Positions 1 to 64,000 of a stretch of 64,000 nucleotides of DNA are shown here, piece after piece. The position numbers were made by a program, and so were the translations under genes. The DNA is taken from NCBI RefSeq assembly GCF_016925615.1, contig NZ_CP070499.1, positions 682,001-746,000 of the forward strand, read 5' to 3'. A model generated the notes under the pieces. The model saw only the letters and a program-made list of their open reading frames with translations, did not search any database and had not been told where the DNA came from. Numbering within the stretch: position 1 is the first letter of the stretch; each line of letters starts with the position of its first letter. Origin of the DNA: Natronosporangium hydrolyticum (lineage in GTDB: Bacteria > Actinomycetota > Actinomycetes > Mycobacteriales > Micromonosporaceae).

Positions 1-34
1 TCCGCGGCGTGGGCGAAGGGCGCCGCGGGCGCCG

Positions 35-574
35 TCAACGCCCGCGGGGGGTCCTGGGCTCGCTGAACCGCAGCGTGTTGCCGAACGGGTCGATCACCGA
101 CATTGTCCGCGCCTGCCACGGCGACTCCTCGATCCCCGGCCGGGCGTACGGGTACTGCTTGTCGAGCAGCTCCCGGTGGAGGTCGTCGAGCCCGGTGAGC
201 CAGATGAACACGGCCGAGCCAGGGTTGGCGTCGCCGTGGTGCTCGCTCAGGTGGAGCGTGGCGCCGGCCCGGGACACCTGCGCATAGAGCGGCAGGTCCG
301 GCGCGAACCGGTGCTCCCAGTCCACGGTGAAGCCGAGGAACTCCCGGTAGAACTCCCATGCCTGCTCGACCGAGAAGATCCGCAGGATCGGTACGGCGGG
401 TTCGAGGGCGATGCCGGGGGAGCTTATCCGAGCGGCGAGAACATTCCAGTTGTCGAACCCGAACTGGTCGGCCACCAGCTCCAGACTCTCGCTGTGGGAC
501 ACGGTCACGCCCCGGCGCGCGAGAGATTGCCGCAGGCTCTTCGCCATGGCTTTAGCGTCACGGAAGGTACGCAT
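35..574 (-). CDS. VOC (glyoxalase/bleomycin-resistance) family protein with N-terminal glyoxalase-related helical domain
   Basis: The 179-residue protein has a short helical N-terminal region (about residues 1-45, of the kind seen in glyoxalase-related proteins) followed by one VOC module (about 60-175). The VOC part has the usual features LRIFSVEQAWEFYREFLGF and a C-terminal DPFGNTLRFSE strand. VOC proteins of this size are metal-dependent lyases, dioxygenases or drug-binding resistance proteins; nothing here decides which. I chose the ATG at 574 over the GTG at 589 because GGAGG lies 7 nt upstream of it. It is transcribed away from the methyltransferase at 838. The family is clear, the substrate unknown. 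Confidence 0.8.
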   Translation of the reverse strand: MRTFRDAKAMAKSLRQSLARRGVTVSHSESLELVADQFGFDNWNVLAARISSPGIALEPAVPILRIFSVEQAWEFYREFLGFTVDWEHRFAPDLPLYAQVSRAGATLHLSEHHGDANPGSAVFIWLTGLDDLHRELLDKQYPYARPGIEESPWQARTMSVIDPFGNTLRFSEPRTPRGR

Positions 575-837
575 GGGTCGATCCTCCACGATGTGGCGTG
601 CTCATGGATCAGTGCTTGCGTTGCTGAGCCGGACGCCATCAGTGGGCGGGATCAGGCGGGTGTGCGGGATGCGTTCACCAAACCCGAATGGGTGCAAGCG
701 GCAGGCCGCATCAGCCGACGCTCAGACTACCTCAGCCGTCGCCGGCTGAACCAGCCCTGCGCAGCCCCGTTGCTGCCCGGCCGGACCGAGCCTAATGCCG
801 TCGCGGTAACGGCGGACCCGCCATAGACTCCCGCAGC

Positions 838-1584
838 ATGCGGGCATCGGAGTTCTACACCGGCATCGTCGTCGATGCGTACGCCAGGTTGAAGTCGGCG
901 CATTTCGATCCGGAGCCCTATGCGGAGTTCGTCGCGAGAGCGGGACAGCCGGCGCTGGAGATCGGCTGCGGCGACGGCGAGCCGTTGTTGACGATGCGCC
1001 GTCGCGGCCTGGACGTGGCAGGGGTGGACTCCTCGGCCGACATGCTCGGGCGCTGTCGCGCCAACGCGGCGGCGCTCGGCCTCGAGGTGACCCTGCACCA
1101 TCAGCGGATGGAGGAGCTGTCGCTGGGGCGGCGGTACCGTTCGATCTACCTCGCCGGGCCCACCTTCAATCTGCTTCCGGACGACGACAGCTCGCTGCGG
1201 GCGCTGCGGGCGATGCGGACACATCTGGTCGACGGCGGTTCCGCACTGGTGCCGCTGGTGATCCCGGAGCCCACCCCGACCGATCAGCTCGGCGTCGCGC
1301 GCGAGGCGGAGGGCGACGATGGCGCGGTGCTGCGCTACACCGCGGTCTCCGAGGAGTACGACGAGGTGGCGCGCACGCGTACGACCCGCACCCGGTACGA
1401 GCGGCAGACCCCGGTGGGGCTGGAGTGCGCCGAACGGGAGTGGATCCTGCACTGGCACACGGTCGTCGGCTTCCGGGCGCTGTGCGCCGAAGCGGGCCTG
1501 CGGGTGGCGAGCGTCGTCGACGGATCCGGTGCGCCCGCGAACGACACCGCGACCAGCTTCACGGCGACTGTGCAACGTCGATAA
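838..1584 (+). CDS. Class I SAM-dependent methyltransferase
   Basis: A 248-residue cytoplasmic methyltransferase with a Rossmann fold. Motif I, EIGCGDGEP, is at residues 41-49, and an acidic residue after beta-2 (VAGVDSS, about 60) should bind the ribose of SAM. The C-terminal half has the beta-strand pattern of small-molecule or ubiquinone-type methyltransferases; the substrate cannot be inferred. The start has no convincing Shine-Dalgarno sequence. A TAGACT hexamer about 10 nt before the ATG would fit a leaderless transcript, which is common in actinomycetes. A VOC gene follows 31 nt downstream on the same strand. Confidence 0.85.
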   Translation: MRASEFYTGIVVDAYARLKSAHFDPEPYAEFVARAGQPALEIGCGDGEPLLTMRRRGLDVAGVDSSADMLGRCRANAAALGLEVTLHHQRMEELSLGRRYRSIYLAGPTFNLLPDDDSSLRALRAMRTHLVDGGSALVPLVIPEPTPTDQLGVAREAEGDDGAVLRYTAVSEEYDEVARTRTTRTRYERQTPVGLECAEREWILHWHTVVGFRALCAEAGLRVASVVDGSGAPANDTATSFTATVQRR

Positions 1585-1615
1585 GCGTAGGACCGATGAG
1601 GAGAAGGGCCGACCC

Positions 1616-2008
1616 ATGGTTGGTATTCGTGACGTCGTCTTCGACAGCAAGCATGCGGCGTCGTTGGCCCGGTTCTGGGCCCAGGCGCTGACCGGCTACG
1701 CCGTGGCTCCCTACGACGATGAGGAGCTGGCGCGGCTCCGGTCGCTGGGCATCGACGATCCAGTAGACGATCCGTCAGTTCTGGTCGAAGGTCCGCCGGG
1801 CAGCCCCCGGTTGTGGTTCCAGACCGTGCCGGAGTCGAAGGTAGTGAAGAACCGGGTCCATCTCGACCTGGCCACCACCGAGCTCGAAGCCGAGACGGAA
1901 CGCTTACTCGGGCTAGGAGCCAGGCGTTTCGAGCCGCCGTCGCCCGAGGAAGGCATCGTCGTTCTCCAGGACCCGGAGGGTAACGAGTTCTGCGTCATCC
2001 AGGAGTGA
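1616..2008 (+). CDS. VOC family protein (glyoxalase-like, single domain)
   Basis: A 130-residue single-domain VOC protein. It opens with IRDVVFDSKHAASLARFWAQAL and closes with VVLQDPEGNEFCVIQE, the hallmark strands of the glyoxalase-6-like subgroup common in actinomycetes. The frame stays open far upstream, but the ATG at 1616 follows a strong GAGGAGAAGG and starts at the first VOC beta-strand. The gene probably shares a transcript with the methyltransferase 31 nt upstream. Ligand or reaction unknown. Confidence 0.85.
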   Translation: MVGIRDVVFDSKHAASLARFWAQALTGYAVAPYDDEELARLRSLGIDDPVDDPSVLVEGPPGSPRLWFQTVPESKVVKNRVHLDLATTELEAETERLLGLGARRFEPPSPEEGIVVLQDPEGNEFCVIQE

Positions 2009-2074
2009 CCGAACAAGATCGTAGTGGATCTGCCGTGCGAAGCTTGCCTGGTGAGTCTAAGAAGGGGAGCGGCT

Positions 2075-3010
2075 GTGTCGAGATCGGTCCGAAACGGCGT
2101 CGCGATCACTCTGGTCGCCGCCGTGCTGTCGGCGTGCGGTCAGGCGGATGAGGCTGGAGAGTTTGTTGCGGACACTCCGTCGAGTACCCCGGACGAGGCG
2201 GAGCCGTTGGTGCCCGACTGGTTCCCCGAGGCGTTCCCGCCGCCGCCGGAGGGAGTGGAGTTCGGCGGCGCTACGCTGCGGGAGAACGTGATCAACCACG
2301 GTGGGGAGATCACAGAGGATCTGGGGACCTTACTCAGCCGCAGTGTGCAGCTGGTGTACAGCGGCGGCAGTGACGCCGAGATAGCGGCGGCGCTCGATCA
2401 CTACCGGACCGCGTTCCCGGACGCGGGCTGGGAGATCGTTCTCGATGAGGAGCTCGACCCAGCGGAGAACCCGAGCGTCAGGTATCCCGGGTGGCGGTTG
2501 GTGACCGAGCACGCCGACTCTGGTGGTTCGGTGACGGTGAGCCAGCGGGAGGATCACGTCGAGATCCTTGCCCGCGATACCGCATCGTTTCCTGAGCGGG
2601 CTCCCTACTCGGCGCACCCGCCGCTGATCGAGCTTCCCGAGTGGTACGAGCTACTGCCGGAGCTGCCAGCTGAGCTGTGGCGATACAGCATCGAGGCGCG
2701 TTACCAGGACGATCTGCGGACGCCGCGACATGTGATCGAGTATCACGAGAACGACGCCGGCCGGGGCGAGGAAGACCGGGGGGTCGAGATCATCGATCAC
2801 CATCGGGACCGGCTCCCCGCGGGATGGTTGATCAGCGACGAGGAGGACTCCCTCGAGGAGGAGGGCCAGGAACCGCACACCTGGCAGCGGCGACAGGTCG
2901 GGATCGAGGTCGATGGTGACGGCCTTGCCGTTAGCATCAGCACCCGCCAGTCCACCGACCTCGACGGGGAATGGGGCGGCGTCGTGCTGACGATCATCGT
3001 GGACGGCTGA
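2075..3010 (+). CDS. Acidic secreted lipoprotein of unknown function
   Basis: A 311-residue predicted lipoprotein. From the GTG at 2075 (preceded by GGGGAG) it has a short basic N-terminus (SRSVRNG), a hydrophobic stretch and the lipobox LSAC near residue 21. The mature part is strongly acidic, with two repeated-looking halves, each containing a GG/GRG turn and predicted beta-strands (about 70-170 and 190-305). It should be anchored to the outer face of the membrane. No catalytic motif was recognised. It is separated from the downstream SDR gene by about 210 nt. Confidence 0.75.
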   Translation: MSRSVRNGVAITLVAAVLSACGQADEAGEFVADTPSSTPDEAEPLVPDWFPEAFPPPPEGVEFGGATLRENVINHGGEITEDLGTLLSRSVQLVYSGGSDAEIAAALDHYRTAFPDAGWEIVLDEELDPAENPSVRYPGWRLVTEHADSGGSVTVSQREDHVEILARDTASFPERAPYSAHPPLIELPEWYELLPELPAELWRYSIEARYQDDLRTPRHVIEYHENDAGRGEEDRGVEIIDHHRDRLPAGWLISDEEDSLEEEGQEPHTWQRRQVGIEVDGDGLAVSISTRQSTDLDGEWGGVVLTIIVDG

Positions 3011-3220
3011 CCGGACACACCGGCCGTGAGCGGGCGCCCTCGGCGGCCGGCCGCGGCCTCCGCCTCGGAGTCGTCCGTGGAGCCGGCGAGCACTCCGTGC
3101 ACATTGCAGGTCAGGTAGGTGCAATCGCCACCTCTGGCCGATGCGGCAGGCACTGCCGCCCTCGCCCGTGCAGTGACAACGTGGTGCCGTTGCCACGCCA
3201 CAGCCACACGAGGAGGCGCA

Positions 3221-4156
3221 ATGCGGGTACTGGTAGCCGGAGCGACCGGCGTGATCGGCCGGCAGTTGATGCCGGTGCTGGCCGCTGAGGGCCACGAGGT
3301 CGTCGGGTTGGCCCGCCGCGCCGGCACCGACAGCGGCGCGCGGATCGTCTCGGTGGACGCGCTGGATCAGGCAGCGGTGCTGCGTGCGGTACGCCAGGCG
3401 GAGCCGGAGGCGATCGTCAACCTGCTCACCGCCATCCCCGCGGAGATCAACCCGAAGCGGCTGGCGGACGACTTCGCCCTGACCAACCGGCTGCGCACCG
3501 ATGGCACCAGGAATCTGCTCACTGCGGCGAGGCAGGTCGGGGTGGGCCGGGTGGTGGCGCAGGGGCTCGCGTACGCCTACGACCCGGACGGCGCCGGCCC
3601 CGCCGACGAGCAGACGCCACTGTGGCCGGCTCCACCGGCGCCGTTCGTCCCGGTGCTGGGCGCGCTCAAAGAGCTGGAGAGGAACACACTGGCGGCGGGC
3701 GGAACGGTGCTGCGGTTCGGGCACCTCTACGGGCCCGGCACGATCTACGCCGCGGACGGTTCGTTCACCAGGCAGGTGCGGCGCCGGCAGGTGCCGCTGG
3801 TCGGCGGCGGGACCGCCACCTTCTCGTTCACCCACACCCACGATGCGGCCACCGCGGTGGCCGCGTCGCTCACCGCCGGGAGCGCCGAGGTCCTCAATGT
3901 CGTCGACGACGAGCCCTCCCCGATGTACGAGTGGCTGCCGCGGTTCGCCACCGAACTCGGCGCCCCACCGCCCCGGCGTGCGCCCGCCTTCCTGGCGCGG
4001 TGGGCGGTCGGGCCATGGGGGGTCGCCTTCATGACGAAGCTGCGCGGCGCCGACAACGCCCGGGCCAAGCGGGTCCTCGGTTGGCAGCCGTCCCATCCCA
4101 CCTGGCGAGCCGGCTTCCTGCCCGCCGCGGCTACCGCGCCACCTGCGGGTCGCTGA
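3221..4156 (+). CDS. NAD(P)-dependent epimerase/dehydratase family protein (atypical SDR)
   Basis: A 311-residue extended/atypical short-chain dehydrogenase. The dinucleotide-binding motif GATGVIG is at residues 7-13, and an Arg-Arg follows beta-2 (VGLARRAG), suggesting NADP preference. The classical Tyr-X3-Lys pair is not evident: in the equivalent helix only the Lys of ALKELERN remains. It may therefore be a regulator-like or atypical reductase. The ATG at 3221 follows AGGAGG; the longer open frame upstream has no ribosome site. Substrate unknown. Confidence 0.8.
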   Translation: MRVLVAGATGVIGRQLMPVLAAEGHEVVGLARRAGTDSGARIVSVDALDQAAVLRAVRQAEPEAIVNLLTAIPAEINPKRLADDFALTNRLRTDGTRNLLTAARQVGVGRVVAQGLAYAYDPDGAGPADEQTPLWPAPPAPFVPVLGALKELERNTLAAGGTVLRFGHLYGPGTIYAADGSFTRQVRRRQVPLVGGGTATFSFTHTHDAATAVAASLTAGSAEVLNVVDDEPSPMYEWLPRFATELGAPPPRRAPAFLARWAVGPWGVAFMTKLRGADNARAKRVLGWQPSHPTWRAGFLPAAATAPPAGR

Positions 4157-4172
4157 ACCGCGGCGGGTTGCC

Positions 4173-4499
4173 TCAGGAGGAGACCAGCTCAGTCGAGGAC
4201 CGCGTACGCCTCGACCTCGACCAGCACGTCGGGCTCGAAGAGGTAGTCGGCGCCGTGAGGAAGAGCCGCAGCCGTGCGACGTCGGCGAAGCTCGCGCCGG
4301 CGCCGGCCAGCCCGCGGGCGGTGTTTCGCAGCGCCTGCTGGAGCTGTCCGGTGAGGTCACCGGGGGCGACCGGAGCTCCGTCGCCGTCGCGGGCGATCTG
4401 CCCGGCGACGTGGATGTGTCGGGCGCCGGCGCCGATCGCGACATGGTGGTACGGCACCGGTTGGAACATGCCCTCTGGGGTGAGCAGCTGGACGGCCAT
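4173..4499 (-). pseudogene. RidA/YjgF family gene with an internal deletion and frameshift
   Basis: The first 84 codons are a normal RidA N-terminal half (HVAGQIARDGDG, LRNTARGLAGAGASFADVARLRLFLT). After that the reading frame becomes Ser/Thr/Arg junk and ends at 4173. In the next frame, from about 4252 to a TGA at 4189-4191, the sequence reads LFEPDVLVEVEAYAVLD, the standard RidA C-terminus. About 30-35 residues that normally join the two parts, including the conserved PPA(R/T) segment, are missing. This indicates an out-of-frame deletion near 4250. RidA deaminates reactive enamines/imines made by PLP enzymes; this copy should be inactive. Confidence 0.8.
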
Positions 4500-4661
4500 C
4501 AGCGATTCCCTTCAACGAGCGTAGAGGGCTTGGCTTTCCTGGAGGGGGTGAGTGGTGATCAACTAGGTTCACAGAACGGGTCGACAGCGGCGAACCGGGC
4601 GCCATTTGACGTACCAAGCGGGGCGACGGGGGCGGCCCCGGTCAGCTGGATGCTGGGCCGG

Positions 4662-4841
4662 TCATCGGGGTTCCTCGAACTGGCGGCCACGGTAGAGACC
4701 GCAATGTGTGCAGGCGCGGTGTGGCCGGATCTGCTCCTGCCGCGGGCATGGGCAGGTGACCAGCGTCGGCGCGGTTGCCTTCCACTGGGCGCGGCGATGG
4801 CGGGTGTTGGAGCGTGAGGTGCGACGTTTCGGTACAGCCAT
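4662..4841 (-). CDS. rpmF: 50S ribosomal protein L32, stand-alone (probably zinc-regulated) paralogue
   Basis: A 59-residue L32. It starts with [20 protein letters not shown], the diagnostic N-terminus, and has a zinc-ribbon-like C-terminal part with four cysteines. The first pair is C-P-C, not the usual C-x-x-C; the second is CTHC. The ATG at 4841 is the family start, and a short upstream extension of the frame was rejected. The gene is alone, not in the usual yceD-rpmF-rnc setting, and a Zur-box-like dyad overlaps its promoter. It is therefore probably the copy made under zinc shortage. Whether it still binds zinc is open because the first knuckle is altered. Confidence 0.85.
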
Positions 4842-4860
4842 GAGCGGTCTCCGTTCGGCA

Positions 4861-4890
4861 ATTATTGACAACGGAAACCATTTTGAACAA
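4861..4890 (-). promoter_or_regulatory. rpmF promoter with Zur-box-like operator
   Basis: On the minus strand TTGTTC (4890-4885) and AATAAT (4866-4861) are 18 nt apart and can serve as -35 and -10. A 23-bp dyad (4865-4887, outer arms TTGACAA and TTTTGAA on the plus strand, with 7 of 11 half-site positions symmetric) lies between and over them. It resembles actinobacterial Zur boxes. Zinc-loaded Zur bound here would block the promoter of the L32 gene 20 nt downstream. Confidence 0.5.
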
Positions 4891-5253
4891 GGTCTAGTGT
4901 GGCGGTCGGGGCAGGTTTGCCTTCCGCCGCCGCCGCAGCTGCGGAGTCGCTGGGTTTCGATCTAGCCAGTCGCCAGCGGCAAGCTGTTTCTCCAGCTCAA
5001 GCGGCTATGGTTTAAGCCGGGCTCGACGCGGGGGCCACGGGTCCGGTCAGTCGGGGGGCGTCGCTCGGTCGCGCCTCGTCATTGACGTACCTGGTCCCGA
5101 CGGCCGCTACCCCTGGCTGTTTCATTAAATGATCCGTAGTTCACCTCTTGCTACAGCGCTGGGTGCTCACATAAGGTCAGGGTCGCTCCACCGGCTTAGC
5201 CCCAGGTGAACAGAGGTTGGCGCCGGTGATGGGGGCAGAGGGGAGACAACGAC
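4891..5253. other. Intergenic region between rpmF and the sugar ABC operon
   Basis: No gene was found in these 363 nt. The region holds the upstream side of the rpmF promoter, an operator-like 17-mer at 5119-5135, and the leader of the solute-binding-protein gene with GAGGGGAG at about 5236. TTGCTA (5149) and CATAAG (about 5171) are a possible promoter for the ABC operon, just downstream of the operator-like site. Confidence 0.5.
5119..5135 (-). promoter_or_regulatory. Candidate IclR operator, site 1 (upstream of sugar ABC operon)
   Basis: Read on the minus strand the site is GGATCATTTAATGAAAC. It matches two other 17-mers in the island (13604-13620 and 14744-14760) to the pattern G-N-N-TCA-N5-TGAAAC. 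It lies about 120 nt before the solute-binding-protein gene. The IclR regulator at 17167-17931 is the likely binder; this is an inference from shared position and sequence. Confidence 0.5.
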
Positions 5254-6546
5254 ATGGGAGTTCCGCGAGGTAGTGGCGGGAGATCCGGCCGTGGGGCCGG
5301 CAACGCGAAGCGCGCTTCTCGGTGGGCCGCGGCCGCGGTAGCGGTCGTGACCGCAGCGGCGGCCTGCGGTGGTGGGCAGCAGGGCGACTCGGCCGACGGC
5401 ACGGTGACGCTTGAGATGTGGGACTGGTGGGTCGACGCGGATCCGATCGCGGGAGTGATCGACGACCTGGTCGAGGAGTACACGGACGAGAACCCGGACG
5501 TCGAGATCGTTCGCCGGGCAATCCCGTACAGCGACTACCCGGACGCGGTCATCCAGGGGTCGCTCGCCCGCGAACTGCCGGACATCCTCATCTCCGATGT
5601 CGTTGACACCATCGTCTGGGGCAACCTCGGAGTCTTCCGCGACATCTCCGCCGAGGTCGAACAGTGGGGGCAGGAGGATCTCTACTACGAGGGCCGGTTC
5701 GACTCGGTACGCGGGCAGGAGGGGGAGATCTTCAGTCTTCCCAACTCCAGCAACACCCTCGGCTTGTACTACGACGTCGACGTCCTCGACGAGCACGACC
5801 TCGACCCGCCAACGACCTGGGAAGAGTTCTACGATGCCGCGGAGACCATCAGCGACGGCGGGCAGCGGGCGGTCATCGTCGCGGCCGACCCGTCGCTGAC
5901 CGGCTACCAGTGGCTCCCGTGGCTCTGGCAGGCGGGCGGCAGCGTCGATGACCTGGCGAGCGAGGCCGGCGTCCGGGCGTTGAACGTCTGGCGCGACATG
6001 ATCGAGACGCAGGCGATGACGCCGGATGTCGTCACCTACGGCCACGACGACCTCCGGGAGCAGTTCGCCAGCGGCCAGGTCGCGATGATGGTCAACGGTC
6101 CGTGGAACCTCGACGCCCTCAGCGCCGACGACGTGGAGATCGACTGGGCGGTCGCGCCGCTACCGTGTGACGTCGAATGCGCGTCGCAGGCCGGCGGCGA
6201 GAACATCGGGGTCAGCGCCAGCACAGACCATCCCGAAGCGGCGTGGTCGTTCATCGAGTGGCTGCAGAGCCGGGACGTCGCTCTGGATTGGACTCTCGAC
6301 CATAACAGCATCCCGCACCGTACCGACCTGGAGGGCGAGACGGTGTTCGTGGAGAAGAACCCCCAGATGGAGGCGTTCCTGGAGCAGGGGGCCTACATGC
6401 AGGCTCCGCCAGCGGAGTACATCGACGTCTGGCCCGAGGTCCAGGAGGCGCTCTCCGAGGCGATCCACGCGGTGCTGGTCGGTGGCGCCGACACCGAGCA
6501 GGCGCTGGCGGACGCGGCCGCGCAGATCGAAGCGCTCGGTAGGTAA
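5254..6546 (+). CDS. Sugar ABC transporter, extracellular solute-binding lipoprotein
   Basis: A 430-residue family-1 solute-binding protein. It has a basic, Ala-rich signal sequence, a lipobox-like AAAC at Cys38, and a mature part starting with LEMWDWWVDADPIAGVIDDLVEEY, typical of carbohydrate-binding CUT1 receptors. It should capture a sugar or sugar acid outside the membrane and hand it to the two permeases directly downstream (6 nt gap, then 1 nt). An operator-like site lies upstream. No ABC ATPase is encoded in the cluster, so a shared MsiK-type ATPase elsewhere in the genome is probably used. Confidence 0.9.
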   Translation: MGVPRGSGGRSGRGAGNAKRASRWAAAAVAVVTAAAACGGGQQGDSADGTVTLEMWDWWVDADPIAGVIDDLVEEYTDENPDVEIVRRAIPYSDYPDAVIQGSLARELPDILISDVVDTIVWGNLGVFRDISAEVEQWGQEDLYYEGRFDSVRGQEGEIFSLPNSSNTLGLYYDVDVLDEHDLDPPTTWEEFYDAAETISDGGQRAVIVAADPSLTGYQWLPWLWQAGGSVDDLASEAGVRALNVWRDMIETQAMTPDVVTYGHDDLREQFASGQVAMMVNGPWNLDALSADDVEIDWAVAPLPCDVECASQAGGENIGVSASTDHPEAAWSFIEWLQSRDVALDWTLDHNSIPHRTDLEGETVFVEKNPQMEAFLEQGAYMQAPPAEYIDVWPEVQEALSEAIHAVLVGGADTEQALADAAAQIEALGR

Positions 6547-6552
6547 CCGTCG

Positions 6553-7533
6553 ATGGGTTCTGTTCGCACCAGCCAGACTCCGGCCGCGGCGGAGGAGGCA
6601 CCAGCCTCCGCCGGGCCGGAGTCCGGCCGGTCCCGACCGCGTCGGACCCGCCGGGTCGGTGTGCCGGCGGTGTTCCGCCCGCCCAACGTTTTCATTCTGC
6701 CGGCGGCGCTGTTTCTGCTCGGAACCATTGGGTACGCGATCGGGTACAACATCAACCTCAGCCTCCGCGGCGGTGGGTTGGCGGCGTTCCTCGCCGGTGA
6801 GGCGACCTTCGTCGGGCTCGACAACTACGTGGAGATGCTGGGGGACCGGCGGTTCCGCAACGCGCTGTGGGTCTCGCTGCTCTTCTCGGTCGGTTCGCTG
6901 GTCTTCCAGTTCGTCATCGCCTTCGCGATCGCGCTGGTATTCAACGCCGGGTTCCGTGGTCAGTCCTGGGTACGGACGCTGCTGCTGGTCGGCTGGGTGC
7001 TGCCGCCGGTGGTCTCGGGCAGCTTGTTCCGGTGGCTCCTGGACGGCACCTTCGGCCTGATCAACCACATCCTGGTCAGCGTGGGCCTGACCCAGCAGGC
7101 GATCTTCTTCCTCTCCGATCCCACCCTGGCGCTGGTGTCGGTCACCGCCGCGAGTATCTGGGTCGGGGTGCCGTTCCTGACCGTGCTGCTGCTGGCCGGC
7201 CTGCGGACCCTGCCGAGAGAGATCTACGAGGCCGCCGGGGTCGACGGTGCGGGCTACTGGCAGTCGTTGCGCCACATGACACTGCCGTTGATGAAGCCGG
7301 TCTCGCTGACGGTGCTGCTGCTCGCGGCGATCTGGACCTTCAAGGCGTTCGACACCATCTACATCATGACCGGCGGTGGACCGGCCAGGGCGACCGAGGT
7401 GCTGCCGCTCTACGCCTACCACATGGCGTTCCGGGTGCACGACTTCTCGACCGGGGCGGCCGCCGCGGTGGTGCTCATGCTCTTCCCGCTCATCCTCGGC
7501 ATCCTCTACCTGCGTTCGGCAAGGCGGCACTGA
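6553..7533 (+). CDS. Sugar ABC transporter permease (MalF/UgpA type)
   Basis: A 326-residue inner-membrane permease. It has a cytosolic, Pro/Arg-rich N-terminus (about 40 residues), then six or more membrane helices. The EAA loop EAAGVDGAGYWQSLRHMTLP, where the ATPase docks, is near residue 225. It starts 6 nt after the binding-protein gene and ends 1 nt before the second permease, so the three form one operon. It forms the first half of the CUT1-type sugar channel. Confidence 0.9.
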   Translation: MGSVRTSQTPAAAEEAPASAGPESGRSRPRRTRRVGVPAVFRPPNVFILPAALFLLGTIGYAIGYNINLSLRGGGLAAFLAGEATFVGLDNYVEMLGDRRFRNALWVSLLFSVGSLVFQFVIAFAIALVFNAGFRGQSWVRTLLLVGWVLPPVVSGSLFRWLLDGTFGLINHILVSVGLTQQAIFFLSDPTLALVSVTAASIWVGVPFLTVLLLAGLRTLPREIYEAAGVDGAGYWQSLRHMTLPLMKPVSLTVLLLAAIWTFKAFDTIYIMTGGGPARATEVLPLYAYHMAFRVHDFSTGAAAAVVLMLFPLILGILYLRSARRH

Positions 7534-7534
7534 G

Positions 7535-8437
7535 ATGCACGATGTCACAACGACTGACCCAGCCCCGGCCAAGGGCGCCGCGCCGGAGCCGCCAGCGATC
7601 ACCGCGGCGGAGCGTCGCCGGCGCCGCGCAGCCCGGATCCGGGCCGTGGTGATGTGGTCGTTTATCGCGCTCTACCTCTTCCCGGTCTACTGGATGATCT
7701 CGACGTCGCTGAAGCCGATGTCCGATGTGGCTACGGTGCCGCCGGTGCTGGTCCCGACCGACCTCTACCTGGGCGCGTTCGAGAGCGTGCTCTCCAACAG
7801 CGCCTTCCTGCAGAGCATGCGGACCAGCGCGATCGTCGCCACCGGGACGATGGTGTTGGGTTTGTTCCTCGCGGTGCCGGCCGCCTATGGCCTGGCCCGC
7901 TGGCGTGGCAGGGGAGCCGAGGTGTCGTCGCTGTCGTTCATCATGGCGCAGCTGCTGCCGACGATCGTCATCGCGACGCCGCTGTTCGTGCTGTTCGCCT
8001 CGGTCGGGCTGACCAACTCGCACCTCGGTCTGATCATCGCGAACACCACGATCGTGCTGCCGTTCGCGGTCATCATCCTGCGCCCGTTCTTCGCCGGTCT
8101 CCCGGCGGAGCTGGAGGACGCCGCCCGGTTGGACGGCTGCAACCCGCTGCAGACGCTGATCCGGGTGGCGATTCCGCTCGCCCGCGGCGGCATCGTCACC
8201 ATCGCGTCGTTGTCGTTCATCCTTACCTGGGGTGACCTGGTCTTCGGGCTCACCCTCGTGACCGATCCGGCGCTGCGACCGATCACCGCGACGCTCACCG
8301 AGTTCGTCACCGAGTACACGACCTACTGGAATCTGCTGATGGCCGGTGCCGCGGTCGCCAGCGCGCCGATCCTGCTGACCTTCCTGCTGCTCCAGCGGTA
8401 CATCGTCGGCGGATTGATGGATGGCGCGTTGAAGTAG
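7535..8437 (+). CDS. Sugar ABC transporter permease (MalG/UgpB type)
   Basis: A 300-residue permease with about six membrane helices and the EAA-like motif EDAARLDGCNPLQTLIRVAIP near residue 200. The ATG at 7535 lies immediately after the stop of the first permease (TGAGATG); a longer upstream frame only overlaps that gene. The N-terminal 45 residues are polar and Arg-rich (ERRRRRAARIR) and should stay in the cytosol. It pairs with the 6553 permease to form the import channel for the solute bound by the 5254 product. Confidence 0.9.
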   Translation: MHDVTTTDPAPAKGAAPEPPAITAAERRRRRAARIRAVVMWSFIALYLFPVYWMISTSLKPMSDVATVPPVLVPTDLYLGAFESVLSNSAFLQSMRTSAIVATGTMVLGLFLAVPAAYGLARWRGRGAEVSSLSFIMAQLLPTIVIATPLFVLFASVGLTNSHLGLIIANTTIVLPFAVIILRPFFAGLPAELEDAARLDGCNPLQTLIRVAIPLARGGIVTIASLSFILTWGDLVFGLTLVTDPALRPITATLTEFVTEYTTYWNLLMAGAAVASAPILLTFLLLQRYIVGGLMDGALK

Positions 8438-8504
8438 GCACAGATCACTCGGGCGGTCCTGCCCGCAACCGGAGAAACGACGACGTAGACGAAGGGAAAC
8501 AACC

Positions 8505-9563
8505 GTGTCGCAGACAGCGCGTATCGGGGTGATCGGTCTCGGCTGGATCGGTGGGGTCCATGCCGAATTCCTGACCAAGCTGGAGGGGATGGAGTTGGCC
8601 GGGGTGGCGGACGCCGCCGCCGAGGCCGCGGCGGAGCTCGGCGGCCGGTTCGGGGTTCCCCACTTCGACTCGGCGGCGGCGTTGCTCGAAGCCGTCGAGC
8701 TGGACGCCGTCATCGTCGCCGTGCCGCCCGCCTACCATCACGAGATCGTGCTGGCGGCGATCCGCCGGGGGGTCGGTGTGCTGTGCGAGAAGCCGCTCGC
8801 GCACGACCTGCCGACCATGGCCGAGATGGTGCAGGCGGCGGAGCAGGCGCAGGTGCCGACGATGATCGGGTTCCCGGCCCGGTTCGCGGTCTCCGCGGAG
8901 GAGTTCTGCCTGCTCCGGGACGCGGGCGAGCTGGGGGAGATCGAGCACATCCGGACCAACTTCCGGTTCTCCACCGCCAAGCATGACGAGTCGCACGGGC
9001 CGTGGCAGTGGAACAAGGCCGCCGGCGGTGGCGCGCTGCTGGAGGCGAGCCCCCACATGTGGGATCTGGTGCGCCACCTGACCGGCCAGGAAATCGTCGA
9101 GGTGTACGGGTTGGCCCGGCACTTCGACGGTGACCGCTCCGGCGCCGAGCGGGTCTTCACCGCCATCGCCAAGCTCTCCGGCGGCGCGTTGGCCACTGTG
9201 GATATGGCCTGTACTCTGCCGTGGGGCGCCACCACCGACAAGCGGACCGAGGTCTTCGGCACCGCCGGGATGGTCTACCTCGACGAGTTCACCAACTTCC
9301 TGACGGTCAACACCGAGGCGGGGTGCGAGATCGCGCCGGGCTCACGGATCTCCGGCACCGGCCACCCGGATGCGCTGTGGCACTCCCGAGTCAGCGGCGG
9401 GCTGCGCCGGGAACTGGAGTATTTCGCCCGCTGCGTACGTCAGGGCCTGACCCCGCAGCCGACGTTCCGGGACGGGCTGGAGGCCTCGTTGGCCGCGCAC
9501 GCGGTAGACCGCGCGATCCGACAGGAGCGACCGGTCCGGGTGGACGAGCTCAGGTCGGTCTAG
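8505..9563 (+). CDS. Gfo/Idh/MocA family oxidoreductase
   Basis: A 352-residue NAD(P)-dependent dehydrogenase. The Rossmann motif GLGWIGG is at residues 11-17, and the family's catalytic Lys lies in CEKPLAHD (about residue 95). The C-terminal substrate domain opens at about 120 and carries a GGGALLEASPHMWDLVRHL segment with the conserved His. It probably oxidises or reduces a hydroxyl of the imported sugar or sugar acid. The GTG start follows AAGGGA by 8 nt. The stop codon (TAG) shares its last base with the GTG of the downstream lactonase, indicating translational coupling. Confidence 0.88.
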   Translation: MSQTARIGVIGLGWIGGVHAEFLTKLEGMELAGVADAAAEAAAELGGRFGVPHFDSAAALLEAVELDAVIVAVPPAYHHEIVLAAIRRGVGVLCEKPLAHDLPTMAEMVQAAEQAQVPTMIGFPARFAVSAEEFCLLRDAGELGEIEHIRTNFRFSTAKHDESHGPWQWNKAAGGGALLEASPHMWDLVRHLTGQEIVEVYGLARHFDGDRSGAERVFTAIAKLSGGALATVDMACTLPWGATTDKRTEVFGTAGMVYLDEFTNFLTVNTEAGCEIAPGSRISGTGHPDALWHSRVSGGLRRELEYFARCVRQGLTPQPTFRDGLEASLAAHAVDRAIRQERPVRVDELRSV

Positions 9564-10492
9564 TGGCGGCCGGGATGGCGGCGGCCGGCCAGCCGCCCGG
9601 ATACGTGGTGGACGACGAGGCGTTCCGGGCGCTGGTGGTGGCCGCTGACCCGCCCCGGCGGCTGCACACCGGGCTGACCTGGGCCGAAGGGCCGGTCTAC
9701 CGGCCCGCCACCGACGACCTGCTCTTCAGCGATGTGCCCGGCGACACGATGTGGCGATGGTCGGCCACGGCCGGCGCGGAGGTCTACCGTCGCCCGTCCC
9801 AGTTCGCCAATGGCAGCACGCTCGACCAGCAGGGCCGGGTGGTCACCTGCGAGCAGGGCACCCGGCGGATTGCGCGGACCGAGCCGTACGGCAGCGTGGT
9901 GGGCGTGGTCGGGCATTTCGGCGGGGCGCGGTTGAACTCGCCCAACGACGTGGTGGTGCGCTCGGACGGGACGATCTGGTTCAGCGACCCGGACTACGGC
10001 ATCCTCTCCAACGAGCAGGGCTACCAGGCGGAGAGCGAGTTGGGCCACTGCTACGTGTTCCGGTTCGACCCGCGCCAGGGACGGCTGAGCGTGGTCGCTG
10101 ACGATCTGGTCAAGCCGAACGGTCTGGCGTTCTCGGTCGACGAAACGGTGCTGTACGTCACCGACAGCGCGGTCACCCATGACCCGGACGGTCCGCACCA
10201 CATCCGGGCCTACGATGTCGTCGACCACGCCACCCTGGTGAACTCGCGGGTGGTGGCGGTGGTCGAACCCGGCTGGCCGGACGGGCTGCGGGTCGACGCG
10301 CAGGACCACCTGTGGGTCTCCTCCGGGGAGGGGATCCAGTGCTACACGCCGGATGGGCGGCTGCTGGGCCGGATCCGGCTGCCGGAGATCGCGGCGAACT
10401 GTGAGTTCGGCGGCCCCGACCGGAACCAGCTCTTCATCACCGCGACCTCGTCGCTATACCTGGCGCCGCTGCGGGTCGCTGGCGCACGCTGA
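9563..10492 (+). CDS. SMP-30/gluconolactonase family lactonase
   Basis: A 309-residue six-bladed beta-propeller. The conserved metal-ligand segments are visible: the Glu of TWAEGPVY, the Asn of SPNDVVV and of KPNGLAF, and the Asp of WPDGLRVD. Members hydrolyse aldono-1,5- or 1,4-lactones to aldonic acids in the cytoplasm. It starts with a GTG overlapping the stop of the Gfo/Idh gene; an ATG at 9575 is also possible. In this cluster it would open the lactone made by the sugar 1-dehydrogenase. It faces the minus-strand Gfo/Idh gene at 10505. Confidence 0.88.
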   Translation: MAAGMAAAGQPPGYVVDDEAFRALVVAADPPRRLHTGLTWAEGPVYRPATDDLLFSDVPGDTMWRWSATAGAEVYRRPSQFANGSTLDQQGRVVTCEQGTRRIARTEPYGSVVGVVGHFGGARLNSPNDVVVRSDGTIWFSDPDYGILSNEQGYQAESELGHCYVFRFDPRQGRLSVVADDLVKPNGLAFSVDETVLYVTDSAVTHDPDGPHHIRAYDVVDHATLVNSRVVAVVEPGWPDGLRVDAQDHLWVSSGEGIQCYTPDGRLLGRIRLPEIAANCEFGGPDRNQLFITATSSLYLAPLRVAGAR

Positions 10493-10504
10493 GCCGGCAG
10501 GGGT

Positions 10505-11647
10505 TCAGCGGGCGACCGGGGTCCAGGTCGAGGTCTCCGCCGAGGCCAGCAGCGCGTCGGCGATGCGCGCCACCCGATAGCCGTCCTCGAAGTCCGGAGT
10601 GGCGGGTCGCTGCTCCGCGACCGCGGTGAGAAACTCGTGACACTCGATGATCTTGGTCTCGCCGTAGCCGATCCCGAGCGCGGGCCCCGGCCACAACCCC
10701 TCACCGTAGGGGTGCGGCGGTCCGGTGTAGATGGTCCGGAAACCGCGGCGGTTGGCCGGCTCATCGGCGTAGGCGACCCGCAGCTGGTCGCGCTGCTCGT
10801 AGTCGAAGCAGAGCGTGCCGCCGCTGCCGTGGATCTCGAAGGTGAGGTAGTTGTGCCGGCCGTGCGCCACCCGGGTCGCCTCCAGCGAGCCGACCGCGCC
10901 ACCTTCGAAGCGCAGCAACGCCAACACCTCGTCGTCCACATCGACCTTCCCGTACCGTGGGGTCTGCTCGCCGCCGGTGGGGTCCGGGATCGGGCGCTGG
11001 TCGATGTAGCGGCGGGTCATCGCCGTCACCTCGCTCACCTCGCCGACCAGGTAGCGGGCGATGTCGAGGACATGGGAGGCGATGTCGCCGACCGCTCCGG
11101 AGCCGGCCGCCGCCCGCTGGAACCGCCACGCGTACGGGTGGTCCGGGTCGGCCGGCCAGTCCTGCAGGTAGGTGCCGCGGAAGTTCTGGATCGTGCCGAG
11201 CCGGCCCTCGTCGAGGATCTCGCGGGCGAGCGCGATCGCCGGCGTACGCCGGAAGTTGAACGCGGTCATGTGGATGACGCCGGCGCGTTGGACCGCCGAC
11301 AGCATGGTGGCCGCCTCGTCGGCGGTGCGGGCGAGCGGCTTCTCACAGAGGATGTGCTTGCCGGCTTCGGCCGCCGCGATCGCGATCTCGGCGTGGCTGT
11401 CGTTCGGGGTGGCGATGTCCACCGCGTCGATTCTCGGGTCGGCCACCACCTCCCGCCAGTCGGTGGTCCAGCGTTCGAACCCGTACCGGTGGGCCTGGGC
11501 GGCGGCGAACGCCTCGGTCTGCTCGACCAGCACCTGCCGGATCGGGCGGACTGCGGCGGAGAAGAACATCGGGGCGGCGACGTAGCCGAGCGCGTGGGCT
11601 TTGCCCATGAAGCCGCCGCCGATCAGGGCGATGCGTAGGTCGGTCAT
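10505..11647 (-). CDS. Gfo/Idh/MocA family oxidoreductase (second copy)
   Basis: A 380-residue dehydrogenase with the nucleotide motif GGGFMGKAHA at residues 10-19 and the catalytic-lysine motif CEKPLARTADEAA near 95. A large C-terminal domain carries AAAGSGAVGDIASHVLDIARYL. It is not a close copy of the 8505 protein and resembles inositol/sugar 2-dehydrogenases. The start at ATG 11647 is the family start; the open frame continues far into the upstream gene but without homology. It follows the RraA-like gene by 5 nt in a minus-strand operon (dehydratase, RraA-like, this gene). Confidence 0.88.
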   Translation of the reverse strand: MTDLRIALIGGGFMGKAHALGYVAAPMFFSAAVRPIRQVLVEQTEAFAAAQAHRYGFERWTTDWREVVADPRIDAVDIATPNDSHAEIAIAAAEAGKHILCEKPLARTADEAATMLSAVQRAGVIHMTAFNFRRTPAIALAREILDEGRLGTIQNFRGTYLQDWPADPDHPYAWRFQRAAAGSGAVGDIASHVLDIARYLVGEVSEVTAMTRRYIDQRPIPDPTGGEQTPRYGKVDVDDEVLALLRFEGGAVGSLEATRVAHGRHNYLTFEIHGSGGTLCFDYEQRDQLRVAYADEPANRRGFRTIYTGPPHPYGEGLWPGPALGIGYGETKIIECHEFLTAVAEQRPATPDFEDGYRVARIADALLASAETSTWTPVAR

Positions 11648-11652
11648 GGCGA

Positions 11653-12333
11653 TCAGAAGGTCTGGTAGCGCCCGTAGACCACCGCGAACGAGTCTCCCGC
11701 CAGCAGGTCGCGACGGGTCGCGCTCTCCCGCTCGAGCAGTTGTTCGGCGGTCTCCAGGACGGTCTCGACCTCGTCCGCGGCGAGCAGCAGGATGCCGTCC
11801 TCGTCGGCGACCAGCCAGTCTCCCGGGTCGGCGCGGACGTGGTTGGTGAGCGCTCCCGGCACCGCGATCGGCACGTCGAACTCCGATGGTTGCCAGCGGC
11901 CGTTGCCCTCTACCGGGCTGGTGCCGCGGGCGAACACCTCCCACCGGGGCATCTCCCGCAGCGCCGCCACGTCCCGGACCAGTCCGTCGACCACCGCCCC
12001 GACCGCGCCCTGTTCGCGGGCGGCGGTGCTGAGGATCTCGCCCCAGACGCCGGCGACCTGCTCGCCGCCGGTCGAGATGAGTAGGACGTGACCGGGCCGG
12101 ACCGCCTCGAAGAGCCGGAACTCGTCCCACGGCGGGGGGACGCGTTCGGAGCGGGCTCTCGGGTCGGGCCGGCCGCTGACGGTGAGCACGCGGCCCGCCA
12201 GGCGGCCGGTGCCGGACTGGTGCCGTACTCCCAGATCGAGGCAGCGGGGGGTACCTCCCAGGGCCTCGACGGCGTCGAAGATCAGCGCGACGTCGAGTGC
12301 GCGCAGCCGCGCGCTGATGTCCTCAGGGTTCAT
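11653..12333 (-). CDS. RraA-like protein (possible class II pyruvate aldolase)
   Basis: A 226-residue member of the RraA/4-hydroxy-4-methyl-2-oxoglutarate aldolase family. The core motif GEILSTAAREQGAVGAVVDGLVRDV is present (Gly-Glu, then Asp-Gly and Arg-Asp), as is the C-terminal PGDWLVADEDGILL. True RraA inhibits RNase E, but many members in sugar-acid clusters are metal-dependent lyases on 2-keto acids. Here it lies between an enolase-superfamily dehydratase and a Gfo/Idh gene. An aldolase or lyase on a 2-keto-3-deoxy acid is therefore more likely than RNase control. Confidence 0.8.
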   Translation of the reverse strand: MNPEDISARLRALDVALIFDAVEALGGTPRCLDLGVRHQSGTGRLAGRVLTVSGRPDPRARSERVPPPWDEFRLFEAVRPGHVLLISTGGEQVAGVWGEILSTAAREQGAVGAVVDGLVRDVAALREMPRWEVFARGTSPVEGNGRWQPSEFDVPIAVPGALTNHVRADPGDWLVADEDGILLLAADEVETVLETAEQLLERESATRRDLLAGDSFAVVYGRYQTF

Positions 12334-12343
12334 GGTGGCCTCT

Positions 12344-13540
12344 CTAGGTGCGGTCTGCGGTGACCCGGACGGTGTCGATGGTGTTCGCCTCGATGTACTC
12401 CCAGTCCACTTGCCACCCCAGCCCGGGGACGGTGGGCAGGTCGATCATCCCGTCCGCGGACAGCTGGTACGGGGGAGCAGTCAGCCACGGCGGGGTCGCC
12501 TCGTAGTCGACCTCCGGGTGGAGCAGGCCGTACTCGAAGTGCGCGCCGGGCTGCGGCATCGACGCGATGACGTGCAGGCTCGCGAGCCCGCCGAGGTGGA
12601 AGGTGAGCGGCATGTTGAACGCCTCGCAGAGCCCGACCACTTTCAGCATCGGGGTGATGCCGCCGACGTCCACCGGGCCGACCCGGGCCAGGTCGCAGGC
12701 GCCGCGGACAATCCACTCCGCCCGGATCCCGCTCTTGCCCTCGGCGACCTCCGGGCCGGCGATCGGCAGCTCCAGCTGGTCGCAGAGCCAGACGTAGGCG
12801 GCGGTGGAGTCTTCGTCCATGGGTTCTTCGAGCCAGGCGAAGTCCAGCTCCTCGAGCGCCCGGCCGAGGTTGCGGGCCTGGGTGCGGGTATAGAAGTGGA
12901 ACGGGTCGAGCATCAGCTCGATCTCTGAGCCGACCCGTTCCCGGACCGCTTGGCAGGCGGCGATGTCCCGGGCGATGGAGCGCTGCGCGTCGTCCCAGGG
13001 CGACCAGGTGTGGAGCTTGAAGGCGGTGAAGCCACGTTCGACGCACTGTTGCGCCAGGTCGGCGAAGGCGGCCGGGGTGGCCATCGCCGGGTCGTCGAGG
13101 CGGGCCACCACCGAGCTGGCGTACGCGGGGACGCGGTCGCGCGCCGCGCCGATCAGGTGGTAGACGGGTTTGCCCGCTTCCCGCCCGGCGAGGTCCCACA
13201 GCGCCAGGTCGACCAGGCACAGCGTGCGATCGCCGATCGCGGTCCGGTGCAGCCGCTGCAGCCGCCGCAGCTGCCCCCAGATCCGTTCCCGGTACTCGTG
13301 GCCCTCGCCCAGCAGCGCCGGAGCCAGCAGTTCGTTGAGGACCCATGGGCGGTCTCGTACGCCGTCCACCAGCATCGGGTCTTCGGCGAAGGCAACCCCG
13401 TAGTGACCGTCGCTGGTTTCGATCCGCAGCACCAGTTCGTGCCGTTCCCCGGGGTTGTCGACGGAGAGGTTCCCATCCCAGGTGCGGCCTACCCTGCCCT
13501 GGTAGCGGAAAAGGCGCGCCTCGACGGCGGTGATGGTCAC
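12344..13540 (-). CDS. Enolase-superfamily (mandelate racemase/MLE) sugar-acid dehydratase
   Basis: A 398-residue two-domain protein with an N-terminal capping domain (1-125) and a C-terminal barrel. Metal ligands appear as the Asp of LMLDPFHF, the Glu of WLEEPMDED and the Glu of GPEVAEGK. The second-strand base motif is FKLH (Lys-X-His). Such enzymes remove water from aldonic acids (fuconate, arabinonate, galactonate and similar) to give 2-keto-3-deoxy acids. I chose GTG 13540 because GGAGG lies 6 nt upstream; an ATG at 13570 has no site. It is divergent from the aldo/keto reductase and shares an operator-like 17-mer with it. Confidence 0.88.
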   Translation of the reverse strand: MTITAVEARLFRYQGRVGRTWDGNLSVDNPGERHELVLRIETSDGHYGVAFAEDPMLVDGVRDRPWVLNELLAPALLGEGHEYRERIWGQLRRLQRLHRTAIGDRTLCLVDLALWDLAGREAGKPVYHLIGAARDRVPAYASSVVARLDDPAMATPAAFADLAQQCVERGFTAFKLHTWSPWDDAQRSIARDIAACQAVRERVGSEIELMLDPFHFYTRTQARNLGRALEELDFAWLEEPMDEDSTAAYVWLCDQLELPIAGPEVAEGKSGIRAEWIVRGACDLARVGPVDVGGITPMLKVVGLCEAFNMPLTFHLGGLASLHVIASMPQPGAHFEYGLLHPEVDYEATPPWLTAPPYQLSADGMIDLPTVPGLGWQVDWEYIEANTIDTVRVTADRT

Positions 13541-13603
13541 GAGACCTCCGTAGCTGGCTCTGGAGCCCATGCCCGAGGATGGCCAGGGGCCGCACTATGG
13601 CTG

Positions 13604-13620
13604 GGATCATCTGGTGAAAC
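13604..13620 (+). promoter_or_regulatory. Candidate IclR operator, site 2 (divergent promoter region)
   Basis: GGATCATCTGGTGAAAC lies in the 182-nt space between the divergent dehydratase (start 13540) and aldo/keto reductase (start 13723) genes. It agrees with site 1 at 14 of 17 positions. It is placed to control both genes. Confidence 0.5.
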
Positions 13621-13722
13621 TTGATTTGTCAGGTGATCCGACCCTACAGTCGGGCCCTCACCTGCGTCAACGAGCGGCAGGGCACCCCGCCACCCGGCGG
13701 GGCCCGATCAGAGAGGAGCGGC

Positions 13723-14709
13723 GTGGTCAGCCTGCAACGGCATCAGGAGAAGCTCAGCATTGGTAAGCACGGGCTGCGGGTCAGCCGACTGGGGGTCGGT
13801 ACGGCGGCGCTCGGCGGGCTGTTCCGGAGCGTGCCGGAGTCAGCGTCGGACGAGCTGCTGCGCGCGGCGTTCCAGGCGGGCATCCGGTATCTCGACACCG
13901 CACCGCTCTATGGCCACGGTCGCTCGGAACGCCGGGTCGGCCGGGTGCTCGCCGACGACCACCCGGGCGACCTGGTGATCTCGACGAAGGTGGGGCGGCT
14001 GCTGCGCCCCGCGACCGAAGCCGCCGAGTCGATCTTCGAGGATCGCGACCCGTACGACGTGGTCTTCGACTTCAGCGCCGACGGCGTCCGGCGTTCGCTC
14101 ACCGACAGCCTGGCCCGGCTCGGGGTGGAGCGGGTCGATCTGCTCTATATCCACGATCCGGACGACCACGCCGAGCAGGCGCTCCGGGAGGCGTACCCGG
14201 CGCTGGCCCAGCTGCGCGAGGAGGGGGTGGTCGGGGCGATCGGGATCGGCATGAATCAGAGCCGGGTCCCCACCAGGTTCGTCGAGGAGGCCGACATCGA
14301 TGTGGTCCTGATCGCGGGCCGGTACACGCTGCTCGATCAGTCGGCGCAGGCGGACCTGTTGCCGGCCGCACAGCGGCGCGGGGTCAGCGTGGTCGCGGCG
14401 GGGGTCTACAACTCCGGTGTCCTGTTGGACCCGGTGGCGGGGACGTACGACTACGCGGCGGCGGCCGATGACATCCGCCAGCGCGCCCAGGAGGTGCGGG
14501 AGGTGGTCGCGGCGTACGGCGTTCCGGTCGCGGCCGCGGGGCTCCAGTTCCCGCTCCGGCATCCCGCGGTCGACGTCATCCTGGCCGGGCCGCGTAACTC
14601 CGAGGAGTTGCAGGAGAACATCGCCGCCTTTAACTACCCCGTACCCGAGGAGTTGTGGCAGGAGCTGGAGCAGCGTGGGTTGGTTGCGCCGGTCACCGCA
14701 GCCGGGTGA
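13723..14709 (+). CDS. Aldo/keto reductase, D-threo-aldose 1-dehydrogenase-like
   Basis: A 328-residue TIM-barrel oxidoreductase. The catalytic Asp and Tyr are in YLDTAPLYGHGRSERRVG, the Lys in ISTKVGRLL and the His in LLYIHDPD. It resembles the pyridine-dependent L-fucose/D-arabinose 1-dehydrogenase branch (GTAALGGLFRSVPE, ILAGPRNSEELQEN). In the cluster it would oxidise the aldose at C1 to the lactone taken up by the SMP-30 lactonase. The GTG start at 13723 follows GAGAGGAG; the frame is open to 13621 but without a site. Exact sugar unknown. Confidence 0.87.
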   Translation: MVSLQRHQEKLSIGKHGLRVSRLGVGTAALGGLFRSVPESASDELLRAAFQAGIRYLDTAPLYGHGRSERRVGRVLADDHPGDLVISTKVGRLLRPATEAAESIFEDRDPYDVVFDFSADGVRRSLTDSLARLGVERVDLLYIHDPDDHAEQALREAYPALAQLREEGVVGAIGIGMNQSRVPTRFVEEADIDVVLIAGRYTLLDQSAQADLLPAAQRRGVSVVAAGVYNSGVLLDPVAGTYDYAAAADDIRQRAQEVREVVAAYGVPVAAAGLQFPLRHPAVDVILAGPRNSEELQENIAAFNYPVPEELWQELEQRGLVAPVTAAG

Positions 14710-14743
14710 CCCCTTGCCAGGTGGTGGAGGTGCGGCTTAGCAT

Positions 14744-14779
14744 GACTCATTAACTGAAACTTGGGTTACTAGATGAAAC
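14744..14779 (+). promoter_or_regulatory. Candidate IclR operator, site 3, with an extra TGAAAC half-site
   Basis: GACTCATTAACTGAAAC (14744-14760) matches the pattern G-N-N-TCA-N5-TGAAAC of sites 1 and 2. A second TGAAAC follows at 14774-14779, 19 nt from the first and so on about the same face of the helix. The sites immediately precede the FAH-type dehydratase gene. Confidence 0.5.
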
Positions 14780-14787
14780 GAGGATGC

Positions 14788-15684
14788 ATGGGATTGTGGC
14801 GCCTTGGCATCGACGGCCGGGTCCGACTCGCCCGGGGGCCGGCCGAATCCGGCCCGGTCGAGCTGCTGCCCGAATCGCTCGGCGACCTGGAGTCCGTCCT
14901 CGCCAGCGAGCACGACGGCTTGCGCGAGGCGCTCGACGCCCCGGGCGCGGGGCCGGTGCCCCCCGGCGCGAGCATCCTCGCGCCGGTGGCGTCGCAGGAC
15001 GTATGGGCGGCTGGGGTCACCTACAGCCGAAGCCGCGACGCCCGCAACGAGGAGTCCGGTGAGGTCCACTTCTACGACCTGGTCTACGAGGCCCGCCGAC
15101 CGGAGCTGTTCTTCAAATCCAGCGGCCCCCGGGTACGCGGGCCGGGGCAACCCGTGGGGGTCCGGGCGGACTCCACCTGGGATGTACCAGAGCCCGAACT
15201 CGGCCTGGTGGCGAACGCCGCCGGTCGGCTGCTCGGCTACGTCGTAGGCAACGACGTCTCCTCCCGCAGCATCGAGGGGGAGAACCCGCTCTACCTCCCG
15301 CAAGCCAAGTGCTACACCGGCAGCTGCAGCCTCGGACCGTGCATCGTCCCGGTCGACGACGCGCCGCCGCTCGCCGACCTGCAGATCCGGGTGCTCATCC
15401 GCCGCGCCGGCAGCGCCATCTTCGAGGGCACGGTCGCGGTCGCAGACATGCGGCGGCGGCCGACGGAGCTACTGGACTGGCTCTTCCGGGCGATGGACTT
15501 CCCGGTCGGGGCGGTGCTGCTGACCGGCACCGCGCTGATCCCGCCCTCCGAGTTCGCGCTGCAGCCGCAGGATGAAGTGGCGATCTCCATCAACGGCCTG
15601 GGCACCCTGCGCAACCCGGTAGAGCTGGTGGGCCGGCCGGACCCGGAGCTCGCGACGGCCACCCCGGTCGGCCAACCGGGCTGA
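14788..15684 (+). CDS. FAH-family 2-keto-3-deoxy-pentonate dehydratase (KdaD/AraD1-like)
   Basis: A 298-residue fumarylacetoacetate-hydrolase-fold protein. Signature stretches include FYDLVYEARRPELFFKSSGP, the metal site DVPEPELGLV and GYVVGNDVSSRSIEGENPLY. These are characteristic of 2-keto-3-deoxy-D-arabinonate (pentonate) dehydratases, which make 2-oxoglutarate semialdehyde. The neighbouring gene encodes the enzyme for exactly that product. The start is uncertain: ATG 14788 follows GAGG closely, while ATG 14773 would put the operator half-site inside the gene. Confidence 0.85.
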   Translation: MGLWRLGIDGRVRLARGPAESGPVELLPESLGDLESVLASEHDGLREALDAPGAGPVPPGASILAPVASQDVWAAGVTYSRSRDARNEESGEVHFYDLVYEARRPELFFKSSGPRVRGPGQPVGVRADSTWDVPEPELGLVANAAGRLLGYVVGNDVSSRSIEGENPLYLPQAKCYTGSCSLGPCIVPVDDAPPLADLQIRVLIRRAGSAIFEGTVAVADMRRRPTELLDWLFRAMDFPVGAVLLTGTALIPPSEFALQPQDEVAISINGLGTLRNPVELVGRPDPELATATPVGQPG

Positions 15685-15714
15685 GCGACGCACGACCGAG
15701 AGGAAGAAACCCGC

Positions 15715-17145
<1,431 letters not shown>

Positions 17146-17150
17146 CGGTG

Positions 17151-17164
17151 GCCCCGCCCGGGGC
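17151..17164. terminator. Short GC hairpin between convergent genes
   Basis: GCCCCG-CC-CGGGGC lies between the stop codons of the aldehyde dehydrogenase (17145) and the convergent IclR gene (17167). There is no T-run, as is usual for high-GC genomes. It could stop transcription from both sides. Confidence 0.35.
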
Positions 17165-17166
17165 GG

Positions 17167-17931
17167 CTAGATCGTGCCGGTGCGGCCGAACTCACCGGAA
17201 ATGATCGCCGCGGTGTCCCGGCACTTCATCCCCAGGTCGGCCACCCGGTCGGCGTCGGTGACCCGGTAGCTGGGGCCGGAGACACTGATCATCGCCACCA
17301 CCTCACCGTCCTGGGCGACGATGGGAGCGCCCACGCAGCGGGCGTGGTCTTCGTTCTCCCGGTCGTCGATCGCATAACCGCGAGCCCGGGTCCGGTCCAG
17401 CTCCGCGCGCAGCGAGTCGAGGTCGACGATCGAGAACTCGGTGCGGGCGGTGAGCGGCAACCGCGCCAGCAGCTTCTCGCGTTCGTCGACCGCCATCCAC
17501 GCCAGCGCCACCTTGCCCAGCGCGGTGGTGTGCAGCGGCATCGTCTGCCCGATCGCGGAGACCAACCGGACCGGGTGAGTGCCGTCGATCTTGTCGATGT
17601 AGATCACCTGGTCGTCGTCGCGGATGCCGAGGTGCACCGTTTCGCTGGTCACGTCCCGCAGCGCCAGCAGGTGTCCGTGGGCCAGCTCCCGGATCCCCGG
17701 CTGCAGCGTCGCCCCGCTCGCCAACCGCATGATCTTCGCCGTCAGTTGATACGCCCCGGAATCGTTCTGGCGGGCGTACCCCGCCTCGCACAAGGTGTGC
17801 AGCAGCCGCCCGACCGTGGCCTTATCCAGGCCGACCAGCTCGGCGACCCGGGTCGGCCCGACCGGCTCGGAAGCGCGCGAAAGCACCTCCATCACCTCTA
17901 GGCCCCGAAGCAGGGTCCGGGTGGGTTTCAT
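17167..17931 (-). CDS. IclR family transcriptional regulator
   Basis: A 254-residue IclR protein. An N-terminal winged helix-turn-helix (about 8-70: RVAELVGLDKATVGRLLHTL, then GAYQLTAKIMRLA) precedes the GAF-like effector domain (about 75-250, with the family's HLGIRDDDQVIYIDKIDG and GRAICA-equivalent ENEDHARCVGAPI). It closes the catabolic island, convergent to the KGSADH gene. It probably senses a pathway sugar acid and controls the three 17-mer sites at 5119, 13604 and 14744. Whether it activates or represses cannot be read from sequence. Confidence 0.9.
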   Translation of the reverse strand: MKPTRTLLRGLEVMEVLSRASEPVGPTRVAELVGLDKATVGRLLHTLCEAGYARQNDSGAYQLTAKIMRLASGATLQPGIRELAHGHLLALRDVTSETVHLGIRDDDQVIYIDKIDGTHPVRLVSAIGQTMPLHTTALGKVALAWMAVDEREKLLARLPLTARTEFSIVDLDSLRAELDRTRARGYAIDDRENEDHARCVGAPIVAQDGEVVAMISVSGPSYRVTDADRVADLGMKCRDTAAIISGEFGRTGTI

Positions 17932-17990
17932 CGCGCCCTCCGCGTCCGACGATCGTGCCCTCTACTCTATGGCGGCGGCGACGGCCGCCG

Positions 17991-19037
17991 TCAGGCAGCA
18001 TCGCCAGGCTGGCCAAACGTCAGCGAGAAATGCGGCGACAGGGCTCGGAGGAGCGCCGGCGCGTCGAAGGCCGCGCCAGCGGCGGCGACGCCGCAGGTCC
18101 GGACCTGGCCGGAGAGGATGCGTTCGACGGCCGCCACCGCGAGCGGGGCGCTGCTGGCGTAGATGTCCCGACCGGCGGCGGCCACGCGACGCTCCTCGCC
18201 GCCGGCGCGGACGAGCACGTCGACGACGAAGGTCTGGGCAGAGCGGCCACGGTCGTCGATCGCGACCGGCCCCGTCGGGTCCGGAGCGGATAGATCCGCT
18301 ACCGCTCGGCTGGTGAGGTAGGTGCGAACCTCCGGAATGGCCAGATGACTGGGAACGGTGACGACATCCGCCATTGCCAACTCGCCAACGACCTGCTGTG
18401 GGCCGAGCGGCGGCGGAAAGGGCCACGCCAGCGTCGGCAGCGGGTCGTGGTGATGGACCAGTCGGCCGCCGGTGTAGCGGAGGCGGCGGTCACCCCGCCG
18501 CGCTCTAGAGACCGCGCCCGCCGCGAGTGTGCCGACGGTAGGGCGCCAACTGTCCAGGCCGTAGGCGATGTGCGCCTCGTCGGCGGTGGCCCAGTCGCCC
18601 ATCGCAGCGGTGACCAGCAGGTCGCCGAGCCCGCCATAGAACGCCATCGCCGGCACCACCACGACGCCCGCGGCGCGGGCGGGCTGGTCGAAGTGCGCGA
18701 ACGTGTCGAGATTCGCCTCGATCTCGGCGGCCACGTCGACGTACGGGATACCGGCGCGCAGCGCCGCAGCCACCAGCGGGCCGGCGGTCGCCGCGAACGG
18801 GCCAGCACAGTTGATCACAGCCGCCGCGCCGACGAGCGCGCGGTCGAGCGAGGCCGGATCGTCGACCGACGCCCAGCGCGCCTCCGCGCCCGGCTGCGTC
18901 GGCGCCAGCCGCAACAGCTTCTCCCGGTCGCGTCCGAGCAGCAGCGGCGCGTGTCCACGCCCGCCCAGCTCCGCCACGACGAACCGCCCGGTGTGCCCGT
19001 ACGCGCCGAAGACCGCGACCTGCCACGTCGATCCCAT
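17991..19037 (-). CDS. Saccharopine dehydrogenase-like NAD(P)-binding protein
   Basis: A 348-residue protein with an N-terminal Rossmann fold (VAVFGAYGHTGRFVVAELGGRG, residues 7-28) and a central ALVGAAAVINCAGPFAATAGPLVAAAL segment typical of saccharopine-dehydrogenase-like trans-acting enoyl reductases. It is shorter than true lysine-pathway enzymes, so a reductase role on an unknown substrate is more likely. ATG 19037 follows GGGGAG; the upstream extension of the frame has no homology. It is divergent from the GlxA-type regulator at 19153, which may control it. Confidence 0.75.
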   Translation of the reverse strand: MGSTWQVAVFGAYGHTGRFVVAELGGRGHAPLLLGRDREKLLRLAPTQPGAEARWASVDDPASLDRALVGAAAVINCAGPFAATAGPLVAAALRAGIPYVDVAAEIEANLDTFAHFDQPARAAGVVVVPAMAFYGGLGDLLVTAAMGDWATADEAHIAYGLDSWRPTVGTLAAGAVSRARRGDRRLRYTGGRLVHHHDPLPTLAWPFPPPLGPQQVVGELAMADVVTVPSHLAIPEVRTYLTSRAVADLSAPDPTGPVAIDDRGRSAQTFVVDVLVRAGGEERRVAAAGRDIYASSAPLAVAAVERILSGQVRTCGVAAAGAAFDAPALLRALSPHFSLTFGQPGDAA

Positions 19038-19152
19038 GCCTGCTCCCCGGATTCCGGTCGACCTCGTGGTCGACGCACGTCTGCGGAGAGCCTGACCCGC
19101 GCGGCGGCCGCGCACCAGCGTCTGGAACGACACCACCCATACAATTCCCGAC

Positions 19153-20175
19153 ATGCCTTTCCCTCGGCGCTCCGTCGCGGTCGCCACCACCGACCGGATG
19201 CTGCACCTGGAGCTGGCCTTGGCCTACGAGGTCTTCGGCTCGGCCCCAGCCTCCCTCCCCGGCCCCTGGTACGAGGTCGACGTGTGCGGCAGCCGACCGG
19301 TCCGGGTCGGCCGGTTCTTGCTGGAGCCGGATGCCGGGCTCGACCGGCTGCCGTACGCCGACACCGTGATCGTCCCGGCCGTGGCGGATACCGTCGCGGA
19401 CCCGCCGGCCGAGCTGGTCGCTGCGGTGCGCGCCGCCCACGAAGCGGGCGCCCGAGTGGTCTCACTGTGCACCGGAGCCTTCGTGCTCGCCGCCGCCGGT
19501 CTGCTGGACGGGCTGCGCGCCACCACCCACTGGGCCCACACCGGGGAGCTGGCCACGCGTTACCCGCGGGTGCGGGTCGATCCGGACGTGCTCTACGTCG
19601 ACAACGGCACAGTATTGACCTCCGCTGGCAAGGCCGCCGCGATGGACCTGTGCCTGCACGTGGTACGGCGCGACTACGGCCCGGCGATCGCCAATCTGGT
19701 CGCTCGCCGGCTGGTCGTGCCGCCCCACCGGGCCGGCGGCCAGGCCCAGTTCGTCACCACCCCGGTACCCACCCAGGACAGTCATCCGCTGGCGGAGCTG
19801 CTCCCATGGGCGATGCGCCGGCTGGACCAGCCGCTCACGGTGGCGGACCTGGCCCGGCAGGCGAACCTGAGTGAGCGCCAGCTGGCCCGCCACTTTCGGT
19901 CGGTGACCGGCACGACCCCACTGCAGTGGCTGTTGACGCAGCGGATCCGCCGCGCCCAGGAATTGCTCGAGAGCACCGACGACAGCGTCGACATGATCGC
20001 GTCGGCCGCCGGCATGGGTACGGCGACGACGCTGCGCCGCCACCTTCACCGTACGGTCGGGGTTACGCCGGCCGCCTACCGCCGGACCTTCCGGGGGGCG
20101 CGGGCCGGATCCGGTCGGCTGCCGCCTTGCGACAGTGCTAGCAGGACGGCTGCGGGCACCGCGGATCTGCCGTAG
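19153..20175 (+). CDS. GlxA family transcriptional regulator (DJ-1/PfpI domain plus AraC HTH)
   Basis: A 340-residue regulator. It has an N-terminal DJ-1/PfpI-like sensory domain (about 1-170, with the SLCTGAFVLAAAGLL nucleophile-elbow segment) and a C-terminal AraC domain with two helix-turn-helices (about 230-325: LTVADLARQANLSERQLARHF and the second at MIASAAGMGTATTLRRHL). It is divergent from the saccharopine-dehydrogenase-like gene, a common arrangement in which this class activates its neighbour. A peptidase gene follows 10 nt downstream. Confidence 0.88.
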   Translation: MPFPRRSVAVATTDRMLHLELALAYEVFGSAPASLPGPWYEVDVCGSRPVRVGRFLLEPDAGLDRLPYADTVIVPAVADTVADPPAELVAAVRAAHEAGARVVSLCTGAFVLAAAGLLDGLRATTHWAHTGELATRYPRVRVDPDVLYVDNGTVLTSAGKAAAMDLCLHVVRRDYGPAIANLVARRLVVPPHRAGGQAQFVTTPVPTQDSHPLAELLPWAMRRLDQPLTVADLARQANLSERQLARHFRSVTGTTPLQWLLTQRIRRAQELLESTDDSVDMIASAAGMGTATTLRRHLHRTVGVTPAAYRRTFRGARAGSGRLPPCDSASRTAAGTADLP

Positions 20176-20185
20176 GGTGTCCGCC

Positions 20186-21496
20186 ATGCCAGAGTCCCCC
20201 GCCGACACAGTCGCTGCTCCCGATCACCATGACACCGCATCATGCCCGGAGTGCGGGAGTCCACTAGCGGCCCTCCGTCATGCCCAATGGTGCCCTGGTT
20301 GCGAGTGGGGTCTGTACCGGTTCGCGCCGGAGCGGCAGCCAGCGGTCTTCGGTTGGCGCTGGCTCGACCGGTGGGCGCACCGAGTTGCGTTCACGCTGAA
20401 CGGGCGGATGTTCCGGGCGCTGTCGGGAGGGGAGCTCAGACCGACCACGGTCACCCCGGCCCGGGCGTCGGTGATCGCGGCGTCGGTGGTCCTGTTGGCC
20501 GCAGTTGCGGCGATGTTCGTCGGTGGCGTCCTGCTGATCGTTGCCGACTTTCCTAGTTTGACGATCGTGCCCGGTCTCCTGCTGGTGCTGTTGGCGCTCG
20601 TGTTGCGTCCGCGGTTCGGCAAGCTCGACCCGCTGCTGGCGTCGTTGAGCAGGAACGATGCGCCGACCCTGTTTGATCTGATCGATCGGGTCGCGGACGC
20701 CACCGGGGCGCCGCGGCCGCAGGTGATCGGCGTCCACCGGGAGGTGAACGCGGCGGCCGGGGCGGTCGGCGTGCGGCGGCGACGGGTGCTGTCGTTGGGG
20801 CTGCCGCTGTGGGTGCAGCTGACTCCGCAGGAACAGGTTGCGCTGATCGCCCACGAGCTTGGCCACTTCGCCAACGGTGATGTGCGGCGTGGTCCACTCA
20901 CGCAGCCGGCGCTGCTCACGCTCGGTACGGCGGCCCGGGTCCTGCTCCCTAACCCGGCCGATCTGGCGCGGGCTGGCAACCCGCTGCTGTACCTCGTCAC
21001 TCTGATCATCCACTTGATTCAGGGGCTCATCGCTCGCGCATTGTGGACAGCCCAGCTGGTGCTGCTATGGCTTGGGCTGCGGGACACGCAGCGGGCGGAG
21101 TACCTGGCAGATGACCGGGCCACGGCCGTGGCCGGCTCGACCGCCGCCCGGGGGCTCATGGACGCGCTGGTCACCAGCGACACGGTGGCCGCGATGGTGG
21201 CCCGGGCAGCGCGGGAGAGCGACGAAGTGCCGCGCTGGCGCGCTGCGGCGGCGGCCAGCCGGCAGCGGCTCGCTGACCAGGTGCCGCTGCGCCACCAACT
21301 GTCCCTCGTCGACGATGCCTCGCTGTTCGCCACGCACCCACCGACCGGGTGGCGGCGCCGCATGATCGAGGCCCGGCCGTGGCGCGACCCGGCGATCGTC
21401 CTGACCGAGCACCAGTCTGCCCAGATCGACGCCGAGCTGGCGAAACACTACGCACGGGCGCGTCGTGATATCGGCGCTATCACCGTCGCGTGGTAG
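20186..21496 (+). CDS. M48 family zinc metalloprotease with N-terminal zinc ribbon
   Basis: A 436-residue membrane protease. It starts with a zinc-ribbon-like CPEC-X12-CPGC (residues 20-39), followed by two membrane helices (about 94-140). The M48 catalytic core has HELGH at 223-227 and the third zinc ligand in EYLADDRA. Another hydrophobic segment (about 265-300) lies within the protease domain. HtpX/Ste24-like proteases degrade damaged membrane proteins or process secreted ones. The ATG at 20186 is the first in-frame start after the GlxA stop. Confidence 0.87.
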   Translation: MPESPADTVAAPDHHDTASCPECGSPLAALRHAQWCPGCEWGLYRFAPERQPAVFGWRWLDRWAHRVAFTLNGRMFRALSGGELRPTTVTPARASVIAASVVLLAAVAAMFVGGVLLIVADFPSLTIVPGLLLVLLALVLRPRFGKLDPLLASLSRNDAPTLFDLIDRVADATGAPRPQVIGVHREVNAAAGAVGVRRRRVLSLGLPLWVQLTPQEQVALIAHELGHFANGDVRRGPLTQPALLTLGTAARVLLPNPADLARAGNPLLYLVTLIIHLIQGLIARALWTAQLVLLWLGLRDTQRAEYLADDRATAVAGSTAARGLMDALVTSDTVAAMVARAARESDEVPRWRAAAAASRQRLADQVPLRHQLSLVDDASLFATHPPTGWRRRMIEARPWRDPAIVLTEHQSAQIDAELAKHYARARRDIGAITVAW

Positions 21497-21526
21497 CCGA
21501 GTGGTGCGTGGGGCGACTTGCCGTGG

Positions 21527-22102
21527 TCATCTGGGCGCGAGGCCGCGCTCGACCGCCGCGACCACTAGTTCGTCCAACTCCTCGGGGGTAAACAGCTCTG
21601 GGAGTGTCAGCATTTCCACCATCAACCAGTTGAGCGCCAGGATGAGCAGTCTTACCGAGGTGGCGTCACCCGGCATGCCCTGGTCCAGGTGGTAGGCGAC
21701 GTTGGCATCGACATCCGCGCGTACTCGGTTGGTGAGCACGGTGCGTAGCTCGGGCCGCCGGGTCGCCTCCAGCCGCAGCTCCAGCATGGCGAGGTAGCCG
21801 CTGCGGAACCCGGTTACCCGTTCGATGATCTCCCGCATCAGTTCGGTCAGCTTTGCCTGGTCCCGCGGGCCCTGCGCCGCTGCGGCCTGGGTGGCCTGGT
21901 CGGGCAGCCATCGCTCGTAAACCCGGTGGCTGCTCTGTATGAGCAGGTCGTCGCGATTGGCGAAGTAGTTGGAGGCGGTACCGACCGGGGTTCCAGCCTC
22001 GGCGTCGACCGCGCGGAAGGTGAGGCCGCGGGCGCCATCCCTGGCTAGAACCTCGATGGCCGCGTCAAGGAGGGCGGTTCGGCGCTCGAGGTTGGTTCGC
22101 AC
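21527..22102 (-). CDS. TetR family transcriptional regulator
   Basis: A 191-residue TetR repressor. Its N-terminal helix-turn-helix is LTFRAVDAEAGTPVGTASNYF (about 25-45), with an all-helical ligand domain behind it. The GTG start at 22102 is 71 nt from the GTG of the divergent RibD-like reductase. The space between contains a perfect palindrome, ACTTCAGCTGAAGT. It most likely represses the reductase and itself; the inducer is unknown. Confidence 0.88.
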   Translation of the reverse strand: MRTNLERRTALLDAAIEVLARDGARGLTFRAVDAEAGTPVGTASNYFANRDDLLIQSSHRVYERWLPDQATQAAAAQGPRDQAKLTELMREIIERVTGFRSGYLAMLELRLEATRRPELRTVLTNRVRADVDANVAYHLDQGMPGDATSVRLLILALNWLMVEMLTLPELFTPEELDELVVAAVERGLAPR

Positions 22103-22139
22103 GTTGACACCGTATCAGGTGTAGTACTATGGTTGAACC

Positions 22140-22153
22140 ACTTCAGCTGAAGT
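22140..22153. promoter_or_regulatory. Palindromic operator candidate (TetR, divergent pair)
   Basis: ACTTCAGCTGAAGT is a perfect 14-bp palindrome between the divergent TetR and reductase genes. AGTACTATG occurs on both sides (22123-22131 and 22151-22159, 28 nt apart), and TTGACA at 22104 may be a -35 element. The position fits an operator of the adjacent TetR protein. Confidence 0.5.
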
Positions 22154-22173
22154 ACTATGAGTGGAGTGATCTC

Positions 22174-22755
22174 GTGCGAAGGCTCGTCTACTACGTGGGC
22201 ATCTCCATCGATGGCTACATCGCCGGCCCCGGTAATGAGGTCGACTTCTACCCCGTCGGCGACGACCTGGTCGAGTGGATGAAGGAGCGGCACCCGGAGC
22301 TGATCCCGACGCATATCCGGTCGCAGTTCGGGTTGACCGACGTCCCCAACCGGCGATTCGACGCGCTGGTGATGGGCCGCGGTACCTACCAGCCCGCCCT
22401 GGATATCGGCGTCACCAGCCCGTATTCCCCGCTGCGGCAGTACGTGGTCTCCTCGACGCTGGCGTCGATCGCCGACCCCTCGGTGGAACTCGTCACTGAT
22501 GATCCCGTCGGCCTGGTGCGGCGACTGAAGGCCGAATCGTCTGATAAGGACATCTGCTTGGCCGGCGGCGGCAAGCTAGCCGGGACGCTGCTACCGGAGA
22601 TCGACGAGCTACTCGTGAAGTGGTATCCCGTGGTGGCTGGCGCCGGCATCCCAGCCTTTCAAGGCACATTCAACCCGACGCCGTTCACCCCCACCCGGCG
22701 GGAGTCGTTTCGCAACGGGATCCAGGTGACGTGGTTCCAACGCACCCATAGCTGA
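22174..22755 (+). CDS. Dihydrofolate-reductase-fold (RibD C-terminal-like) protein
   Basis: A 193-residue protein of the RibD_C/DHFR-like family. It has YYVGISIDGYIAGPGNEVDF at the N-terminus, VMGRGTYQPAL in the middle and the NADPH-binding DICLAGGGKLAGTLLPEIDELLV near residue 125. Such small reductases are often TetR-controlled; substrates are mostly unknown. I use the GTG at 22174, with GGAG 9 nt upstream and right at the domain start. The ATG at 22129 would translate through the operator palindrome. Confidence 0.85.
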   Translation: MRRLVYYVGISIDGYIAGPGNEVDFYPVGDDLVEWMKERHPELIPTHIRSQFGLTDVPNRRFDALVMGRGTYQPALDIGVTSPYSPLRQYVVSSTLASIADPSVELVTDDPVGLVRRLKAESSDKDICLAGGGKLAGTLLPEIDELLVKWYPVVAGAGIPAFQGTFNPTPFTPTRRESFRNGIQVTWFQRTHS

Positions 22756-22887
22756 TCCGCGGTGGCGTCCACCAGGTTACGGCGGGCGGCACGGTTACCG
22801 ACCGGGGGCGCCGGCGGTGTCAGGGCGGTCATCTCCACCCCGGACGGACCTGCCGGTCGTCCCCGGTCCACGAGTTGTTCGGTTCGG

Positions 22888-24174
22888 TCAGGGGCTGGTG
22901 CAGGTGAGCGTCGGCGTCGACGGTGACCCGTCGGCGAGGAAGCCGAAGGTCGTCTGCCCGTTGGCGGCGAGCGAGCCGTTCCAGCTTTCGTTCACCACTG
23001 TGGCGGTAGTGCCGTCGACGTTCAACACCCCGCCCCACACTTGGCTGATCGACTGGCCGCTGGCCAGCGGCCAGCTCACCGTCCAGCCACTGATGCCAGC
23101 CGTCCCGGCCTGTACCGTCACTTCGCCCTGGTAACCGCCCGGCCAGGAGTTGACCGTTTCGTAGGTCGCCGCGCAGTCACCGGTGGGTGGCGGGTCGGTG
23201 GTCGGAGGGGCTGTCGTGGGGGGATCCGTCGTCGGGGGTGTCGTCGTCGGGGGCGCGCTGGTCGGCGGGGAGCTCTCGAACTGGCTGAAGAAATCCCAGG
23301 TCACGCCGGGTAGCCACTGAGTGCCGCCGTGGCTCGGTGCCGCGTCGTGGTCGCCGTCGAAGACGTGCCAGGCGACCGGATGGCCGGCCGAGCACCCGGA
23401 GTACTCGAAGCTGGTCCGGCTCCCGCTGCCGACGGATGGCTCCGGCGGATTCGCCGGGGTGCAGCCGTTGTTCTGCACGAACCGGTCACGCATCGTCCGG
23501 GCTCCGGAGATCGGCAGCACCGAGTCGGTGGTGCCGTGTACCTGAAGGTACGCGATCGGTGAGTTACCGCCACTGCATCCGCTGATCAGCCCGGCGGAGT
23601 AGATCGCGACCGCTCGGAACTCGTCCGGTCGGGCACAGGCGAGGGCGAAGCTCATGCCGCCGCCGTAGCTGAATCCCAGCGCGAACCGCTGCGTGGTGTC
23701 CACACAGAGGTCCGCCTCGAGCTGGCTGATCATGTCGTCGACGAAGGTGACGTCTCGACCGCCGGGGTTGGCCCAACCGTTGTCGAGACCTTGTGGCGCG
23801 ACGAAGATGGCGCTGTTGTTGGCGCGGGAGTGAAGCCCGTAGTAGGGCTCTACCCATCCGCCGTTGGCGACGTCAGTCGCATTGCCGTTCAACCAGTGGA
23901 AGCCGAAGATCAGCCGATACGGCTGGTTCTGGTCGTAGTTGTCGGGCAGCCGCAGGATGAAGCTCCGGTTCTGGCCACCGCTGGAGATCGAGTGCGTACC
24001 GTTGGTCAGGCTCGGGGCGGTTCCGCACCCGGCGGTGGACGCGACGACGCCGACGTTCGCTGCCGCCGGGGTGAGCCCGGTGACGGCGGCGCCGGCGCCG
24101 GCGCCGGTGACGACAAGGGTTGCCGCGGCGGCTAACCCCAGCCACCGTCGACGGAAGTTAGTTAGTTGCTTCAC
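22888..24174 (-). CDS. Secreted CE1-type esterase (feruloyl esterase/PHB-depolymerase fold) with CBM2
   Basis: A 428-residue exported enzyme. In order it has a signal peptide with a long Ala/Gly-rich core (1-40), an alpha/beta-hydrolase domain (about 45-300) with the nucleophile elbow GFSYGGGMS and HGTTDSVLP and DGDHDAAPSHGG supplying acid and His, a Pro/Thr linker (about 302-328), and a family-2 carbohydrate-binding module ending at 428 (SWNGSLAANGQTTFGFLADG). It probably releases feruloyl or acetyl groups from plant cell-wall xylan outside the cell. GTG start with GGGAG 8 nt upstream. The next gene is a paralogue of the same design. Confidence 0.9.
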   Translation of the reverse strand: MKQLTNFRRRWLGLAAAATLVVTGAGAGAAVTGLTPAAANVGVVASTAGCGTAPSLTNGTHSISSGGQNRSFILRLPDNYDQNQPYRLIFGFHWLNGNATDVANGGWVEPYYGLHSRANNSAIFVAPQGLDNGWANPGGRDVTFVDDMISQLEADLCVDTTQRFALGFSYGGGMSFALACARPDEFRAVAIYSAGLISGCSGGNSPIAYLQVHGTTDSVLPISGARTMRDRFVQNNGCTPANPPEPSVGSGSRTSFEYSGCSAGHPVAWHVFDGDHDAAPSHGGTQWLPGVTWDFFSQFESSPPTSAPPTTTPPTTDPPTTAPPTTDPPPTGDCAATYETVNSWPGGYQGEVTVQAGTAGISGWTVSWPLASGQSISQVWGGVLNVDGTTATVVNESWNGSLAANGQTTFGFLADGSPSTPTLTCTSP

Positions 24175-24212
24175 GGGTTTGCTCCCATGCTGTAGCTCGC
24201 TAATGGCTTAAT

Positions 24213-25556
24213 TTAGGAACTGGTGCAGGTGAGGGTCGGCGATGCGGCGTCACCGCCGCCGAGGAACCCAAAGGTGACGCTGCCGTTGGCGGCGACCGAA
24301 CCGTTCCAGGACTCGTTCTGGACCGTGTAGCCCGGTCCGTCGCCGAGCAGGGTGCCGTTCCATAGCTGAGTGACGGTTGTTCCGCTGGGGAAGGTCATGT
24401 CCACCGCCCAGCCGTTGAGGGCCGAGCTGCCGGCTTGGACGGTCACTTCGCCTTGGAAGCCGCCGGACCAGGCGTTGATCTGGCTGTAGCTGGCCGAGCA
24501 GTCACCGCCGACCGGGGGTGGTGAGGTAGGCGGTGATGTGGTGGGCGGCGGCGAGGTCGGGGGTGAGGTGGTGGGCGGTGATGTGGTGGGCGGCGGCGAG
24601 GTCGGCGGAGCGCCGGTGATGCCGAAGAACTCGACGGCGGACGCGGCCATGCCGCCGGACGGCAGGCTGTGCCCGGCGCCCTGGATGCTGTACGCCTCGA
24701 CCAGGACCGCGCCGGAGCTGTCAGCGAAGCTGCGGCGGTTCCAGCCAGGCTGGGGGGTGTCGGTGCCGGTCGGAGTCTGGCTCAGGCCGAACACATTGGT
24801 CCACTGCTTTACCGTCTCCTGCAACAGTTGGTACGGCACGAGCGTGTCGTTGGTGCCGTGCCACAGTTGCACCGGCGGCCGAGGACCGCTATAGCCGGGG
24901 TACGCCTGCCGGACGGAGTCACCCCACTGCTGCGGCGTCCGGTTCATGTTGCCGCCGGTGCAGTTGCTGTTGCCGGGTGGGAAGTCCGCGGCGTTGGCGA
25001 AGCAGTCGAAGGGGACACCCATGAACGCGGCACCGGCCTGGAAGACATCCGGATAGAGCGCCAGCAGCTGATTGGTCATCATGCCGCCGGAAGAGCTCCC
25101 GGTGGCGTAGACCCGGTCCGGGTCACCACTGTGCTGCTGCTGGGTGTAGTTGATCATCGACATGATCGAAACTGGGTCGCTGCCGCCGTCGCGGGTCTTG
25201 GCCGCGGCCGACCAGGTGTCGAAACAGTTGCCGAACCCGGCCTGTTGGGTGGCGGTCGGGTAGATGACGATGAAGCCGTGCTGGTCAGCGAGCGAGGCGA
25301 ACTCGCTGCTCGAGTAGAAGCCAGGCCCAGAGCCGCCGCAGCCGTGCATGGCCACCACGATCGCCGGGTTGCTCGGGCGGGAGTCCGGCACGTAGATGTG
25401 CATCTGCATCCCGCCGGGATTGTTGCCGAAGCTAGTGACCTCGGTCAATTGGGCTGCGGCGGCTGGCTTGGTCAGTGCTGGAGCTACCAGCGTCAAACCG
25501 ACAACCAGGGCCGCCACCGCTAAGCCGTGGCCGAGTCTTCGATGCGCAGTCCGCAT
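24213..25556 (-). CDS. Secreted PHB-depolymerase-like/acetylxylan esterase (LpqC type) with CBM2
   Basis: A 447-residue secreted esterase. It has a signal peptide (RTAHRRLGHGLAVAALVVG and Ala-rich tail), an esterase domain with VVAMHGCGGSGPGF for the oxyanion hole and TGSSSGGMMT as nucleophile elbow, and the catalytic His in QGAGHSLPSGG. A repetitive SPPPTTSPPTT-type linker (about 318-348) and a CBM2 (about 350-447) follow. The family includes acetylxylan esterases and short-chain PHB depolymerases; the carbohydrate module favours xylan. ATG 25556 is preceded by GAGGAG. It lies 38 nt upstream of the second esterase, so both may be co-transcribed. Confidence 0.9.
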   Translation of the reverse strand: MRTAHRRLGHGLAVAALVVGLTLVAPALTKPAAAAQLTEVTSFGNNPGGMQMHIYVPDSRPSNPAIVVAMHGCGGSGPGFYSSSEFASLADQHGFIVIYPTATQQAGFGNCFDTWSAAAKTRDGGSDPVSIMSMINYTQQQHSGDPDRVYATGSSSGGMMTNQLLALYPDVFQAGAAFMGVPFDCFANAADFPPGNSNCTGGNMNRTPQQWGDSVRQAYPGYSGPRPPVQLWHGTNDTLVPYQLLQETVKQWTNVFGLSQTPTGTDTPQPGWNRRSFADSSGAVLVEAYSIQGAGHSLPSGGMAASAVEFFGITGAPPTSPPPTTSPPTTSPPTSPPPTTSPPTSPPPVGGDCSASYSQINAWSGGFQGEVTVQAGSSALNGWAVDMTFPSGTTVTQLWNGTLLGDGPGYTVQNESWNGSVAANGSVTFGFLGGGDAASPTLTCTSS

Positions 25557-25889
25557 GTGTCTGCTCCTCAGGTCGCTAGGACGTGGGATAGATCGCTCGT
25601 GGCTGGCTCGCCTGGGCAGCAGCTGCGGTAACCCGTGCCCAGGGGGTACCAAGTCAGCTGCCCGAGTGGCGTGCCGGCTCCCGCGATCGCCAGACGTATG
25701 ACAGATAGTGTTACCGCTGTCTCAACAACTGTCAAGCGACGTTGGCCGATGGCGGAAAGTGCGCTGGTCGCGCTGCTGAGAGGGCGGCAGGATAGCCCGT
25801 CGGTGGCGGTCGCGCAGCGGTTCCCCCACCATCCTGCGATCACCCGCCGTGGCGGGATAACGTCGCGCTACCAGGGGGAGGTGTGCGAC
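25557..25889. other. Intergenic region without a gene
   Basis: These 333 nt separate the leftward esterase operon from the rightward DUF1269 gene. Open frames here lack homology and coding character. The only signals seen are the GAGGAG for the esterase (25564-25569) and GGGGAGG for the DUF1269 gene (about 25875). An AT-richer stretch around 25,690-25,740 may hold the divergent promoters. Confidence 0.5.
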
Positions 25890-26408
25890 ATGGCCCACAA
25901 TGATGAGGTATTTCTCTACCTCGGCGTCTACGACGACCCAGCCGTCGCCGAGGAGGCGTACGAGGCCGTCAAGCAGCTGCACCAGGAAGGCATCATCGGC
26001 AGCTACGATGCCGCCGAGGTGATCCGGCACGACCACTCGGTCAAGGTTCACAAGCGTGAGAAGCCCACCCAACACGGCGCCTGGACCGGCCTGGTCGCCG
26101 GTGGGGTGATCGGGCTGTTGTTCCCGCCGGCCCTGATCGGCGGCGCGGCGTTGGCCGCTGGCGGCGCGGTCGCTGGCGGGGTCATCGGCCACCTATGGCG
26201 AGGGCTGTCCCGCAGTGACCTCAAGGAGCTGGGGGAGGAGCTGGACCAGGGGCAGGCTGCGCTCATCGTGGTCGCCAAGGACCGCATCGACGAGCAGATC
26301 GACAAGGCCTACCGGCGGGCCAGGCGGTCAGCGCGTAAACAGCTGCATGTCGATCTCGATCAGATGCAACGGGAGGTGGAGAACGCGTTCGCCGAGTCCA
26401 CCAGGTAG
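25890..26408 (+). CDS. DUF1269-type protein with glycine-zipper membrane segment
   Basis: A 172-residue protein. The N-terminal ferredoxin-like half (VFLYLGVYDDPAVAEEAYEAVKQLH) is followed by a Gly/Ala-rich hydrophobic stretch (about 68-102: GLVAGGVIGLLFPPALIGG, then GGAVAGGVIG) that could form a membrane hairpin. A charged helical tail (about 110-172) carries DRIDEQIDKAYRRARR. Proteins of this type are widespread in actinomycetes and mostly uncharacterised. ATG 25890 follows GGGGAGG. No neighbour suggests a role. Confidence 0.75.
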   Translation: MAHNDEVFLYLGVYDDPAVAEEAYEAVKQLHQEGIIGSYDAAEVIRHDHSVKVHKREKPTQHGAWTGLVAGGVIGLLFPPALIGGAALAAGGAVAGGVIGHLWRGLSRSDLKELGEELDQGQAALIVVAKDRIDEQIDKAYRRARRSARKQLHVDLDQMQREVENAFAESTR

Positions 26409-26470
26409 CGCCCCGGCCGACCCGGCGGTGCGGCGACCAGCCCGACAGCCATACCCTTTGGCTATGACCA

Positions 26471-27121
26471 ATGTGCGCGGGGTCCCCGGTGGCTAGTAGG
26501 GACGACCAGACGGCGAGGGCCCGGCGGGTCTGGGACAAGGTCGCTCCCCGCTACGACCGGGGGATCGCGTTCTGGGAGCGGGGCCTGTTCGAAGGTGGCC
26601 GGGAGTGGGTCTGCTCCCGCGCCACCGGCCAAGTGCTGGAGGTCGCGGTCGGGACCGGCCGCAACCTTCCGTTCTATCCCAGCGGGGTAACGGTCACCGG
26701 CGTCGAGTTGAGCCCGGCGATGCTGGCGATCGCCGAGCAATACGCCGCCGGCCTCGGTCTGGCGACCGACCTGCGCGAGGGCGACGCGCAAGCCCTGCCG
26801 TTCGCCGACGCCAGCTTCGACACAGTGGTCTGTACTCTGTCGCTGTGCGCCATTCCGGATCACGCCAGGGCGATCGCGGAGATGGCCCGGGTGCTGCGGC
26901 CCGGCGGCCGACTGCTGCTGTTGGACCACATCGGCAGTCGCTGGTGGCCGGTCTGGCTCGGCCAGCGGCTCCTTGAGGTGGTCACTGCCCGGGCCGCCGG
27001 GGAGTACCTGACCCGCCGGCCGGCAAGGCTGTTGGCCGCCGCCGGGCTGCAGATCACCGAGTCCGAACGGCTCAAGCTCGGCGCGGTGGAGCGGGTCGCG
27101 GCCCGCAAGCTGGGTCCGTGA
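26471..27121 (+). CDS. Class I SAM-dependent methyltransferase (UbiE/PmtA-like)
   Basis: A 216-residue methyltransferase with motif I VLEVAVGTGRNLPFYPS (about 55-71), post-I VTGVELSPAMLAIA, and motif II ALPFADASFDTVVCTLSLCAIPD. This is the UbiE/methyltransferase-11 pattern. It resembles actinobacterial phosphatidylethanolamine or quinone methyltransferases; the substrate is not certain. The C-terminal part (from 150) is basic and amphipathic, as in membrane-associated lipid methyltransferases. A small membrane protein gene follows 12 nt later. Confidence 0.85.
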   Translation: MCAGSPVASRDDQTARARRVWDKVAPRYDRGIAFWERGLFEGGREWVCSRATGQVLEVAVGTGRNLPFYPSGVTVTGVELSPAMLAIAEQYAAGLGLATDLREGDAQALPFADASFDTVVCTLSLCAIPDHARAIAEMARVLRPGGRLLLLDHIGSRWWPVWLGQRLLEVVTARAAGEYLTRRPARLLAAAGLQITESERLKLGAVERVAARKLGP

Positions 27122-27133
27122 GGTCGCGGCGCG

Positions 27134-27610
27134 ATGCGTGATCGGGTGCGTTCATGGTTTGCGAAGCCGTTGGTGGTCGTCCCGTTAGCGGCGGCCATGC
27201 TGATTTTCGTAGTGGTCCTCGATGTGAATCGACTCCGCGACTCGGCCATCTGGGGTACCTCGGACTGGCTAGTCGGCGCCCTCGGCGGGCTCGGCGTGGG
27301 CCTGATCGGCATCGTTCTGATCGGACGGGCGACCCGCAGACTGGCGAACGGGCACAGGATTGTTGATCGAGTTTGCTCGTTCGGATTCGCTTACAGCGCC
27401 ACGATGGTCATCGTGTTCGCCTTCACCCACAACCGGTACGGTCCTCTGCCGAGCGCCGACAGTCCACTCATGGTGGCGGCGCTGTCCGCGCCAGTGGTCC
27501 TGGCACCTGGTCTGGCGGTCATGCTGGTGGTGGCAGCAGTTGTCCACCAGCGCCGGGGCCGCGGGCACGCCCACGGCCGGGCTGCCGACACACCCACGGA
27601 CAGGGGATAG
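27134..27610 (+). CDS. Small membrane protein of unknown function
   Basis: A 158-residue protein with four hydrophobic segments: about 11-30 (PLVVVPLAAAMLIFVVVLDV), 45-66, 82-100 and 112-137. The C-terminal tail is basic and His-rich (HQRRGRGHAHGR). No family recognised. It starts 12 nt after the methyltransferase gene, so the two are probably co-transcribed. Confidence 0.65.
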   Translation: MRDRVRSWFAKPLVVVPLAAAMLIFVVVLDVNRLRDSAIWGTSDWLVGALGGLGVGLIGIVLIGRATRRLANGHRIVDRVCSFGFAYSATMVIVFAFTHNRYGPLPSADSPLMVAALSAPVVLAPGLAVMLVVAAVVHQRRGRGHAHGRAADTPTDRG

Positions 27611-27632
27611 GTGCCGGTGCCAAAGATTTCGG

Positions 27633-28142
27633 TCAGCGGCCGGTGGCGCCGTCGATCTGCTCGCGGAGGATGTCGGCGTGCCCGGCGTGCCGACCGGTCT
27701 CCTCGACCATGTGCACCAGCACCCACCGCATCGACGGGGCCGGTCCCCGGCGCGGGGCGCGCGGGGAGGGCAGGGCCAGATCCGGGCAGGCGTCGATGAC
27801 CCGGTTTGCCTGCTCGATCGCCGCCCGATAGTCGGCGAGCACACCCTCGACGGTGTCGGTCGGGGCCGGTCGCATGGTCGCCGGCCAGTCGCGGACATCC
27901 TCGCTGAGGAAGTAGAACCGCTCGACGTACCCCAGGTGTTTGAGCAGACCGAGCAGGCTGGTGCCCGAGGGCACCCCGCCGGTGCGGACCTGCGGCTCTG
28001 GTGCGTCGGCGACTTTTGCCGCGATCGAGGTTCGCAGGTAGTCGAGGAAGCCGGTCAGCGTTGCCTTCTCGTCGGCGCCGGTCGCTGGCGGCTTGGCGTC
28101 GCGGGCCCGGCTCGCCGGTCGCCGCGGGTGGTCGTCTGGCAT
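27633..28142 (-). CDS. DinB superfamily (DUF664) protein
   Basis: A 169-residue four-helix-bundle protein. The putative metal ligands are His in LLKHLGYVERFYF (about 85) and the pair in LVHMVEETGRHAGHADILRE (about 142-161), a common DUF664 end. DinB-like proteins include thiol-dependent transferases (mycothiol or bacillithiol users) and many unknowns. Mycothiol-dependent chemistry would suit an actinomycete. It is divergent from the XRE/cupin regulator gene but separated by 160 nt. Confidence 0.82.
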   Translation of the reverse strand: MPDDHPRRPASRARDAKPPATGADEKATLTGFLDYLRTSIAAKVADAPEPQVRTGGVPSGTSLLGLLKHLGYVERFYFLSEDVRDWPATMRPAPTDTVEGVLADYRAAIEQANRVIDACPDLALPSPRAPRRGPAPSMRWVLVHMVEETGRHAGHADILREQIDGATGR

Positions 28143-28270
28143 CGGGCTACTCCCAGTCAGGTTGGTCGGATGGTGTCGGCGGTCAGTCGGTGCTCCGTTG
28201 GATCAACAGGACGTGGTCGGTGACGGTGGCGACCGGCTATCGACAGCGTCTCGCCGGGCGGTACCCACTT

Positions 28271-28284
28271 GCAAGAAAAGTTGC
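28271..28284. promoter_or_regulatory. Inverted repeat upstream of the XRE/cupin regulator
   Basis: GCAA-N6-TTGC (GCAAGAAAAGTTGC) ends 19 nt before the ATG of the XRE/cupin gene. It lies in the promoter region, as expected of an autoregulatory site for such regulators. Confidence 0.35.
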
Positions 28285-28303
28285 GGATCCGCATGATTGG
28301 CGT

Positions 28304-28882
28304 ATGGACAACCCCCCAGGAGACGTGTTGGCTGGCGTGGGGCCGCGGTTGCGCGCCCTGCGCCGGGCGCGGAGCACCACGCTGGCGGCGCTGGCCGCCG
28401 AGACCGGCCTCACCGCAAGCACCCTGTCGCGGCTTGAGAACGGCAAGCTCCGCCCCACCCTGGAGCAGCTGTTGCCGTTGGCCCGGGCACACGGCGTCCC
28501 GTTGGATGATCTCGTCGCGGCGCCGCCTACCGGGGACCCCCGGGTGCATCTGCGACCAGTACGAAGAGCCGGGCTGGTGCTGGTGCCGCTGACCAGACGG
28601 CCCGGCGGCATCCAGGCATACAAGGTGATCTACCCGCCCGCCGGTCGTTCGCCGGCCATGCCGCCACAGGCTCACGACGGGTACGAGTGGCTCTACGTCC
28701 TCAACGGGCAGATTCGGCTTCGCCTTGGCGAGCAGGAGTTCCGGCTCGGTGTCGGCGAGGCTGCGGAGTTCGACACCCGCGTGCCACACCGGATCGGCAG
28801 CGCCGATGACCAACCCGCGGAGGTGCTCGCCCTGTTCGGCCCCCAGGGGGAGCGAGCCCATCTGGCGGCGCCGACACGGTGA
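28304..28882 (+). CDS. XRE family transcriptional regulator with C-terminal cupin sensor
   Basis: A 192-residue regulator. An N-terminal helix-turn-helix (LRALRRARSTTLAALAAETG, then STLSRLENGKLRPTLEQLLPLARAHG, about 17-65) is joined to a cupin domain (about 110-185) with PPQAHDGYEWLYVLNGQIRL and VGEAAEFDTRVPHRIGS providing possible metal or ligand residues. Such proteins control small-molecule metabolism and bind the effector in the cupin barrel. The ATG at 28304 is used; upstream open sequence has no homology. A TetR gene follows convergently. Confidence 0.88.
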   Translation: MDNPPGDVLAGVGPRLRALRRARSTTLAALAAETGLTASTLSRLENGKLRPTLEQLLPLARAHGVPLDDLVAAPPTGDPRVHLRPVRRAGLVLVPLTRRPGGIQAYKVIYPPAGRSPAMPPQAHDGYEWLYVLNGQIRLRLGEQEFRLGVGEAAEFDTRVPHRIGSADDQPAEVLALFGPQGERAHLAAPTR

Positions 28883-28885
28883 CGA

Positions 28886-29482
28886 TCAGCTCGGGGCGAC
28901 CGCCGGGAATCGCCGCGTCAGGGCGGTGACCGCGCGGCGGATCCGGGCGTCGGTGGTGCTGGTCTCGCCGGTGAGTGCGACGTGGTGCAGCACGCTGACC
29001 GCGGTCAGCGCCAGCGCCTCGGTGTCAACGTCGCTCGGCACCCGGCCGAGCCGCTGCTCGGCGGCGAGGTAGTCGGCGACTGTGTGTTCGATCGCGGCCA
29101 GCCCAGCGGTGCCCTCGCCGAGCACAGTGTGGACGGAGGTGGCGAGCTCGGGTCGGCAGGCCAGCAGCCGGGTCAGGGCGGTCAGGGTGTCCGGTGGCGT
29201 GGCGAGCAGCGCCTCGGTCAGGTTCTCGGTTACCGTGCCGGTGCCGGCCCGGCCCGGTAATCCGGCCACCTCGCCGGCGAGCTGAAAGGCCCGGTCTACC
29301 GCGTAGTCGGCCAGGAAGACCTCGAAGTTTGCGAAGTGCGCGTAGAGCAGTCCGGTGGCGACGCCGGCGGCGCGGGTTACCGCCCGGCTGGTGAGCCGGC
29401 CCGGCCCGCCGTCGGCGATCACCCGTTCCAGGGCGGCGAAGAGTTGCTGCCGGGGTTCCGGGGTGGCGACTCCGCGTGGCAT
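28886..29482 (-). CDS. TetR family transcriptional regulator
   Basis: A 198-residue TetR protein with the DNA-binding helices LTSRAVTRAAGVATGLLYAHF (about 29-49). It is divergent from the FAD monooxygenase gene at 29581. The 98-nt space holds a perfect palindrome and a weaker second copy, so it probably represses the monooxygenase. This pairing is typical for inducible monooxygenases acting on aromatic compounds or antibiotics. Confidence 0.88.
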   Translation of the reverse strand: MPRGVATPEPRQQLFAALERVIADGGPGRLTSRAVTRAAGVATGLLYAHFANFEVFLADYAVDRAFQLAGEVAGLPGRAGTGTVTENLTEALLATPPDTLTALTRLLACRPELATSVHTVLGEGTAGLAAIEHTVADYLAAEQRLGRVPSDVDTEALALTAVSVLHHVALTGETSTTDARIRRAVTALTRRFPAVAPS

Positions 29483-29522
29483 GCCCGAAGTCTAGGCGGT
29501 GCTGCCGCCGGCTTGCATCATA

Positions 29523-29559
29523 ATGAGCGATCGCTCATACTAGTTTGAGCAGACGTTCA
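29523..29559. promoter_or_regulatory. Twin TetR operator candidates
   Basis: ATGAGCGATCGCTCAT (29523-29538) is a perfect 16-bp palindrome. A weaker copy, TGAGCAGACGTTCA (29546-29559), follows about two helical turns later (centre to centre 22 nt). Both lie between the divergent TetR and FAD-monooxygenase genes. Confidence 0.65.
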
Positions 29560-29580
29560 TTCTAGTCGGGAGAGTGGGTC

Positions 29581-30732
29581 ATGAAGCGGGCGATCATCGT
29601 GGGCGGTGGCATCGCCGGGCTGGCCACCGCGCTGCGGCTCGCGCGGGACGGGTGGCGCCCGCTGGTGGTGGAACGGGCGTCCGCGCGACGCAGCGGCGGC
29701 TACCTGGTGAATCTGCTCGGGCCGGGCTACGACGCTGCCGAACGCCTCGGCCTGGTCCCCGGCCTGATCCGCCACGATGTGGGGCTGTTCACCACCGTGC
29801 TGGTCCGCGCCGACGGCCGGGCCAAACTCACCGTGCCGGCGGCCATCGCCGAGGCGACCCTCGGCCCCCGAGCCATGTCGGTGTTCCGCGGCGACCTCGA
29901 GTCCACACTCTACGAAGCCGTCCGCGACCATGCCGACATCCGCTTCGGCGCCACCGTCACCACCATCGAGCAGGATCCCGACCAAGTACGGGTAATGCTC
30001 AGCGACGGCACCACCGAGCACGCTGACCTACTGGTCGGCGCCGACGGGGCGCGCTCGGCCACCCGTACCGCGGTGTTCGGACCCGGTCACCAGGTCGACC
30101 TGCCTTACGTCGTGGCCGCCTTCCCGCTCGCCCACCCGGGCGTGCCGGCGTCGTCCGGGACCACGTACATCGGGCCGGGGCGCACCGCAGCCATCCTCAA
30201 CCTGGGCCCGGACCGCTCGGCAGCGTTCTTCACCTACCGGTGCGCCGACCCGGCCGCCGAGCTGCGGCGCGGCCCGGTGGCCGCGCTCCAAGCGGCGTAC
30301 GGGGATCTGGGCGGCGGCGTGCCCGCGGCGATCCACCAGCTTGGGCAGGACCCGGCCGGCGCCTACTTCGACACCGTCAGCCAGGTGGTCATGCCGCGCT
30401 GGCACAACGGGCGGATTGTGCTGCTCGGCGACGCCGCCTGGTGTGTCACGCTCTTCGCCGGGCACGGCGCCGCCCTCGCGCTCGCCGGCGCGGATCAACT
30501 CGGCAGCGCGCTGCAACAGCACGACGGCGACGTCCCGGCGGCGCTGACCGAGTGGGAGACCGGACTGCGCCCGGAGGCCACCAAGCGGCAGGCGGTTGCC
30601 CGCCGCGGCATGCTGCAGTACGCGCCACCCAGCAGTTTTCACGTCTGGCTTGGTGACCTCGCGGTCCGGGCGATCACCCTCCCGGGGGTCCGGGGCCTGG
30701 TCCGGCGCAGCATCGAACGCGCGAACCGGTGA
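29581..30732 (+). CDS. FAD-dependent aromatic-ring monooxygenase (PHBH/TetX-like)
   Basis: A 383-residue class A flavoprotein monooxygenase. The FAD motif VGGGIAGLATALRLARDG is at residues 6-23, the DG motif is in LLVGADGARSATR (about 150) and the GD motif in RIVLLGDAAWCVTLFAGHGA (about 280). These enzymes use NAD(P)H to hydroxylate aromatic rings or inactivate antibiotics. Regulation is probably by the divergent TetR through the palindromes just upstream. Substrate unknown. Confidence 0.88.
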   Translation: MKRAIIVGGGIAGLATALRLARDGWRPLVVERASARRSGGYLVNLLGPGYDAAERLGLVPGLIRHDVGLFTTVLVRADGRAKLTVPAAIAEATLGPRAMSVFRGDLESTLYEAVRDHADIRFGATVTTIEQDPDQVRVMLSDGTTEHADLLVGADGARSATRTAVFGPGHQVDLPYVVAAFPLAHPGVPASSGTTYIGPGRTAAILNLGPDRSAAFFTYRCADPAAELRRGPVAALQAAYGDLGGGVPAAIHQLGQDPAGAYFDTVSQVVMPRWHNGRIVLLGDAAWCVTLFAGHGAALALAGADQLGSALQQHDGDVPAALTEWETGLRPEATKRQAVARRGMLQYAPPSSFHVWLGDLAVRAITLPGVRGLVRRSIERANR

Positions 30733-30739
30733 GGCTGCG

Positions 30740-32179
30740 TCAGACCCGGTCGAGTCGGGCCAGCCAATGCTCGTCGATCCGGGCCTGGATCGCGCGTACC
30801 GCCCGGAACGACTCGCGTAGGTGGCGGCGGGTGAGCGTGTCCAGATCCCGCGGGGCGACGAAGGTGGTCGGGAGGTCGCCCCCGCGCAGCGCCCGCACCT
30901 CATGGTCCAACACCAGCGCGTAGATGTCCTCGAACGCGCCGGTCAACGTCTGCGCCTCGTCCGCCGTGAGTAGACCGTGGTCGGCGCCGCGGCGCAACCG
31001 CTCCGGGGTGTTGCCGCTGACCTCCCCGCCGACGATCGCCAGCCATCGGGCCAGTGCGACGATCGGCGCCAGCCCGCCCTTCTTCAGATCGAGCTGGCCA
31101 CGGTGCTCCCCACTGGATTCGACGACGAAGTCGCGGACGAATCCGGTGGGCGGCCGGAAGCCGAGCGCCTCGTCGAGCAGCGCCCGCAGCACCCGGGTGT
31201 GCCGGTTCGGCGGCCAAAGCGAGGCGGTGAGACTACGACCCAGCATCGGTTGGGTCAGCGGCCGGCTGTCGGCGATCACCGCCGACATGAGCAGGCCCTG
31301 CCCCGCCGCCGGGTCGCGCTGCCAGTCGCGGCTGGCGGTGCGCCACGCCGAGGCCGCCCGGCTGAAGACCGGGTTGTCGGCGTTGGTGCCGCTCGGGCAG
31401 GGCACGAACCCGCAGTGACGCAGGTCGTCGAGCACCCGGCCGGCCGCCGCCCGGATCTCCGCCGGGTCAGGTGGCCGATCTTTCGGGCCGTCCGGATCGG
31501 CCCACACCAGCGCGGTGTCGAGGTCTGAGCGGGGCAGCGGCTCCCGGCGGGCGAGCGAGCCGAGCACCACCCAGGAGACTCGCTCCGCCGCCAGCGCGGG
31601 CTCCGACCGCAGCCGCAGCACCCGCCGGACGGCGGCGTCCACCATCGCCGCGTGCAGCGCCCCGATATGTAGCGGGGAGACCCGGTCGTCGTGCAACGCG
31701 ACCAGGGTGGCCGGGAGCCGCCGGGCCGCGGCCGCCACTTCGTCGATCGTGTCGGCGGCGGCGATCGCCGACCGGATCAGCAACGGGTCTCGCACCTCGG
31801 GCTGGGCGAGGTCGACCGCCCGCACCACCCCGACCGGTTCGCCGGCCGGGCCGGTCACCACCAGGTGATGGACCGCGTGTTCGAGCATCCGCAGCAGCGC
31901 GGCGGACTGCGTGGCCTCCGCTTCGATGGTCAGCACCGGGAAGGCTGCCAGCGCCGCGATCGGCTGATCGAGCCCCACCTCACCGGTGGCGACCCGGTGC
32001 CGGAAGTCGTGATCGGTGACGATGCCGAGCACCCCGTCGGCGCGTACCAGGGCGCACGAGAGGTCGGCGGCGCTGATCTGCCGGGCGACATCGCGGATCC
32101 GGTCCGTTGCCCGGCACCACACGATCGGGCGGACGAGCTGGGCGAGCCGGCGGGTCCCGAGGGTGTCCTGCGCTGCCAA
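30740..32179 (-). CDS. DUF294 nucleotidyltransferase-like protein with CBS pair
   Basis: About 479 residues. Two CBS domains (about 15-130) are followed by a DUF294 nucleotidyltransferase-like domain (about 155-310, with GSLARREPLPRSDLDTALVW, the G-S...D-X-D pattern) and a C-terminal DUF294 partner domain (about 330-470). Family members often begin with a cyclic-nucleotide-binding domain, which is absent here. The start is uncertain: TTG 32179 lies 7 nt after GGAG, while GTG 32185 is too close to it. The function is probably nucleotide-sensing signal transduction. The 5' end lies under the extended frame of the upstream YjbR-like gene. Confidence 0.78.
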   Translation of the reverse strand: MAAQDTLGTRRLAQLVRPIVWCRATDRIRDVARQISAADLSCALVRADGVLGIVTDHDFRHRVATGEVGLDQPIAALAAFPVLTIEAEATQSAALLRMLEHAVHHLVVTGPAGEPVGVVRAVDLAQPEVRDPLLIRSAIAAADTIDEVAAAARRLPATLVALHDDRVSPLHIGALHAAMVDAAVRRVLRLRSEPALAAERVSWVVLGSLARREPLPRSDLDTALVWADPDGPKDRPPDPAEIRAAAGRVLDDLRHCGFVPCPSGTNADNPVFSRAASAWRTASRDWQRDPAAGQGLLMSAVIADSRPLTQPMLGRSLTASLWPPNRHTRVLRALLDEALGFRPPTGFVRDFVVESSGEHRGQLDLKKGGLAPIVALARWLAIVGGEVSGNTPERLRRGADHGLLTADEAQTLTGAFEDIYALVLDHEVRALRGGDLPTTFVAPRDLDTLTRRHLRESFRAVRAIQARIDEHWLARLDRV

Positions 32180-32565
32180 GCCCACGCTCCTTCCGGTTGG
32201 TCGGCTTCGTGGTCGCCTAGGAACTCTGCCGGGGCGCGCATCCGCCACGCGTCGGTGACCAGTTCGGTCAGCCGGGCCACGCTCACCCGGTCCAGCCACA
32301 CCATCACCAGCGGGGACCCTTCATACGCGGGGGTGGTGAAGAAGAGCTGCGGCTCGCCGAGGAGCAACGCCTGCTTCTCCGCCTCGTCGCCGACGTACAA
32401 CACCGCAATGTCGGTGCGGATCCGGCGCGGGCCACCCGGGCGCCGCTCCGGATAGGACCAGACGAACCCCTTGTCGCCCACCCGGAAGTCGAAACCGTCG
32501 CTGTCGATCTCGACGACGTGCGGGAGTCCAACCGCCAGCCGGCGGACATCGTCGGCGTCAGCCAT
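31930..32565 (-). CDS. MmcQ/YjbR-like protein with suspicious C-terminal extension
   Basis: Residues 1-115 form a normal MmcQ/YjbR domain (VRRLAVGLPHVVEIDSDGFD, FFTTPAYEGSPLVMVWLDRV, LVTDAWRMRAPAEF). The family normally ends here, but this frame runs on for about 95 more residues of Ser/Pro/Arg-rich sequence. It overlaps the downstream DUF294 gene on the same strand by about 250 nt. A TAG one base out of frame at 32219-32217 would end the protein just after the domain. Either a single-base indel (real or in the assembly) or an unusual long tail explains this. YjbR proteins are DNA-binding-like and of unclear role. Confidence 0.7.
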   Translation of the reverse strand: MADADDVRRLAVGLPHVVEIDSDGFDFRVGDKGFVWSYPERRPGGPRRIRTDIAVLYVGDEAEKQALLLGEPQLFFTTPAYEGSPLVMVWLDRVSVARLTELVTDAWRMRAPAEFLGDHEADQPEGAWAWQRRTPSGPAGSPSSSARSCGAGQRTGSAMSPGRSAPPTSRAPWYAPTGCSASSPITTSGTGSPPVRWGSISRSRRWQPSRC

Positions 32566-32653
32566 CGAGGTCGCTTCCCGCCATCTCCATGTGTCCAGGC
32601 TAACCGTTACGGCCCCCACTGGTCAGTTGACCACCCGTGGGTAGCCTGCAACG

Positions 32654-33898
32654 GTGCCCCAGCCGCAAGCCCCCACCACCGCCGCACCGAGTCGAGGCGG
32701 CCGCGGCGCGGTCCCCAGCCTCGCGGCGCTGGTGGTGGTCATGGGTATCGGACCATTCGCGACCGATACCTACATCGCGGCGCTGCCGCAGCTGCAGCAG
32801 TCGCTGTCGACGACCGCGACCGTCGCCCAGCTGACGCTCAGCGCGTTCATCGTCGGGCTCGCCGCCGGGCAGCTGCTGCTGGGTCCGGTCAGCGACGCCC
32901 GGGGCCGGCGGGGGATCCTCATCGCCGCCGCGGCCACGTTCGTCGTCACCTCGGTGTGCTGCGCGCTGGCGCCCAACGGTGTGGTGCTGGTGCTCCTCCG
33001 GCTGGTGCAGGGCTTCGCCGCCGGGGGTGGGGTCGCGATGGGGCGAGCGGTGGTGACCGACAGTTACCGGGGCGCCGAGGCGGCGGCCAAGTTCGGCACC
33101 ATCGCCTCATTTACCTTCCTAGGGCCGGTCGTGGCACCGGTCGTTGGCGGGCTGATTCTGATCCCGGGCACCTGGCGCACGGTCTTCTGGGCGATCACCG
33201 CGCTGGGGGTGGTGATGCTGCTCGCCGTCCTCACGGGGATTCCCGAGACGCTGCCGGCCCAGCGGCGGGAACCCGGCGGGCTCCGGCCCACCTGGGGGCG
33301 GATGGCCGACCTGCTCCGGGACGCCCCATTTCGGCGACACGTGGCGGTGTTGTGCCTGGCGGTGGCGGGATTCTTCACCTACATCGGAGGTTCGTCCTTC
33401 GTCCTACAGACCGTGTTCGGGATGACCCCGACCGGGTACGCAGCGATGTTCGCGACGAACGCCGCCGCGCTGGCCGCGGCGGCGCTCTGCTTCCGGTCAC
33501 TGGTGACCCGGTTCGGTGCCGGGCGGCTGCGGGCGATCGGAGTGGCGGTCTCCACGCTCGCCGCCGTGGGGCTGTGCGGGACCGCGCTCGTCGGCTCGTA
33601 CCTCCCCGTGCCGCTGGCGGTGGTGTGGGTGCTGCTGTCGGTAGCAGTGGCGGGCATGGGCTTCACCCTGCCCGCCACCACCGCGCTGGCGCAGGAGGCG
33701 GGGCGGCGCGCCGCCGGCACCGCCTCGGCCCTCCAAGGTGGGCTGAGCTTTCTCGCCGGGGCCCTGGTCACACCCGTGACCGGGCTGCTGGGCTACCACT
33801 CGCTGGTGCCGATGGCCGCCCTGATGGCGTTCTTTCATCTGGCGGCGCTGGTGGTCCTGGTGGCGACCCGCCGGCATGGTCGGCTGGCCAGCCGCTAG
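32654..33898 (+). CDS. Bcr/CflA-type MFS drug:H+ antiporter
   Basis: A 414-residue major-facilitator transporter with about 12 membrane helices and the DHA1 motifs: FATDTYIAALPQLQQSL near helix 1, GPVSDARGRRGILI between helices 2 and 3, and GPVVAPVVGG in helix 5. The Bcr/CflA branch exports drugs such as bicyclomycin, chloramphenicol or cysteine-like metabolites. It starts with a GTG and a GC-rich leader. It is divergent from the YjbR-like gene, and its own regulator is not obvious. Confidence 0.88.
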   Translation: MPQPQAPTTAAPSRGGRGAVPSLAALVVVMGIGPFATDTYIAALPQLQQSLSTTATVAQLTLSAFIVGLAAGQLLLGPVSDARGRRGILIAAAATFVVTSVCCALAPNGVVLVLLRLVQGFAAGGGVAMGRAVVTDSYRGAEAAAKFGTIASFTFLGPVVAPVVGGLILIPGTWRTVFWAITALGVVMLLAVLTGIPETLPAQRREPGGLRPTWGRMADLLRDAPFRRHVAVLCLAVAGFFTYIGGSSFVLQTVFGMTPTGYAAMFATNAAALAAAALCFRSLVTRFGAGRLRAIGVAVSTLAAVGLCGTALVGSYLPVPLAVVWVLLSVAVAGMGFTLPATTALAQEAGRRAAGTASALQGGLSFLAGALVTPVTGLLGYHSLVPMAALMAFFHLAALVVLVATRRHGRLASR

Positions 33899-33908
33899 CG
33901 CAGTAGCC

Positions 33909-33955
33909 CGCCATCGGGCTCACGCGCCATCGGGTTCACGCGCCATCGGGCCACG
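33909..33955. repeat. Three-copy 16-nt tandem repeat
   Basis: The unit CGCCATCGGGCTCACG occurs three times with slight changes (second copy T for C, third copy one base shorter) between the convergent MFS and hydrolase genes. It does not form a hairpin by itself. Confidence 0.7.
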
Positions 33956-33966
33956 CGCACTGGGGC

Positions 33967-34650
33967 TCAGGAGTCGGCGATGGTCGCGAGTAGCCGCGCG
34001 AGCTCGGCCGGCCTGCTGAACATCGGCCAATGCCCCGAGTCTATGTCCATATAGTCTAGTTGTTTCACCTTCGCGAGCTCGGGCACCTCGCCGGCGTCGA
34101 TCCACTCCCGCGCCTGCGCCGGAGTGAACTCGGGGCAGACCAGCACTACCGGAGTGAGGAACCGTCGCTTATCGGTCAGCCGCACCACACCCCGTACCAC
34201 CGCCTCAGGAACCGGGATCGCCGCCGCCGCGATGGTCTGCCTCGCGGTCTCGTCGAGGTCGACGGAGTCGGGGCCGGCGAACGGCTCCCAGCCCGGAAAG
34301 GGCATCACGCCCTCGACCGTCGGGAAGTACTCGGCGTAGGTTTCGCCGTCCGGGGCCGGGATGCCGCCGATCAGCACCACTTTGGCGACCCGCGCCGGGC
34401 GGGCGTCGGCCGCCAACCACGCCAGCGTGCAGGCGGCGGAGTGGCCGACCACCAGCGGCTCGCCGGCGCAGGCGTCCACCGCCGCCAGCACCGCAGCGAC
34501 TTGGTCGTCGAGGGTCGCGGCGGGGTTCCCGTCACCCTGCCCCGGCAGCGTGACCGGCACCGGCCGGTGCCCGTGGCCGGTGAGCGCCGGCACGACCTCG
34601 TCCCAGGCGGAGCCGTCGAGCCACAGACCTCCGATGAGGATGATGTCCAC
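33967..34650 (-). CDS. Alpha/beta-hydrolase family protein
   Basis: A 227-residue alpha/beta hydrolase. The oxyanion-hole region is LIGGLWLDGSAWDEVV, the nucleophile elbow GHSAACTLAWLA (Ser about 80), and the His is in DIDSGHWPMFSRPAELA (about 210). This is the common short esterase or haloperoxidase-like form; the substrate is unknown. The GTG at 34650 has AGGGAG 8 nt upstream, and the frame upstream lies inside the preceding gene. It follows the pentapeptide/DinB gene by 2 nt and is surely co-transcribed with it. Confidence 0.87.
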   Translation of the reverse strand: MDIILIGGLWLDGSAWDEVVPALTGHGHRPVPVTLPGQGDGNPAATLDDQVAAVLAAVDACAGEPLVVGHSAACTLAWLAADARPARVAKVVLIGGIPAPDGETYAEYFPTVEGVMPFPGWEPFAGPDSVDLDETARQTIAAAAIPVPEAVVRGVVRLTDKRRFLTPVVLVCPEFTPAQAREWIDAGEVPELAKVKQLDYMDIDSGHWPMFSRPAELARLLATIADS

Positions 34651-34652
34651 TC

Positions 34653-35453
34653 TCAATCTCCCTTCGCCAGCTCGGTAAGGTCTCGCTCCGCGTACAGCCG
34701 GTGTTCCCACTCTTCATTGAGGACGATCTGCAGGCAGTCCCGCAGCGGGAAACTCTCCACCCGGGGCCAGCCTGGTTCGGTGCGGCTGACGGTCTCGGCG
34801 AGCTGTTCGTCAGTGAGCGCCGTCAGGACATCGCGGACCATCGCCTGTCGTTCCCGTCGTACCACGAGCACCTCGTCAAGCGACGGTTCAGCGTCGCGGT
34901 CCCACGGGATGCCGTCCCACCCCGGCGCCTCGTCCCAGGGCAGATCCCATTGATTCCAGGGTGCAGGGTCACCCCGGACCATCCGGCCCACCCACGCGGC
35001 GCTGGCGAAGTTGAGATGCCGCAGCGTCTGGATGAACGACCATTCGTCGTCGATGCCGCGATGGAGCGCGGCTTCGGGGAAGGTCCGGGCCCGGGCGAGG
35101 GTCTCCTGCCACCGCCGCTCCAGGATCGCCCACGCCTGCCGAAACCCGTCCGCGTCGGTGGGGCGCATCTTCGCCCGCTCCGGGGTCCGACGGTTCAGCT
35201 CAGCCTCGACCAGTGGCGCGATGTCGACGCCGTTCACGACGACGTTCTGCAGCGCGCCGCTGATCTCAACGTTGATCATCTCGACGCCCCGCAGGCGGCA
35301 ATCCTGGAACAGTGCGGCGCGCAGCTCGGAGCCGGTGAAGTCGACCGAGCGCATGGTGGCGCGGTTGAGCCGGACCTTGGTGAAGGCGGAACCCTCGAAA
35401 TCGACGTGCTCGAAGCGTGCGTCGGTGAAGCCCCGCTCGCGAAACTCGGTCAT
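34653..35453 (-). CDS. Pentapeptide-repeat plus DinB-domain fusion protein
   Basis: A 266-residue two-domain protein. The first about 80 residues are pentapeptide repeats (ARFEHVDFEGSAFTKVRLNRATMRS and following, with the A/D-L/F pattern). From about 95 to 260 there is a DinB-like helical bundle (WSFIQTLRHLNFASAAWVGR, EWEHRLYAERDL) with possible metal-binding His residues. DinB-type proteins often use mycothiol as thiol co-substrate. The pentapeptide part may serve as a scaffold. It is the first gene of an operon with the hydrolase. Confidence 0.83.
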   Translation of the reverse strand: MTEFRERGFTDARFEHVDFEGSAFTKVRLNRATMRSVDFTGSELRAALFQDCRLRGVEMINVEISGALQNVVVNGVDIAPLVEAELNRRTPERAKMRPTDADGFRQAWAILERRWQETLARARTFPEAALHRGIDDEWSFIQTLRHLNFASAAWVGRMVRGDPAPWNQWDLPWDEAPGWDGIPWDRDAEPSLDEVLVVRRERQAMVRDVLTALTDEQLAETVSRTEPGWPRVESFPLRDCLQIVLNEEWEHRLYAERDLTELAKGD

Positions 35454-35523
35454 GGGCTTACCCTAGGGCCGGTTCCGGACGATCTACTTCCGGTTTTGTT
35501 CGCGGCCTCTTACGCTTGCTCGC

Positions 35524-36489
35524 GTGCCCTCCGACATCAGCCCCACCGCAAGAGCACTGCGGGCCGTCGAGATCCTGCAGGCCCGCCCGGGCGTCACCGC
35601 TGCCGAACTTGGCCAACGGCTCGGGGTCACCGAGCGGGCCGCCCGCCGGTACGTCGGAATCCTCCGCGAGGCGGGCATCCCGGTCGAGTCGGCGCGCGGT
35701 CTCCACGGCGGCTACCGGATCCGCCGCGGGAAGCGGCTACCGCCGGTCGTCTTCACCGAGCCCGAGGCCCTGAGTATGGTGATGGCGGTCCTCGATGGTC
35801 ACCCGGCCGCCACCGACCCCGCCGACCTTGTCGGTGGCGCCCTGACCAAGGTTATTCAGGCGCTGCCCGAGCAGGTCGGCCAGCAGGCCGCGGCGCTGCG
35901 GGATCACGCGGCGGCCGCGCCGGACCGTTATCCGGCACGTCCCGACCCCGGTGTCACCAGCACGCTCGTCACGGCCGTCGCGGAGCGGCGGCGGCTACGG
36001 GTGACGTATCGCGGTGATCGCGGTCAGTGGGAGGAGGAGCTGGACCCGTGGGCGGTCGTGGTCCGGTACGGGCGCTGGTATCTGCTGTGCCACAGTCATC
36101 GCGTCGATGCCATCCGTACCTACCGCATCGACCGGGTAGGCGCAGTGGCGCAGACCGGAGCCGAGTCCACCGCCCCCGACGGGCTCGACCCGGTGGCGGT
36201 GCTGGAGCAAAATCTGGGCGCCGGCTGGACCTTCCCCACCCGGGTGGTCTTCGCGGCTCCGCAGGCCGAGGTGGCACCGTGGATCCGGCCGGTCATGGGC
36301 CGGTTGACGCCGACGGAGAGCGGCTGTGTCCTGGTCGGTAGCACCAACAATCCCACCGCGTACGCGCAGGAGTGGCTGGCCAGGATCCCGTTCGACTTTC
36401 AGGTGGCGGGCGGTCCGGAGCTTCGCGACGCGATGGCGACCCTCGCCGCCCGGCTCGCCGCCGCGCTGCAGCCCTGCCCGGCTACATGA
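35524..36489 (+). CDS. YafY-like transcriptional regulator (HTH plus WYL domain)
   Basis: A 321-residue regulator with an N-terminal winged helix (TAAELGQRLGVTERAARRYVGILREAG, about 20-46) and a WYL sensor domain (about 145-235: WAVVVRYGRWYLLCHSHRVDAIRTYRIDR). WYL proteins respond to nucleotides or DNA ends and often repress nearby stress or defence genes. The GTG start is 70 nt from the divergent pentapeptide gene, its possible target. The stop TGA lies inside an ATGATCA sequence and is followed by a 27-bp dyad. Confidence 0.88.
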   Translation: MPSDISPTARALRAVEILQARPGVTAAELGQRLGVTERAARRYVGILREAGIPVESARGLHGGYRIRRGKRLPPVVFTEPEALSMVMAVLDGHPAATDPADLVGGALTKVIQALPEQVGQQAAALRDHAAAAPDRYPARPDPGVTSTLVTAVAERRRLRVTYRGDRGQWEEELDPWAVVVRYGRWYLLCHSHRVDAIRTYRIDRVGAVAQTGAESTAPDGLDPVAVLEQNLGAGWTFPTRVVFAAPQAEVAPWIRPVMGRLTPTESGCVLVGSTNNPTAYAQEWLARIPFDFQVAGGPELRDAMATLAARLAAALQPCPAT

Positions 36490-36504
36490 TCAACTACCCG
36501 GAAA

Positions 36505-36531
36505 CTGTACGACACACCGTGCGTCGTACAG
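36505..36531. promoter_or_regulatory. 27-bp dyad between WYL regulator and HIT-like gene
   Basis: CTGTACGAC and GTCGTACAG form perfect 9-bp arms around a 9-nt centre that is itself nearly symmetric (ACACCGTGC). The site begins 16 nt after the WYL stop. It may be an operator for the HIT-like gene downstream (start 36663) or a terminator; no T-run follows. Confidence 0.45.
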
Positions 36532-36662
36532 CCCGAGGGAACTTGATCTTCCGGGCTCGGACGGAGTCCAGTGAGTCGTCACCCGCAACCGGGTTTGCGC
36601 TTCCGTAGTCCTGCCGAGGGCGATGTGTTGCGCGGCCCAGGGGGGTGGTCAACCATAGGGCG

Positions 36663-37265
36663 ATGACCGACGCCACCCCCGGGCGGTTCTCCGCCCACTA
36701 CGAGTATGAGCAGACCCGGGAGATGCCGCTGGACAGCTTCGCGTACCTGCGGGATTCGCTCGCCACCGATCCGCTTGCGATCGCTGCCCTTGCGCGGCCA
36801 GAAATCCCCGAACCGCCGCGGGCCGGTGAGGGTGGCCGCGACTGCCGGAGCTGTACCGCCGACGACCGCGACTATCTGTGGACCGATCAGCACTGGCGGA
36901 TCCACACGATAGCGGAGCCGCTGGGACTATTCTTCGTGATGGTCAACCCGCGGGAGCACTACGAAGAGCTGCCAGATCTGCCACCGGCGCGCGCCGCCGA
37001 GCTGGGGCCGTTGTTGCAGCGGATGGAGTCCGCCCTGCGGGCGCTCGGCGATGTCGGCCAGGTCCACACGCACAAGTGGGGCGATGGTGGGGCGCACCTG
37101 CACCTCTGGCAGATCGTCCGGCCGTTGGGGATGCTGCAGGCCCGCGGCGTCGGGCTCACGGTCTGGCTCAAGGCGCTACCACCGTTGCCGACTGAGGTGT
37201 GGGAGGCGGCTGGCCGTGACTTCGCCCGCCAGATGGCGCTCGGCGGCGGCACGGCACACCGTTGA
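36663..37265 (+). CDS. HIT-like superfamily protein
   Basis: A 200-residue protein. The segment HTHKWGDGGAHLHLWQI (about 138-154) has alternating His residues as in HIT/GalT-like nucleotide hydrolases and transferases. It is followed by a segment akin to those in actinobacterial HIT-like proteins annotated near diadenosine-polyphosphate hydrolases. A CRSC pair (about 60) may help bind zinc. ATG 36663 (MTDATPG) is preferred to 36645. Exact activity unknown; the family call is moderately sure. Confidence 0.65.
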   Translation: MTDATPGRFSAHYEYEQTREMPLDSFAYLRDSLATDPLAIAALARPEIPEPPRAGEGGRDCRSCTADDRDYLWTDQHWRIHTIAEPLGLFFVMVNPREHYEELPDLPPARAAELGPLLQRMESALRALGDVGQVHTHKWGDGGAHLHLWQIVRPLGMLQARGVGLTVWLKALPPLPTEVWEAAGRDFARQMALGGGTAHR

Positions 37266-37350
37266 GGGCGCGGCGGGTAGGTATGCGGCACTAGGCCCGG
37301 TGAGTATCGCGGCCGATGCGGCGCCGGCCGGCAGCGGCTGAGATTGCGAC

Positions 37351-39222
37351 ATGACCGACGCGTACCTGACCGGTGCCGGTTCCTTCCTGCCGGGTGAGCC
37401 GCTGGACAACGATGAGATCGTGCGGCGGCTGGGGGCGCCGGCGAGCGGCGCGGCGGCCGCGGTGCGGGACCGGGTACTCGCGATGAACGGGATCCGGACC
37501 CGCCACTACGCACTCGACGCGCGGGGCACACCGTACCTGCTCAATGAGCAGTTGGCGGCCGAGGCCGTGCAACGTGCGATTAAGGAACGGGGCCTCGACG
37601 TCGAGCAGATCGGCATGCTCGCCGCCGCGACCACCCAGGGGGACCTGCTCGTGCCGGGGTTCGGGTCGATGGTGCACGGCCGGCTCGGTGGCGGGCCGTT
37701 GGAGGTGCTCTCCGCCGGTGGGGTATGTGCGTCGAGCGTGGCGGCGCTCGCCGGGGCGGTTCGAGGGGTTCGCCTCGGCGAGCACCCGGCGGCGGTAGCG
37801 GTCGGCTCGGAGCTGCCGAGCCGGTCGCTGCGCCAGCCCAGGTACGGGGACCGGCCGAGCTTCGATGTGGAGTTTCTGCGGTGGACGCTGTCCGACGGCG
37901 CCGGGGCGGTGGTGGTGGAGCCGGAGCCGCGCCCGGACGGCTTGTCGCTGCGGGTGGACTGGACCCACCTGGTCTCCTACGCCCACCAGCATCCGGCCTG
38001 CATGGTGGCCGGAGCGTCCGCCGGCGGCCGGCTGGATGCGGGGCAGACCTGGTTGGATCAGCCAACTCTCGCCGATGCCGCGAGCGCTGGGCAGGTCCGG
38101 CTGCACCAGGATGTGCGGGCGTTGCCCGGGCTGTTCCAGGTGGGGTTGCACGAGTTCATGAGTCTGGTCCGGTCCGGCCGGTTGTCGCCCGCCGCAGTAG
38201 ACCATGTGCTGTGCCACTACAGCGCCGAGCACTTCCGGTCGGACATCTTCAGGTTGCTGCGCGAGGCGGACCTGATGATCGATGAGCAGAGATGGTTCTC
38301 CAACTTGGCCACGCGGGGCAACACCGGCGCCGCGAGCATCTTCGTGGCGCTCGCCGAGTGTTGGCAGACCGGCCGGTTCAAGCCAGGAGACCGGGTGTTG
38401 CTGATCGTCCCCGAGTCGGGGCGCTTCTCCTTCGGCTTCGTGCATCTGACCTGTGTCGCCGGCGCCGACCCGGGGCAGCCGGCCCGGAGCGCCGCCCCGG
38501 CTGCGCCAATGGTTGAGCCGGTCGGGTCGCCGCTCGGCGAACCGTTGCCCGACGACAGCAGCGTCGTCCGGTGGACAGTGCTGGAGCTCGCGCAGGTGTG
38601 GTCCGACTTCGAGCGACGGCTGGCGGAGGTGCCGCTGGTACGCCGGATCGAGGCTGGAACGGCCACCGTGGCCGACTATCGCCGGCTGCTGCGCCAGCTC
38701 CGGCAGCAGGTGGTCGAAGGCGGGCGGTGGCTGGCGCGGGCCGGGTCGAACTTCTCGGTCGAGCTGTTCGAACTGCGCAGCGCGGCGATCCAGCACGCGG
38801 TCGAGGAGCACCGTGACTTCCGGATGCTGGAAGAAGACTACGTCTCGGTCGGCGGGGAGTTGGCCGACATCCAGTCCGCCGAGAAGAACGTCGGCTCGGA
38901 AGCGTTGTCGGCGTTCATGTTCCAGCAGGCGAGCCAGCCCGACCCGGTGGATCTGCTGGGCGCGATGTTCGTGATCGAGGGGTTGGGTGCGGCGAAGGCG
39001 ACCCGGTGGGCGCAGCGGTTGCGGCACCAGCTGGGGCTTGCGGAGCAACAGGTGCGGTTCCTGAGCTACCACGGCGACAACGACGACGACCACTTTGAAC
39101 ACCTGCGGGAGGTGCTGCGTTCGGGCGTGGTCGACCAACCGGCGGCGCGCCGGATCGTTCGCACCGCCCGGGTGGTCGCCCGGCTCTACGCCTGGCAGCT
39201 CGCGGAGGTCGACGATGAGTGA
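37351..39222 (+). CDS. KAS III-like synthase fused to a haem-oxygenase-like (HDO) diiron/iron enzyme domain
   Basis: A 623-residue bidomain protein. Residues 1-375 are a thiolase-fold, KAS III/FabH-like synthase with the full triad: Cys126 (GGVCASSV), His289 (LCHYSAEHF) and Asn324 (TRGNTGAAS). After a Pro/Ala linker (about 376-400), residues 401-623 form an all-helical HDO/iron-containing-redox domain. Its possible ligands are in EEHRDFRMLEEDY (485-497), FVIEGLG (540-546) and YHGDNDDDHFEH (573-584). A plausible role is condensing or loading an acyl group and then oxidising or cleaving it on iron. The next gene overlaps by 8 nt. Product unknown; function not previously known to me. Confidence 0.8.
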   Translation: MTDAYLTGAGSFLPGEPLDNDEIVRRLGAPASGAAAAVRDRVLAMNGIRTRHYALDARGTPYLLNEQLAAEAVQRAIKERGLDVEQIGMLAAATTQGDLLVPGFGSMVHGRLGGGPLEVLSAGGVCASSVAALAGAVRGVRLGEHPAAVAVGSELPSRSLRQPRYGDRPSFDVEFLRWTLSDGAGAVVVEPEPRPDGLSLRVDWTHLVSYAHQHPACMVAGASAGGRLDAGQTWLDQPTLADAASAGQVRLHQDVRALPGLFQVGLHEFMSLVRSGRLSPAAVDHVLCHYSAEHFRSDIFRLLREADLMIDEQRWFSNLATRGNTGAASIFVALAECWQTGRFKPGDRVLLIVPESGRFSFGFVHLTCVAGADPGQPARSAAPAAPMVEPVGSPLGEPLPDDSSVVRWTVLELAQVWSDFERRLAEVPLVRRIEAGTATVADYRRLLRQLRQQVVEGGRWLARAGSNFSVELFELRSAAIQHAVEEHRDFRMLEEDYVSVGGELADIQSAEKNVGSEALSAFMFQQASQPDPVDLLGAMFVIEGLGAAKATRWAQRLRHQLGLAEQQVRFLSYHGDNDDDHFEHLREVLRSGVVDQPAARRIVRTARVVARLYAWQLAEVDDE

Positions 39223-40111
39223 ACCGTCGGTGTGGGGCAGCATTCTGGCCGATCCGACGCTGCCGTTCGACCGGCCCACTCTGCGGCAGGTGGTGGCCGA
39301 TCAGCGGCGATGGTCACGGCGGTGGCTCTACCCGCTGGCCCGGGTGGTGTCGCGGATCGGGGTGGTGCTGATCCTGGTAATGAAACGCCTGATGCCGTTC
39401 GCGCCCCGACTACGTGCCCATGCGGCGATGGACCGGATGTGTGTCTGGTTCGTGCGCCGCTGTGTGGCGCCGGAGTCCGCCGGGCTGCTGCTGCGGCACT
39501 TCGTCATCGAGACGAACCTGCTCAACTTCGTCGTGCGTAACGCCGGCCTGCCGGGGATGCCGGAGGTGACGTTGCTGCCGACCGCGCTGCGGCAGCTCGG
39601 GGACCGGGCGGTGATCGAACACGACCTGAATGTGTACGAAGTGCTGGCGGCGTTGGGTTCCGGGGTGCGGGATCGGCCGTTGTGGGCGCGCGCCGCGAGC
39701 GAGCTGGACTATTCGATGCTGACGGTGCCGCAGCTGGATCTGGAGCCGGCGACCCGGCGGTGGCTACGGTTGGACATCCAGACCGCACTGTGTCTGATGA
39801 ATATCCCGTTCGCGCTGTGCCTGACCCCGCGTGAGTACCGGCGGGCGGTGCACTCGCTGCGGCTGGACGAGTCACTCCTGGCGATCTTGGCCACCCTCAC
39901 CGGGGACGCCACGTTCCGTAGCTGGCGTCCCGCGGGCACGTTGGTTCGGGTCGACAGCGCCGTCGACGTGCCGCGGGCGGTCTACGAGCACGCGGTGATC
40001 TGCGAACAGGCCCACGCACACCTACTGACCTGTCAGTCACTCGCCGCGCCGATCATGGACTTGGGTACATGGTCGGGGCGAAAATCCGTCCCAAACCCCA
40101 TGATCGACTAG
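39215..40111 (+). CDS. Unrecognised partner protein of the KAS-HDO enzyme
   Basis: A 298-residue, mostly helical protein that I do not recognise. It overlaps the KAS-HDO gene by 8 nt, so the two are translationally coupled. The region about 40-65 is hydrophobic and basic-flanked (VVSRIGVVLILVMKRLM), suggesting membrane contact. Possible metal residues lie in LLRHFVIETNLLNFV (about 90-104) and VIEHDLNVYEVL (about 133-144). The last 20 residues are encoded by a palindromic repeat (40050-40106), so the C-terminus may be a recent addition. The stop TAG shares the CTAG tetramer with the stop of the convergent ArsR gene. Confidence 0.7.
   Translation: MSEPSVWGSILADPTLPFDRPTLRQVVADQRRWSRRWLYPLARVVSRIGVVLILVMKRLMPFAPRLRAHAAMDRMCVWFVRRCVAPESAGLLLRHFVIETNLLNFVVRNAGLPGMPEVTLLPTALRQLGDRAVIEHDLNVYEVLAALGSGVRDRPLWARAASELDYSMLTVPQLDLEPATRRWLRLDIQTALCLMNIPFALCLTPREYRRAVHSLRLDESLLAILATLTGDATFRSWRPAGTLVRVDSAVDVPRAVYEHAVICEQAHAHLLTCQSLAAPIMDLGTWSGRKSVPNPMID
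40050..40106. repeat. GATCATG palindromic repeat, copy 1
   Basis: A 57-bp element with ends CGATCATGG and CCATGATCG and a partly symmetric interior (ACTTGGG against CCCAAAC). It lies inside the 3' end of the KAS-HDO partner gene and encodes its last residues. The same family occurs at 41360-41417 and 58083-58139. Confidence 0.7.
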
Positions 40112-40428
40112 TCTTCGGCGAGGCGGCGGAGGGCGGCGAGGCGCCGATCCCAGCCGTCCGCAACCGCCTGCAGCTGGGCCGCGGCATCGTTCAGAGTCGC
40201 ACCGAGGGCGCGATAGCGAACCTCCCGACCGTCGCGCTCGCGCTCCACGAGACCGGCCTCCCGAAGCACGTCGAGGTGTCGAGCGATCGCCTGCCGGGTC
40301 ACCGGCAGGCGTGCGGCCAGCGCCGAGGCCGACGCCGGCTCGACCGCGAGTCGGCGCAGGATCTCCCACCGGGTGTCGTCGCCGAGCGCCGAGCAGATCT
40401 CGACGATTGAGGCGGGCGGGGTGCTCAC
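40108..40428 (-). CDS. ArsR family transcriptional regulator
   Basis: A 106-residue winged-helix repressor (IVEICSALGDDTRWEILRRLA, then ALAARLPVTRQAIARHLDVLREAGLVERERDGREVRYRAL). It lacks the ELCVC metal motif of ArsR/SmtB metal sensors. It belongs to the group that partners SRPBCC (AHSA1-like) proteins and reads some other signal. The GTG at 40428 overlaps the SRPBCC stop (GTGA), so both are in one operon. Duplicated TGCAA-N8-TTGCA sites upstream of the operon are its likely operators. Confidence 0.88.
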   Translation of the reverse strand: MSTPPASIVEICSALGDDTRWEILRRLAVEPASASALAARLPVTRQAIARHLDVLREAGLVERERDGREVRYRALGATLNDAAAQLQAVADGWDRRLAALRRLAED

Positions 40429-40901
40429 CGCGGCGCCCGAGTCAGGTGACGGGCTGCCGCCGCCAGCTCCTCCTGCCACCCGGTGGTGTTCTCCTCAAGC
40501 AGCTGCCGCCGCTGCCGCGCGCTCTCGGCCAGCGAGGCGAAGCCGCTCTCGACCACCCGCAGGGTCACGCTGGCGGAGTCGACCGGCGCCAAGAAGAACT
40601 CCACCAGAGTGGAGGTCGCGGTGGTGAGCGGGCCGACCCGGCTCGCCGGGGTCGGCCCGCAGTGCCACCGAAACGCGGCGTACGCGGGGGGTCGGGCGTC
40701 GATCGTAGCCACCGCGAAGGTGCCGTGGACCGGGTCGTGCACCAGTGTCCGACCGGGGCCGTCGGCCTCGAACCGGTGGGGCACGACCTCGCCGTCGTTG
40801 ATCCACCAGCCTGGCTGGCTGACCAGCTCCCAGACCCGCCACTGCGGCGCGTCAATGACGATCTCGCGTTCCACGCGGTCGGGATGGGGTTCAAGTGACA
40901 T
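40425..40901 (-). CDS. SRPBCC (AHSA1/START-like) domain protein
   Basis: A 158-residue ligand-binding helix-grip protein. It has REIVIDAPQWRVWELVSQPGWW at the N-terminus, the internal beta-sheet, and a long C-terminal helix (FASLAESARQRRQLLEENTTGWQEELAAAARHL). Such proteins bind hydrophobic ligands and in actinomycetes commonly sit in front of an ArsR gene, as here. The ATG lies at the end of a TGCAA-N8-TTGCA site, so binding there would block its transcription start region. It is divergent from the VOC gene at 40977. Confidence 0.85.
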   Translation of the reverse strand: MSLEPHPDRVEREIVIDAPQWRVWELVSQPGWWINDGEVVPHRFEADGPGRTLVHDPVHGTFAVATIDARPPAYAAFRWHCGPTPASRVGPLTTATSTLVEFFLAPVDSASVTLRVVESGFASLAESARQRRQLLEENTTGWQEELAAAARHLTRAPR

Positions 40902-40949
40902 GCAACAACCCTATTGCAGATTCCGGCAAGGTGCAATACGTTGGTTGCA
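40901..40949. promoter_or_regulatory. Twin ArsR operator candidates, TGCAA-N8-TTGCA
   Basis: Two copies of TGCAA-N8-TTGCA are present: 40901-40918 and 40932-40949, 31 nt apart (about three helical turns). They fill the space between the divergent SRPBCC/ArsR operon and the VOC gene, so one regulator may control both directions. Confidence 0.68.
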
Positions 40950-40976
40950 CATCCGGGCAAATGAAAGAGATATGAG

Positions 40977-41363
40977 ATGACAAAGCCTAAATTTCAGGGT
41001 GGCGCCAACATTGCGATGAAGGTCCCGGCGGCGAAGTTCGCGGAGACGGTCGCGTTCTACCGTGACGTGCTCGGGTTCGACGTGATCGAGGAGCCGGCAG
41101 CCGCCGTCGACATGGTCAGCCACGCGGTGCGGATGGCGTTCGGTGACTGCACCCTTTGGCTCGATCGGGTGGAGAACTATGCGAAGGCGGATGTCTGGCT
41201 TGAGCTGCGGACCGACGACCTGGGTGCGGCGGTCCAGCATCTCGCCGACCACGGCACCGTTACGCAGGACGAGTTGGAGCGGTTGCCGGAGGGTTCACGG
41301 GCCCACTGGGTCTGCAACCCGGTGGCTGTCCCGCACCTCCTCCACGCCACCCCCGCCAGTTGA
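40977..41363 (+). CDS. VOC family protein (glyoxalase-like)
   Basis: A 128-residue single-domain VOC protein (MKVPAAKFAETVAFYRDVLGFDVIEE, VWLELRTDDLGAAVQHLADHG). It lacks the strong C-terminal Glu motif of active glyoxalases, so it may be a binding protein. Its promoter region holds the two TGCAA-N8-TTGCA sites shared with the divergent SRPBCC-ArsR operon, suggesting co-regulation. The TGA stop lies within the left arm of a palindromic repeat. Confidence 0.83.
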   Translation: MTKPKFQGGANIAMKVPAAKFAETVAFYRDVLGFDVIEEPAAAVDMVSHAVRMAFGDCTLWLDRVENYAKADVWLELRTDDLGAAVQHLADHGTVTQDELERLPEGSRAHWVCNPVAVPHLLHATPAS

Positions 41364-41417
41364 TCATGGCCTAGGGCCATGATGACAGCCCCAAGGGGCA
41401 GCTAGGTCCATGATCAA
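41360..41417. repeat. GATCATG palindromic repeat, copy 2 (bidirectional stop and terminator-like)
   Basis: A 58-bp element with arms TTGATCATGG-CCTAG and CTAGG-CCATGATCAA (one-base bulge each) plus an internal hairpin ATCATGGCC-TAG-GGCCATGAT. It lies between the convergent VOC (stop 41361-41363) and TetR (stop 41416-41414) genes. Each arm supplies the TGA stop codon of one gene. It can fold into stems that would terminate transcription from both sides. Confidence 0.75.
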
Positions 41418-42013
41418 CCGCTGGGTGGGGCGAGGAATCGGCGGGCGGTGTCCAACAAGATGTCTCGCTCCTGCTCGGCGTCGAACTGGTCGCCTTCTGC
41501 GACCTGGGAGGCGAATCCATCGACGAGGGCGATGAGCCAACGGGTTGTCCGGGTCGCGTCGAGGTCGGTGCGGATGGCACCTTGTTGCTGCGCCTGTGTC
41601 ACCCAGGCGGTGAGGGCCGTCTCCGTGGTGGTCCGCGTGGCCGCCAACGCTACCGCCACTCGCTCGTCGTGTGCCACGGCGCCGACCGCTCGTACGAAGC
41701 CCGCCGCCCGCGGGTCCCGGAGGTTCGCTGCCTCGTGGTCCAGGTAGGCGAGCAGGGCCGCTACCGGTTCGCGGGAGACCAGCCCGGCGAGGATTTCGCT
41801 GGTCTCCCGCGCGCCTAGGGTCAGGATGCCGAGGAGGACGTCGATCTTTGTTGGGAAATAGTGGAAGAAGGTGCCCGAGCCGACGCCAGCGGTGCGGCAG
41901 ATGCTCGCGGTCGTGGTCCGGTCGAATCCGTCGGCCGCGAACCTGGTGAACGCGGCGTCGATGATCCGCAGTCGCTGTTCCTGCTGTCGCTGCTTGTTGA
42001 CTGGTCGCGCCAC
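41414..42013 (-). CDS. TetR family transcriptional regulator
   Basis: A 199-residue TetR protein (RLRIIDAAFTRFAADGFDRT, helix-turn-helix ASICRTAGVGSGTFFHYFPTK about 37-57). It is divergent from a membrane protein gene at 42068 across 54 nt containing a 24-bp dyad, its probable operator. Its stop codon falls inside the palindromic repeat at 41360-41417. The inducing ligand is unknown. Confidence 0.88.
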   Translation of the reverse strand: MARPVNKQRQQEQRLRIIDAAFTRFAADGFDRTTTASICRTAGVGSGTFFHYFPTKIDVLLGILTLGARETSEILAGLVSREPVAALLAYLDHEAANLRDPRAAGFVRAVGAVAHDERVAVALAATRTTTETALTAWVTQAQQQGAIRTDLDATRTTRWLIALVDGFASQVAEGDQFDAEQERDILLDTARRFLAPPSG

Positions 42014-42027
42014 CAGCCCATCCTAGG

Positions 42028-42051
42028 TTATTGGAGCAGTCGCTCTAATAA
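42028..42051. promoter_or_regulatory. 24-bp TetR operator candidate
   Basis: TTATTGGAGC-AGTC-GCTCTAATAA has 10-bp arms with one mismatch. It sits midway between the divergent TetR gene and the membrane protein gene at 42068, where TetR binding would block both promoters. Confidence 0.65.
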
Positions 42052-42067
42052 CTGATAAGCTGCCGCG

Positions 42068-43078
42068 ATGACCGCCCCGCCGGAACCGTTGCGCGATCGT
42101 TGGTTGCCGATCCTCGCCCTGCTCGTGAGCGCCCCGATCTGCGCAGAGTTCCTGCAGGCATACCTGCCCTCCACCGGTGACCTGGGGTTTATGGTGGTGG
42201 CGCTGCTGATCTTCGCGCCGCTCTACGGCGGGGCGGCGCTGCTGATCCGGGAAGTCGCGGTGCGCCGAGGGCTCGGCTGGGCCGGGCTGCTCCTGCTCGC
42301 CGCCGGTTTCGGGATCGCCATGCCCGGGCTGGTCGATCTCGCACTCTTCGCCGAGGATCGGCCGGACATCGGCTACTGGCGCGAGATGCGGCAGGCGACC
42401 CTGATCGAGCCGTTGGGCATGAGCGCGCACCCGACGACTTCCTGGGTTGCCGGACATGTGTTGATGAGTGTGGCGGCGCCGGTCGCCTTGGTCAGTGCGC
42501 TCGCACCGCAACACCGGGGCAAGCCTCTGCTCGGTCGAGTGGGCATCACGGTCACGGTGGGGTGCTTTCTGGTCGCGGCGCTGCTCATCCGCGATGACGC
42601 CATCTCCATGTACGACTATCAGCCCTCGCTCGCCCAGTCCGCTGCGGTCGGGGGAGCGGTCGCGGTGCTGTCGATGCTCGCCTTCACCCGGCTCGGAAAG
42701 CCCGTGTCACCGGGGTCCCGGGCACCGATCCGCATGCCATGGCTGGTGCTCGCCGCGGCGGTCAGCATGTTCACCTTCGACGTGTTGCCGTGGACCTGGC
42801 TGGGGGTGGCGTTGGCGGTGCTGCTTCTGGCTGGAGCGGCGTCGGCGGTCCGATATCTGGCCGCCACCAGCTCGTGGTCGGTCCTGGAGATCGGTGCGCT
42901 CGCCGCCGGGGCGGTGATCGGCAGGACGCTGATCGGGTTTCTCGCGCCGGTCGCCGAGGGCGTCTCGGTGGCAGCCAAGCTCACCCAGAACGTGATCCTG
43001 CTCAGCGCCGCCGTCGTCGTGGCCTGGCTGGTCACTCGACGTGGCCGCCGCGAGGGCGTCGCCGCGCGAGGTCGATGA
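42068..43078 (+). CDS. Polytopic membrane protein of unknown function, TetR-controlled
   Basis: A 336-residue integral membrane protein with about nine hydrophobic segments (for example 13-30, 40-60, 72-90, 122-140, 160-178, 193-210, 228-260). No transporter signature was recognised. The large polar loop at about 95-120 (EDRPDIGYWREMRQATLIEP) would lie outside or inside between two helices. Regulation by the divergent TetR through the 24-bp dyad suggests a stress or efflux-related role, but this is inference only. Confidence 0.75.
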   Translation: MTAPPEPLRDRWLPILALLVSAPICAEFLQAYLPSTGDLGFMVVALLIFAPLYGGAALLIREVAVRRGLGWAGLLLLAAGFGIAMPGLVDLALFAEDRPDIGYWREMRQATLIEPLGMSAHPTTSWVAGHVLMSVAAPVALVSALAPQHRGKPLLGRVGITVTVGCFLVAALLIRDDAISMYDYQPSLAQSAAVGGAVAVLSMLAFTRLGKPVSPGSRAPIRMPWLVLAAAVSMFTFDVLPWTWLGVALAVLLLAGAASAVRYLAATSSWSVLEIGALAAGAVIGRTLIGFLAPVAEGVSVAAKLTQNVILLSAAVVVAWLVTRRGRREGVAARGR

Positions 43079-43158
43079 CCGGCAGACCGGCCGGCAGGTA
43101 CGGGCGCAGTTGCGGTGAGTTGCTATAAAGTGCCTAGTCGAATTCCTGGGGAGGACTA

Positions 43159-45027
43159 GTGCACTCCGATGTTGCCTCGGTAACCGATGACCGACCACTG
43201 CGTTGGCCGCTCGTCGTCGCCGCAGCCGCGGTCAGTCTGGAGCTTGTCGGCCTGGCCGGCGTCGTCCTCGGGGGCTGGCTAGGTTGGGAATGGGACGAGC
43301 CACTGTGGCGACTCGGCGGCGGCACCAGGGCCTTCACTCTGGGGGCGCTGGTGGTGACCGGGCTGCTGCTCGCAGCCGGGTGGCGCGCGCGGGACGGCGT
43401 CGCCAAATCGCAGTTTCACCTGCTGGCCGCGGTGGCTGCGACCGCCGCGCTGATCGGTGCCGGTCTGATCCAGAGTGATATCGCCCCGCCGGCTCGCGGG
43501 TTGGGCGGGTCGGTTTTCACGGTCGCCGCGGCCCTGTTGATCGCCGGAGGGGCGCTCGGCTTCGTCGGATATGCGGTGTGGGACCGCGCGCCGCTGGCGG
43601 CGCACGAGGAGCGGCTGCCGGCGGCGAGGCAGCGGCGGTTGTCCAGGGTCGGGCGGGGCGCTGGGGCGGTAGCCGCGGTTGCCGCGCTGACCGGCTCGAT
43701 GCTTCTGGCACCACACTTTTACAGCACCGTGGACAGCCGTACCGCGCCCGACCGGGCCGTCGAGGGTGGCCCACCGTCGTTGCAGTCCGATCCACAGTGG
43801 CATGCTGAACTACCCGGCCGACTGGTCTTTTTGGGCTTCAGCGGTGCGGCGACCGCTGGCGGCCTGCTCGTGCCGGAGGCGTCCGGGGTGCGGATGCTGG
43901 AGCCGGCGACGGGCCAGGTTCGGTGGCACTGGCGAGACTCGTCCTACAGCCTCCGTCAGAGCGCGACGAGCGACGAGGGGCGGATCGTGGTGCTCGCGCT
44001 GTCGTTCCGCAGCGAGTTCGGGGAGCCGCCGACCGAGCGGGATCGGGTGGTGGCGTTGGACGCGACCACCGGCCAGTTGCGTTGGGACCGTTACGACAAC
44101 CGGTTGGTCGAACAGTTCGACAACGTGGCGGCGGTCGCCAACCAGCCACTCTTGCTGACGCCGTTGGATCCCGAGCCGCTTAGTCCAAGTGCTGGCCTGT
44201 TTCCGTCGTCGGTCCTTGATCCGGTAGGAATCCAAGCTATCGGTAGTGACGACGGCCAGCCCCGATGGCGCTTCGAGGAGACTCCCGGGTGCGGGCTTTC
44301 AAACGCTTATGTCGGTGACACCGGGGTGGTGGTGATGTTCGAGGTGTGCGAGCGGCGGGCGCGCGGCGAGGAGGCGTCCTGCGCGCTGACGGCGCTGGAC
44401 GTGACCGACGGGCGGCGGCTCTGGACCTGGCCGACCGCGGAGCGGATCGATCCGGAGCGGGAGTACGCGCACCGTTGCGATGTGACCGTGGCGGGCGGCC
44501 ACGTGTTCCTCTCCTACTCGATCGGGCGCGGTGATCGATTCCCGGAGCCCGGCCCGATGTTGGCCCTCGATGCCGGCGATGGTCGGGAACGGTGGACGGT
44601 GCCGGTCGACGCGCCGGACCGTCGCGGTCTTGACTCGCCGGTGGTCGCCGGTGGTCAGCTCGTGGGACGCTCCGGCGCCGTCGACTCAGACGAGCCAGTG
44701 CTCGTCATCCGGTCACTGGTCGATGGCCAGATCCGTACCGAGGTGCCGTTGCCGCATGATCGGACGATCGGGTTGCGGCAGGCCGGCGACGACCGGGTGT
44801 GGGTGGTCGGCCACCATGAGGAGTCTTACCAGATAGTCGTCTCGGAGGTCGACACGGTGACCGGCGAACTGTTGGCGGTCACCGAGGTGCCAGAGGTCGC
44901 GGAGGAGTACCGGTACGCCGGGGCCACCCTGGTCGTCGGCCCCGGGACGTTGGTGATCGCGCTGCAACGCCAACCCGCCGGGGAGCGTACGACAGAGACC
45001 GACCTGGTGCTCTACGGGCTGGGCTGA
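43159..45027 (+). CDS. Membrane-anchored PQQ-like beta-propeller protein
   Basis: A 622-residue protein with four N-terminal membrane helices (about 18-170) and a large extracytoplasmic part (about 200-622). The latter is built of PQQ-binding-like repeats, visible as GQVRWHWRDSS, GQLRWDRYDN, GQPRWRFEE, GRRLWTWPT and GRERWTVPV (tryptophan-docking motifs). The propeller probably binds a ligand or scaffolds an envelope complex; no catalytic PQQ site is evident. The GTG start follows GGGGAGG by 5 nt. It stands alone, downstream of the membrane protein gene by 80 nt. Confidence 0.83.
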   Translation: MHSDVASVTDDRPLRWPLVVAAAAVSLELVGLAGVVLGGWLGWEWDEPLWRLGGGTRAFTLGALVVTGLLLAAGWRARDGVAKSQFHLLAAVAATAALIGAGLIQSDIAPPARGLGGSVFTVAAALLIAGGALGFVGYAVWDRAPLAAHEERLPAARQRRLSRVGRGAGAVAAVAALTGSMLLAPHFYSTVDSRTAPDRAVEGGPPSLQSDPQWHAELPGRLVFLGFSGAATAGGLLVPEASGVRMLEPATGQVRWHWRDSSYSLRQSATSDEGRIVVLALSFRSEFGEPPTERDRVVALDATTGQLRWDRYDNRLVEQFDNVAAVANQPLLLTPLDPEPLSPSAGLFPSSVLDPVGIQAIGSDDGQPRWRFEETPGCGLSNAYVGDTGVVVMFEVCERRARGEEASCALTALDVTDGRRLWTWPTAERIDPEREYAHRCDVTVAGGHVFLSYSIGRGDRFPEPGPMLALDAGDGRERWTVPVDAPDRRGLDSPVVAGGQLVGRSGAVDSDEPVLVIRSLVDGQIRTEVPLPHDRTIGLRQAGDDRVWVVGHHEESYQIVVSEVDTVTGELLAVTEVPEVAEEYRYAGATLVVGPGTLVIALQRQPAGERTTETDLVLYGLG

Positions 45028-45060
45028 GCGCGAGCCGGGTTGGGTTGGCCGCGGGCTTCG

Positions 45061-46101
45061 CTAGGCGGTCTGCTGGGTGGCGTCGCGGACCTCCCCGACC
45101 AGCTCCTCCAACACATCTTCGAGGGCCGCGATGCCGATCGGCTGACCGGTGCCGTCGAGGATGAGGGCGAGGTGGGCGCCGGCGGTCTGCATGGTGGCCA
45201 GCGCCGACCGGAGGGTGTCGCCGGCGCGGACGATCGCGAAGGGCCGGATGAGGCTCGGGTCGATCGGCCGGCCGACCGCGTGTGGATCCTGCGTCAGCAC
45301 ATCCTTCACGTGCAGGTAACCGACCATCTCACCGGCTGGGTCGGTGACCGGGAAGCGCGAGTACCCGGTGCGGACGCAGGCGTCCTGCACCTGTGCCGGG
45401 GTGGTGTCGACCGGGAGTGTCACCAGCGAGTGGGCGGGCAGCAGGACCGTGCCGACGGTCTGTTCGTTCAACGTCAGCGCGTTGGTGAGCAGTGTGTGCT
45501 CTTCGTCGTCGAGCAGCCCTTCGCGCCGCGACTGGGTGATCAGCTCGGCGACCTGGTCGACCGTGTACGCCGATGCCAGCTCCTCGCGCGGCGCCACCCG
45601 GCACAGCCGCAGCACCGCGTTGGCGAGGGCGTTGAGGGTGACGATCAGCGGCCGCAGCATGGCGGTGATCCCAGCCAGCGGTGGCCCTAGCCAGAGCGCG
45701 GCGCGTTCCGGGCCGGCGATGGCGATGTTTTTTGGCACCATCTCCCCGAGCACCATGTGCAGGCACACCACGACCGTCAGCGCGATCGCGAACGCGATCG
45801 GGTGCAGCAGCTGCGGCGGCACTCCGAGCGCGGCGAGCCAGGGTTCGATCACGTGCGCCACCGCCGGCTCCCCGATCGCGCCTAGCCCCAGCGAGCAGGC
45901 GGTGATGCCCAGCTGTGCGCAGGCCATCATCAGCGACACCCGTTCCATCGCCCGCAGGGTGATCCGGGCCCGGCGGGAGGTGGCGGCGAGCGGTTCGATC
46001 TGGGAGCGGCGGGCGGAGATGAGGGCGAACTCGGCGCCGACGAAGAAGGCGTTGCCTGCCAACAGGGCGATGGCGATCAGGATCGCGGTGGTGTCGCTCA
46101 T
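45061..46101 (-). CDS. CNNM/CorC (hemolysin C-like) transporter-type protein, short form
   Basis: A 346-residue protein with a DUF21/CNNM membrane domain (about 1-170, starting with IALLAGNAFFVGAEFALISARR) and two CBS motifs (about 200-335, GTVLLPAHSLVTLPVDTTP and MVGYLHVKDVL). The C-terminal CorC_HlyC domain present in the neighbour is absent. CNNM proteins handle Mg2+/Co2+ or other divalent cations. The ATG overlaps the stop of the longer paralogue (ATGA), so the two proteins probably act together, possibly as a heterodimer. Confidence 0.88.
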   Translation of the reverse strand: MSDTTAILIAIALLAGNAFFVGAEFALISARRSQIEPLAATSRRARITLRAMERVSLMMACAQLGITACSLGLGAIGEPAVAHVIEPWLAALGVPPQLLHPIAFAIALTVVVCLHMVLGEMVPKNIAIAGPERAALWLGPPLAGITAMLRPLIVTLNALANAVLRLCRVAPREELASAYTVDQVAELITQSRREGLLDDEEHTLLTNALTLNEQTVGTVLLPAHSLVTLPVDTTPAQVQDACVRTGYSRFPVTDPAGEMVGYLHVKDVLTQDPHAVGRPIDPSLIRPFAIVRAGDTLRSALATMQTAGAHLALILDGTGQPIGIAALEDVLEELVGEVRDATQQTA

Positions 46102-47435
46102 TGCTGCCCGCCCGGTTCCGGGTCGCCCGGTAGCGTCTGCAGGCGTACCCGGTCGATCCGTAGCCCGTCCATCCGCTCCACGACCAGCTCGACTGGTTGT
46201 TGCCCGACCGTCTCGGTGACCCGGTCGCCGACGGTGGGCATCCGGCCGAGATGGTGCAGCACCAGGCCGGCGAGGGTGTCGTAGTGCTCGTCTTCGGCGA
46301 ACGGCAGCCCGGTCAGGGCGGCGGCTTCGTCGAGTCGCAGCAGCCCGGAGAGCGACCAGCCACCGTCGCCGCGGCGACGGGCGTGTGCGCCGGGCCGGTC
46401 GTGCTCGTCGGCGATGTCGCCGACCAGCTCCTCCACCAGGTCTTCGAGGGTCACCACGCCGTCGGTGCCGCCGAACTCGTCGATCACCACCGCCATCTGC
46501 AGTCCGTGTTGGCGCAGCTGGGTGAGGAGCGGGTCCAGTTCCAGGCTGGCCGGCACCCGCAGCGGGGCCACCATGACTTGCCGTAGCGGGGTGGTGGCGC
46601 GCGCTGGCAGAGGGACCGCGAGCGCGTGTTTGACGTGGACGAAGCCCACCACGTCGTCGACGTCACCCTGGTCGATGACGGGGAAGCGGGAGTGGCCGGT
46701 GGCTTCGGCGGCGTCGAGGATCCGGCGTACCGGTTGGTCGGCGGGGAGGAAATGCACCCGACGGCGGGGAGTCATCACGTCCTGGGCGGTGCGGTCGCCG
46801 AAGGCGAGGGTACGGGTCAGTAGCTGGGCGGTGGGGCGGGGCAGGGTGCCCTGCTGGGCGGAGCGGCGCACCAGCGAGGCCAGCTCCCGTGCGGAGCGGG
46901 CCGACTGTAGCTCTTCTTGTGGCTCGATCCCCATCAGCCGCAGCAGCCGGTTCGCGGCGCCGTTCAGCACCGTGATCAGCGGTCGGGCCGCAGCGGTGAA
47001 ACCGCGCTGAAGCGGGGTGACGGCCCGCGCGGTCGGCATCGGCCGGGCAATCGCAAGGTTCTTCGGCACCAGCTCACCGAAGATCATCTGGAAGATGGTG
47101 GCGATCGCCAGCGCCAGGATCACCGACACTGCGGTCATCGCACCGGGCGGTAGCCCGGCCAACCCCAACGGGCCGGTCAGCAGCGCCGCCAGTGACGGTT
47201 CGGCGATGAAGCCGATCAGCAGGCTGGTGACGGTGATGCCCAGTTGGGCGCCGGAGAGCTGGGTCGAGAGCGACCGCCGGGCGCGTAACACCCCGGCCGC
47301 GCCGCGGACCTTGCCGCGCACCGCCCGCTCAACGGCGGCGTGATCGACGGCGACCAGGCTGAACTCGGCCGCCACGAATACCGCGTTGGCGGCCACGAGC
47401 ACCAGCGCGAAGCTGAGGAGAAGCCACTCGGTCAT
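46098..47435 (-). CDS. CNNM/CorC (hemolysin C-like) transporter-type protein, long form
   Basis: A 445-residue protein. It has a DUF21 membrane domain (about 1-180, starting MTEWLLLSFALVLVAANAVFVAAEFSL), a CBS pair (about 215-335, QDVMTPRRRVHFLP and DDVVGFVHVKHAL) and a C-terminal CorC_HlyC domain (about 355-440). The ATG at 47435 has GGAG 8 nt upstream. It is the first gene of a two-gene operon with its short paralogue. Long/short CNNM pairs are common in actinomycetes and are linked to divalent-cation homeostasis. Confidence 0.88.
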   Translation of the reverse strand: MTEWLLLSFALVLVAANAVFVAAEFSLVAVDHAAVERAVRGKVRGAAGVLRARRSLSTQLSGAQLGITVTSLLIGFIAEPSLAALLTGPLGLAGLPPGAMTAVSVILALAIATIFQMIFGELVPKNLAIARPMPTARAVTPLQRGFTAAARPLITVLNGAANRLLRLMGIEPQEELQSARSARELASLVRRSAQQGTLPRPTAQLLTRTLAFGDRTAQDVMTPRRRVHFLPADQPVRRILDAAEATGHSRFPVIDQGDVDDVVGFVHVKHALAVPLPARATTPLRQVMVAPLRVPASLELDPLLTQLRQHGLQMAVVIDEFGGTDGVVTLEDLVEELVGDIADEHDRPGAHARRRGDGGWSLSGLLRLDEAAALTGLPFAEDEHYDTLAGLVLHHLGRMPTVGDRVTETVGQQPVELVVERMDGLRIDRVRLQTLPGDPEPGGQQ

Positions 47436-47595
47436 CGCGGGCACTCCGCTGGAGCGAACGGTTGCGGACCGGGTGGCCCAGATCTATGAGACGGATCGTC
47501 GTCGGTTTCCACAGTGCCACCAGTGTAGGACGCGTGCCGCGGCTGCGCCCCTGCCCGGGTGCCGCACCAACCGGAGCCGCTCGGCGCGGGGTACG

Positions 47596-48126
47596 TCAGC
47601 TGCGCGCGGCGTCGCCTAGGCCGGCGGATGGTCGCTGTTGGTAGGCGGCGAGGCTGTCCGGCGGCCAGGGCCACTCGGCCAGCCGGGCCCGCAGCTGCGA
47701 CTCGGAGAGGAAGGCATGCCAAGCGATCTCGTCGGTGGGCGGATCGACCTCGCCGGCGAACCGCAGCTCGTAGACCGCGCTCCAGGTGCGGTAGTCGGCG
47801 CCGTCGTGGCGGAACCGGAACTGGTACATCGGCGCGGGCAGTTCGACGCCCAACTCCTCGCTGGCCTCGCGCCACGCCGCCGCGTCATAGGTCTCCCCGG
47901 CGCCGACCACGCCGCCGACGAACATGTCGTAGTAGGACGGGTAGACCAGTTTGTCGGCGGCGCGCTGGTGCACGAAAATCCGCTCCCCCGCGTCCCGGAC
48001 CAGGATGAACACCGTGCGGTGGCGCAGCCGCCGGGTGTAGACGTCACCGCGGGCGGCCTGGCCGATGACTTGGTCGTCGTCGTCCACGACATCGAGCAGC
48101 TCGGCGCGGGAGGAGGCGGGCGGCAC
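47596..48126 (-). CDS. Nudix hydrolase
   Basis: A 176-residue Nudix protein whose Nudix box GGVVGAGETYDAAAWREASEELG (about 71-93) fits GX5EX7REUXEEXGU. The rest resembles the YfcD/IPP-isomerase-like group (DQVIGQAARGDVYTRRLRHRTVFILV at the N-terminus). Such enzymes hydrolyse nucleoside diphosphates linked to X in the cytoplasm. The exact substrate is unknown. It lies alone between the CNNM operon and the dps gene. Confidence 0.88.
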   Translation of the reverse strand: MPPASSRAELLDVVDDDDQVIGQAARGDVYTRRLRHRTVFILVRDAGERIFVHQRAADKLVYPSYYDMFVGGVVGAGETYDAAAWREASEELGVELPAPMYQFRFRHDGADYRTWSAVYELRFAGEVDPPTDEIAWHAFLSESQLRARLAEWPWPPDSLAAYQQRPSAGLGDAARS

Positions 48127-48223
48127 GGCACTGACGTTACCCGTCGATTCGCGGGGCGGGCACGGGGTTGAAGTGGTCCACTAGACCTAGGGCGAGCGGG
48201 GGACAACCGGCATCGGGGGGACG

Positions 48224-48787
48224 ATGAACAGGTCGAACAGCCAGCCGCGGCTGCATCAGCAGGGGCAGGAGATCCAGAAGTTCGGGACGGTGCGGCAGTT
48301 GCCGCTGAGCCTGTCCCACGATGCCCGGATGTACTCGTCGGAGCGGCTCAACCGGGTGCTGGCCGATTCGCAGATCCTGTACGCGCTCTACAAGAAGCAC
48401 CACTGGCTGATGCGGGGGCCGACCTTCTACCAGCTGCACCTGTTGCTCGACAAGCACGCCGAGGAGCAGGAGGCGCTGGTCGACAAGCTCGCCGAGCGGG
48501 TGCAGACGCTGGGCGGGGTGGCGGTCGGGGACCCTCGGCACGTCGCGGAGATCACCTCGGTGCCCCGCCCGCCGAACGGGGTGGAGGAGGTCCCGGTGAT
48601 GCTCTCCCGGCTGCTGGAGGCGCACGAGATCATCCTGGCCGACACCCGGGATGCCGCCGCCCGGGTCGCCGAGCAGGGCGACGACGGCAGCAACGATCTG
48701 CTGGTCAGCGACGTCATCCGGACCAACGAGCTGCAGACCTGGTTCATCGCCGAGCATCTGGTGGAGACCCCGTTGGTGGCGGCGTAG
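48224..48787 (+). CDS. dps: Dps-family ferritin-like DNA protection protein
   Basis: A 187-residue Dps protein. The intersubunit ferroxidase residues appear in ALYKKHHWLMRGPTFYQLHLLLDKHAEEQ (His, His, Asp, Glu, about 47-75). The N-terminal tail is about 35 residues, longer than in short Dps forms and Gln/His-rich, possibly for DNA contact. Dps stores iron and shields DNA in oxidative or starvation stress. Its 3' end overlaps that of the convergent GntR gene by 44 nt. Confidence 0.88.
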   Translation: MNRSNSQPRLHQQGQEIQKFGTVRQLPLSLSHDARMYSSERLNRVLADSQILYALYKKHHWLMRGPTFYQLHLLLDKHAEEQEALVDKLAERVQTLGGVAVGDPRHVAEITSVPRPPNGVEEVPVMLSRLLEAHEIILADTRDAAARVAEQGDDGSNDLLVSDVIRTNELQTWFIAEHLVETPLVAA

Positions 48788-49148
48788 CGGCCCCGTCGCC
48801 CACCACGGCGCGGACTATCTGCAGCGCCTCGTCGGCGCCGATCCCCAGCCCGCGCACCGTGTCGGCGTACCGGAGCGCCGCTTGGCGGGCCTGCTCGCGG
48901 CTGTGGTCACCGGCGGCGGCGACGAAGGTGCCGTTGCGGCCGCGGGTCTGCACCAGCCCTGCCTCCTCCAGCTCGCGGTAGGAGCGGGCCACGGTGTTGA
49001 CGGCCAGGCCGAGGTCGGCGGCGAGCCGGCGGACGGTGGGCAGCCGGGTGCCCACCGCCAGGCTCCGATCGGCGATCTGCTGGGCGAGTTGGGACCGGAG
49101 CTGTTCGTACGGGGGAGTCGGGGAGGTGGTGTCGATGCTGACCGTCAC
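48744..49148 (-). CDS. GntR family regulator, YtrA-like
   Basis: A 134-residue short GntR protein with a winged helix (PPYEQLRSQLAQQIADRSL, TRLPTVRRLAADLGLAVNTVARSYRELEEAGLV) and only a short C-terminal tail, as in the YtrA subgroup that controls membrane-protein genes. The GTG at 49148 overlaps the stop of the upstream membrane-protein gene (GTGA). It should bind the long dyad at 49982-50029 before that operon. Its 3' end overlaps dps convergently. Confidence 0.88.
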   Translation of the reverse strand: MTVSIDTTSPTPPYEQLRSQLAQQIADRSLAVGTRLPTVRRLAADLGLAVNTVARSYRELEEAGLVQTRGRNGTFVAAAGDHSREQARQAALRYADTVRGLGIGADEALQIVRAVVGDGAATPPPTGSPPDARR

Positions 49149-49972
49149 CTGGTCACCGCCACGGTCGTAAAGGTCTCCGGGCTGGCGCCGTGCCGACGGT
49201 AGATCGCACTGGTGAACGCGAGTGTCCAACCGATGCCGCCGACCGCCACGTAACCGGCGTAGAGGGCGAGTAGGCCGTCGCCGGAGCCACTGTGCAGCGC
49301 CGCGATGACCGCCATGATCACCAGGGACGGGGTGATGGCCCGGTGCGCGTCGTCGCGTCGTAGCGTGTCGTCGTCGGCGATCTGCGCTGGCTGCTCGGCG
49401 ATCGCCGGGCGGCGGGACACGTGGCGCAGGGTCATGGCCGCGAGCGCGGCGAAGACCACGAGCGCGCCGGCGAAGACCCCGGCGACGGCTCGGTCGGCCG
49501 GGTCGGTGGCGAGCGTGAGCGCCCCGGCCGCGGTGATCAGACCACCGCCGAAGACGGCGACGGCACCGATCAGGTAGAGCCGGCCGAGCAGCCCCGGCAG
49601 CGGCATCGCCGTAGGCCGGGCGACCCGCTGCCGGAGGCCGGCGCTGAGTCGCTGGTCGGCTCGCCGGATCGACCACAGCGTTGCCAGGCTGCCGAGTTGG
49701 AGTGCGAGGTAGAGCACGGCGATCGGCAAGACCGAGATGGTGGTCGGCGTTCCGGTCCCGAGCCCACCGGTCACCAGCGTCCAGCCGAGAAACAGCACGA
49801 GGGCGAGGCCGATCGCCGCGTACTCGAAGCGTTCGCCACGGCGCCGGGCGATCACCCGGGCCACAAGTAGGTCGCTCGGTGGTTGGTCGGCTGCGTTGTG
49901 GCGGGTGAGCCACCGTCGTAGGTATCGCTGGTCGCGAGGTGAGCGCGTCACCTTGGGTACGTCGTGGGACAT
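49145..49972 (-). CDS. Membrane protein of a YtrA-type operon, function unknown
   Basis: A 275-residue membrane protein. A polar N-terminus (about 1-48, RSPRDQRYLRRWLTRHNA) precedes hydrophobic segments at about 50-70, 78-98, 128-150, 158-180 and 215-255. It starts with an ATG 5 nt after AAAGGAG. It is the first gene of an operon with the YtrA-like regulator, which overlaps it. YtrA-type operons often encode ABC or other membrane proteins induced by envelope stress, but no ATPase is encoded here. Confidence 0.75.
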   Translation of the reverse strand: MSHDVPKVTRSPRDQRYLRRWLTRHNAADQPPSDLLVARVIARRRGERFEYAAIGLALVLFLGWTLVTGGLGTGTPTTISVLPIAVLYLALQLGSLATLWSIRRADQRLSAGLRQRVARPTAMPLPGLLGRLYLIGAVAVFGGGLITAAGALTLATDPADRAVAGVFAGALVVFAALAAMTLRHVSRRPAIAEQPAQIADDDTLRRDDAHRAITPSLVIMAVIAALHSGSGDGLLALYAGYVAVGGIGWTLAFTSAIYRRHGASPETFTTVAVTR

Positions 49973-49981
49973 GCCCGCTCC

Positions 49982-50029
49982 TTTGTCTCAAGCTTTGTGC
50001 TTGCCACACGATACAAAAGCTAAGACAAA
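49982..50029. promoter_or_regulatory. Long dyad operator upstream of the YtrA-type operon
   Basis: TTTGTCTCAAGCTTTGT (49982-49998) and ACAAAAGCTAAGACAAA (50013-50029) are inverted copies (13 of 17 positions match) 14 nt apart. They lie just before the start of the minus-strand membrane-protein gene at 49972. The position and AT-rich inverted form suit a GntR/YtrA-type operator. Confidence 0.6.
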
Positions 50030-50137
50030 ATGCCAAGCCCGGGTGGCCGGTCCGAGCCGGCGGAGCCCCGGGATCACGCCGTACGCTCGGCGACCGCGGC
50101 GCCGGCCGGGTGGGCCGCCCGTGGAAGAATCTTCTCT

Positions 50138-50587
50138 ATGCGACTTTCGGCCCGGGTCGACTATGCCCTGCGGGCGGTGGTGGAGCTGGCCGCCAGCGGC
50201 GGCGGGCTGGTCGCCGCCGAGCGGTTGGCCCGGGCGCAGGCGATCCCGCCGAAGTTTCTGGAGAGCATCCTGGTGCAGCTGCGACGCGGCGGCATCGTGG
50301 TCGCGCAGCGCGGATCGGACGGCGGGTACCAGCTGGCCAGACCGGCCCAGGAGGTGGCGCTGGCGGACATCATCCGGGTCATCGACGGCCCGCTGGCGCA
50401 TGTGCGGGGGCAACGCCCCGAGGAGCTCGGTTACCACGGCGCCGCCCGAGCCCTACAGGATGTGTGGATCGCGCTGCGCGCCAGCGAGCGGCGGATCCTG
50501 GAGCTGGTGACGGTGGCCGACGTGGTCTCCGGTGAGCTACCCGACAGCGTCCGGGAGCTGGTGGCGGACCCCCGCTCCTGGGTCTGA
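50138..50587 (+). CDS. Rrf2 family transcriptional regulator without Fe-S cysteines
   Basis: A 149-residue Rrf2 protein (MRLSARVDYALRAVVELA, RLARAQAIPPKFLESILVQLRRGGIVVAQRGSDGGYQLAR). It contains no cysteine at all, so it cannot hold the Fe-S cluster of IscR/NsrR/RsrR. It is more like CymR-type members, which sense other signals or act with a partner enzyme. ATG 50138 is preceded by GGAAG; the frame is open to 50030 but without homology. Targets are not evident here. Confidence 0.87.
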   Translation: MRLSARVDYALRAVVELAASGGGLVAAERLARAQAIPPKFLESILVQLRRGGIVVAQRGSDGGYQLARPAQEVALADIIRVIDGPLAHVRGQRPEELGYHGAARALQDVWIALRASERRILELVTVADVVSGELPDSVRELVADPRSWV

Positions 50588-50640
50588 CGCCAGATAGCCC
50601 GTGGTGTTTATCGCCGGTGCCGGGCGGGCACAGCACAGTC

Positions 50641-50784
50641 ATGGAGTTTCTGTTGTGGATTCTGGCGGTGATCCTCGTCATCGCGGGGATCGTGGCGCTG
50701 TTCCGGCGTCAGATCCTGTGGGGCGTGGTGCTCATCGTCGTCGGCCTCCTGGTGGGGCCGGGCGGAGTCAGTATCTTTACCTAA
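50641..50784 (+). CDS. GPGG-motif small membrane protein (47 residues)
   Basis: A 47-residue peptide with two hydrophobic segments (about 3-18 and 24-38) joined by a short basic loop (FRRQIL) and the C-terminal motif GPGGVSIFT. Small proteins with this GPGG ending are widespread in actinomycetes. They should form a membrane hairpin; the function is unknown. It starts with an ATG at 50641, 53 nt after the Rrf2 stop. It is easily missed because of its length. Confidence 0.75.
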   Translation: MEFLLWILAVILVIAGIVALFRRQILWGVVLIVVGLLVGPGGVSIFT

Positions 50785-50901
50785 CTACCGCCCCTCCCGG
50801 TCGCCGGGTCAGCGTCGACCCGGCGGCCGGGGAGGTGCTGGCCGGCCACGGGCCGGCTCAGCCAGGACCGGAACTCCCGAAGCTTCGCCGCTGGCGGCGG
50901 G

Positions 50902-51966
50902 CTAGCCGACGGCGATGACCAACTTGCCAAAGAACCGCTTCGCGGCGAAGTCCGCCTGCGCCCGGGCCAGCTCCGGCAACGGGTAGACCTCGGCGACCAG
51001 CGGCCGCAGCTGCCCGGTGCGGGCGTGCCGGCCGGCGGCGCGGATCAGCTCCACCAGCTCGGCGAACTCTTCGTGGGTGGCGAACGAGGACCCGACCAGG
51101 GTCAGCTGCTTCAGGTACACAGTGCGCAGATCGGTCTCGACCACTGGTCCGGCGATCCCGCCCGCGGTGACGTAGCGGCCGAACGGTCGCACCACATTCA
51201 GCAGGGCGCCGAAACCGGCGCCACCGACCACATCGGCCACCACATCGATCGGGCCGACCGCTGCGAGCGCGCCAGCGATGTCCATAGTGTCTCGCTCCAC
51301 CGCCAGCGCCGCCCCGAGCTCCGTGGCGGCCTCGGCCTTACCCGGCCCGACCAGCGCGACCGGCCGGGCGCCCCGGACCGCCGCGAGCTGGATCAGCGCT
51401 GACCCGACACCGCCGGAGGCGCCGGTGATCAGGACGGTTTCGCCGTCGGTCACCTCGGCCCGGTTCAGCATCCGCAGCGCCGTCGCGTACGCGGTCGGGA
51501 AGGAGGCCAGCTCCGGGTCGGTGAGTGGACTGTCGATCGGGTGGACGTTGCCGGCCGGGACCGTGAGGTAGTCCGCGAACCCGCCGTCCCGCTCGCTGCC
51601 GAGGTAGTCGGTGTGGGCGAGGGCGGTCTCGTCGCCCTGGTAGAGCATCGGGTCGACCAGCACCCGGGAGCCGAGGGCCCCGGCGGTCTCGGTGGTCACC
51701 CCCGGGCCGAGCTGGTCGAGGTAGCCGACCACGTCGGCGCCCTGGATCCGGGGGAAGTGCAGTGGTTCACGCCGCCAGCCGGTGGTCGCCGCCGGGTCGT
51801 CGGGCGAGCCATATCGCCCTTCCCGGGTCCAGATGTCGGTGTTGTTGAGCGCCGTGGCGGCGACCCGGATCCGGACCTCGCCGGGGCCGGAGGTCGGGTC
51901 GGGCACATCCTCGCGGTAGTGGAGCATCTCGGGCCCACCGAATCCGGTGAGTAGTTGGGCGCGCAT
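50902..51966 (-). CDS. Zinc-free quinone-oxidoreductase-like MDR dehydrogenase
   Basis: A 354-residue medium-chain dehydrogenase. It has the N-terminal GroES-like domain (MRAQLLTGFGGPEMLHYRED) and the NADPH motif VLITGASGGVGSALIQLA (about 180). It lacks the catalytic and structural zinc cysteines, which puts it with quinone oxidoreductases or enoyl-type reductases using NADPH. It is divergent from the TetR gene at 52102 across 135 nt, where a 24-bp dyad overlaps its promoter region. It is probably induced by electrophiles or quinones. Confidence 0.87.
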   Translation of the reverse strand: MRAQLLTGFGGPEMLHYREDVPDPTSGPGEVRIRVAATALNNTDIWTREGRYGSPDDPAATTGWRREPLHFPRIQGADVVGYLDQLGPGVTTETAGALGSRVLVDPMLYQGDETALAHTDYLGSERDGGFADYLTVPAGNVHPIDSPLTDPELASFPTAYATALRMLNRAEVTDGETVLITGASGGVGSALIQLAAVRGARPVALVGPGKAEAATELGAALAVERDTMDIAGALAAVGPIDVVADVVGGAGFGALLNVVRPFGRYVTAGGIAGPVVETDLRTVYLKQLTLVGSSFATHEEFAELVELIRAAGRHARTGQLRPLVAEVYPLPELARAQADFAAKRFFGKLVIAVG

Positions 51967-51988
51967 GGTGCCTCCTGCAGCTCTGCTT

Positions 51989-52012
51989 ACTATACGGACC
52001 GGTCTAGTTAGT
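51989..52012. promoter_or_regulatory. TetR operator candidate between oxidoreductase and TetR genes
   Basis: ACTA-N4-GACCGGTC-N4-TAGT is a symmetric 24-bp site with a palindromic core (GACCGGTC), 22 nt upstream of the oxidoreductase start. It is the likely site of the adjacent TetR. Confidence 0.6.
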
Positions 52013-52101
52013 GTGGCGCGCTCGGGCAGGCAGTGTCAACCCACCGGTTGGTATAGTTGGGCGCCGGGCCTCCGGGAGGCTCCAGACTCCGGGAGGTGCA
52101 C

Positions 52102-52689
52102 ATGACCGGGCCACAGCTGACCAAGGGCGGCCAGCGGGTGCTCGCTGCCGCGAGCGATCTCTTCTACGCCAAGGGCATCCACGCGGTCGGGGTGGACACC
52201 ATCGCCGCCACCGCCGGTGTCACCAAAAAAACCCTCTACGACCGCTTCGGTTCCAAGGACGAGCTGGTCGCGGCGTACCTGCGGGCCCGCGACGAGCGGT
52301 GGCGGCGGTGGCTCACCGACGCCACCGGGCACGGGCGACCCGCGGAGCGGCTGCTCGCCAGCTTCGACGCGCTGGACCAGTGGCTACGGGAGGAGAGCCC
52401 GCGCGGGTGCAGCTTCCTCAACGCGCTCGCCGAGCTACCCGACCCGGCCCACCCCGCCCGGGCGGTGATCACCGGCCAGAAGCGCTGGCTGCGGGATCAT
52501 CTGCAACAGCTGGCGGCGCCGGCTTTCCCGCAGCCCCGGAGGCTTGCCGAGCGGCTGCTGCTGCTCCACGAGGGCGCGGTGGCCGGTTTCCAGACCGGCG
52601 CGGTGAGCGAGCCGGTCCAGCAGGCGAAGGCGGTTGCGGCCGAGTTGATCCAGCGGGAGGCGGAGCAGGTCGCCGCGGCGGAGACCTGA
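52102..52689 (+). CDS. TetR family transcriptional regulator
   Basis: A 195-residue TetR protein with helix-turn-helix VDTIAATAGVTKKTLYDRFGSKDEL (about 31-55). ATG 52102 follows GGGAGG by 5 nt. It is divergent from the quinone-oxidoreductase gene, with the 51989-52012 dyad between them. Its last codons and stop (GCGGAGACCTGA) lie in a 21-bp sequence repeated at 54361-54381 on the far side of the hipBA module. The end of this gene is therefore the probable insertion point of that module. Confidence 0.88.
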   Translation: MTGPQLTKGGQRVLAAASDLFYAKGIHAVGVDTIAATAGVTKKTLYDRFGSKDELVAAYLRARDERWRRWLTDATGHGRPAERLLASFDALDQWLREESPRGCSFLNALAELPDPAHPARAVITGQKRWLRDHLQQLAAPAFPQPRRLAERLLLLHEGAVAGFQTGAVSEPVQQAKAVAAELIQREAEQVAAAET

Positions 52690-52697
52690 CGAAAGTA
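52677..52697. repeat. 21-bp direct repeat, left copy (flanks hipBA)
   Basis: GGAGACCTGACGAAAGTA with three more bases (GGC) at its 5' end makes a 21-bp exact repeat of 54361-54381. This copy overlaps the 3' end and stop codon of the TetR gene at 52102. Confidence 0.85.
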
Positions 52698-52734
52698 TGA
52701 GGTTACGGCCGACCCCACCGCTATGGCCGACCCA

Positions 52735-53985
52735 TCAGCTGGCTGCCTGGTCGAGCAGCCGTCGGATCCGTTCGCTGATCTCGGTCGCCAGCTCTGACGG
52801 TAGTTGTGGAACCTCCGCGGCAGCGCGGGGGACGGCAGCGCTCAGCCGTTCCAGCACTTCCACAGTGGTGCGACGGGCCAGGTCCGCCGGTATCTGCCAG
52901 CCGGTGAACTCATCGAACAGGTGCTGGGCGGTAATACTCGATAGCATTGATTGCCCCGCCAACCACAGCCCAACCCGGCGCGAGGAGGCGAATCGGTAGG
53001 TCGGTGCAGCGTCGTAGATCGGCGCAAGTTCCACCCCGGATCCGACGTGCAAGAAGGCGTAGTTGCGGGCGTGTCCGTCAGTATCACCGACCGCGACCCG
53101 GAGCGTCGCAGCCTCCAAGAGCCGGGTCAGTTCCCGCGGCACATCATTGCCGTACGACCGCAAGATCTTCGCTAGCCGGGCGAGGCTCGGGCTGTTCGGA
53201 TGCGGCGACTGATACTTGTAGTCGCCGGTCGGGTCGATGCCGAGGGCGGCACAGCCATCCTCTTGGTGTATCCGGGAAACCTCCCCGTCCGCGACCTGCC
53301 GATCGAATCGGGTGAGCACCAGCGCTTTCCGGCCGCCCGCCACTATCAACTCACCCTCAGCCGCCGGCATTCCGCTTAGAGCTGCCAACCGCAGAGTGAA
53401 CAACTCGGCCGCGCAGAGCCCGGCGGCCCAGGTAGGTTCCGGCTTCAGGATGTGTGTGCTCGGCGCACCGTCGGCTGGCCGCGCCCATCGGCCGTCGCTG
53501 GTCCGCGCAAGGAGCAGCTTCGCCTGAAGACCGGCGAGTGAGACCCGTACCTCCTGATCAACGCCGAGCGGGTGCGCTGGGAGCGCAGCGACGGCCGCAG
53601 CCAGTCCTTCATCGTTCAACAGCCGCGCACCGGCCAGGCCAAGCTTCGGGTGGTGCCCCGGGCGGAGGAAGGCAATCGCGCCGGCGCAGTCGGCTCCGAT
53701 CTCGCGGAGCAGGCCGAAGCTGTCCCCGCGCTGCACCCCGAACCATTGTTCGACAGTGGAGCGGGTCTCGCCCTCGGGCAACATACTGTCCACCCACCGC
53801 TCTACCGCCGCGCCCCGGTAACGCCCGGCGCGGACCGGCAGCGCGACCGACATGACGATCGAGTCGAGCGCGAAGGTGGCGATCGCTTCGTCGCGGTACT
53901 GAAGCTGCAGCTGACGCCGGCGGGTGCGGGTCAGCGTTGCGATGTGGCCCTGGCCAAGCCAGACCTCTAGCACGTCGTCGCTCAC
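52735..53985 (-). CDS. hipA: HipA-like serine/threonine kinase toxin
   Basis: A 416-residue HipA homologue. The nucleotide-binding SLAGLQAKLLLA (about 150-161) matches the Gly-rich loop of HipA. The catalytic loop is GDTDGHARNYAF (Asp and Asn, about 300), and the DFG-like metal motif is in LAPIYDAAPTYRF. HipA kinases phosphorylate glutamyl-tRNA synthetase or other targets and cause dormancy. The GTG start overlaps the antitoxin stop (GTGA). The protein is close to full length and all key residues are present, so it should be active. Confidence 0.9.
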   Translation of the reverse strand: MSDDVLEVWLGQGHIATLTRTRRRQLQLQYRDEAIATFALDSIVMSVALPVRAGRYRGAAVERWVDSMLPEGETRSTVEQWFGVQRGDSFGLLREIGADCAGAIAFLRPGHHPKLGLAGARLLNDEGLAAAVAALPAHPLGVDQEVRVSLAGLQAKLLLARTSDGRWARPADGAPSTHILKPEPTWAAGLCAAELFTLRLAALSGMPAAEGELIVAGGRKALVLTRFDRQVADGEVSRIHQEDGCAALGIDPTGDYKYQSPHPNSPSLARLAKILRSYGNDVPRELTRLLEAATLRVAVGDTDGHARNYAFLHVGSGVELAPIYDAAPTYRFASSRRVGLWLAGQSMLSSITAQHLFDEFTGWQIPADLARRTTVEVLERLSAAVPRAAAEVPQLPSELATEISERIRRLLDQAAS

Positions 53986-54236
53986 GGCCTATCAGCCGCC
54001 TCGACAGTCACTTGCGCCTCGCGCGGAACAACCACGAGGTCAGCGCCGAGCACGGACAACGCCTCGGTGAGCCGTTTCACCGCCCGCAAGTTCCCCGCCT
54101 CCAGCCGGACCACCGTCGTACGGTCGACTCCGAGCCATTGCGCCAGCTCCGCCTGGGTCATGCGGCGCTCGCGGCGCAGCGTGGCGATGTGCTGGCCGAG
54201 CCCTCTGGCGTCTCGCGCCCGTCGCCACGTCACCAT
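53982..54236 (-). CDS. hipB: HipB-like XRE antitoxin
   Basis: An 84-residue XRE-type DNA-binding protein (LGQHIATLRRERRMTQAELAQWLG, then VDRTTVVRLEAGNLRAVKRLTEAL). It should bind and neutralise the HipA kinase encoded directly downstream (4-nt overlap). With HipA it should repress the operon at three GTTGCG-N4-CGCAAC sites just upstream, the nearest of which starts 14 nt before its ATG. The C-terminal 20 residues (VVVPREAQVTVEAADRP) may be the flexible tail. Confidence 0.9.
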   Translation of the reverse strand: MVTWRRARDARGLGQHIATLRRERRMTQAELAQWLGVDRTTVVRLEAGNLRAVKRLTEALSVLGADLVVVPREAQVTVEAADRP

Positions 54237-54249
54237 CGAACCGCCCCTT

Positions 54250-54341
54250 GTTGCGTTAACGCATCATCCTTGCTCAACTCTCCTAATGTAGCGAAATCGC
54301 AACTTTGGCGCACCATTGATCCGATGTTGCGCTATCGCAAC
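54250..54341. promoter_or_regulatory. Three HipB operator candidates at 38-bp spacing
   Basis: GTTGCG-N4-CGCAAC-like sites begin at 54250 (last arm CGCATC), 54288 (first arm GTAGCG) and 54326 (perfect). They are spaced exactly 38 bp start to start. They occupy the promoter region of hipBA and reach toward the divergent ABC operon. Confidence 0.72.
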
Positions 54342-54360
54342 ACGGCGCGGGCTCGTCGGT

Positions 54361-54381
54361 GGCGGAGACCTGACGAAAGTA
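54361..54381. repeat. 21-bp direct repeat, right copy (flanks hipBA)
   Basis: Exact copy of 52677-52697, 1,684 bp away and on the same strand. It lies between the hipBA operators and the ABC transporter gene at 54443. The two copies bracket the hipBA module and its operators. Confidence 0.85.
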
Positions 54382-54442
54382 AGGGGTGGTCGGTGCCGTT
54401 CGCCAGCGGTGCTGGGGGGCGCTGCCTTCGTAGCGTGCTCGC

Positions 54443-55381
54443 ATGATCAGTCTGAGACACCTGACCAAACGCTACGGCGACACCACCGCCGTGGCCGACC
54501 TCTCGCTGGAGATCCGGGCCGGTGCGGTCACCGGCTTCCTGGGGCCGAACGGTGCCGGGAAATCCACCACCATGCGGGTGATCGTGGGCGTCGACCACCC
54601 CACCGAGGGGTCCGCCACCATCGGCGGGGAGCGGTACACCGACCTGCGGTACCCGCTGCACGTGGTGGGGGCGTTGCTGGATGCGCGGGCGGTGCACCCG
54701 GGCCGCTCCGGCCGCAACCACCTGCTCGCGATGGCCCGCAGCAACGGCATCGGCCGGCGTCGGGTCGACGAGGTGCTGGAGCTGGTGGGCTTGTCGGCGG
54801 CGGCCGGGCGCCGGGCCGGGGGGTACTCGCTGGGCATGGGGCAGCGGCTGGGGATCGCCGGGGCGCTGCTCGGCGACCCGCCGGTGCTGCTCTTCGACGA
54901 ACCGGTCAACGGGCTCGACCCGGACGGGGTGCTGTGGATCCGCCAACTCACCCGGCGGCTGGCCGACGAGGGCCGCACGGTGCTGGTCTCCAGCCACCTG
55001 ATGAGCGAGCTGCAGCTCATGGCCGACCAGCTGGTGGTGCTGGGCCGGGGCCGGCTGCTCGCCGACGCGCCGCTCGCTGAGGTGATCGCCGGCGCCACGC
55101 CGGTCGTTACCCAGGTGCGGTGCGCGGACGCCGGCGGTGCCGAGCTGCTCGGCCAGCGGCTGGCGAGCCACGGGTATCACGTCGAGCGGCCCGAACCGGC
55201 GTTGTTGCGGGTGGCCAACGCGGCAACGGCGGCCGTCGGTGACCTCGCCCACCAGGCCGGCGTTGCGGTCCACGAGCTGACCGCCCAGACCGCGTCACTG
55301 GAGGAGGCGTACCTGCGGCTGACCGACGGCAGCGTCGAGTACGCGGCTGCCGGCAGCCCGGCCGGAAGGAGCGCGCAGTGA
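54443..55381 (+). CDS. ABC transporter ATP-binding protein (ABC-2 exporter type)
   Basis: A 312-residue ATPase with Walker A GPNGAGKST (about 34-42), signature YSLGMGQRLGIAGALLGDP and Walker B VLLFDEPVNGLD. The C-terminal 90 residues are the usual extension of antibiotic or lantibiotic-type exporters. It pairs with the permease whose GTG overlaps its stop (GTGA). It energises an exporter of unknown substrate. A TetR gene would have preceded it before the hipBA module was inserted. Confidence 0.9.
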   Translation: MISLRHLTKRYGDTTAVADLSLEIRAGAVTGFLGPNGAGKSTTMRVIVGVDHPTEGSATIGGERYTDLRYPLHVVGALLDARAVHPGRSGRNHLLAMARSNGIGRRRVDEVLELVGLSAAAGRRAGGYSLGMGQRLGIAGALLGDPPVLLFDEPVNGLDPDGVLWIRQLTRRLADEGRTVLVSSHLMSELQLMADQLVVLGRGRLLADAPLAEVIAGATPVVTQVRCADAGGAELLGQRLASHGYHVERPEPALLRVANAATAAVGDLAHQAGVAVHELTAQTASLEEAYLRLTDGSVEYAAAGSPAGRSAQ

Positions 55382-56190
55382 AGGCGTCAATGGAAGGTAC
55401 GGCGACGGTCCCGACGGCAGGCCGCGCCGGCCTGGTCGGCGCGCTCGCTGCCGAGTGGACCAAACTGTGGACGGTCCGCACGAGCTGGGCGTGCCTGGCC
55501 ACGGCGCTGGTGCTGAGCGCGCTCTACCCGGTGATCGCGGGGGTGACGGTGCGGACCCAGCACGCCGCCGGGGTGGAAGATCCGTTGCTGATGCCGGCGA
55601 CCGCCGCCGCCGCGTCGGGCATCCTGGTGGTGGGGCAGTTGGCGCTGCTGGCGTTGGCGACGCTGGTCATCGCTGGCGAGTACGGCACCGGGAGCATCCG
55701 GACCACGCTGCAGTGCGTGCCGGCCCGGGCTCGGCTGTTGCTGGCGAAAGCACTGGTGGTGGCGCCGGTGCTGGCGGTCGCCGGGGTGGTGATGGCCAGT
55801 TTCGGAACTGCGCTGGCGTGGCTGGCGATGGGAGAGCAGGCGCCAGCGGTAACGGTCAGCGAACTGGTCCGGCTCGTCGCTGGCGTCGCCGGATACCTGG
55901 CGCTGGCCGGCCCGCTGGTGGTCGCGCTCGGGGCGGTGCTCCGCAGCGTCGCCGGTACGCTCACCGCCGCGCTGGTGCTGATGCTGCTGGCGCCGATGCT
56001 GCTCGACCAGAGCGGGATCGCGGTGCTGACCACGATCGCGGCGGCGCTGCCCGGCTCAGCCGGACAGGTCCTGATCACCGGTGGGGATCCTGGACCGTAC
56101 GGCGTCGCAGGCGCGCTGGCGGTGCTGGCGGCCTGGACCGTGGCGGCGCAGCTCATCGCTGGCGCGGTGATGCGGGCCAGGGACGGCTGA
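55378..56190 (+). CDS. ABC-2 type transporter permease
   Basis: A 270-residue membrane protein with about six hydrophobic segments (about 35-60, 78-98, 120-150, 165-185, 190-212, 240-262) and the soluble N-terminal lead of ABC-2 permeases. It starts with a GTG overlapping the ATPase stop and forms the exporter with it. The histidine kinase gene follows 34 nt later, so the exporter and the two-component system are one operon. Confidence 0.87.
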   Translation: MKASMEGTATVPTAGRAGLVGALAAEWTKLWTVRTSWACLATALVLSALYPVIAGVTVRTQHAAGVEDPLLMPATAAAASGILVVGQLALLALATLVIAGEYGTGSIRTTLQCVPARARLLLAKALVVAPVLAVAGVVMASFGTALAWLAMGEQAPAVTVSELVRLVAGVAGYLALAGPLVVALGAVLRSVAGTLTAALVLMLLAPMLLDQSGIAVLTTIAAALPGSAGQVLITGGDPGPYGVAGALAVLAAWTVAAQLIAGAVMRARDG

Positions 56191-56224
56191 GCCGCTGGTG
56201 ACCAGCGGTGGAATCATCGCAAGG

Positions 56225-57424
56225 ATGACCGACATGGTTGCCGGGCGCCGCCGCCGGATCGCGGGGAACGCCGCCGTCGCACTGGGGTGCGCGGCGGCGG
56301 TCTTCGCCGAGGGCGGCGTGTGGCTGGCGGCCGACACCGGCGTGCTGCGACCCCAGTACCTGTTGCTGTGCGGAGCGGCTGGGGTGCTCGCGGCGGCGGT
56401 GCTGGCCCGTCGCGCGGCGCCGGCATGGGTGCCGCTCGCGCCAGCGGCGGTGATGGTCGGGCTCGGCACCATCCAGCCGGCACAGGGTCCTGCCTTCATG
56501 TTCACCATCGCCGGCACGTCGGCGGCGTTGGCCTACCTGGCCGGGACGGCGGGGCAGCGGCGTACGGGCTGGGGCCTGGCCGGGTTGGCGGTGGCCGGAT
56601 CGGCAGTGGCGGCAGCGCTCGGCAGCCCGGGTGGAGCGTTGTTCACCGTGGTGGTGCTGCTGATCTTCGGGCTGCTGCCGTGGCTGCTAGGCCACTACCG
56701 GCGGCAGCAGCGGGCGCTGCTGCGCGCCCGCGCCGACCGGATCGCGCAGCTGGAGCGGGAGCAGCAGATGGTCGCCGAGCAGGCCCGGCTGCGGGAGCGC
56801 GCGGCGCTGGCCGAGGAGATGCACGATTCGCTGGGCCATGAGTTGAGCCTGGTGGCGCTGCGGGCCGGCGGTCTGGAGCTGGCGCCGGACCTGCCGGATC
56901 CGCATCGGGCGGCGGTCGGGGAGCTGCGTGCCGCCACCGCAACCGCCACCGCCCGACTGGCCGAGATCGTCGCGGTGCTCCGCGGCGGCGGGCAGCCGGC
57001 GGAGTCGCCTTCGGACTCACCGGCCGGGTCGCTCGACGAACTGGTCGGGCGGGCCCGGCAGGCCGGTCTCGACGTCCGGTCGACGGCGACCGGCGAGCCT
57101 GCGGCGTCGGCGGCGCCGACGATCCACCGGGTGGTGCAGGAAGGGCTGACCAACGCCGCCAAGCACGCGCCCGGGGCGGCGGTGACGGTGGCGGTGCACG
57201 GCGACGCGGACGGCACCAGCGTGAGCGTGTCGAATCCGCCACCGCCCGGTGCCGCGCCGCCGGCGCCGCCCGGCGGCGGTCATGGGTTGGCAGCGTTGGC
57301 GGAGCGGGTCCGGCTGCTCGGTGGTGACCTGTCGGTGAGCCGCCCCGGCGGCGGGTTCCAGTTGTCGATCCGGCTGCCGCACCGGGTCCGCGCCGAGCCG
57401 GGGTACGCGGGGGAGGCGGCGTGA
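56225..57424 (+). CDS. NarL-family sensor histidine kinase
   Basis: A 399-residue kinase. Several N-terminal membrane helices (about 15-155) are followed by the HisKA_3 dimerisation domain with the phosphorylated His in EEMHDSLGHELSLVALRAGG (about 200). The ATPase domain has VVQEGLTNAAKHAPGAAVTV and GGGHGLAALAERVRLLGGDLS. ATG 56225 is the start after the permease stop. The stop overlaps the regulator's GTG (GTGA). It probably senses the envelope signal that calls for the linked ABC exporter. Confidence 0.9.
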   Translation: MTDMVAGRRRRIAGNAAVALGCAAAVFAEGGVWLAADTGVLRPQYLLLCGAAGVLAAAVLARRAAPAWVPLAPAAVMVGLGTIQPAQGPAFMFTIAGTSAALAYLAGTAGQRRTGWGLAGLAVAGSAVAAALGSPGGALFTVVVLLIFGLLPWLLGHYRRQQRALLRARADRIAQLEREQQMVAEQARLRERAALAEEMHDSLGHELSLVALRAGGLELAPDLPDPHRAAVGELRAATATATARLAEIVAVLRGGGQPAESPSDSPAGSLDELVGRARQAGLDVRSTATGEPAASAAPTIHRVVQEGLTNAAKHAPGAAVTVAVHGDADGTSVSVSNPPPPGAAPPAPPGGGHGLAALAERVRLLGGDLSVSRPGGGFQLSIRLPHRVRAEPGYAGEAA

Positions 57425-58152
57425 TCCGGGTGCTGCTCGCCGACGACGAGGCGATGGTCCGGGCGGGGATCACCGCCATCCTCGCGCACGACCCGGAGAT
57501 CGACGTGGTGGCCGAGGTGGCCGATGGGGCGGCCGCGGTCGAGGCGGCCCGGCGGCACCGACCCGATGTGGCGCTGCTCGACATCCGGATGCCGCGGCTC
57601 GACGGGTTGGCGGCCACCGGCGAGCTCCGGGCGGCGGCGCCGGAGACCGCGGTAGTCATCCTGACGACCTTCCACGATGACGCGTACATCGCTCGGGCGC
57701 TCGGCGAGGGAGCGAGCGGGTTTCTGGTCAAGTCCGGGGATCCGCGGGAACTGCTCGCCGCAGTCCGGGCGGTGGCGGACGGCGCGAGCTACCTGTCGCC
57801 AGCGGTGGCGCACCGGGTAATCGCCCAGCTTGGGCCGGATCGGCTGGCCCGCTCGGCGGCGGCGCGGGCGCGGGTGGCGGCGCTCACCGGCCGGGAGCGG
57901 GAGGTGCTGAGTCTGCTGGCTAGTGGGCTGTCGAATGCGGAGATCGCGGCCCGGCTCTACCTAGTAGAGGGGACGGTGAAGGCGTACGTGAGCGCAATCC
58001 TGGCGGCGCTGGGTGCCCGGAACCGGGTAGCGGCGGCGATCATCGCCTACGAAGCCGACCTCCACCCCACCCCCAACCCTGCCGATCATGAACCTAAGTG
58101 CACTGCGGACCCGGATTCAGGTCCCAAGTCCCATGATCGACCCGGCGGGTGA
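57421..58152 (+). CDS. NarL/LuxR-type response regulator with repeat-derived C-terminus
   Basis: A 243-residue regulator. The receiver (about 1-120, DDEAMVRAG acid pair, phosphoacceptor Asp in VALLDIRMPRLDG, Lys in GFLVKSGDPREL) is linked to a LuxR helix-turn-helix (about 150-215, LTGREREVLSLLASGLSNAEIAARLYLVEGTVKAYV). The last about 25 residues are encoded by the palindromic repeat 58083-58139 and read-through beyond it, so the original protein probably ended near residue 218. It is activated by the overlapping kinase gene. Confidence 0.9.
   Translation: MIRVLLADDEAMVRAGITAILAHDPEIDVVAEVADGAAAVEAARRHRPDVALLDIRMPRLDGLAATGELRAAAPETAVVILTTFHDDAYIARALGEGASGFLVKSGDPRELLAAVRAVADGASYLSPAVAHRVIAQLGPDRLARSAAARARVAALTGREREVLSLLASGLSNAEIAARLYLVEGTVKAYVSAILAALGARNRVAAAIIAYEADLHPTPNPADHEPKCTADPDSGPKSHDRPGG
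58083..58139. repeat. GATCATG palindromic repeat, copy 3
   Basis: A 57-bp element, CGATCATG at the left and CCATGATCG at the right, with partly symmetric inner parts (ACCTAAG against CCCAAGT). It is the same length as copy 1. It lies inside the 3' end of the response-regulator gene and replaces its normal C-terminus. Confidence 0.7.
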
Positions 58153-58831
58153 AGAGCAGAAGGGCTGTGCCCGCAGAACGTGGCTGGGAGGGCCGCCGAC
58201 TTGTGGCCCCGGCCCTCCCTGCCGCCGGCTGACTCGCGCCGGGATCGCGTCCGACGGAAGCCGGTCAAAAGGTCACGGGCTTGTCAGCCGACCCCTTGCG
58301 CCCGGCTGTCAACACCATCGACCGCTTGGTGGGTTGAGTGGTGATCCACTACGGCGACAAACCAGGTCCATACCGGCAAACCAGGCACCACTCGACCCAC
58401 CAAGTCGGGGAAAGGTGATCTGCCCGCCGATCTTGCAGCCCGACAGCCCGACCGATGGCGTATGCGTAAGCAGAGCAAATGCTCCTGCCGCACCACCTGA
58501 GCTGCGGCGATGTCTGATGATCAAGTGACCCGATTTTCGCCAGCAGAGTCGCATACGCCAGCGGTCGGGCTGTTGGTGGGAAATCGCTGCAAGATCGGTG
58601 CGGACGGTTCGTTTCACTCGCTTGGTGAGTCGAGTGGCGCCCGGTTTGCCAGTATTAACCTGGTTTGTCGCCGTAGTGGATCACCACTCAACCCACCAAG
58701 CGGCCGACGGGCGCTAGCAGGACTCGAAGGTGGGTTCGGGCATCGTCCACACAGCCCACCGTTGCGCTCGCGGCAACCTTCGGCGTACGGCTGATCCGCC
58801 TCCGCGGGTTCCTCTTTGGGTAGGCATCCTG
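58153..58831. other. Gene-free region with fold-back element
   Basis: These 679 nt separate the convergent response-regulator and HelD genes. Short frames here lack coding character. The region is mainly the 382-bp inverted-repeat element at 58322-58703 plus about 170 and 128 nt of flanking sequence in which nothing was recognised. Confidence 0.65.
58322..58703. mobile_element. MITE-like fold-back element with perfect 46-bp terminal inverted repeats
   Basis: Positions 58322-58367 and 58658-58703 are exact inverted copies (46 of 46). Weaker inverted similarity continues inward to about 58466 and 58550 (for example GCCGATCTTGCAG against CTGCAAGATCGGT, and GGCGTATGCG against CGCATACGCC). Each half also folds on itself: CTTGGTGGGTTGAGTGGTG (58325-58343) pairs with CACCACTCGACCCACCAAG (58386-58404). 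No transposase is encoded. It sits between convergent genes and may also act as a two-way terminator. Confidence 0.75.
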
Positions 58832-61180
58832 TCACAGGTCTTCGAGGGTGTGTTGGAGCTCGGCGGGCAGCTCTCCGGTGTGGAGCACGGTGAGGCGGCG
58901 GGTGGTCCGGGTCAGCGCGACGTAGAGGTCGCCCCAGCCCGAGGTCGACTCCGCCACAATCTGCCGCGGCTCGACCAGCACCACCGAGTCGAACTCCAAC
59001 CCCTTGGATTCGAGCGGCGTCACCAGCGCGACCGGGTGCTCCAGCATCGCCGGATCGTCGTGGGTAGCCGCGTCGTCGCGGGCGGCGGTGACCGCCTGGG
59101 CAACCTCGGTGAACAGTCCGGTGGGGACAATAACCGCCGTCCGTCCATCGTCGACCGCTGCCACCTCCTGCGTCAGCAGGGTGCAGAGCTGGTCGGTCAG
59201 CTCCGCCGGGTCGACGCGTCGCAGTTGGGGCTCGTGGCCGGTGTAACGCACCGATCGGGGCAGCGGCAACGCCGGTCCGACCCGTGCCAGGACCCCGGCG
59301 GCGAGCGTCATCACTTCGGCCGGGGTGCGGTAGTTGACGGTCAGCCGGGCCAGCTGCCATGCGGCACCGTCTGCGGTGAAGACCGCGTCCCAGTCGGTGG
59401 GCGGACCGAGCCGGCCGGTCTGCGCCGGGTCGCCGACCACGGTCAGCCACCGGCTCGGGCAGCGGCGCAGCAGCGCCCGCCAACCCATCGGGGTGACCTC
59501 CTGCGCTTCGTCGACGATGATGTGCCCATAGGCCCAGCTTCGATCCTCGGCGGCCCGCTCCGCGACGGAACGGGTGTCGATAGTGGTCTGACGGCCGCTG
59601 AGCTGCTCGGCGGTGAGCAGATCGGGGACGCTCAGCAGTTCGGATTCGCTGTCCTCGTCGTCGATGGTGCGGGAACCCTCGGCGATCTCCAGCACCCCTT
59701 GGGCGTACTCGATCTCCTCGTCGCTGCGCGGCGCCGCCCGCTCTGGCGCCGGCGGATCCCCGAGCAGCTCCGCCGCCTCATCCAGCAGCGGCACGTCCGC
59801 CTCGGTCCAGCCGGCGCCCGGGTCCCGACGCAGTCGCTGCCGATCCGCGGCCGGCAGCGCGCTGGCCGCGCTGGCCAGCCGCTCGTCGTCGGCGTACAGC
59901 TCGGTCAGCAGCCGCTGCGGGGTGAGCTGCGGCCACAGCCGGTCGATCGCCGCCCGCAGTTGCGGATCGCCGCGCAGCTCCCGGGCGAGGGCGGCGACGT
60001 CGGCCCCGCCGAGCAGGCTGACCCCGGCGCCGGGGGCGTCGCCGCCGCCGAGGGACTCCCCGGCGTACGGGTCGTCGCCGAGCCGGCCGGCCACCTGCCC
60101 GGCGACCGCGGTCAGCAGTTGGTCGGTGAAGACCCGGCGGGCGCGGTTGTGTGGCAGTCCGGTGGCCCGGGCGGCATCCCGCGCCGCGGCGCAGTCGGCC
60201 GGCTCCAGGGTCACGACCTCCGCCTGGTAGGCGAGGCTGGGGTGCCGATCGGTCAGCGTCACCGGGGTCGGTTCGGCGGGCACCTGCTGCCGATCGCGGA
60301 CCGCCGCCGCCACCACCTCGGCCATCACCGCGCGCCCTTTGACCTCCGCGACCTCGGCCGGTTCGGTGGCGTCGGCGGTGACGCCGGGCAACAGGTCGGC
60401 GAGGGTGGCCATCCGGACGCCGGTCTCGCCCAGCGACGGCAGCACCTGGTCGATGTATCCGACGAAGGTCTGGTTCGGGCCGACCACCAGCACACCCCGG
60501 TGGGCCAGTTGTTCCCGGTACGTGTAGAGGAGGTACGCGGCCCGGTGCAGCGCGACAGCGGTCTTGCCGGTGCCGGGGCCGCCCTCGACCACTAGCACGC
60601 CGCGGTGTTCGGAGCGGATCACGTGGTCCTGTTCGGCCTGGATGGTGCCGATGATGTCGCGCATCCGGCCGGTGCGGACAGCGGCGAGCTCGGCGAGCAG
60701 CGCGGCCTCGCCGACCAGTGTGGCGTCGCCCGGGGTCGCGGTGGTCGAGTCGAGCACTTCATCGCGTAGTTCGGTGACGACGCGTCCGCGCAGCCGCAGG
60801 TGACGGCGGCGGTGGACGGCCATCGGGGCGGCCGCGGTGGCGAGGTAGAACGGGCGAGCCGCCGGCGCCCGCCAGTCGATCAGCATCGGCTCGTGGTCGC
60901 CGGAGTCGTCGAAGAGTCCGATCCGGCCGATGTAGCGCCGCTCGCCGTCGGCCAGGTCGATCCGGCCGAAGCAGAGCCCGGTCTCGGCCGCGCGGTACCG
61001 GGCCAGCTTCTCCACCTCTCGGGTGGCGAGGGCGGCGCGTTCACTGCGTACCGAGGGTGGGCTGTCGGCGTCGTCGGGTAGCTCGGCGAGTCGTTGCCGG
61101 GCTCGCTCCTCCAACTCTGCCAATCGGTCATACAATGTAGACACATAGGTTTGTTCGTGAGCGAGGTCACTGCTAGACAT
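58832..61180 (-). CDS. helD: HelD-type RNA-polymerase-recycling helicase (UvrD-like ATPase)
   Basis: A 782-residue UvrD-like ATPase with the HelD pattern. An N-terminal coiled coil enters the RNA-polymerase secondary channel (about 5-35 and 50-70, DRLAELEERARQRLAEL). Walker A is EGGPGTGKTAVALHRAAYLL (about 199-218), Walker B lies in HIIVDEAQEV and the C-terminal motifs in YVALTRTTRRLTVLHTG. Actinobacterial HelD/HelR proteins remove stalled polymerase from DNA and can protect against rifamycins. No rifamycin-associated element was seen upstream. The ATG follows GAGGAAAGC. Confidence 0.87.
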   Translation of the reverse strand: MSSSDLAHEQTYVSTLYDRLAELEERARQRLAELPDDADSPPSVRSERAALATREVEKLARYRAAETGLCFGRIDLADGERRYIGRIGLFDDSGDHEPMLIDWRAPAARPFYLATAAAPMAVHRRRHLRLRGRVVTELRDEVLDSTTATPGDATLVGEAALLAELAAVRTGRMRDIIGTIQAEQDHVIRSEHRGVLVVEGGPGTGKTAVALHRAAYLLYTYREQLAHRGVLVVGPNQTFVGYIDQVLPSLGETGVRMATLADLLPGVTADATEPAEVAEVKGRAVMAEVVAAAVRDRQQVPAEPTPVTLTDRHPSLAYQAEVVTLEPADCAAARDAARATGLPHNRARRVFTDQLLTAVAGQVAGRLGDDPYAGESLGGGDAPGAGVSLLGGADVAALARELRGDPQLRAAIDRLWPQLTPQRLLTELYADDERLASAASALPAADRQRLRRDPGAGWTEADVPLLDEAAELLGDPPAPERAAPRSDEEIEYAQGVLEIAEGSRTIDDEDSESELLSVPDLLTAEQLSGRQTTIDTRSVAERAAEDRSWAYGHIIVDEAQEVTPMGWRALLRRCPSRWLTVVGDPAQTGRLGPPTDWDAVFTADGAAWQLARLTVNYRTPAEVMTLAAGVLARVGPALPLPRSVRYTGHEPQLRRVDPAELTDQLCTLLTQEVAAVDDGRTAVIVPTGLFTEVAQAVTAARDDAATHDDPAMLEHPVALVTPLESKGLEFDSVVLVEPRQIVAESTSGWGDLYVALTRTTRRLTVLHTGELPAELQHTLEDL

Positions 61181-61198
61181 TGCTTTCCTCTGTTCGGC

Positions 61199-62560
61199 TC
61201 AGACCAGCCAGATGAAGTAGGCGAGCACCACGAAGAAGAGAACGTAGCCGACCGGATGGACTTCCCGCCACCGGCCGCGCACGACCATCAGCAACGGGAA
61301 GAACAACAGCCCGAGCGCGATCCCGTTGGCGATCGAGAAGGTCAGCGGCATCGCGATGACGGTGACGAAGGCGGGGAAGGCGTACTCCAGCTGCCCCCAC
61401 TCGATGTCGCCGAGCGCGCGGGCCATGAAGACTCCCACCACGATCAGCGCCGGCGCGGTCACCTCCGGCGTGACCACCGCTACCAGCGGCGAGAAGAACA
61501 GCGCGATCAGGAAGAACAGCGCGGTGACGGTCGAGGTGAGACCGGTCCGGCCGCCGACTGCGACCCCGGCCGAGGACTCGATGTACGAGGTGGTGGTGGA
61601 GGTGCCGAGTACCGCCCCGCCCATGGTGGCGATGGAGTCGGACATGTATGCCCGGTTCGCCCGGGGCAGCTGCCCGTCCTTGAGGAACCCGGCCTGGTGG
61701 GCGATCGCGATCAGGGTGCCGGAGGTGTCGAAGAAGTCGACGAAGAGCATGGTGAGCACCACCACGATCATCTGCGTGGTGAAGACCTCGGGGAGGTTTG
61801 TCACCGCCTCTCCGAAGGTCGGCCCGAGGCTGGGTACGCGGGACACCACCGCGGTGGGCAGCTCGATCAGGCCGACGATCATCCCGGCGATCGCGGTGAC
61901 GACGATCCCGTAGAAGATGCCGCCGCGTAGCCCGAGGGTGAGGAAGAGGATGGTGACCACGACACCGAAGATCGCCAGCTGGGTCTCGGGCCGGCCGAGG
62001 TCGCCCAGCCCCACCAGGGTCGCTTCATCGGCCACCACGATCTGGGCGTTCTGCAGGCCGATGAACGCGATGAACAGGCCGATGCCGGCGCCGGTGGCGA
62101 GTTTGAGCGGCAACGGGATCGCGTTGATGATGGCGCGGCGGAGACCACTGACCGCGAGCAGGAAGAAGAGGACGCCCGAGGCCAGGGTGCCGGCGAGGGC
62201 GGTCTGCCAGGGGATGCCAATGCCGAGCACCACCGTGAAGGCGAAGAAGGCGTTCAGGCCTAGTCCGGGCGCAAGCGCGATCGGATACCGTGCCCACAGG
62301 CCCATGATCAAGGTGCCGAGGGCGGCGGCGACCGCGGTGGCGACGAAGACTGCGTTGGCGTCCATCCCGGTCTGGCCCAGAATTTCCGGGTTGACCAGCA
62401 GGATGTACGCCATGGCCAGGAAGGTTGTGCCGCCGGCGATGACCTCGCGGCGGATCGTGGTCTGGTTTTGCCGCAGGTGGTAGACGCGGTCCAGCAGCCG
62501 CACCGGGGCGCGCTGGTGTTCGGGTCCGGGCTGCTCCTCGGGTGACCGCGCCGCCTGCAT
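61199..62560 (-). CDS. NCS2-family purine (guanine/hypoxanthine) permease, AzgA-like
   Basis: A 453-residue permease with about 13 hydrophobic segments. The AzgA/GhxP motif region is RREVIAGGTTFLAMAYILLVNPEIL (about 35-60) and the substrate site DFFDTSGTLIAIAHQAG (about 265-281). It imports purine bases with H+. ATG 62560 follows GGAGGCGGAGC; the upstream frame extension was rejected. The helD gene begins 18 nt after its stop and may share its transcript. Confidence 0.88.
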   Translation of the reverse strand: MQAARSPEEQPGPEHQRAPVRLLDRVYHLRQNQTTIRREVIAGGTTFLAMAYILLVNPEILGQTGMDANAVFVATAVAAALGTLIMGLWARYPIALAPGLGLNAFFAFTVVLGIGIPWQTALAGTLASGVLFFLLAVSGLRRAIINAIPLPLKLATGAGIGLFIAFIGLQNAQIVVADEATLVGLGDLGRPETQLAIFGVVVTILFLTLGLRGGIFYGIVVTAIAGMIVGLIELPTAVVSRVPSLGPTFGEAVTNLPEVFTTQMIVVVLTMLFVDFFDTSGTLIAIAHQAGFLKDGQLPRANRAYMSDSIATMGGAVLGTSTTTSYIESSAGVAVGGRTGLTSTVTALFFLIALFFSPLVAVVTPEVTAPALIVVGVFMARALGDIEWGQLEYAFPAFVTVIAMPLTFSIANGIALGLLFFPLLMVVRGRWREVHPVGYVLFFVVLAYFIWLV

Positions 62561-62652
62561 GCTCCGCCTCCAGCCACTCAGTTTGGCCGTATTGCCCCGG
62601 AAAGGATACGGTCGCCGGGACGACATTTTCTACGTCTTGAGGAGGCGGCCTG

Positions 62653-63141
62653 ATGCGACGGCTGCTCGCCGCCGGTGGTGTCGCTGCTCTGGTCGCGTTC
62701 GGCGCGGCCTGCGGGAGCGACGACGACGACCCGGGATCGGCTCAGGAACCGCCGGCTAGCGACAACACCGCCGAGGTGTGCGCGAATGCGGAGGCGGCCC
62801 AGGCCGAGCAGATCGGAACGTTCCAGTCCGAGATGACGGCGCTCTCCGAGGAGGACCTCGACGAGGAGGAGTTCGAGGAGCAGGCGTTGGCGCACATGGA
62901 GGTCGCGGTGAGCGGGTGGTCGGAGGGGCTGGGCGAGCAGGCCGAGCTGGCTGACGACCCAGAACTCGCGGGCGCGCTGACCGAGCTCTCCGACGGCTTG
63001 TCGGAGGCGGCCGACGAGCTGACCGTGGAGTCGGTGCGGACCGGAGAGATCCCCGGCGCGGCGGACCTGGATCAGGTCGGCGAGAGGCTGACCGAGATCT
63101 GCTACCCGGAGGGCGTCCCGACCCAGCCCGGCGGGCCGTAA
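62653..63141 (+). CDS. Small acidic lipoprotein of unknown function
   Basis: A 162-residue predicted lipoprotein with a short signal (MRRLLAAGGVAALVAFG), lipobox GAAC at Cys20 and then GSDDDDPGSAQ. The mature part is strongly acidic and helical (EEDLDEEEFEEQALAHMEV). It is secreted and anchored to the outer membrane face. The ATG follows GAGGAGGCGGCCTG. Acidic composition like this and the 2075 lipoprotein may reflect adaptation to salty or alkaline conditions. Confidence 0.75.
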   Translation: MRRLLAAGGVAALVAFGAACGSDDDDPGSAQEPPASDNTAEVCANAEAAQAEQIGTFQSEMTALSEEDLDEEEFEEQALAHMEVAVSGWSEGLGEQAELADDPELAGALTELSDGLSEAADELTVESVRTGEIPGAADLDQVGERLTEICYPEGVPTQPGGP

Positions 63142-63153
63142 GTAGGCGGGCCC

Positions 63154-64000
63154 TCACCGCACCGACGCTGGCGCCAGCCGCACCCGCCGCAGGAACTGCG
63201 CGTTGATCGCGACCACGATGGTGGAGAGGCTCATCAGCACCGCCCCGACCGCCATCGGGAGCACAAACCCGGCCCAGGCCAGCACTCCGGCCGCGAGGGG
63301 GATCGCGGCCACGTTGTAGCCGGCCGCCCACCACAGGTTCTGCAGCATCTTGCGGTAGCTGGCGCGGGATAGCTGCTGCACCGAGACCACGGCCCGCGGG
63401 TCGTCGGTGGCGAGCACCACCCCGGCGGACTCGATCGCCACGTCGGTGCCGGCGCCGATCGCGATGCCCACGTCGGCGCGGGCCAGCGCCGGGGCGTCGT
63501 TGATCCCGTCGCCGACCATCGCCACAGTGTGGCCGCGCCGTTGCAGGTCGGCGATGGCGGCGTCTTTCTGCTCCGGCAGCACCTCGGCGAAGACCTCGTC
63601 GATCCCGAGGTCGGCGGCGACCGCGTCGGCGACCTGCCGAGCGTCCCCGGTGATCATCGCAACCGTGACTCCGCGCCGGTGCAGGGCCGCCACCGCGGCG
63701 CGGGATTCCGGCCGCACCTGGTCGGCCAGCCCGATCGCCCCGATCACCTGGTCGTCCCGGACGACCTGGAGCACCGCCGCCCCGCGGCGGTGCCACTGGT
63801 GGGTCGGCTCGGCCAGCGCCGCCGGCATGGTCAGGCCTCGCTCCCGCAACAACGCCGGCCCGCCGACCGCGACCATGCCCCCGTCGCCCGTACGGCCGTC
63901 GATGCGGGCCGCTACGCCCCGGCCGGGCATGGTCTGGAAGTCGCTCGCGGCGAGTCGGTGGCCGCCCCGCCGGTCGGCTTCGGCGACGATCGCCCGCGCG
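63154..64000 (-). CDS. Heavy-metal P-type ATPase (CopB/P1B-3-like), 3' part only
   Basis: The C-terminal 282 residues of a P1B ATPase; the gene runs off the window end. Visible parts are the nucleotide domain (ASDFQTMPGRGVAARIDG), the conserved VAMVGDGINDAPALARADVGIAIG, and the last membrane helices with NLWWAAGYNVAAIPLAAGVL and GAVLMSLSTIVVAINAQFL. The MSLST pattern and YN are typical of CopB-like Cu/Ag exporters rather than CopA-like ones, which have an MSSS-type motif. The start and metal-binding CPx motif lie outside the window. Confidence 0.88.
   Translation of the reverse strand, partial: ARAIVAEADRRGGHRLAASDFQTMPGRGVAARIDGRTGDGGMVAVGGPALLRERGLTMPAALAEPTHQWHRRGAAVLQVVRDDQVIGAIGLADQVRPESRAAVAALHRRGVTVAMITGDARQVADAVAADLGIDEVFAEVLPEQKDAAIADLQRRGHTVAMVGDGINDAPALARADVGIAIGAGTDVAIESAGVVLATDDPRAVVSVQQLSRASYRKMLQNLWWAAGYNVAAIPLAAGVLAWAGFVLPMAVGAVLMSLSTIVVAINAQFLRRVRLAPASVR

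Follow-up and report, generated by a model that had tools for sequence, protein, structure and literature searches.

The question raised by this locus is whether a carbon-carbon bond-forming enzyme and an oxidative domain, encoded as one polypeptide, belong to a single functional unit and, if so, what that unit might make. The window (the whole 64,000-nucleotide stretch of Natronosporangium hydrolyticum contig NZ_CP070499.1 that was analyzed) contains a gene that the initial annotation described as a KAS III-like synthase fused to an HDO iron-enzyme domain. A second gene overlaps it, and the pair was put forward as a minimal two-gene unit of an undescribed biosynthetic system.

A three-part cassette kept together in distant bacteria

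The cassette is laid out as follows.

37351-39222, plus strand: ketosynthase (KS)-HDO fusion protein (P0001, 623 aa), ATG start; the fused architecture occurs in 22/33 loci
37351-38457, plus strand: StlD/DarB-like KS domain, residues 1-369 (NF005293, 2.4e-95; StlD 5gk0, 1.2e-69; KS tree)
38458-38571, plus strand: Pro/Ala-rich interdomain linker, approximately residues 370-407
38572-39219, plus strand: HDO-fold (heme-oxygenase-like) domain, approximately residues 408-623 (PF14518; AF2; Foldseek)
39215-40111, plus strand: DUF6999 partner (P0002, 298 aa), ATG at 39215; 8-bp overlap with the fusion gene

The fusion ORF has coding-type GC contents of 0.74, 0.49, and 0.89 at codon positions 1, 2, and 3. 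A long antisense ORF (37291-39279, minus strand) mirrors this pattern and has no independent support. In fused relatives, the interdomain linker is 6 to 88 residues long and variable in sequence.

A search across genomes for the fused architecture and its partner, which had been proposed as a check, recovered 33 complete loci. They come from Actinomycetota, Cyanobacteriota, Pseudomonadota, and one Neomarinimicrobiota metagenome-assembled genome (MAG). KS, HDO, and DUF6999 were adjacent, collinear, and in that order in all 33. Therefore, chance adjacency of the parts was ruled out. KS and HDO were fused in 22 loci: those of the window genome, Dactylosporangium vinaceum, five genomes of the window organism's own family, eleven cyanobacteria, the Neomarinimicrobiota MAG, and three other Pseudomonadota. 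They were separate adjacent genes in the remaining 11, eight of which are proteobacterial (seven from an alphaproteobacterial search plus L090, placed among these by the KS tree) and three from another actinomycete family. Pseudoalteromonas sp. THAF3 (L142) has an additional split copy, carried by a replicon of 801 kb. This was the one annotated record that we inspected, and its parts had only separate generic names ("beta-ketoacyl-ACP synthase III," "iron-containing redox enzyme family protein," and "hypothetical protein"). There were two exceptions: MAG G402 has DUF6999 on another contig, and in a second MAG (L010/L057) the contig breaks between the cassette genes.

The overlapping, coupled second gene was thus borne out, with an 8-bp overlap in the window and adjacency in every complete locus. 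The two-gene unit needed revision. The partner is indeed obligate, but fusion of KS to HDO is optional, because alphaproteobacteria and one actinomycete family have separate genes. The unit is better described as a cassette of three components. The split actinomycete forms are nested inside fused ones in the KS tree. Therefore, at least one fission probably occurred, with adjacency retained. Evolutionary distances of the parts were correlated (r = 0.86 for KS-DUF6999, 0.60 for KS-HDO, and 0.49 for HDO-DUF6999), each value exceeding all 999 permutations, with shared genome ancestry contributing. That the three parts were kept together, fused or split, in such distant bacteria is strong evidence for one coupled reaction sequence.

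Two loci have other ORFs close to the cassette. In the cyanobacterial locus L044, the KS-HDO gene is separated from DUF6999 by an extra 202-aa ORF (8687-9295) with only a weak SHOCT match. In THAF3, a 634-aa hypothetical protein is encoded on the same strand, 26 bp downstream of DUF6999 (L142 10637-12541).

An all-against-all comparison of the ORFs around the cassette revealed no other neighbor shared across cassette groups. The remaining shared ORF groups were antisense or out-of-frame ORFs of the cassette genes or were confined to a few loci. Therefore, the three parts are the only widely shared unit, and a larger conserved gene cluster was rejected. No acyl carrier protein or aromatase was found near the cassette. 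Its neighbors are varied, and several have to do with oxidizing fatty-acyl chains or supplying electrons. A fatty-acid desaturase adjoins it in L089, L091, and L092, a fatty-acid hydroxylase in L091 and L092, a P450 in L007, and an acyltransferase/AMP-binding protein in L090. L017 and L018 have a siderophore-interacting-type flavoprotein beside it, and L052 has an FAD amine oxidase-like protein. In the window, its neighbors are a gene with weak resemblance to HIT and an ArsR-type regulator in convergent orientation. We also considered anti-phage defense or a phage origin, but neither PADLOC nor PHROGs gave a match, and there was no phage record. Elsewhere in the window, a 266-aa ORF (34653-35453, minus strand) combines pentapeptide repeats (residues 9-67) with a DinB_2 domain (residues 111-254), which would be unusual if the ORF is a single gene. 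Positions 45061-47444 (minus strand) encode a neighboring pair of CNNM/CBS (CorC-like) membrane proteins, whose genes overlap slightly and appear to be tandem paralogues.

Within a set of 61 genomes (the window genome and relatives), KS-HDO was present in six, all of which had DUF6999, and the cassette was absent from two congeners of the window organism. This distribution bears on the idea that the cassette serves stress physiology by altering membrane lipids or a pool of fatty-acyl groups and does not make a specialized metabolite. A cassette that stands alone, with no regulators, transporters, or conserved cluster around it, would suit such a role, as would its sporadic but wide occurrence, cyanobacteria included, and the amphipathic helix in DUF6999. 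However, such patchy presence among relatives is typical of accessory metabolism, and the nearest KS relatives make specialized metabolites. We therefore regard a stress-lipid role as very improbable.

The ketosynthase domain and its relationship to StlD/DarB

The KS domain has the following residues at its predicted active site, all of them invariant in the 33 loci.

37726-37728, plus strand: Cys126, nucleophile; aligns with the StlD Cys
37810-37812, plus strand: Glu154; aligns with a StlD Glu (5gk0)
38215-38217, plus strand: His289, catalytic; the aligned StlD His reads Ala in 5gk2
38320-38322, plus strand: Asn324, catalytic; aligned with StlD 5gk0

The Cys/His/Asn triad is therefore intact, as first reported. 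The domain was originally called KAS III-like, which is correct at the level of the superfamily, but it is not a generic KAS III. Among NCBIfam models it is nearest to StlD/DarB (NF005293, residues 4-369, 319.8 bits), and StlD (5gk0) is its closest solved structure. In the KS tree, the cassette proteins formed one group beside DarB, with moderate support (82/64), and far from FabH. This places the KS beside the StlD/DarB (cyclohexanedione/resorcinol) branch, as judged from its sequence. DarB and StlD themselves, from the dialkylresorcinol, flexirubin, and stilbene pathways (NF005293 and NF053539), have a KAS III-type domain that is alike over its full length, and they share the Cys/His/Asn residues and Glu154 with the cassette KS.

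Even so, the window KS is not a member of StlD/DarB by score, because its 319.8 bits are under the curated NCBIfam cutoff of 450 bits for NF005293. For comparison, a cyanobacterial relative (L048) scored 441.1 bits and a canonical DarB (L093) scored 601.7 bits. Among 249 Pseudomonadota, five genomes scored 561 to 601 bits, five scored 302 to 344 bits, and the rest scored below 67 bits. All five in the middle group were cassettes with HDO and DUF6999. Neither HDO nor DUF6999 was near any of the five high-scoring canonical DarB loci, which occupy a conserved larger cluster (DarG and DarH were present in L093, the one that we checked). DarA, named the DAR aromatase (PMC3949708), was found in both DarB control genomes searched, whereas a homologue was absent from 33 of the 34 cassette genomes. 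Among the cassette genomes, only that of Dactylosporangium vinaceum (L141) contains a DarA-like gene (G397 C1:7438981-7439775), approximately 2.5 Mb from the cassette. Therefore, this strain may have both routes. In summary, the cassette differs from DarB/StlD systems in its KS score, in having an HDO fused or adjacent, in lacking DarA in nearly all genomes, and in having DUF6999 in every complete locus.

Because the KS scores below the NF005293 cutoff and is only moderately separated from DarB, its condensation may differ from that of DarB. One alternative, close to the original suggestion of a ketone, alkene, or shortened acid product, is that the KS joins two acyl chains in an OleA- or FabH-like condensation to form an open-chain beta-keto acid or thioester. 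The HDO would then cleave or decarboxylate this product, giving a long-chain ketone, an alkene, or a shortened acid. The subcutoff score agrees with this, as do the fatty-acid desaturase and hydroxylase genes beside some loci, and UndA- and BesC-type HDOs cleave C-C bonds according to sections of a review of HDOs (PMC13108848). However, the KS is much closer to StlD/DarB than to FabH or other KAS III enzymes, and the Glu of StlD is retained at position 154. An open-chain product is therefore unlikely in our judgment, and the KS affiliation points to a cyclic dione or resorcinol instead.

The HDO-fold domain and its predicted metal site

The C-terminal domain was identified as an HDO domain in three ways. 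PF14518 ("iron-containing redox enzyme") matched residues 445-613 above its gathering score (1e-10), the AlphaFold (AF2) model had a pLDDT of 94.7, and Foldseek matched that model to 3dde (TM 0.85, 1.5e-7), CtCADD (0.81), and UndA (0.72). The nearest solved folds were 3dde, TenA, and CADD, with UndA further down. A helical tail of some other kind, which had been a concern, was not seen. At rank 49 in the Foldseek results was PDB entry 3bjd, deposited as a "putative 3-oxoacyl-(acyl-carrier-protein) synthase," a name that may be a carry-over from KS-HDO fusions.

The candidate metal ligands lie in three places, each invariant in the 33 loci.

38794-38817, plus strand: helix motif H482-x3-E486-x2-D489 (3dde profile alignment)
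38977-38979, plus strand: predicted metal ligand E543, which aligns with a 3dde Glu
39070-39093, plus strand: predicted metal motif H574-x3-D578-x2-H581; HxxxDxxH is also in 3dde

Invariant residues of the domain were His482, Glu486, Asp489, Glu517, Glu543, His574, Asp578, and His581. Two elements of the HDO ligand pattern are present, a Glu in the middle core helix (E543) and HxxxDxxH in the last one (H574, D578, and H581). The ligand assignment is based mainly on the profile alignment with 3dde, the best sequence match (4.6e-11), because the PF14518 comparison set included some wrong-frame ORFs. E543 and the HxxxDxxH residues are as in 3dde. In the first core helix, E486 is invariant, and by the 3dde alignment the position of the usual His is an invariant Asp489; the profile-profile match to actinobacterial PF14518 proteins was too weak to be used for this register. 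The His/Asp/Glu metal-type residues described initially are thus conserved, but one ligand position appears to have Asp for His. Most HDOs have three His and three carboxylates, as stated in part of the HDO review (PMC13108848), and so a site with two His and four carboxylates, if the predicted ligands are right, would be unusual. His482 could still be a ligand. With Asp at the usual His position, a different cofactor or reaction is possible for this HDO.

Other known HDOs (UndA, CADD, BesC, and SznF; PF14518) share the fold, E543, and the HxxxDxxH helix with the cassette domain. They differ from it at Asp489, by alignment, and in the ketosynthase fusion or coupling. No such fusion or coupling is mentioned in the sections of the HDO review on distribution, C-C cleavage, and outlook (PMC13108848).

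The Asp at position 489, and the presence of TenA proteins among the nearest folds, also fit a reading in which this domain is a metal-free or single-metal cyclase or hydrolase (TenA- or PqqC-like) with the product of the KS as its substrate. DUF6999, with its many invariant polar residues, three His included, would then be the redox or tailoring enzyme. Against this, E543 and the HxxxDxxH helix do not vary across the loci and are hallmarks of HDOs that bind metal, and 3dde carries the same motifs. We consider a nonoxidative role quite improbable, and an oxidase-type HDO is the reading that we carry forward.

DUF6999, the proposed reactions, and their significance

P0002 belongs to PF22523/DUF6999 (1.9e-82, 276.8 bits against a gathering score of 27). 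Residues Arg94, His95, Asn109, His136, Asp137, Asp187, Arg210, Ser214, Asp218, His259, and Glu264 are invariant in the 33 loci. Its AlphaFold model had a pLDDT of 86, for which Foldseek against PDB and BFVD (viral folds) returned nothing at E < 0.1, and a profile search of the PDB returned nothing significant. Membrane contact of the protein, as suggested initially, is possible because it has a single moderately hydrophobic helix (Kyte-Doolittle maximum, 1.9). The family is rare, with matches over the cutoff in 4/397 actinomycetes, 8/339 cyanobacteria, and 6/337 alphaproteobacteria, and no paper in the open-access collection searched names it.

What might these three proteins do together? A dedicated condense-then-oxidize module is the reading in which we have good confidence, and its product is probably lipid-derived and made in two linked steps. 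The desaturase, hydroxylase, P450, and acyltransferase/AMP-binding genes that adjoin some cassettes fit such a module. By homology to DarB/StlD, Cys126 of the KS would take two acyl thioesters derived from fatty acids, one of them beta-ketoacyl and the other enoyl, probably directly from fatty acid synthesis. Head-to-head condensation would then give a 4-carboxy-2,5-dialkylcyclohexane-1,3-dione-type intermediate. DarB condenses two activated acyl units to 4-carboxy-2,5-dialkylcyclohexane-1,3-diones, as a passage in PMC5515871 states. By this analogy, a cyclohexanedione-type condensation by the KS is evenly poised between likely and unlikely.

In the second step, the HDO would oxidize the intermediate by using O2 and a carboxylate-rich iron site. 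We propose it as the oxidative partner of the KS because of the carboxy-dione product of DarB, the missing DarA, and the decarboxylation chemistry of UndA. UndA converts a fatty acid to a 1-alkene and CO2, and of the two routes proposed for this, one involves H abstraction at C3 (PMC13108848). The most economical step would be UndA-like: the hydrogen beta to the ring carboxylate, on the alkyl-bearing ring carbon, would be removed, and CO2 would be lost. The resulting cyclohexenedione would tautomerize to a 2,5-dialkylresorcinol, and the HDO would replace the missing aromatase DarA. Cyclohexanedione-type condensation followed by HDO oxidation, with no requirement that a resorcinol be the end product, falls a little short of an even prospect. 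The narrower role of the HDO as an aromatizing oxidative decarboxylase is doubtful. DUF6999, the obligate third part, is probably an enzyme or a redox or assembly partner at the membrane surface. Its invariant His, Asp, and Glu residues suggest that it may be a second enzyme outside this scheme. The full picture would be a new type of two-step synthase in which a DarB-like KS would pass its product to an attached HDO-fold iron oxidase with an unusual site of two His and four carboxylates, assisted by DUF6999 as a third enzyme with no fold match, to make an undescribed class of lipid-derived rings in cyanobacteria, actinomycetes, and proteobacteria. We offer it tentatively.

The alternative pimeloyl routes also use a KAS III enzyme (BioZ) and a diiron enzyme cleaving acyl-ACP (BioE), whose diiron center has been likened to that of cyanobacterial aldehyde deformylating oxygenase (PMC12915131). 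This pairing resembles the cassette, but BioZ and BioE were not described as one system (PMC12915131). A biotin/pimeloyl route for the cassette was rejected because no bio genes were among the cassette neighbors scanned. The parts are not neighbors inside a known pathway. We found no description of the KS-HDO combination, or of the Caulobacter genes mentioned below, in the open-access literature searched, which is not proof of absence, and to this extent the original view that the arrangement is undescribed holds. Each half of the fusion resembles a known kind of protein, but the combination, the obligate DUF6999, and the Asp substitution match no described system that we found. We regard the cassette as related to the DarB/StlD systems but working with an oxidase-type domain from the HDO superfamily.

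Caulobacter vibrioides, a control genome, has members of both PF22523 and PF14518, as matches at the genome level. This species is genetically tractable, and the function of the cassette could be tested there if both genes prove to be adjacent. If the proposed chemistry is true, C-C bond formation and O2-dependent oxidation would occur in a single polypeptide, and there would be an aromatizing alternative to DarA. A further type of reaction, and perhaps a new set of ligands, would be added to the HDO superfamily, and DUF6999 would gain a role.
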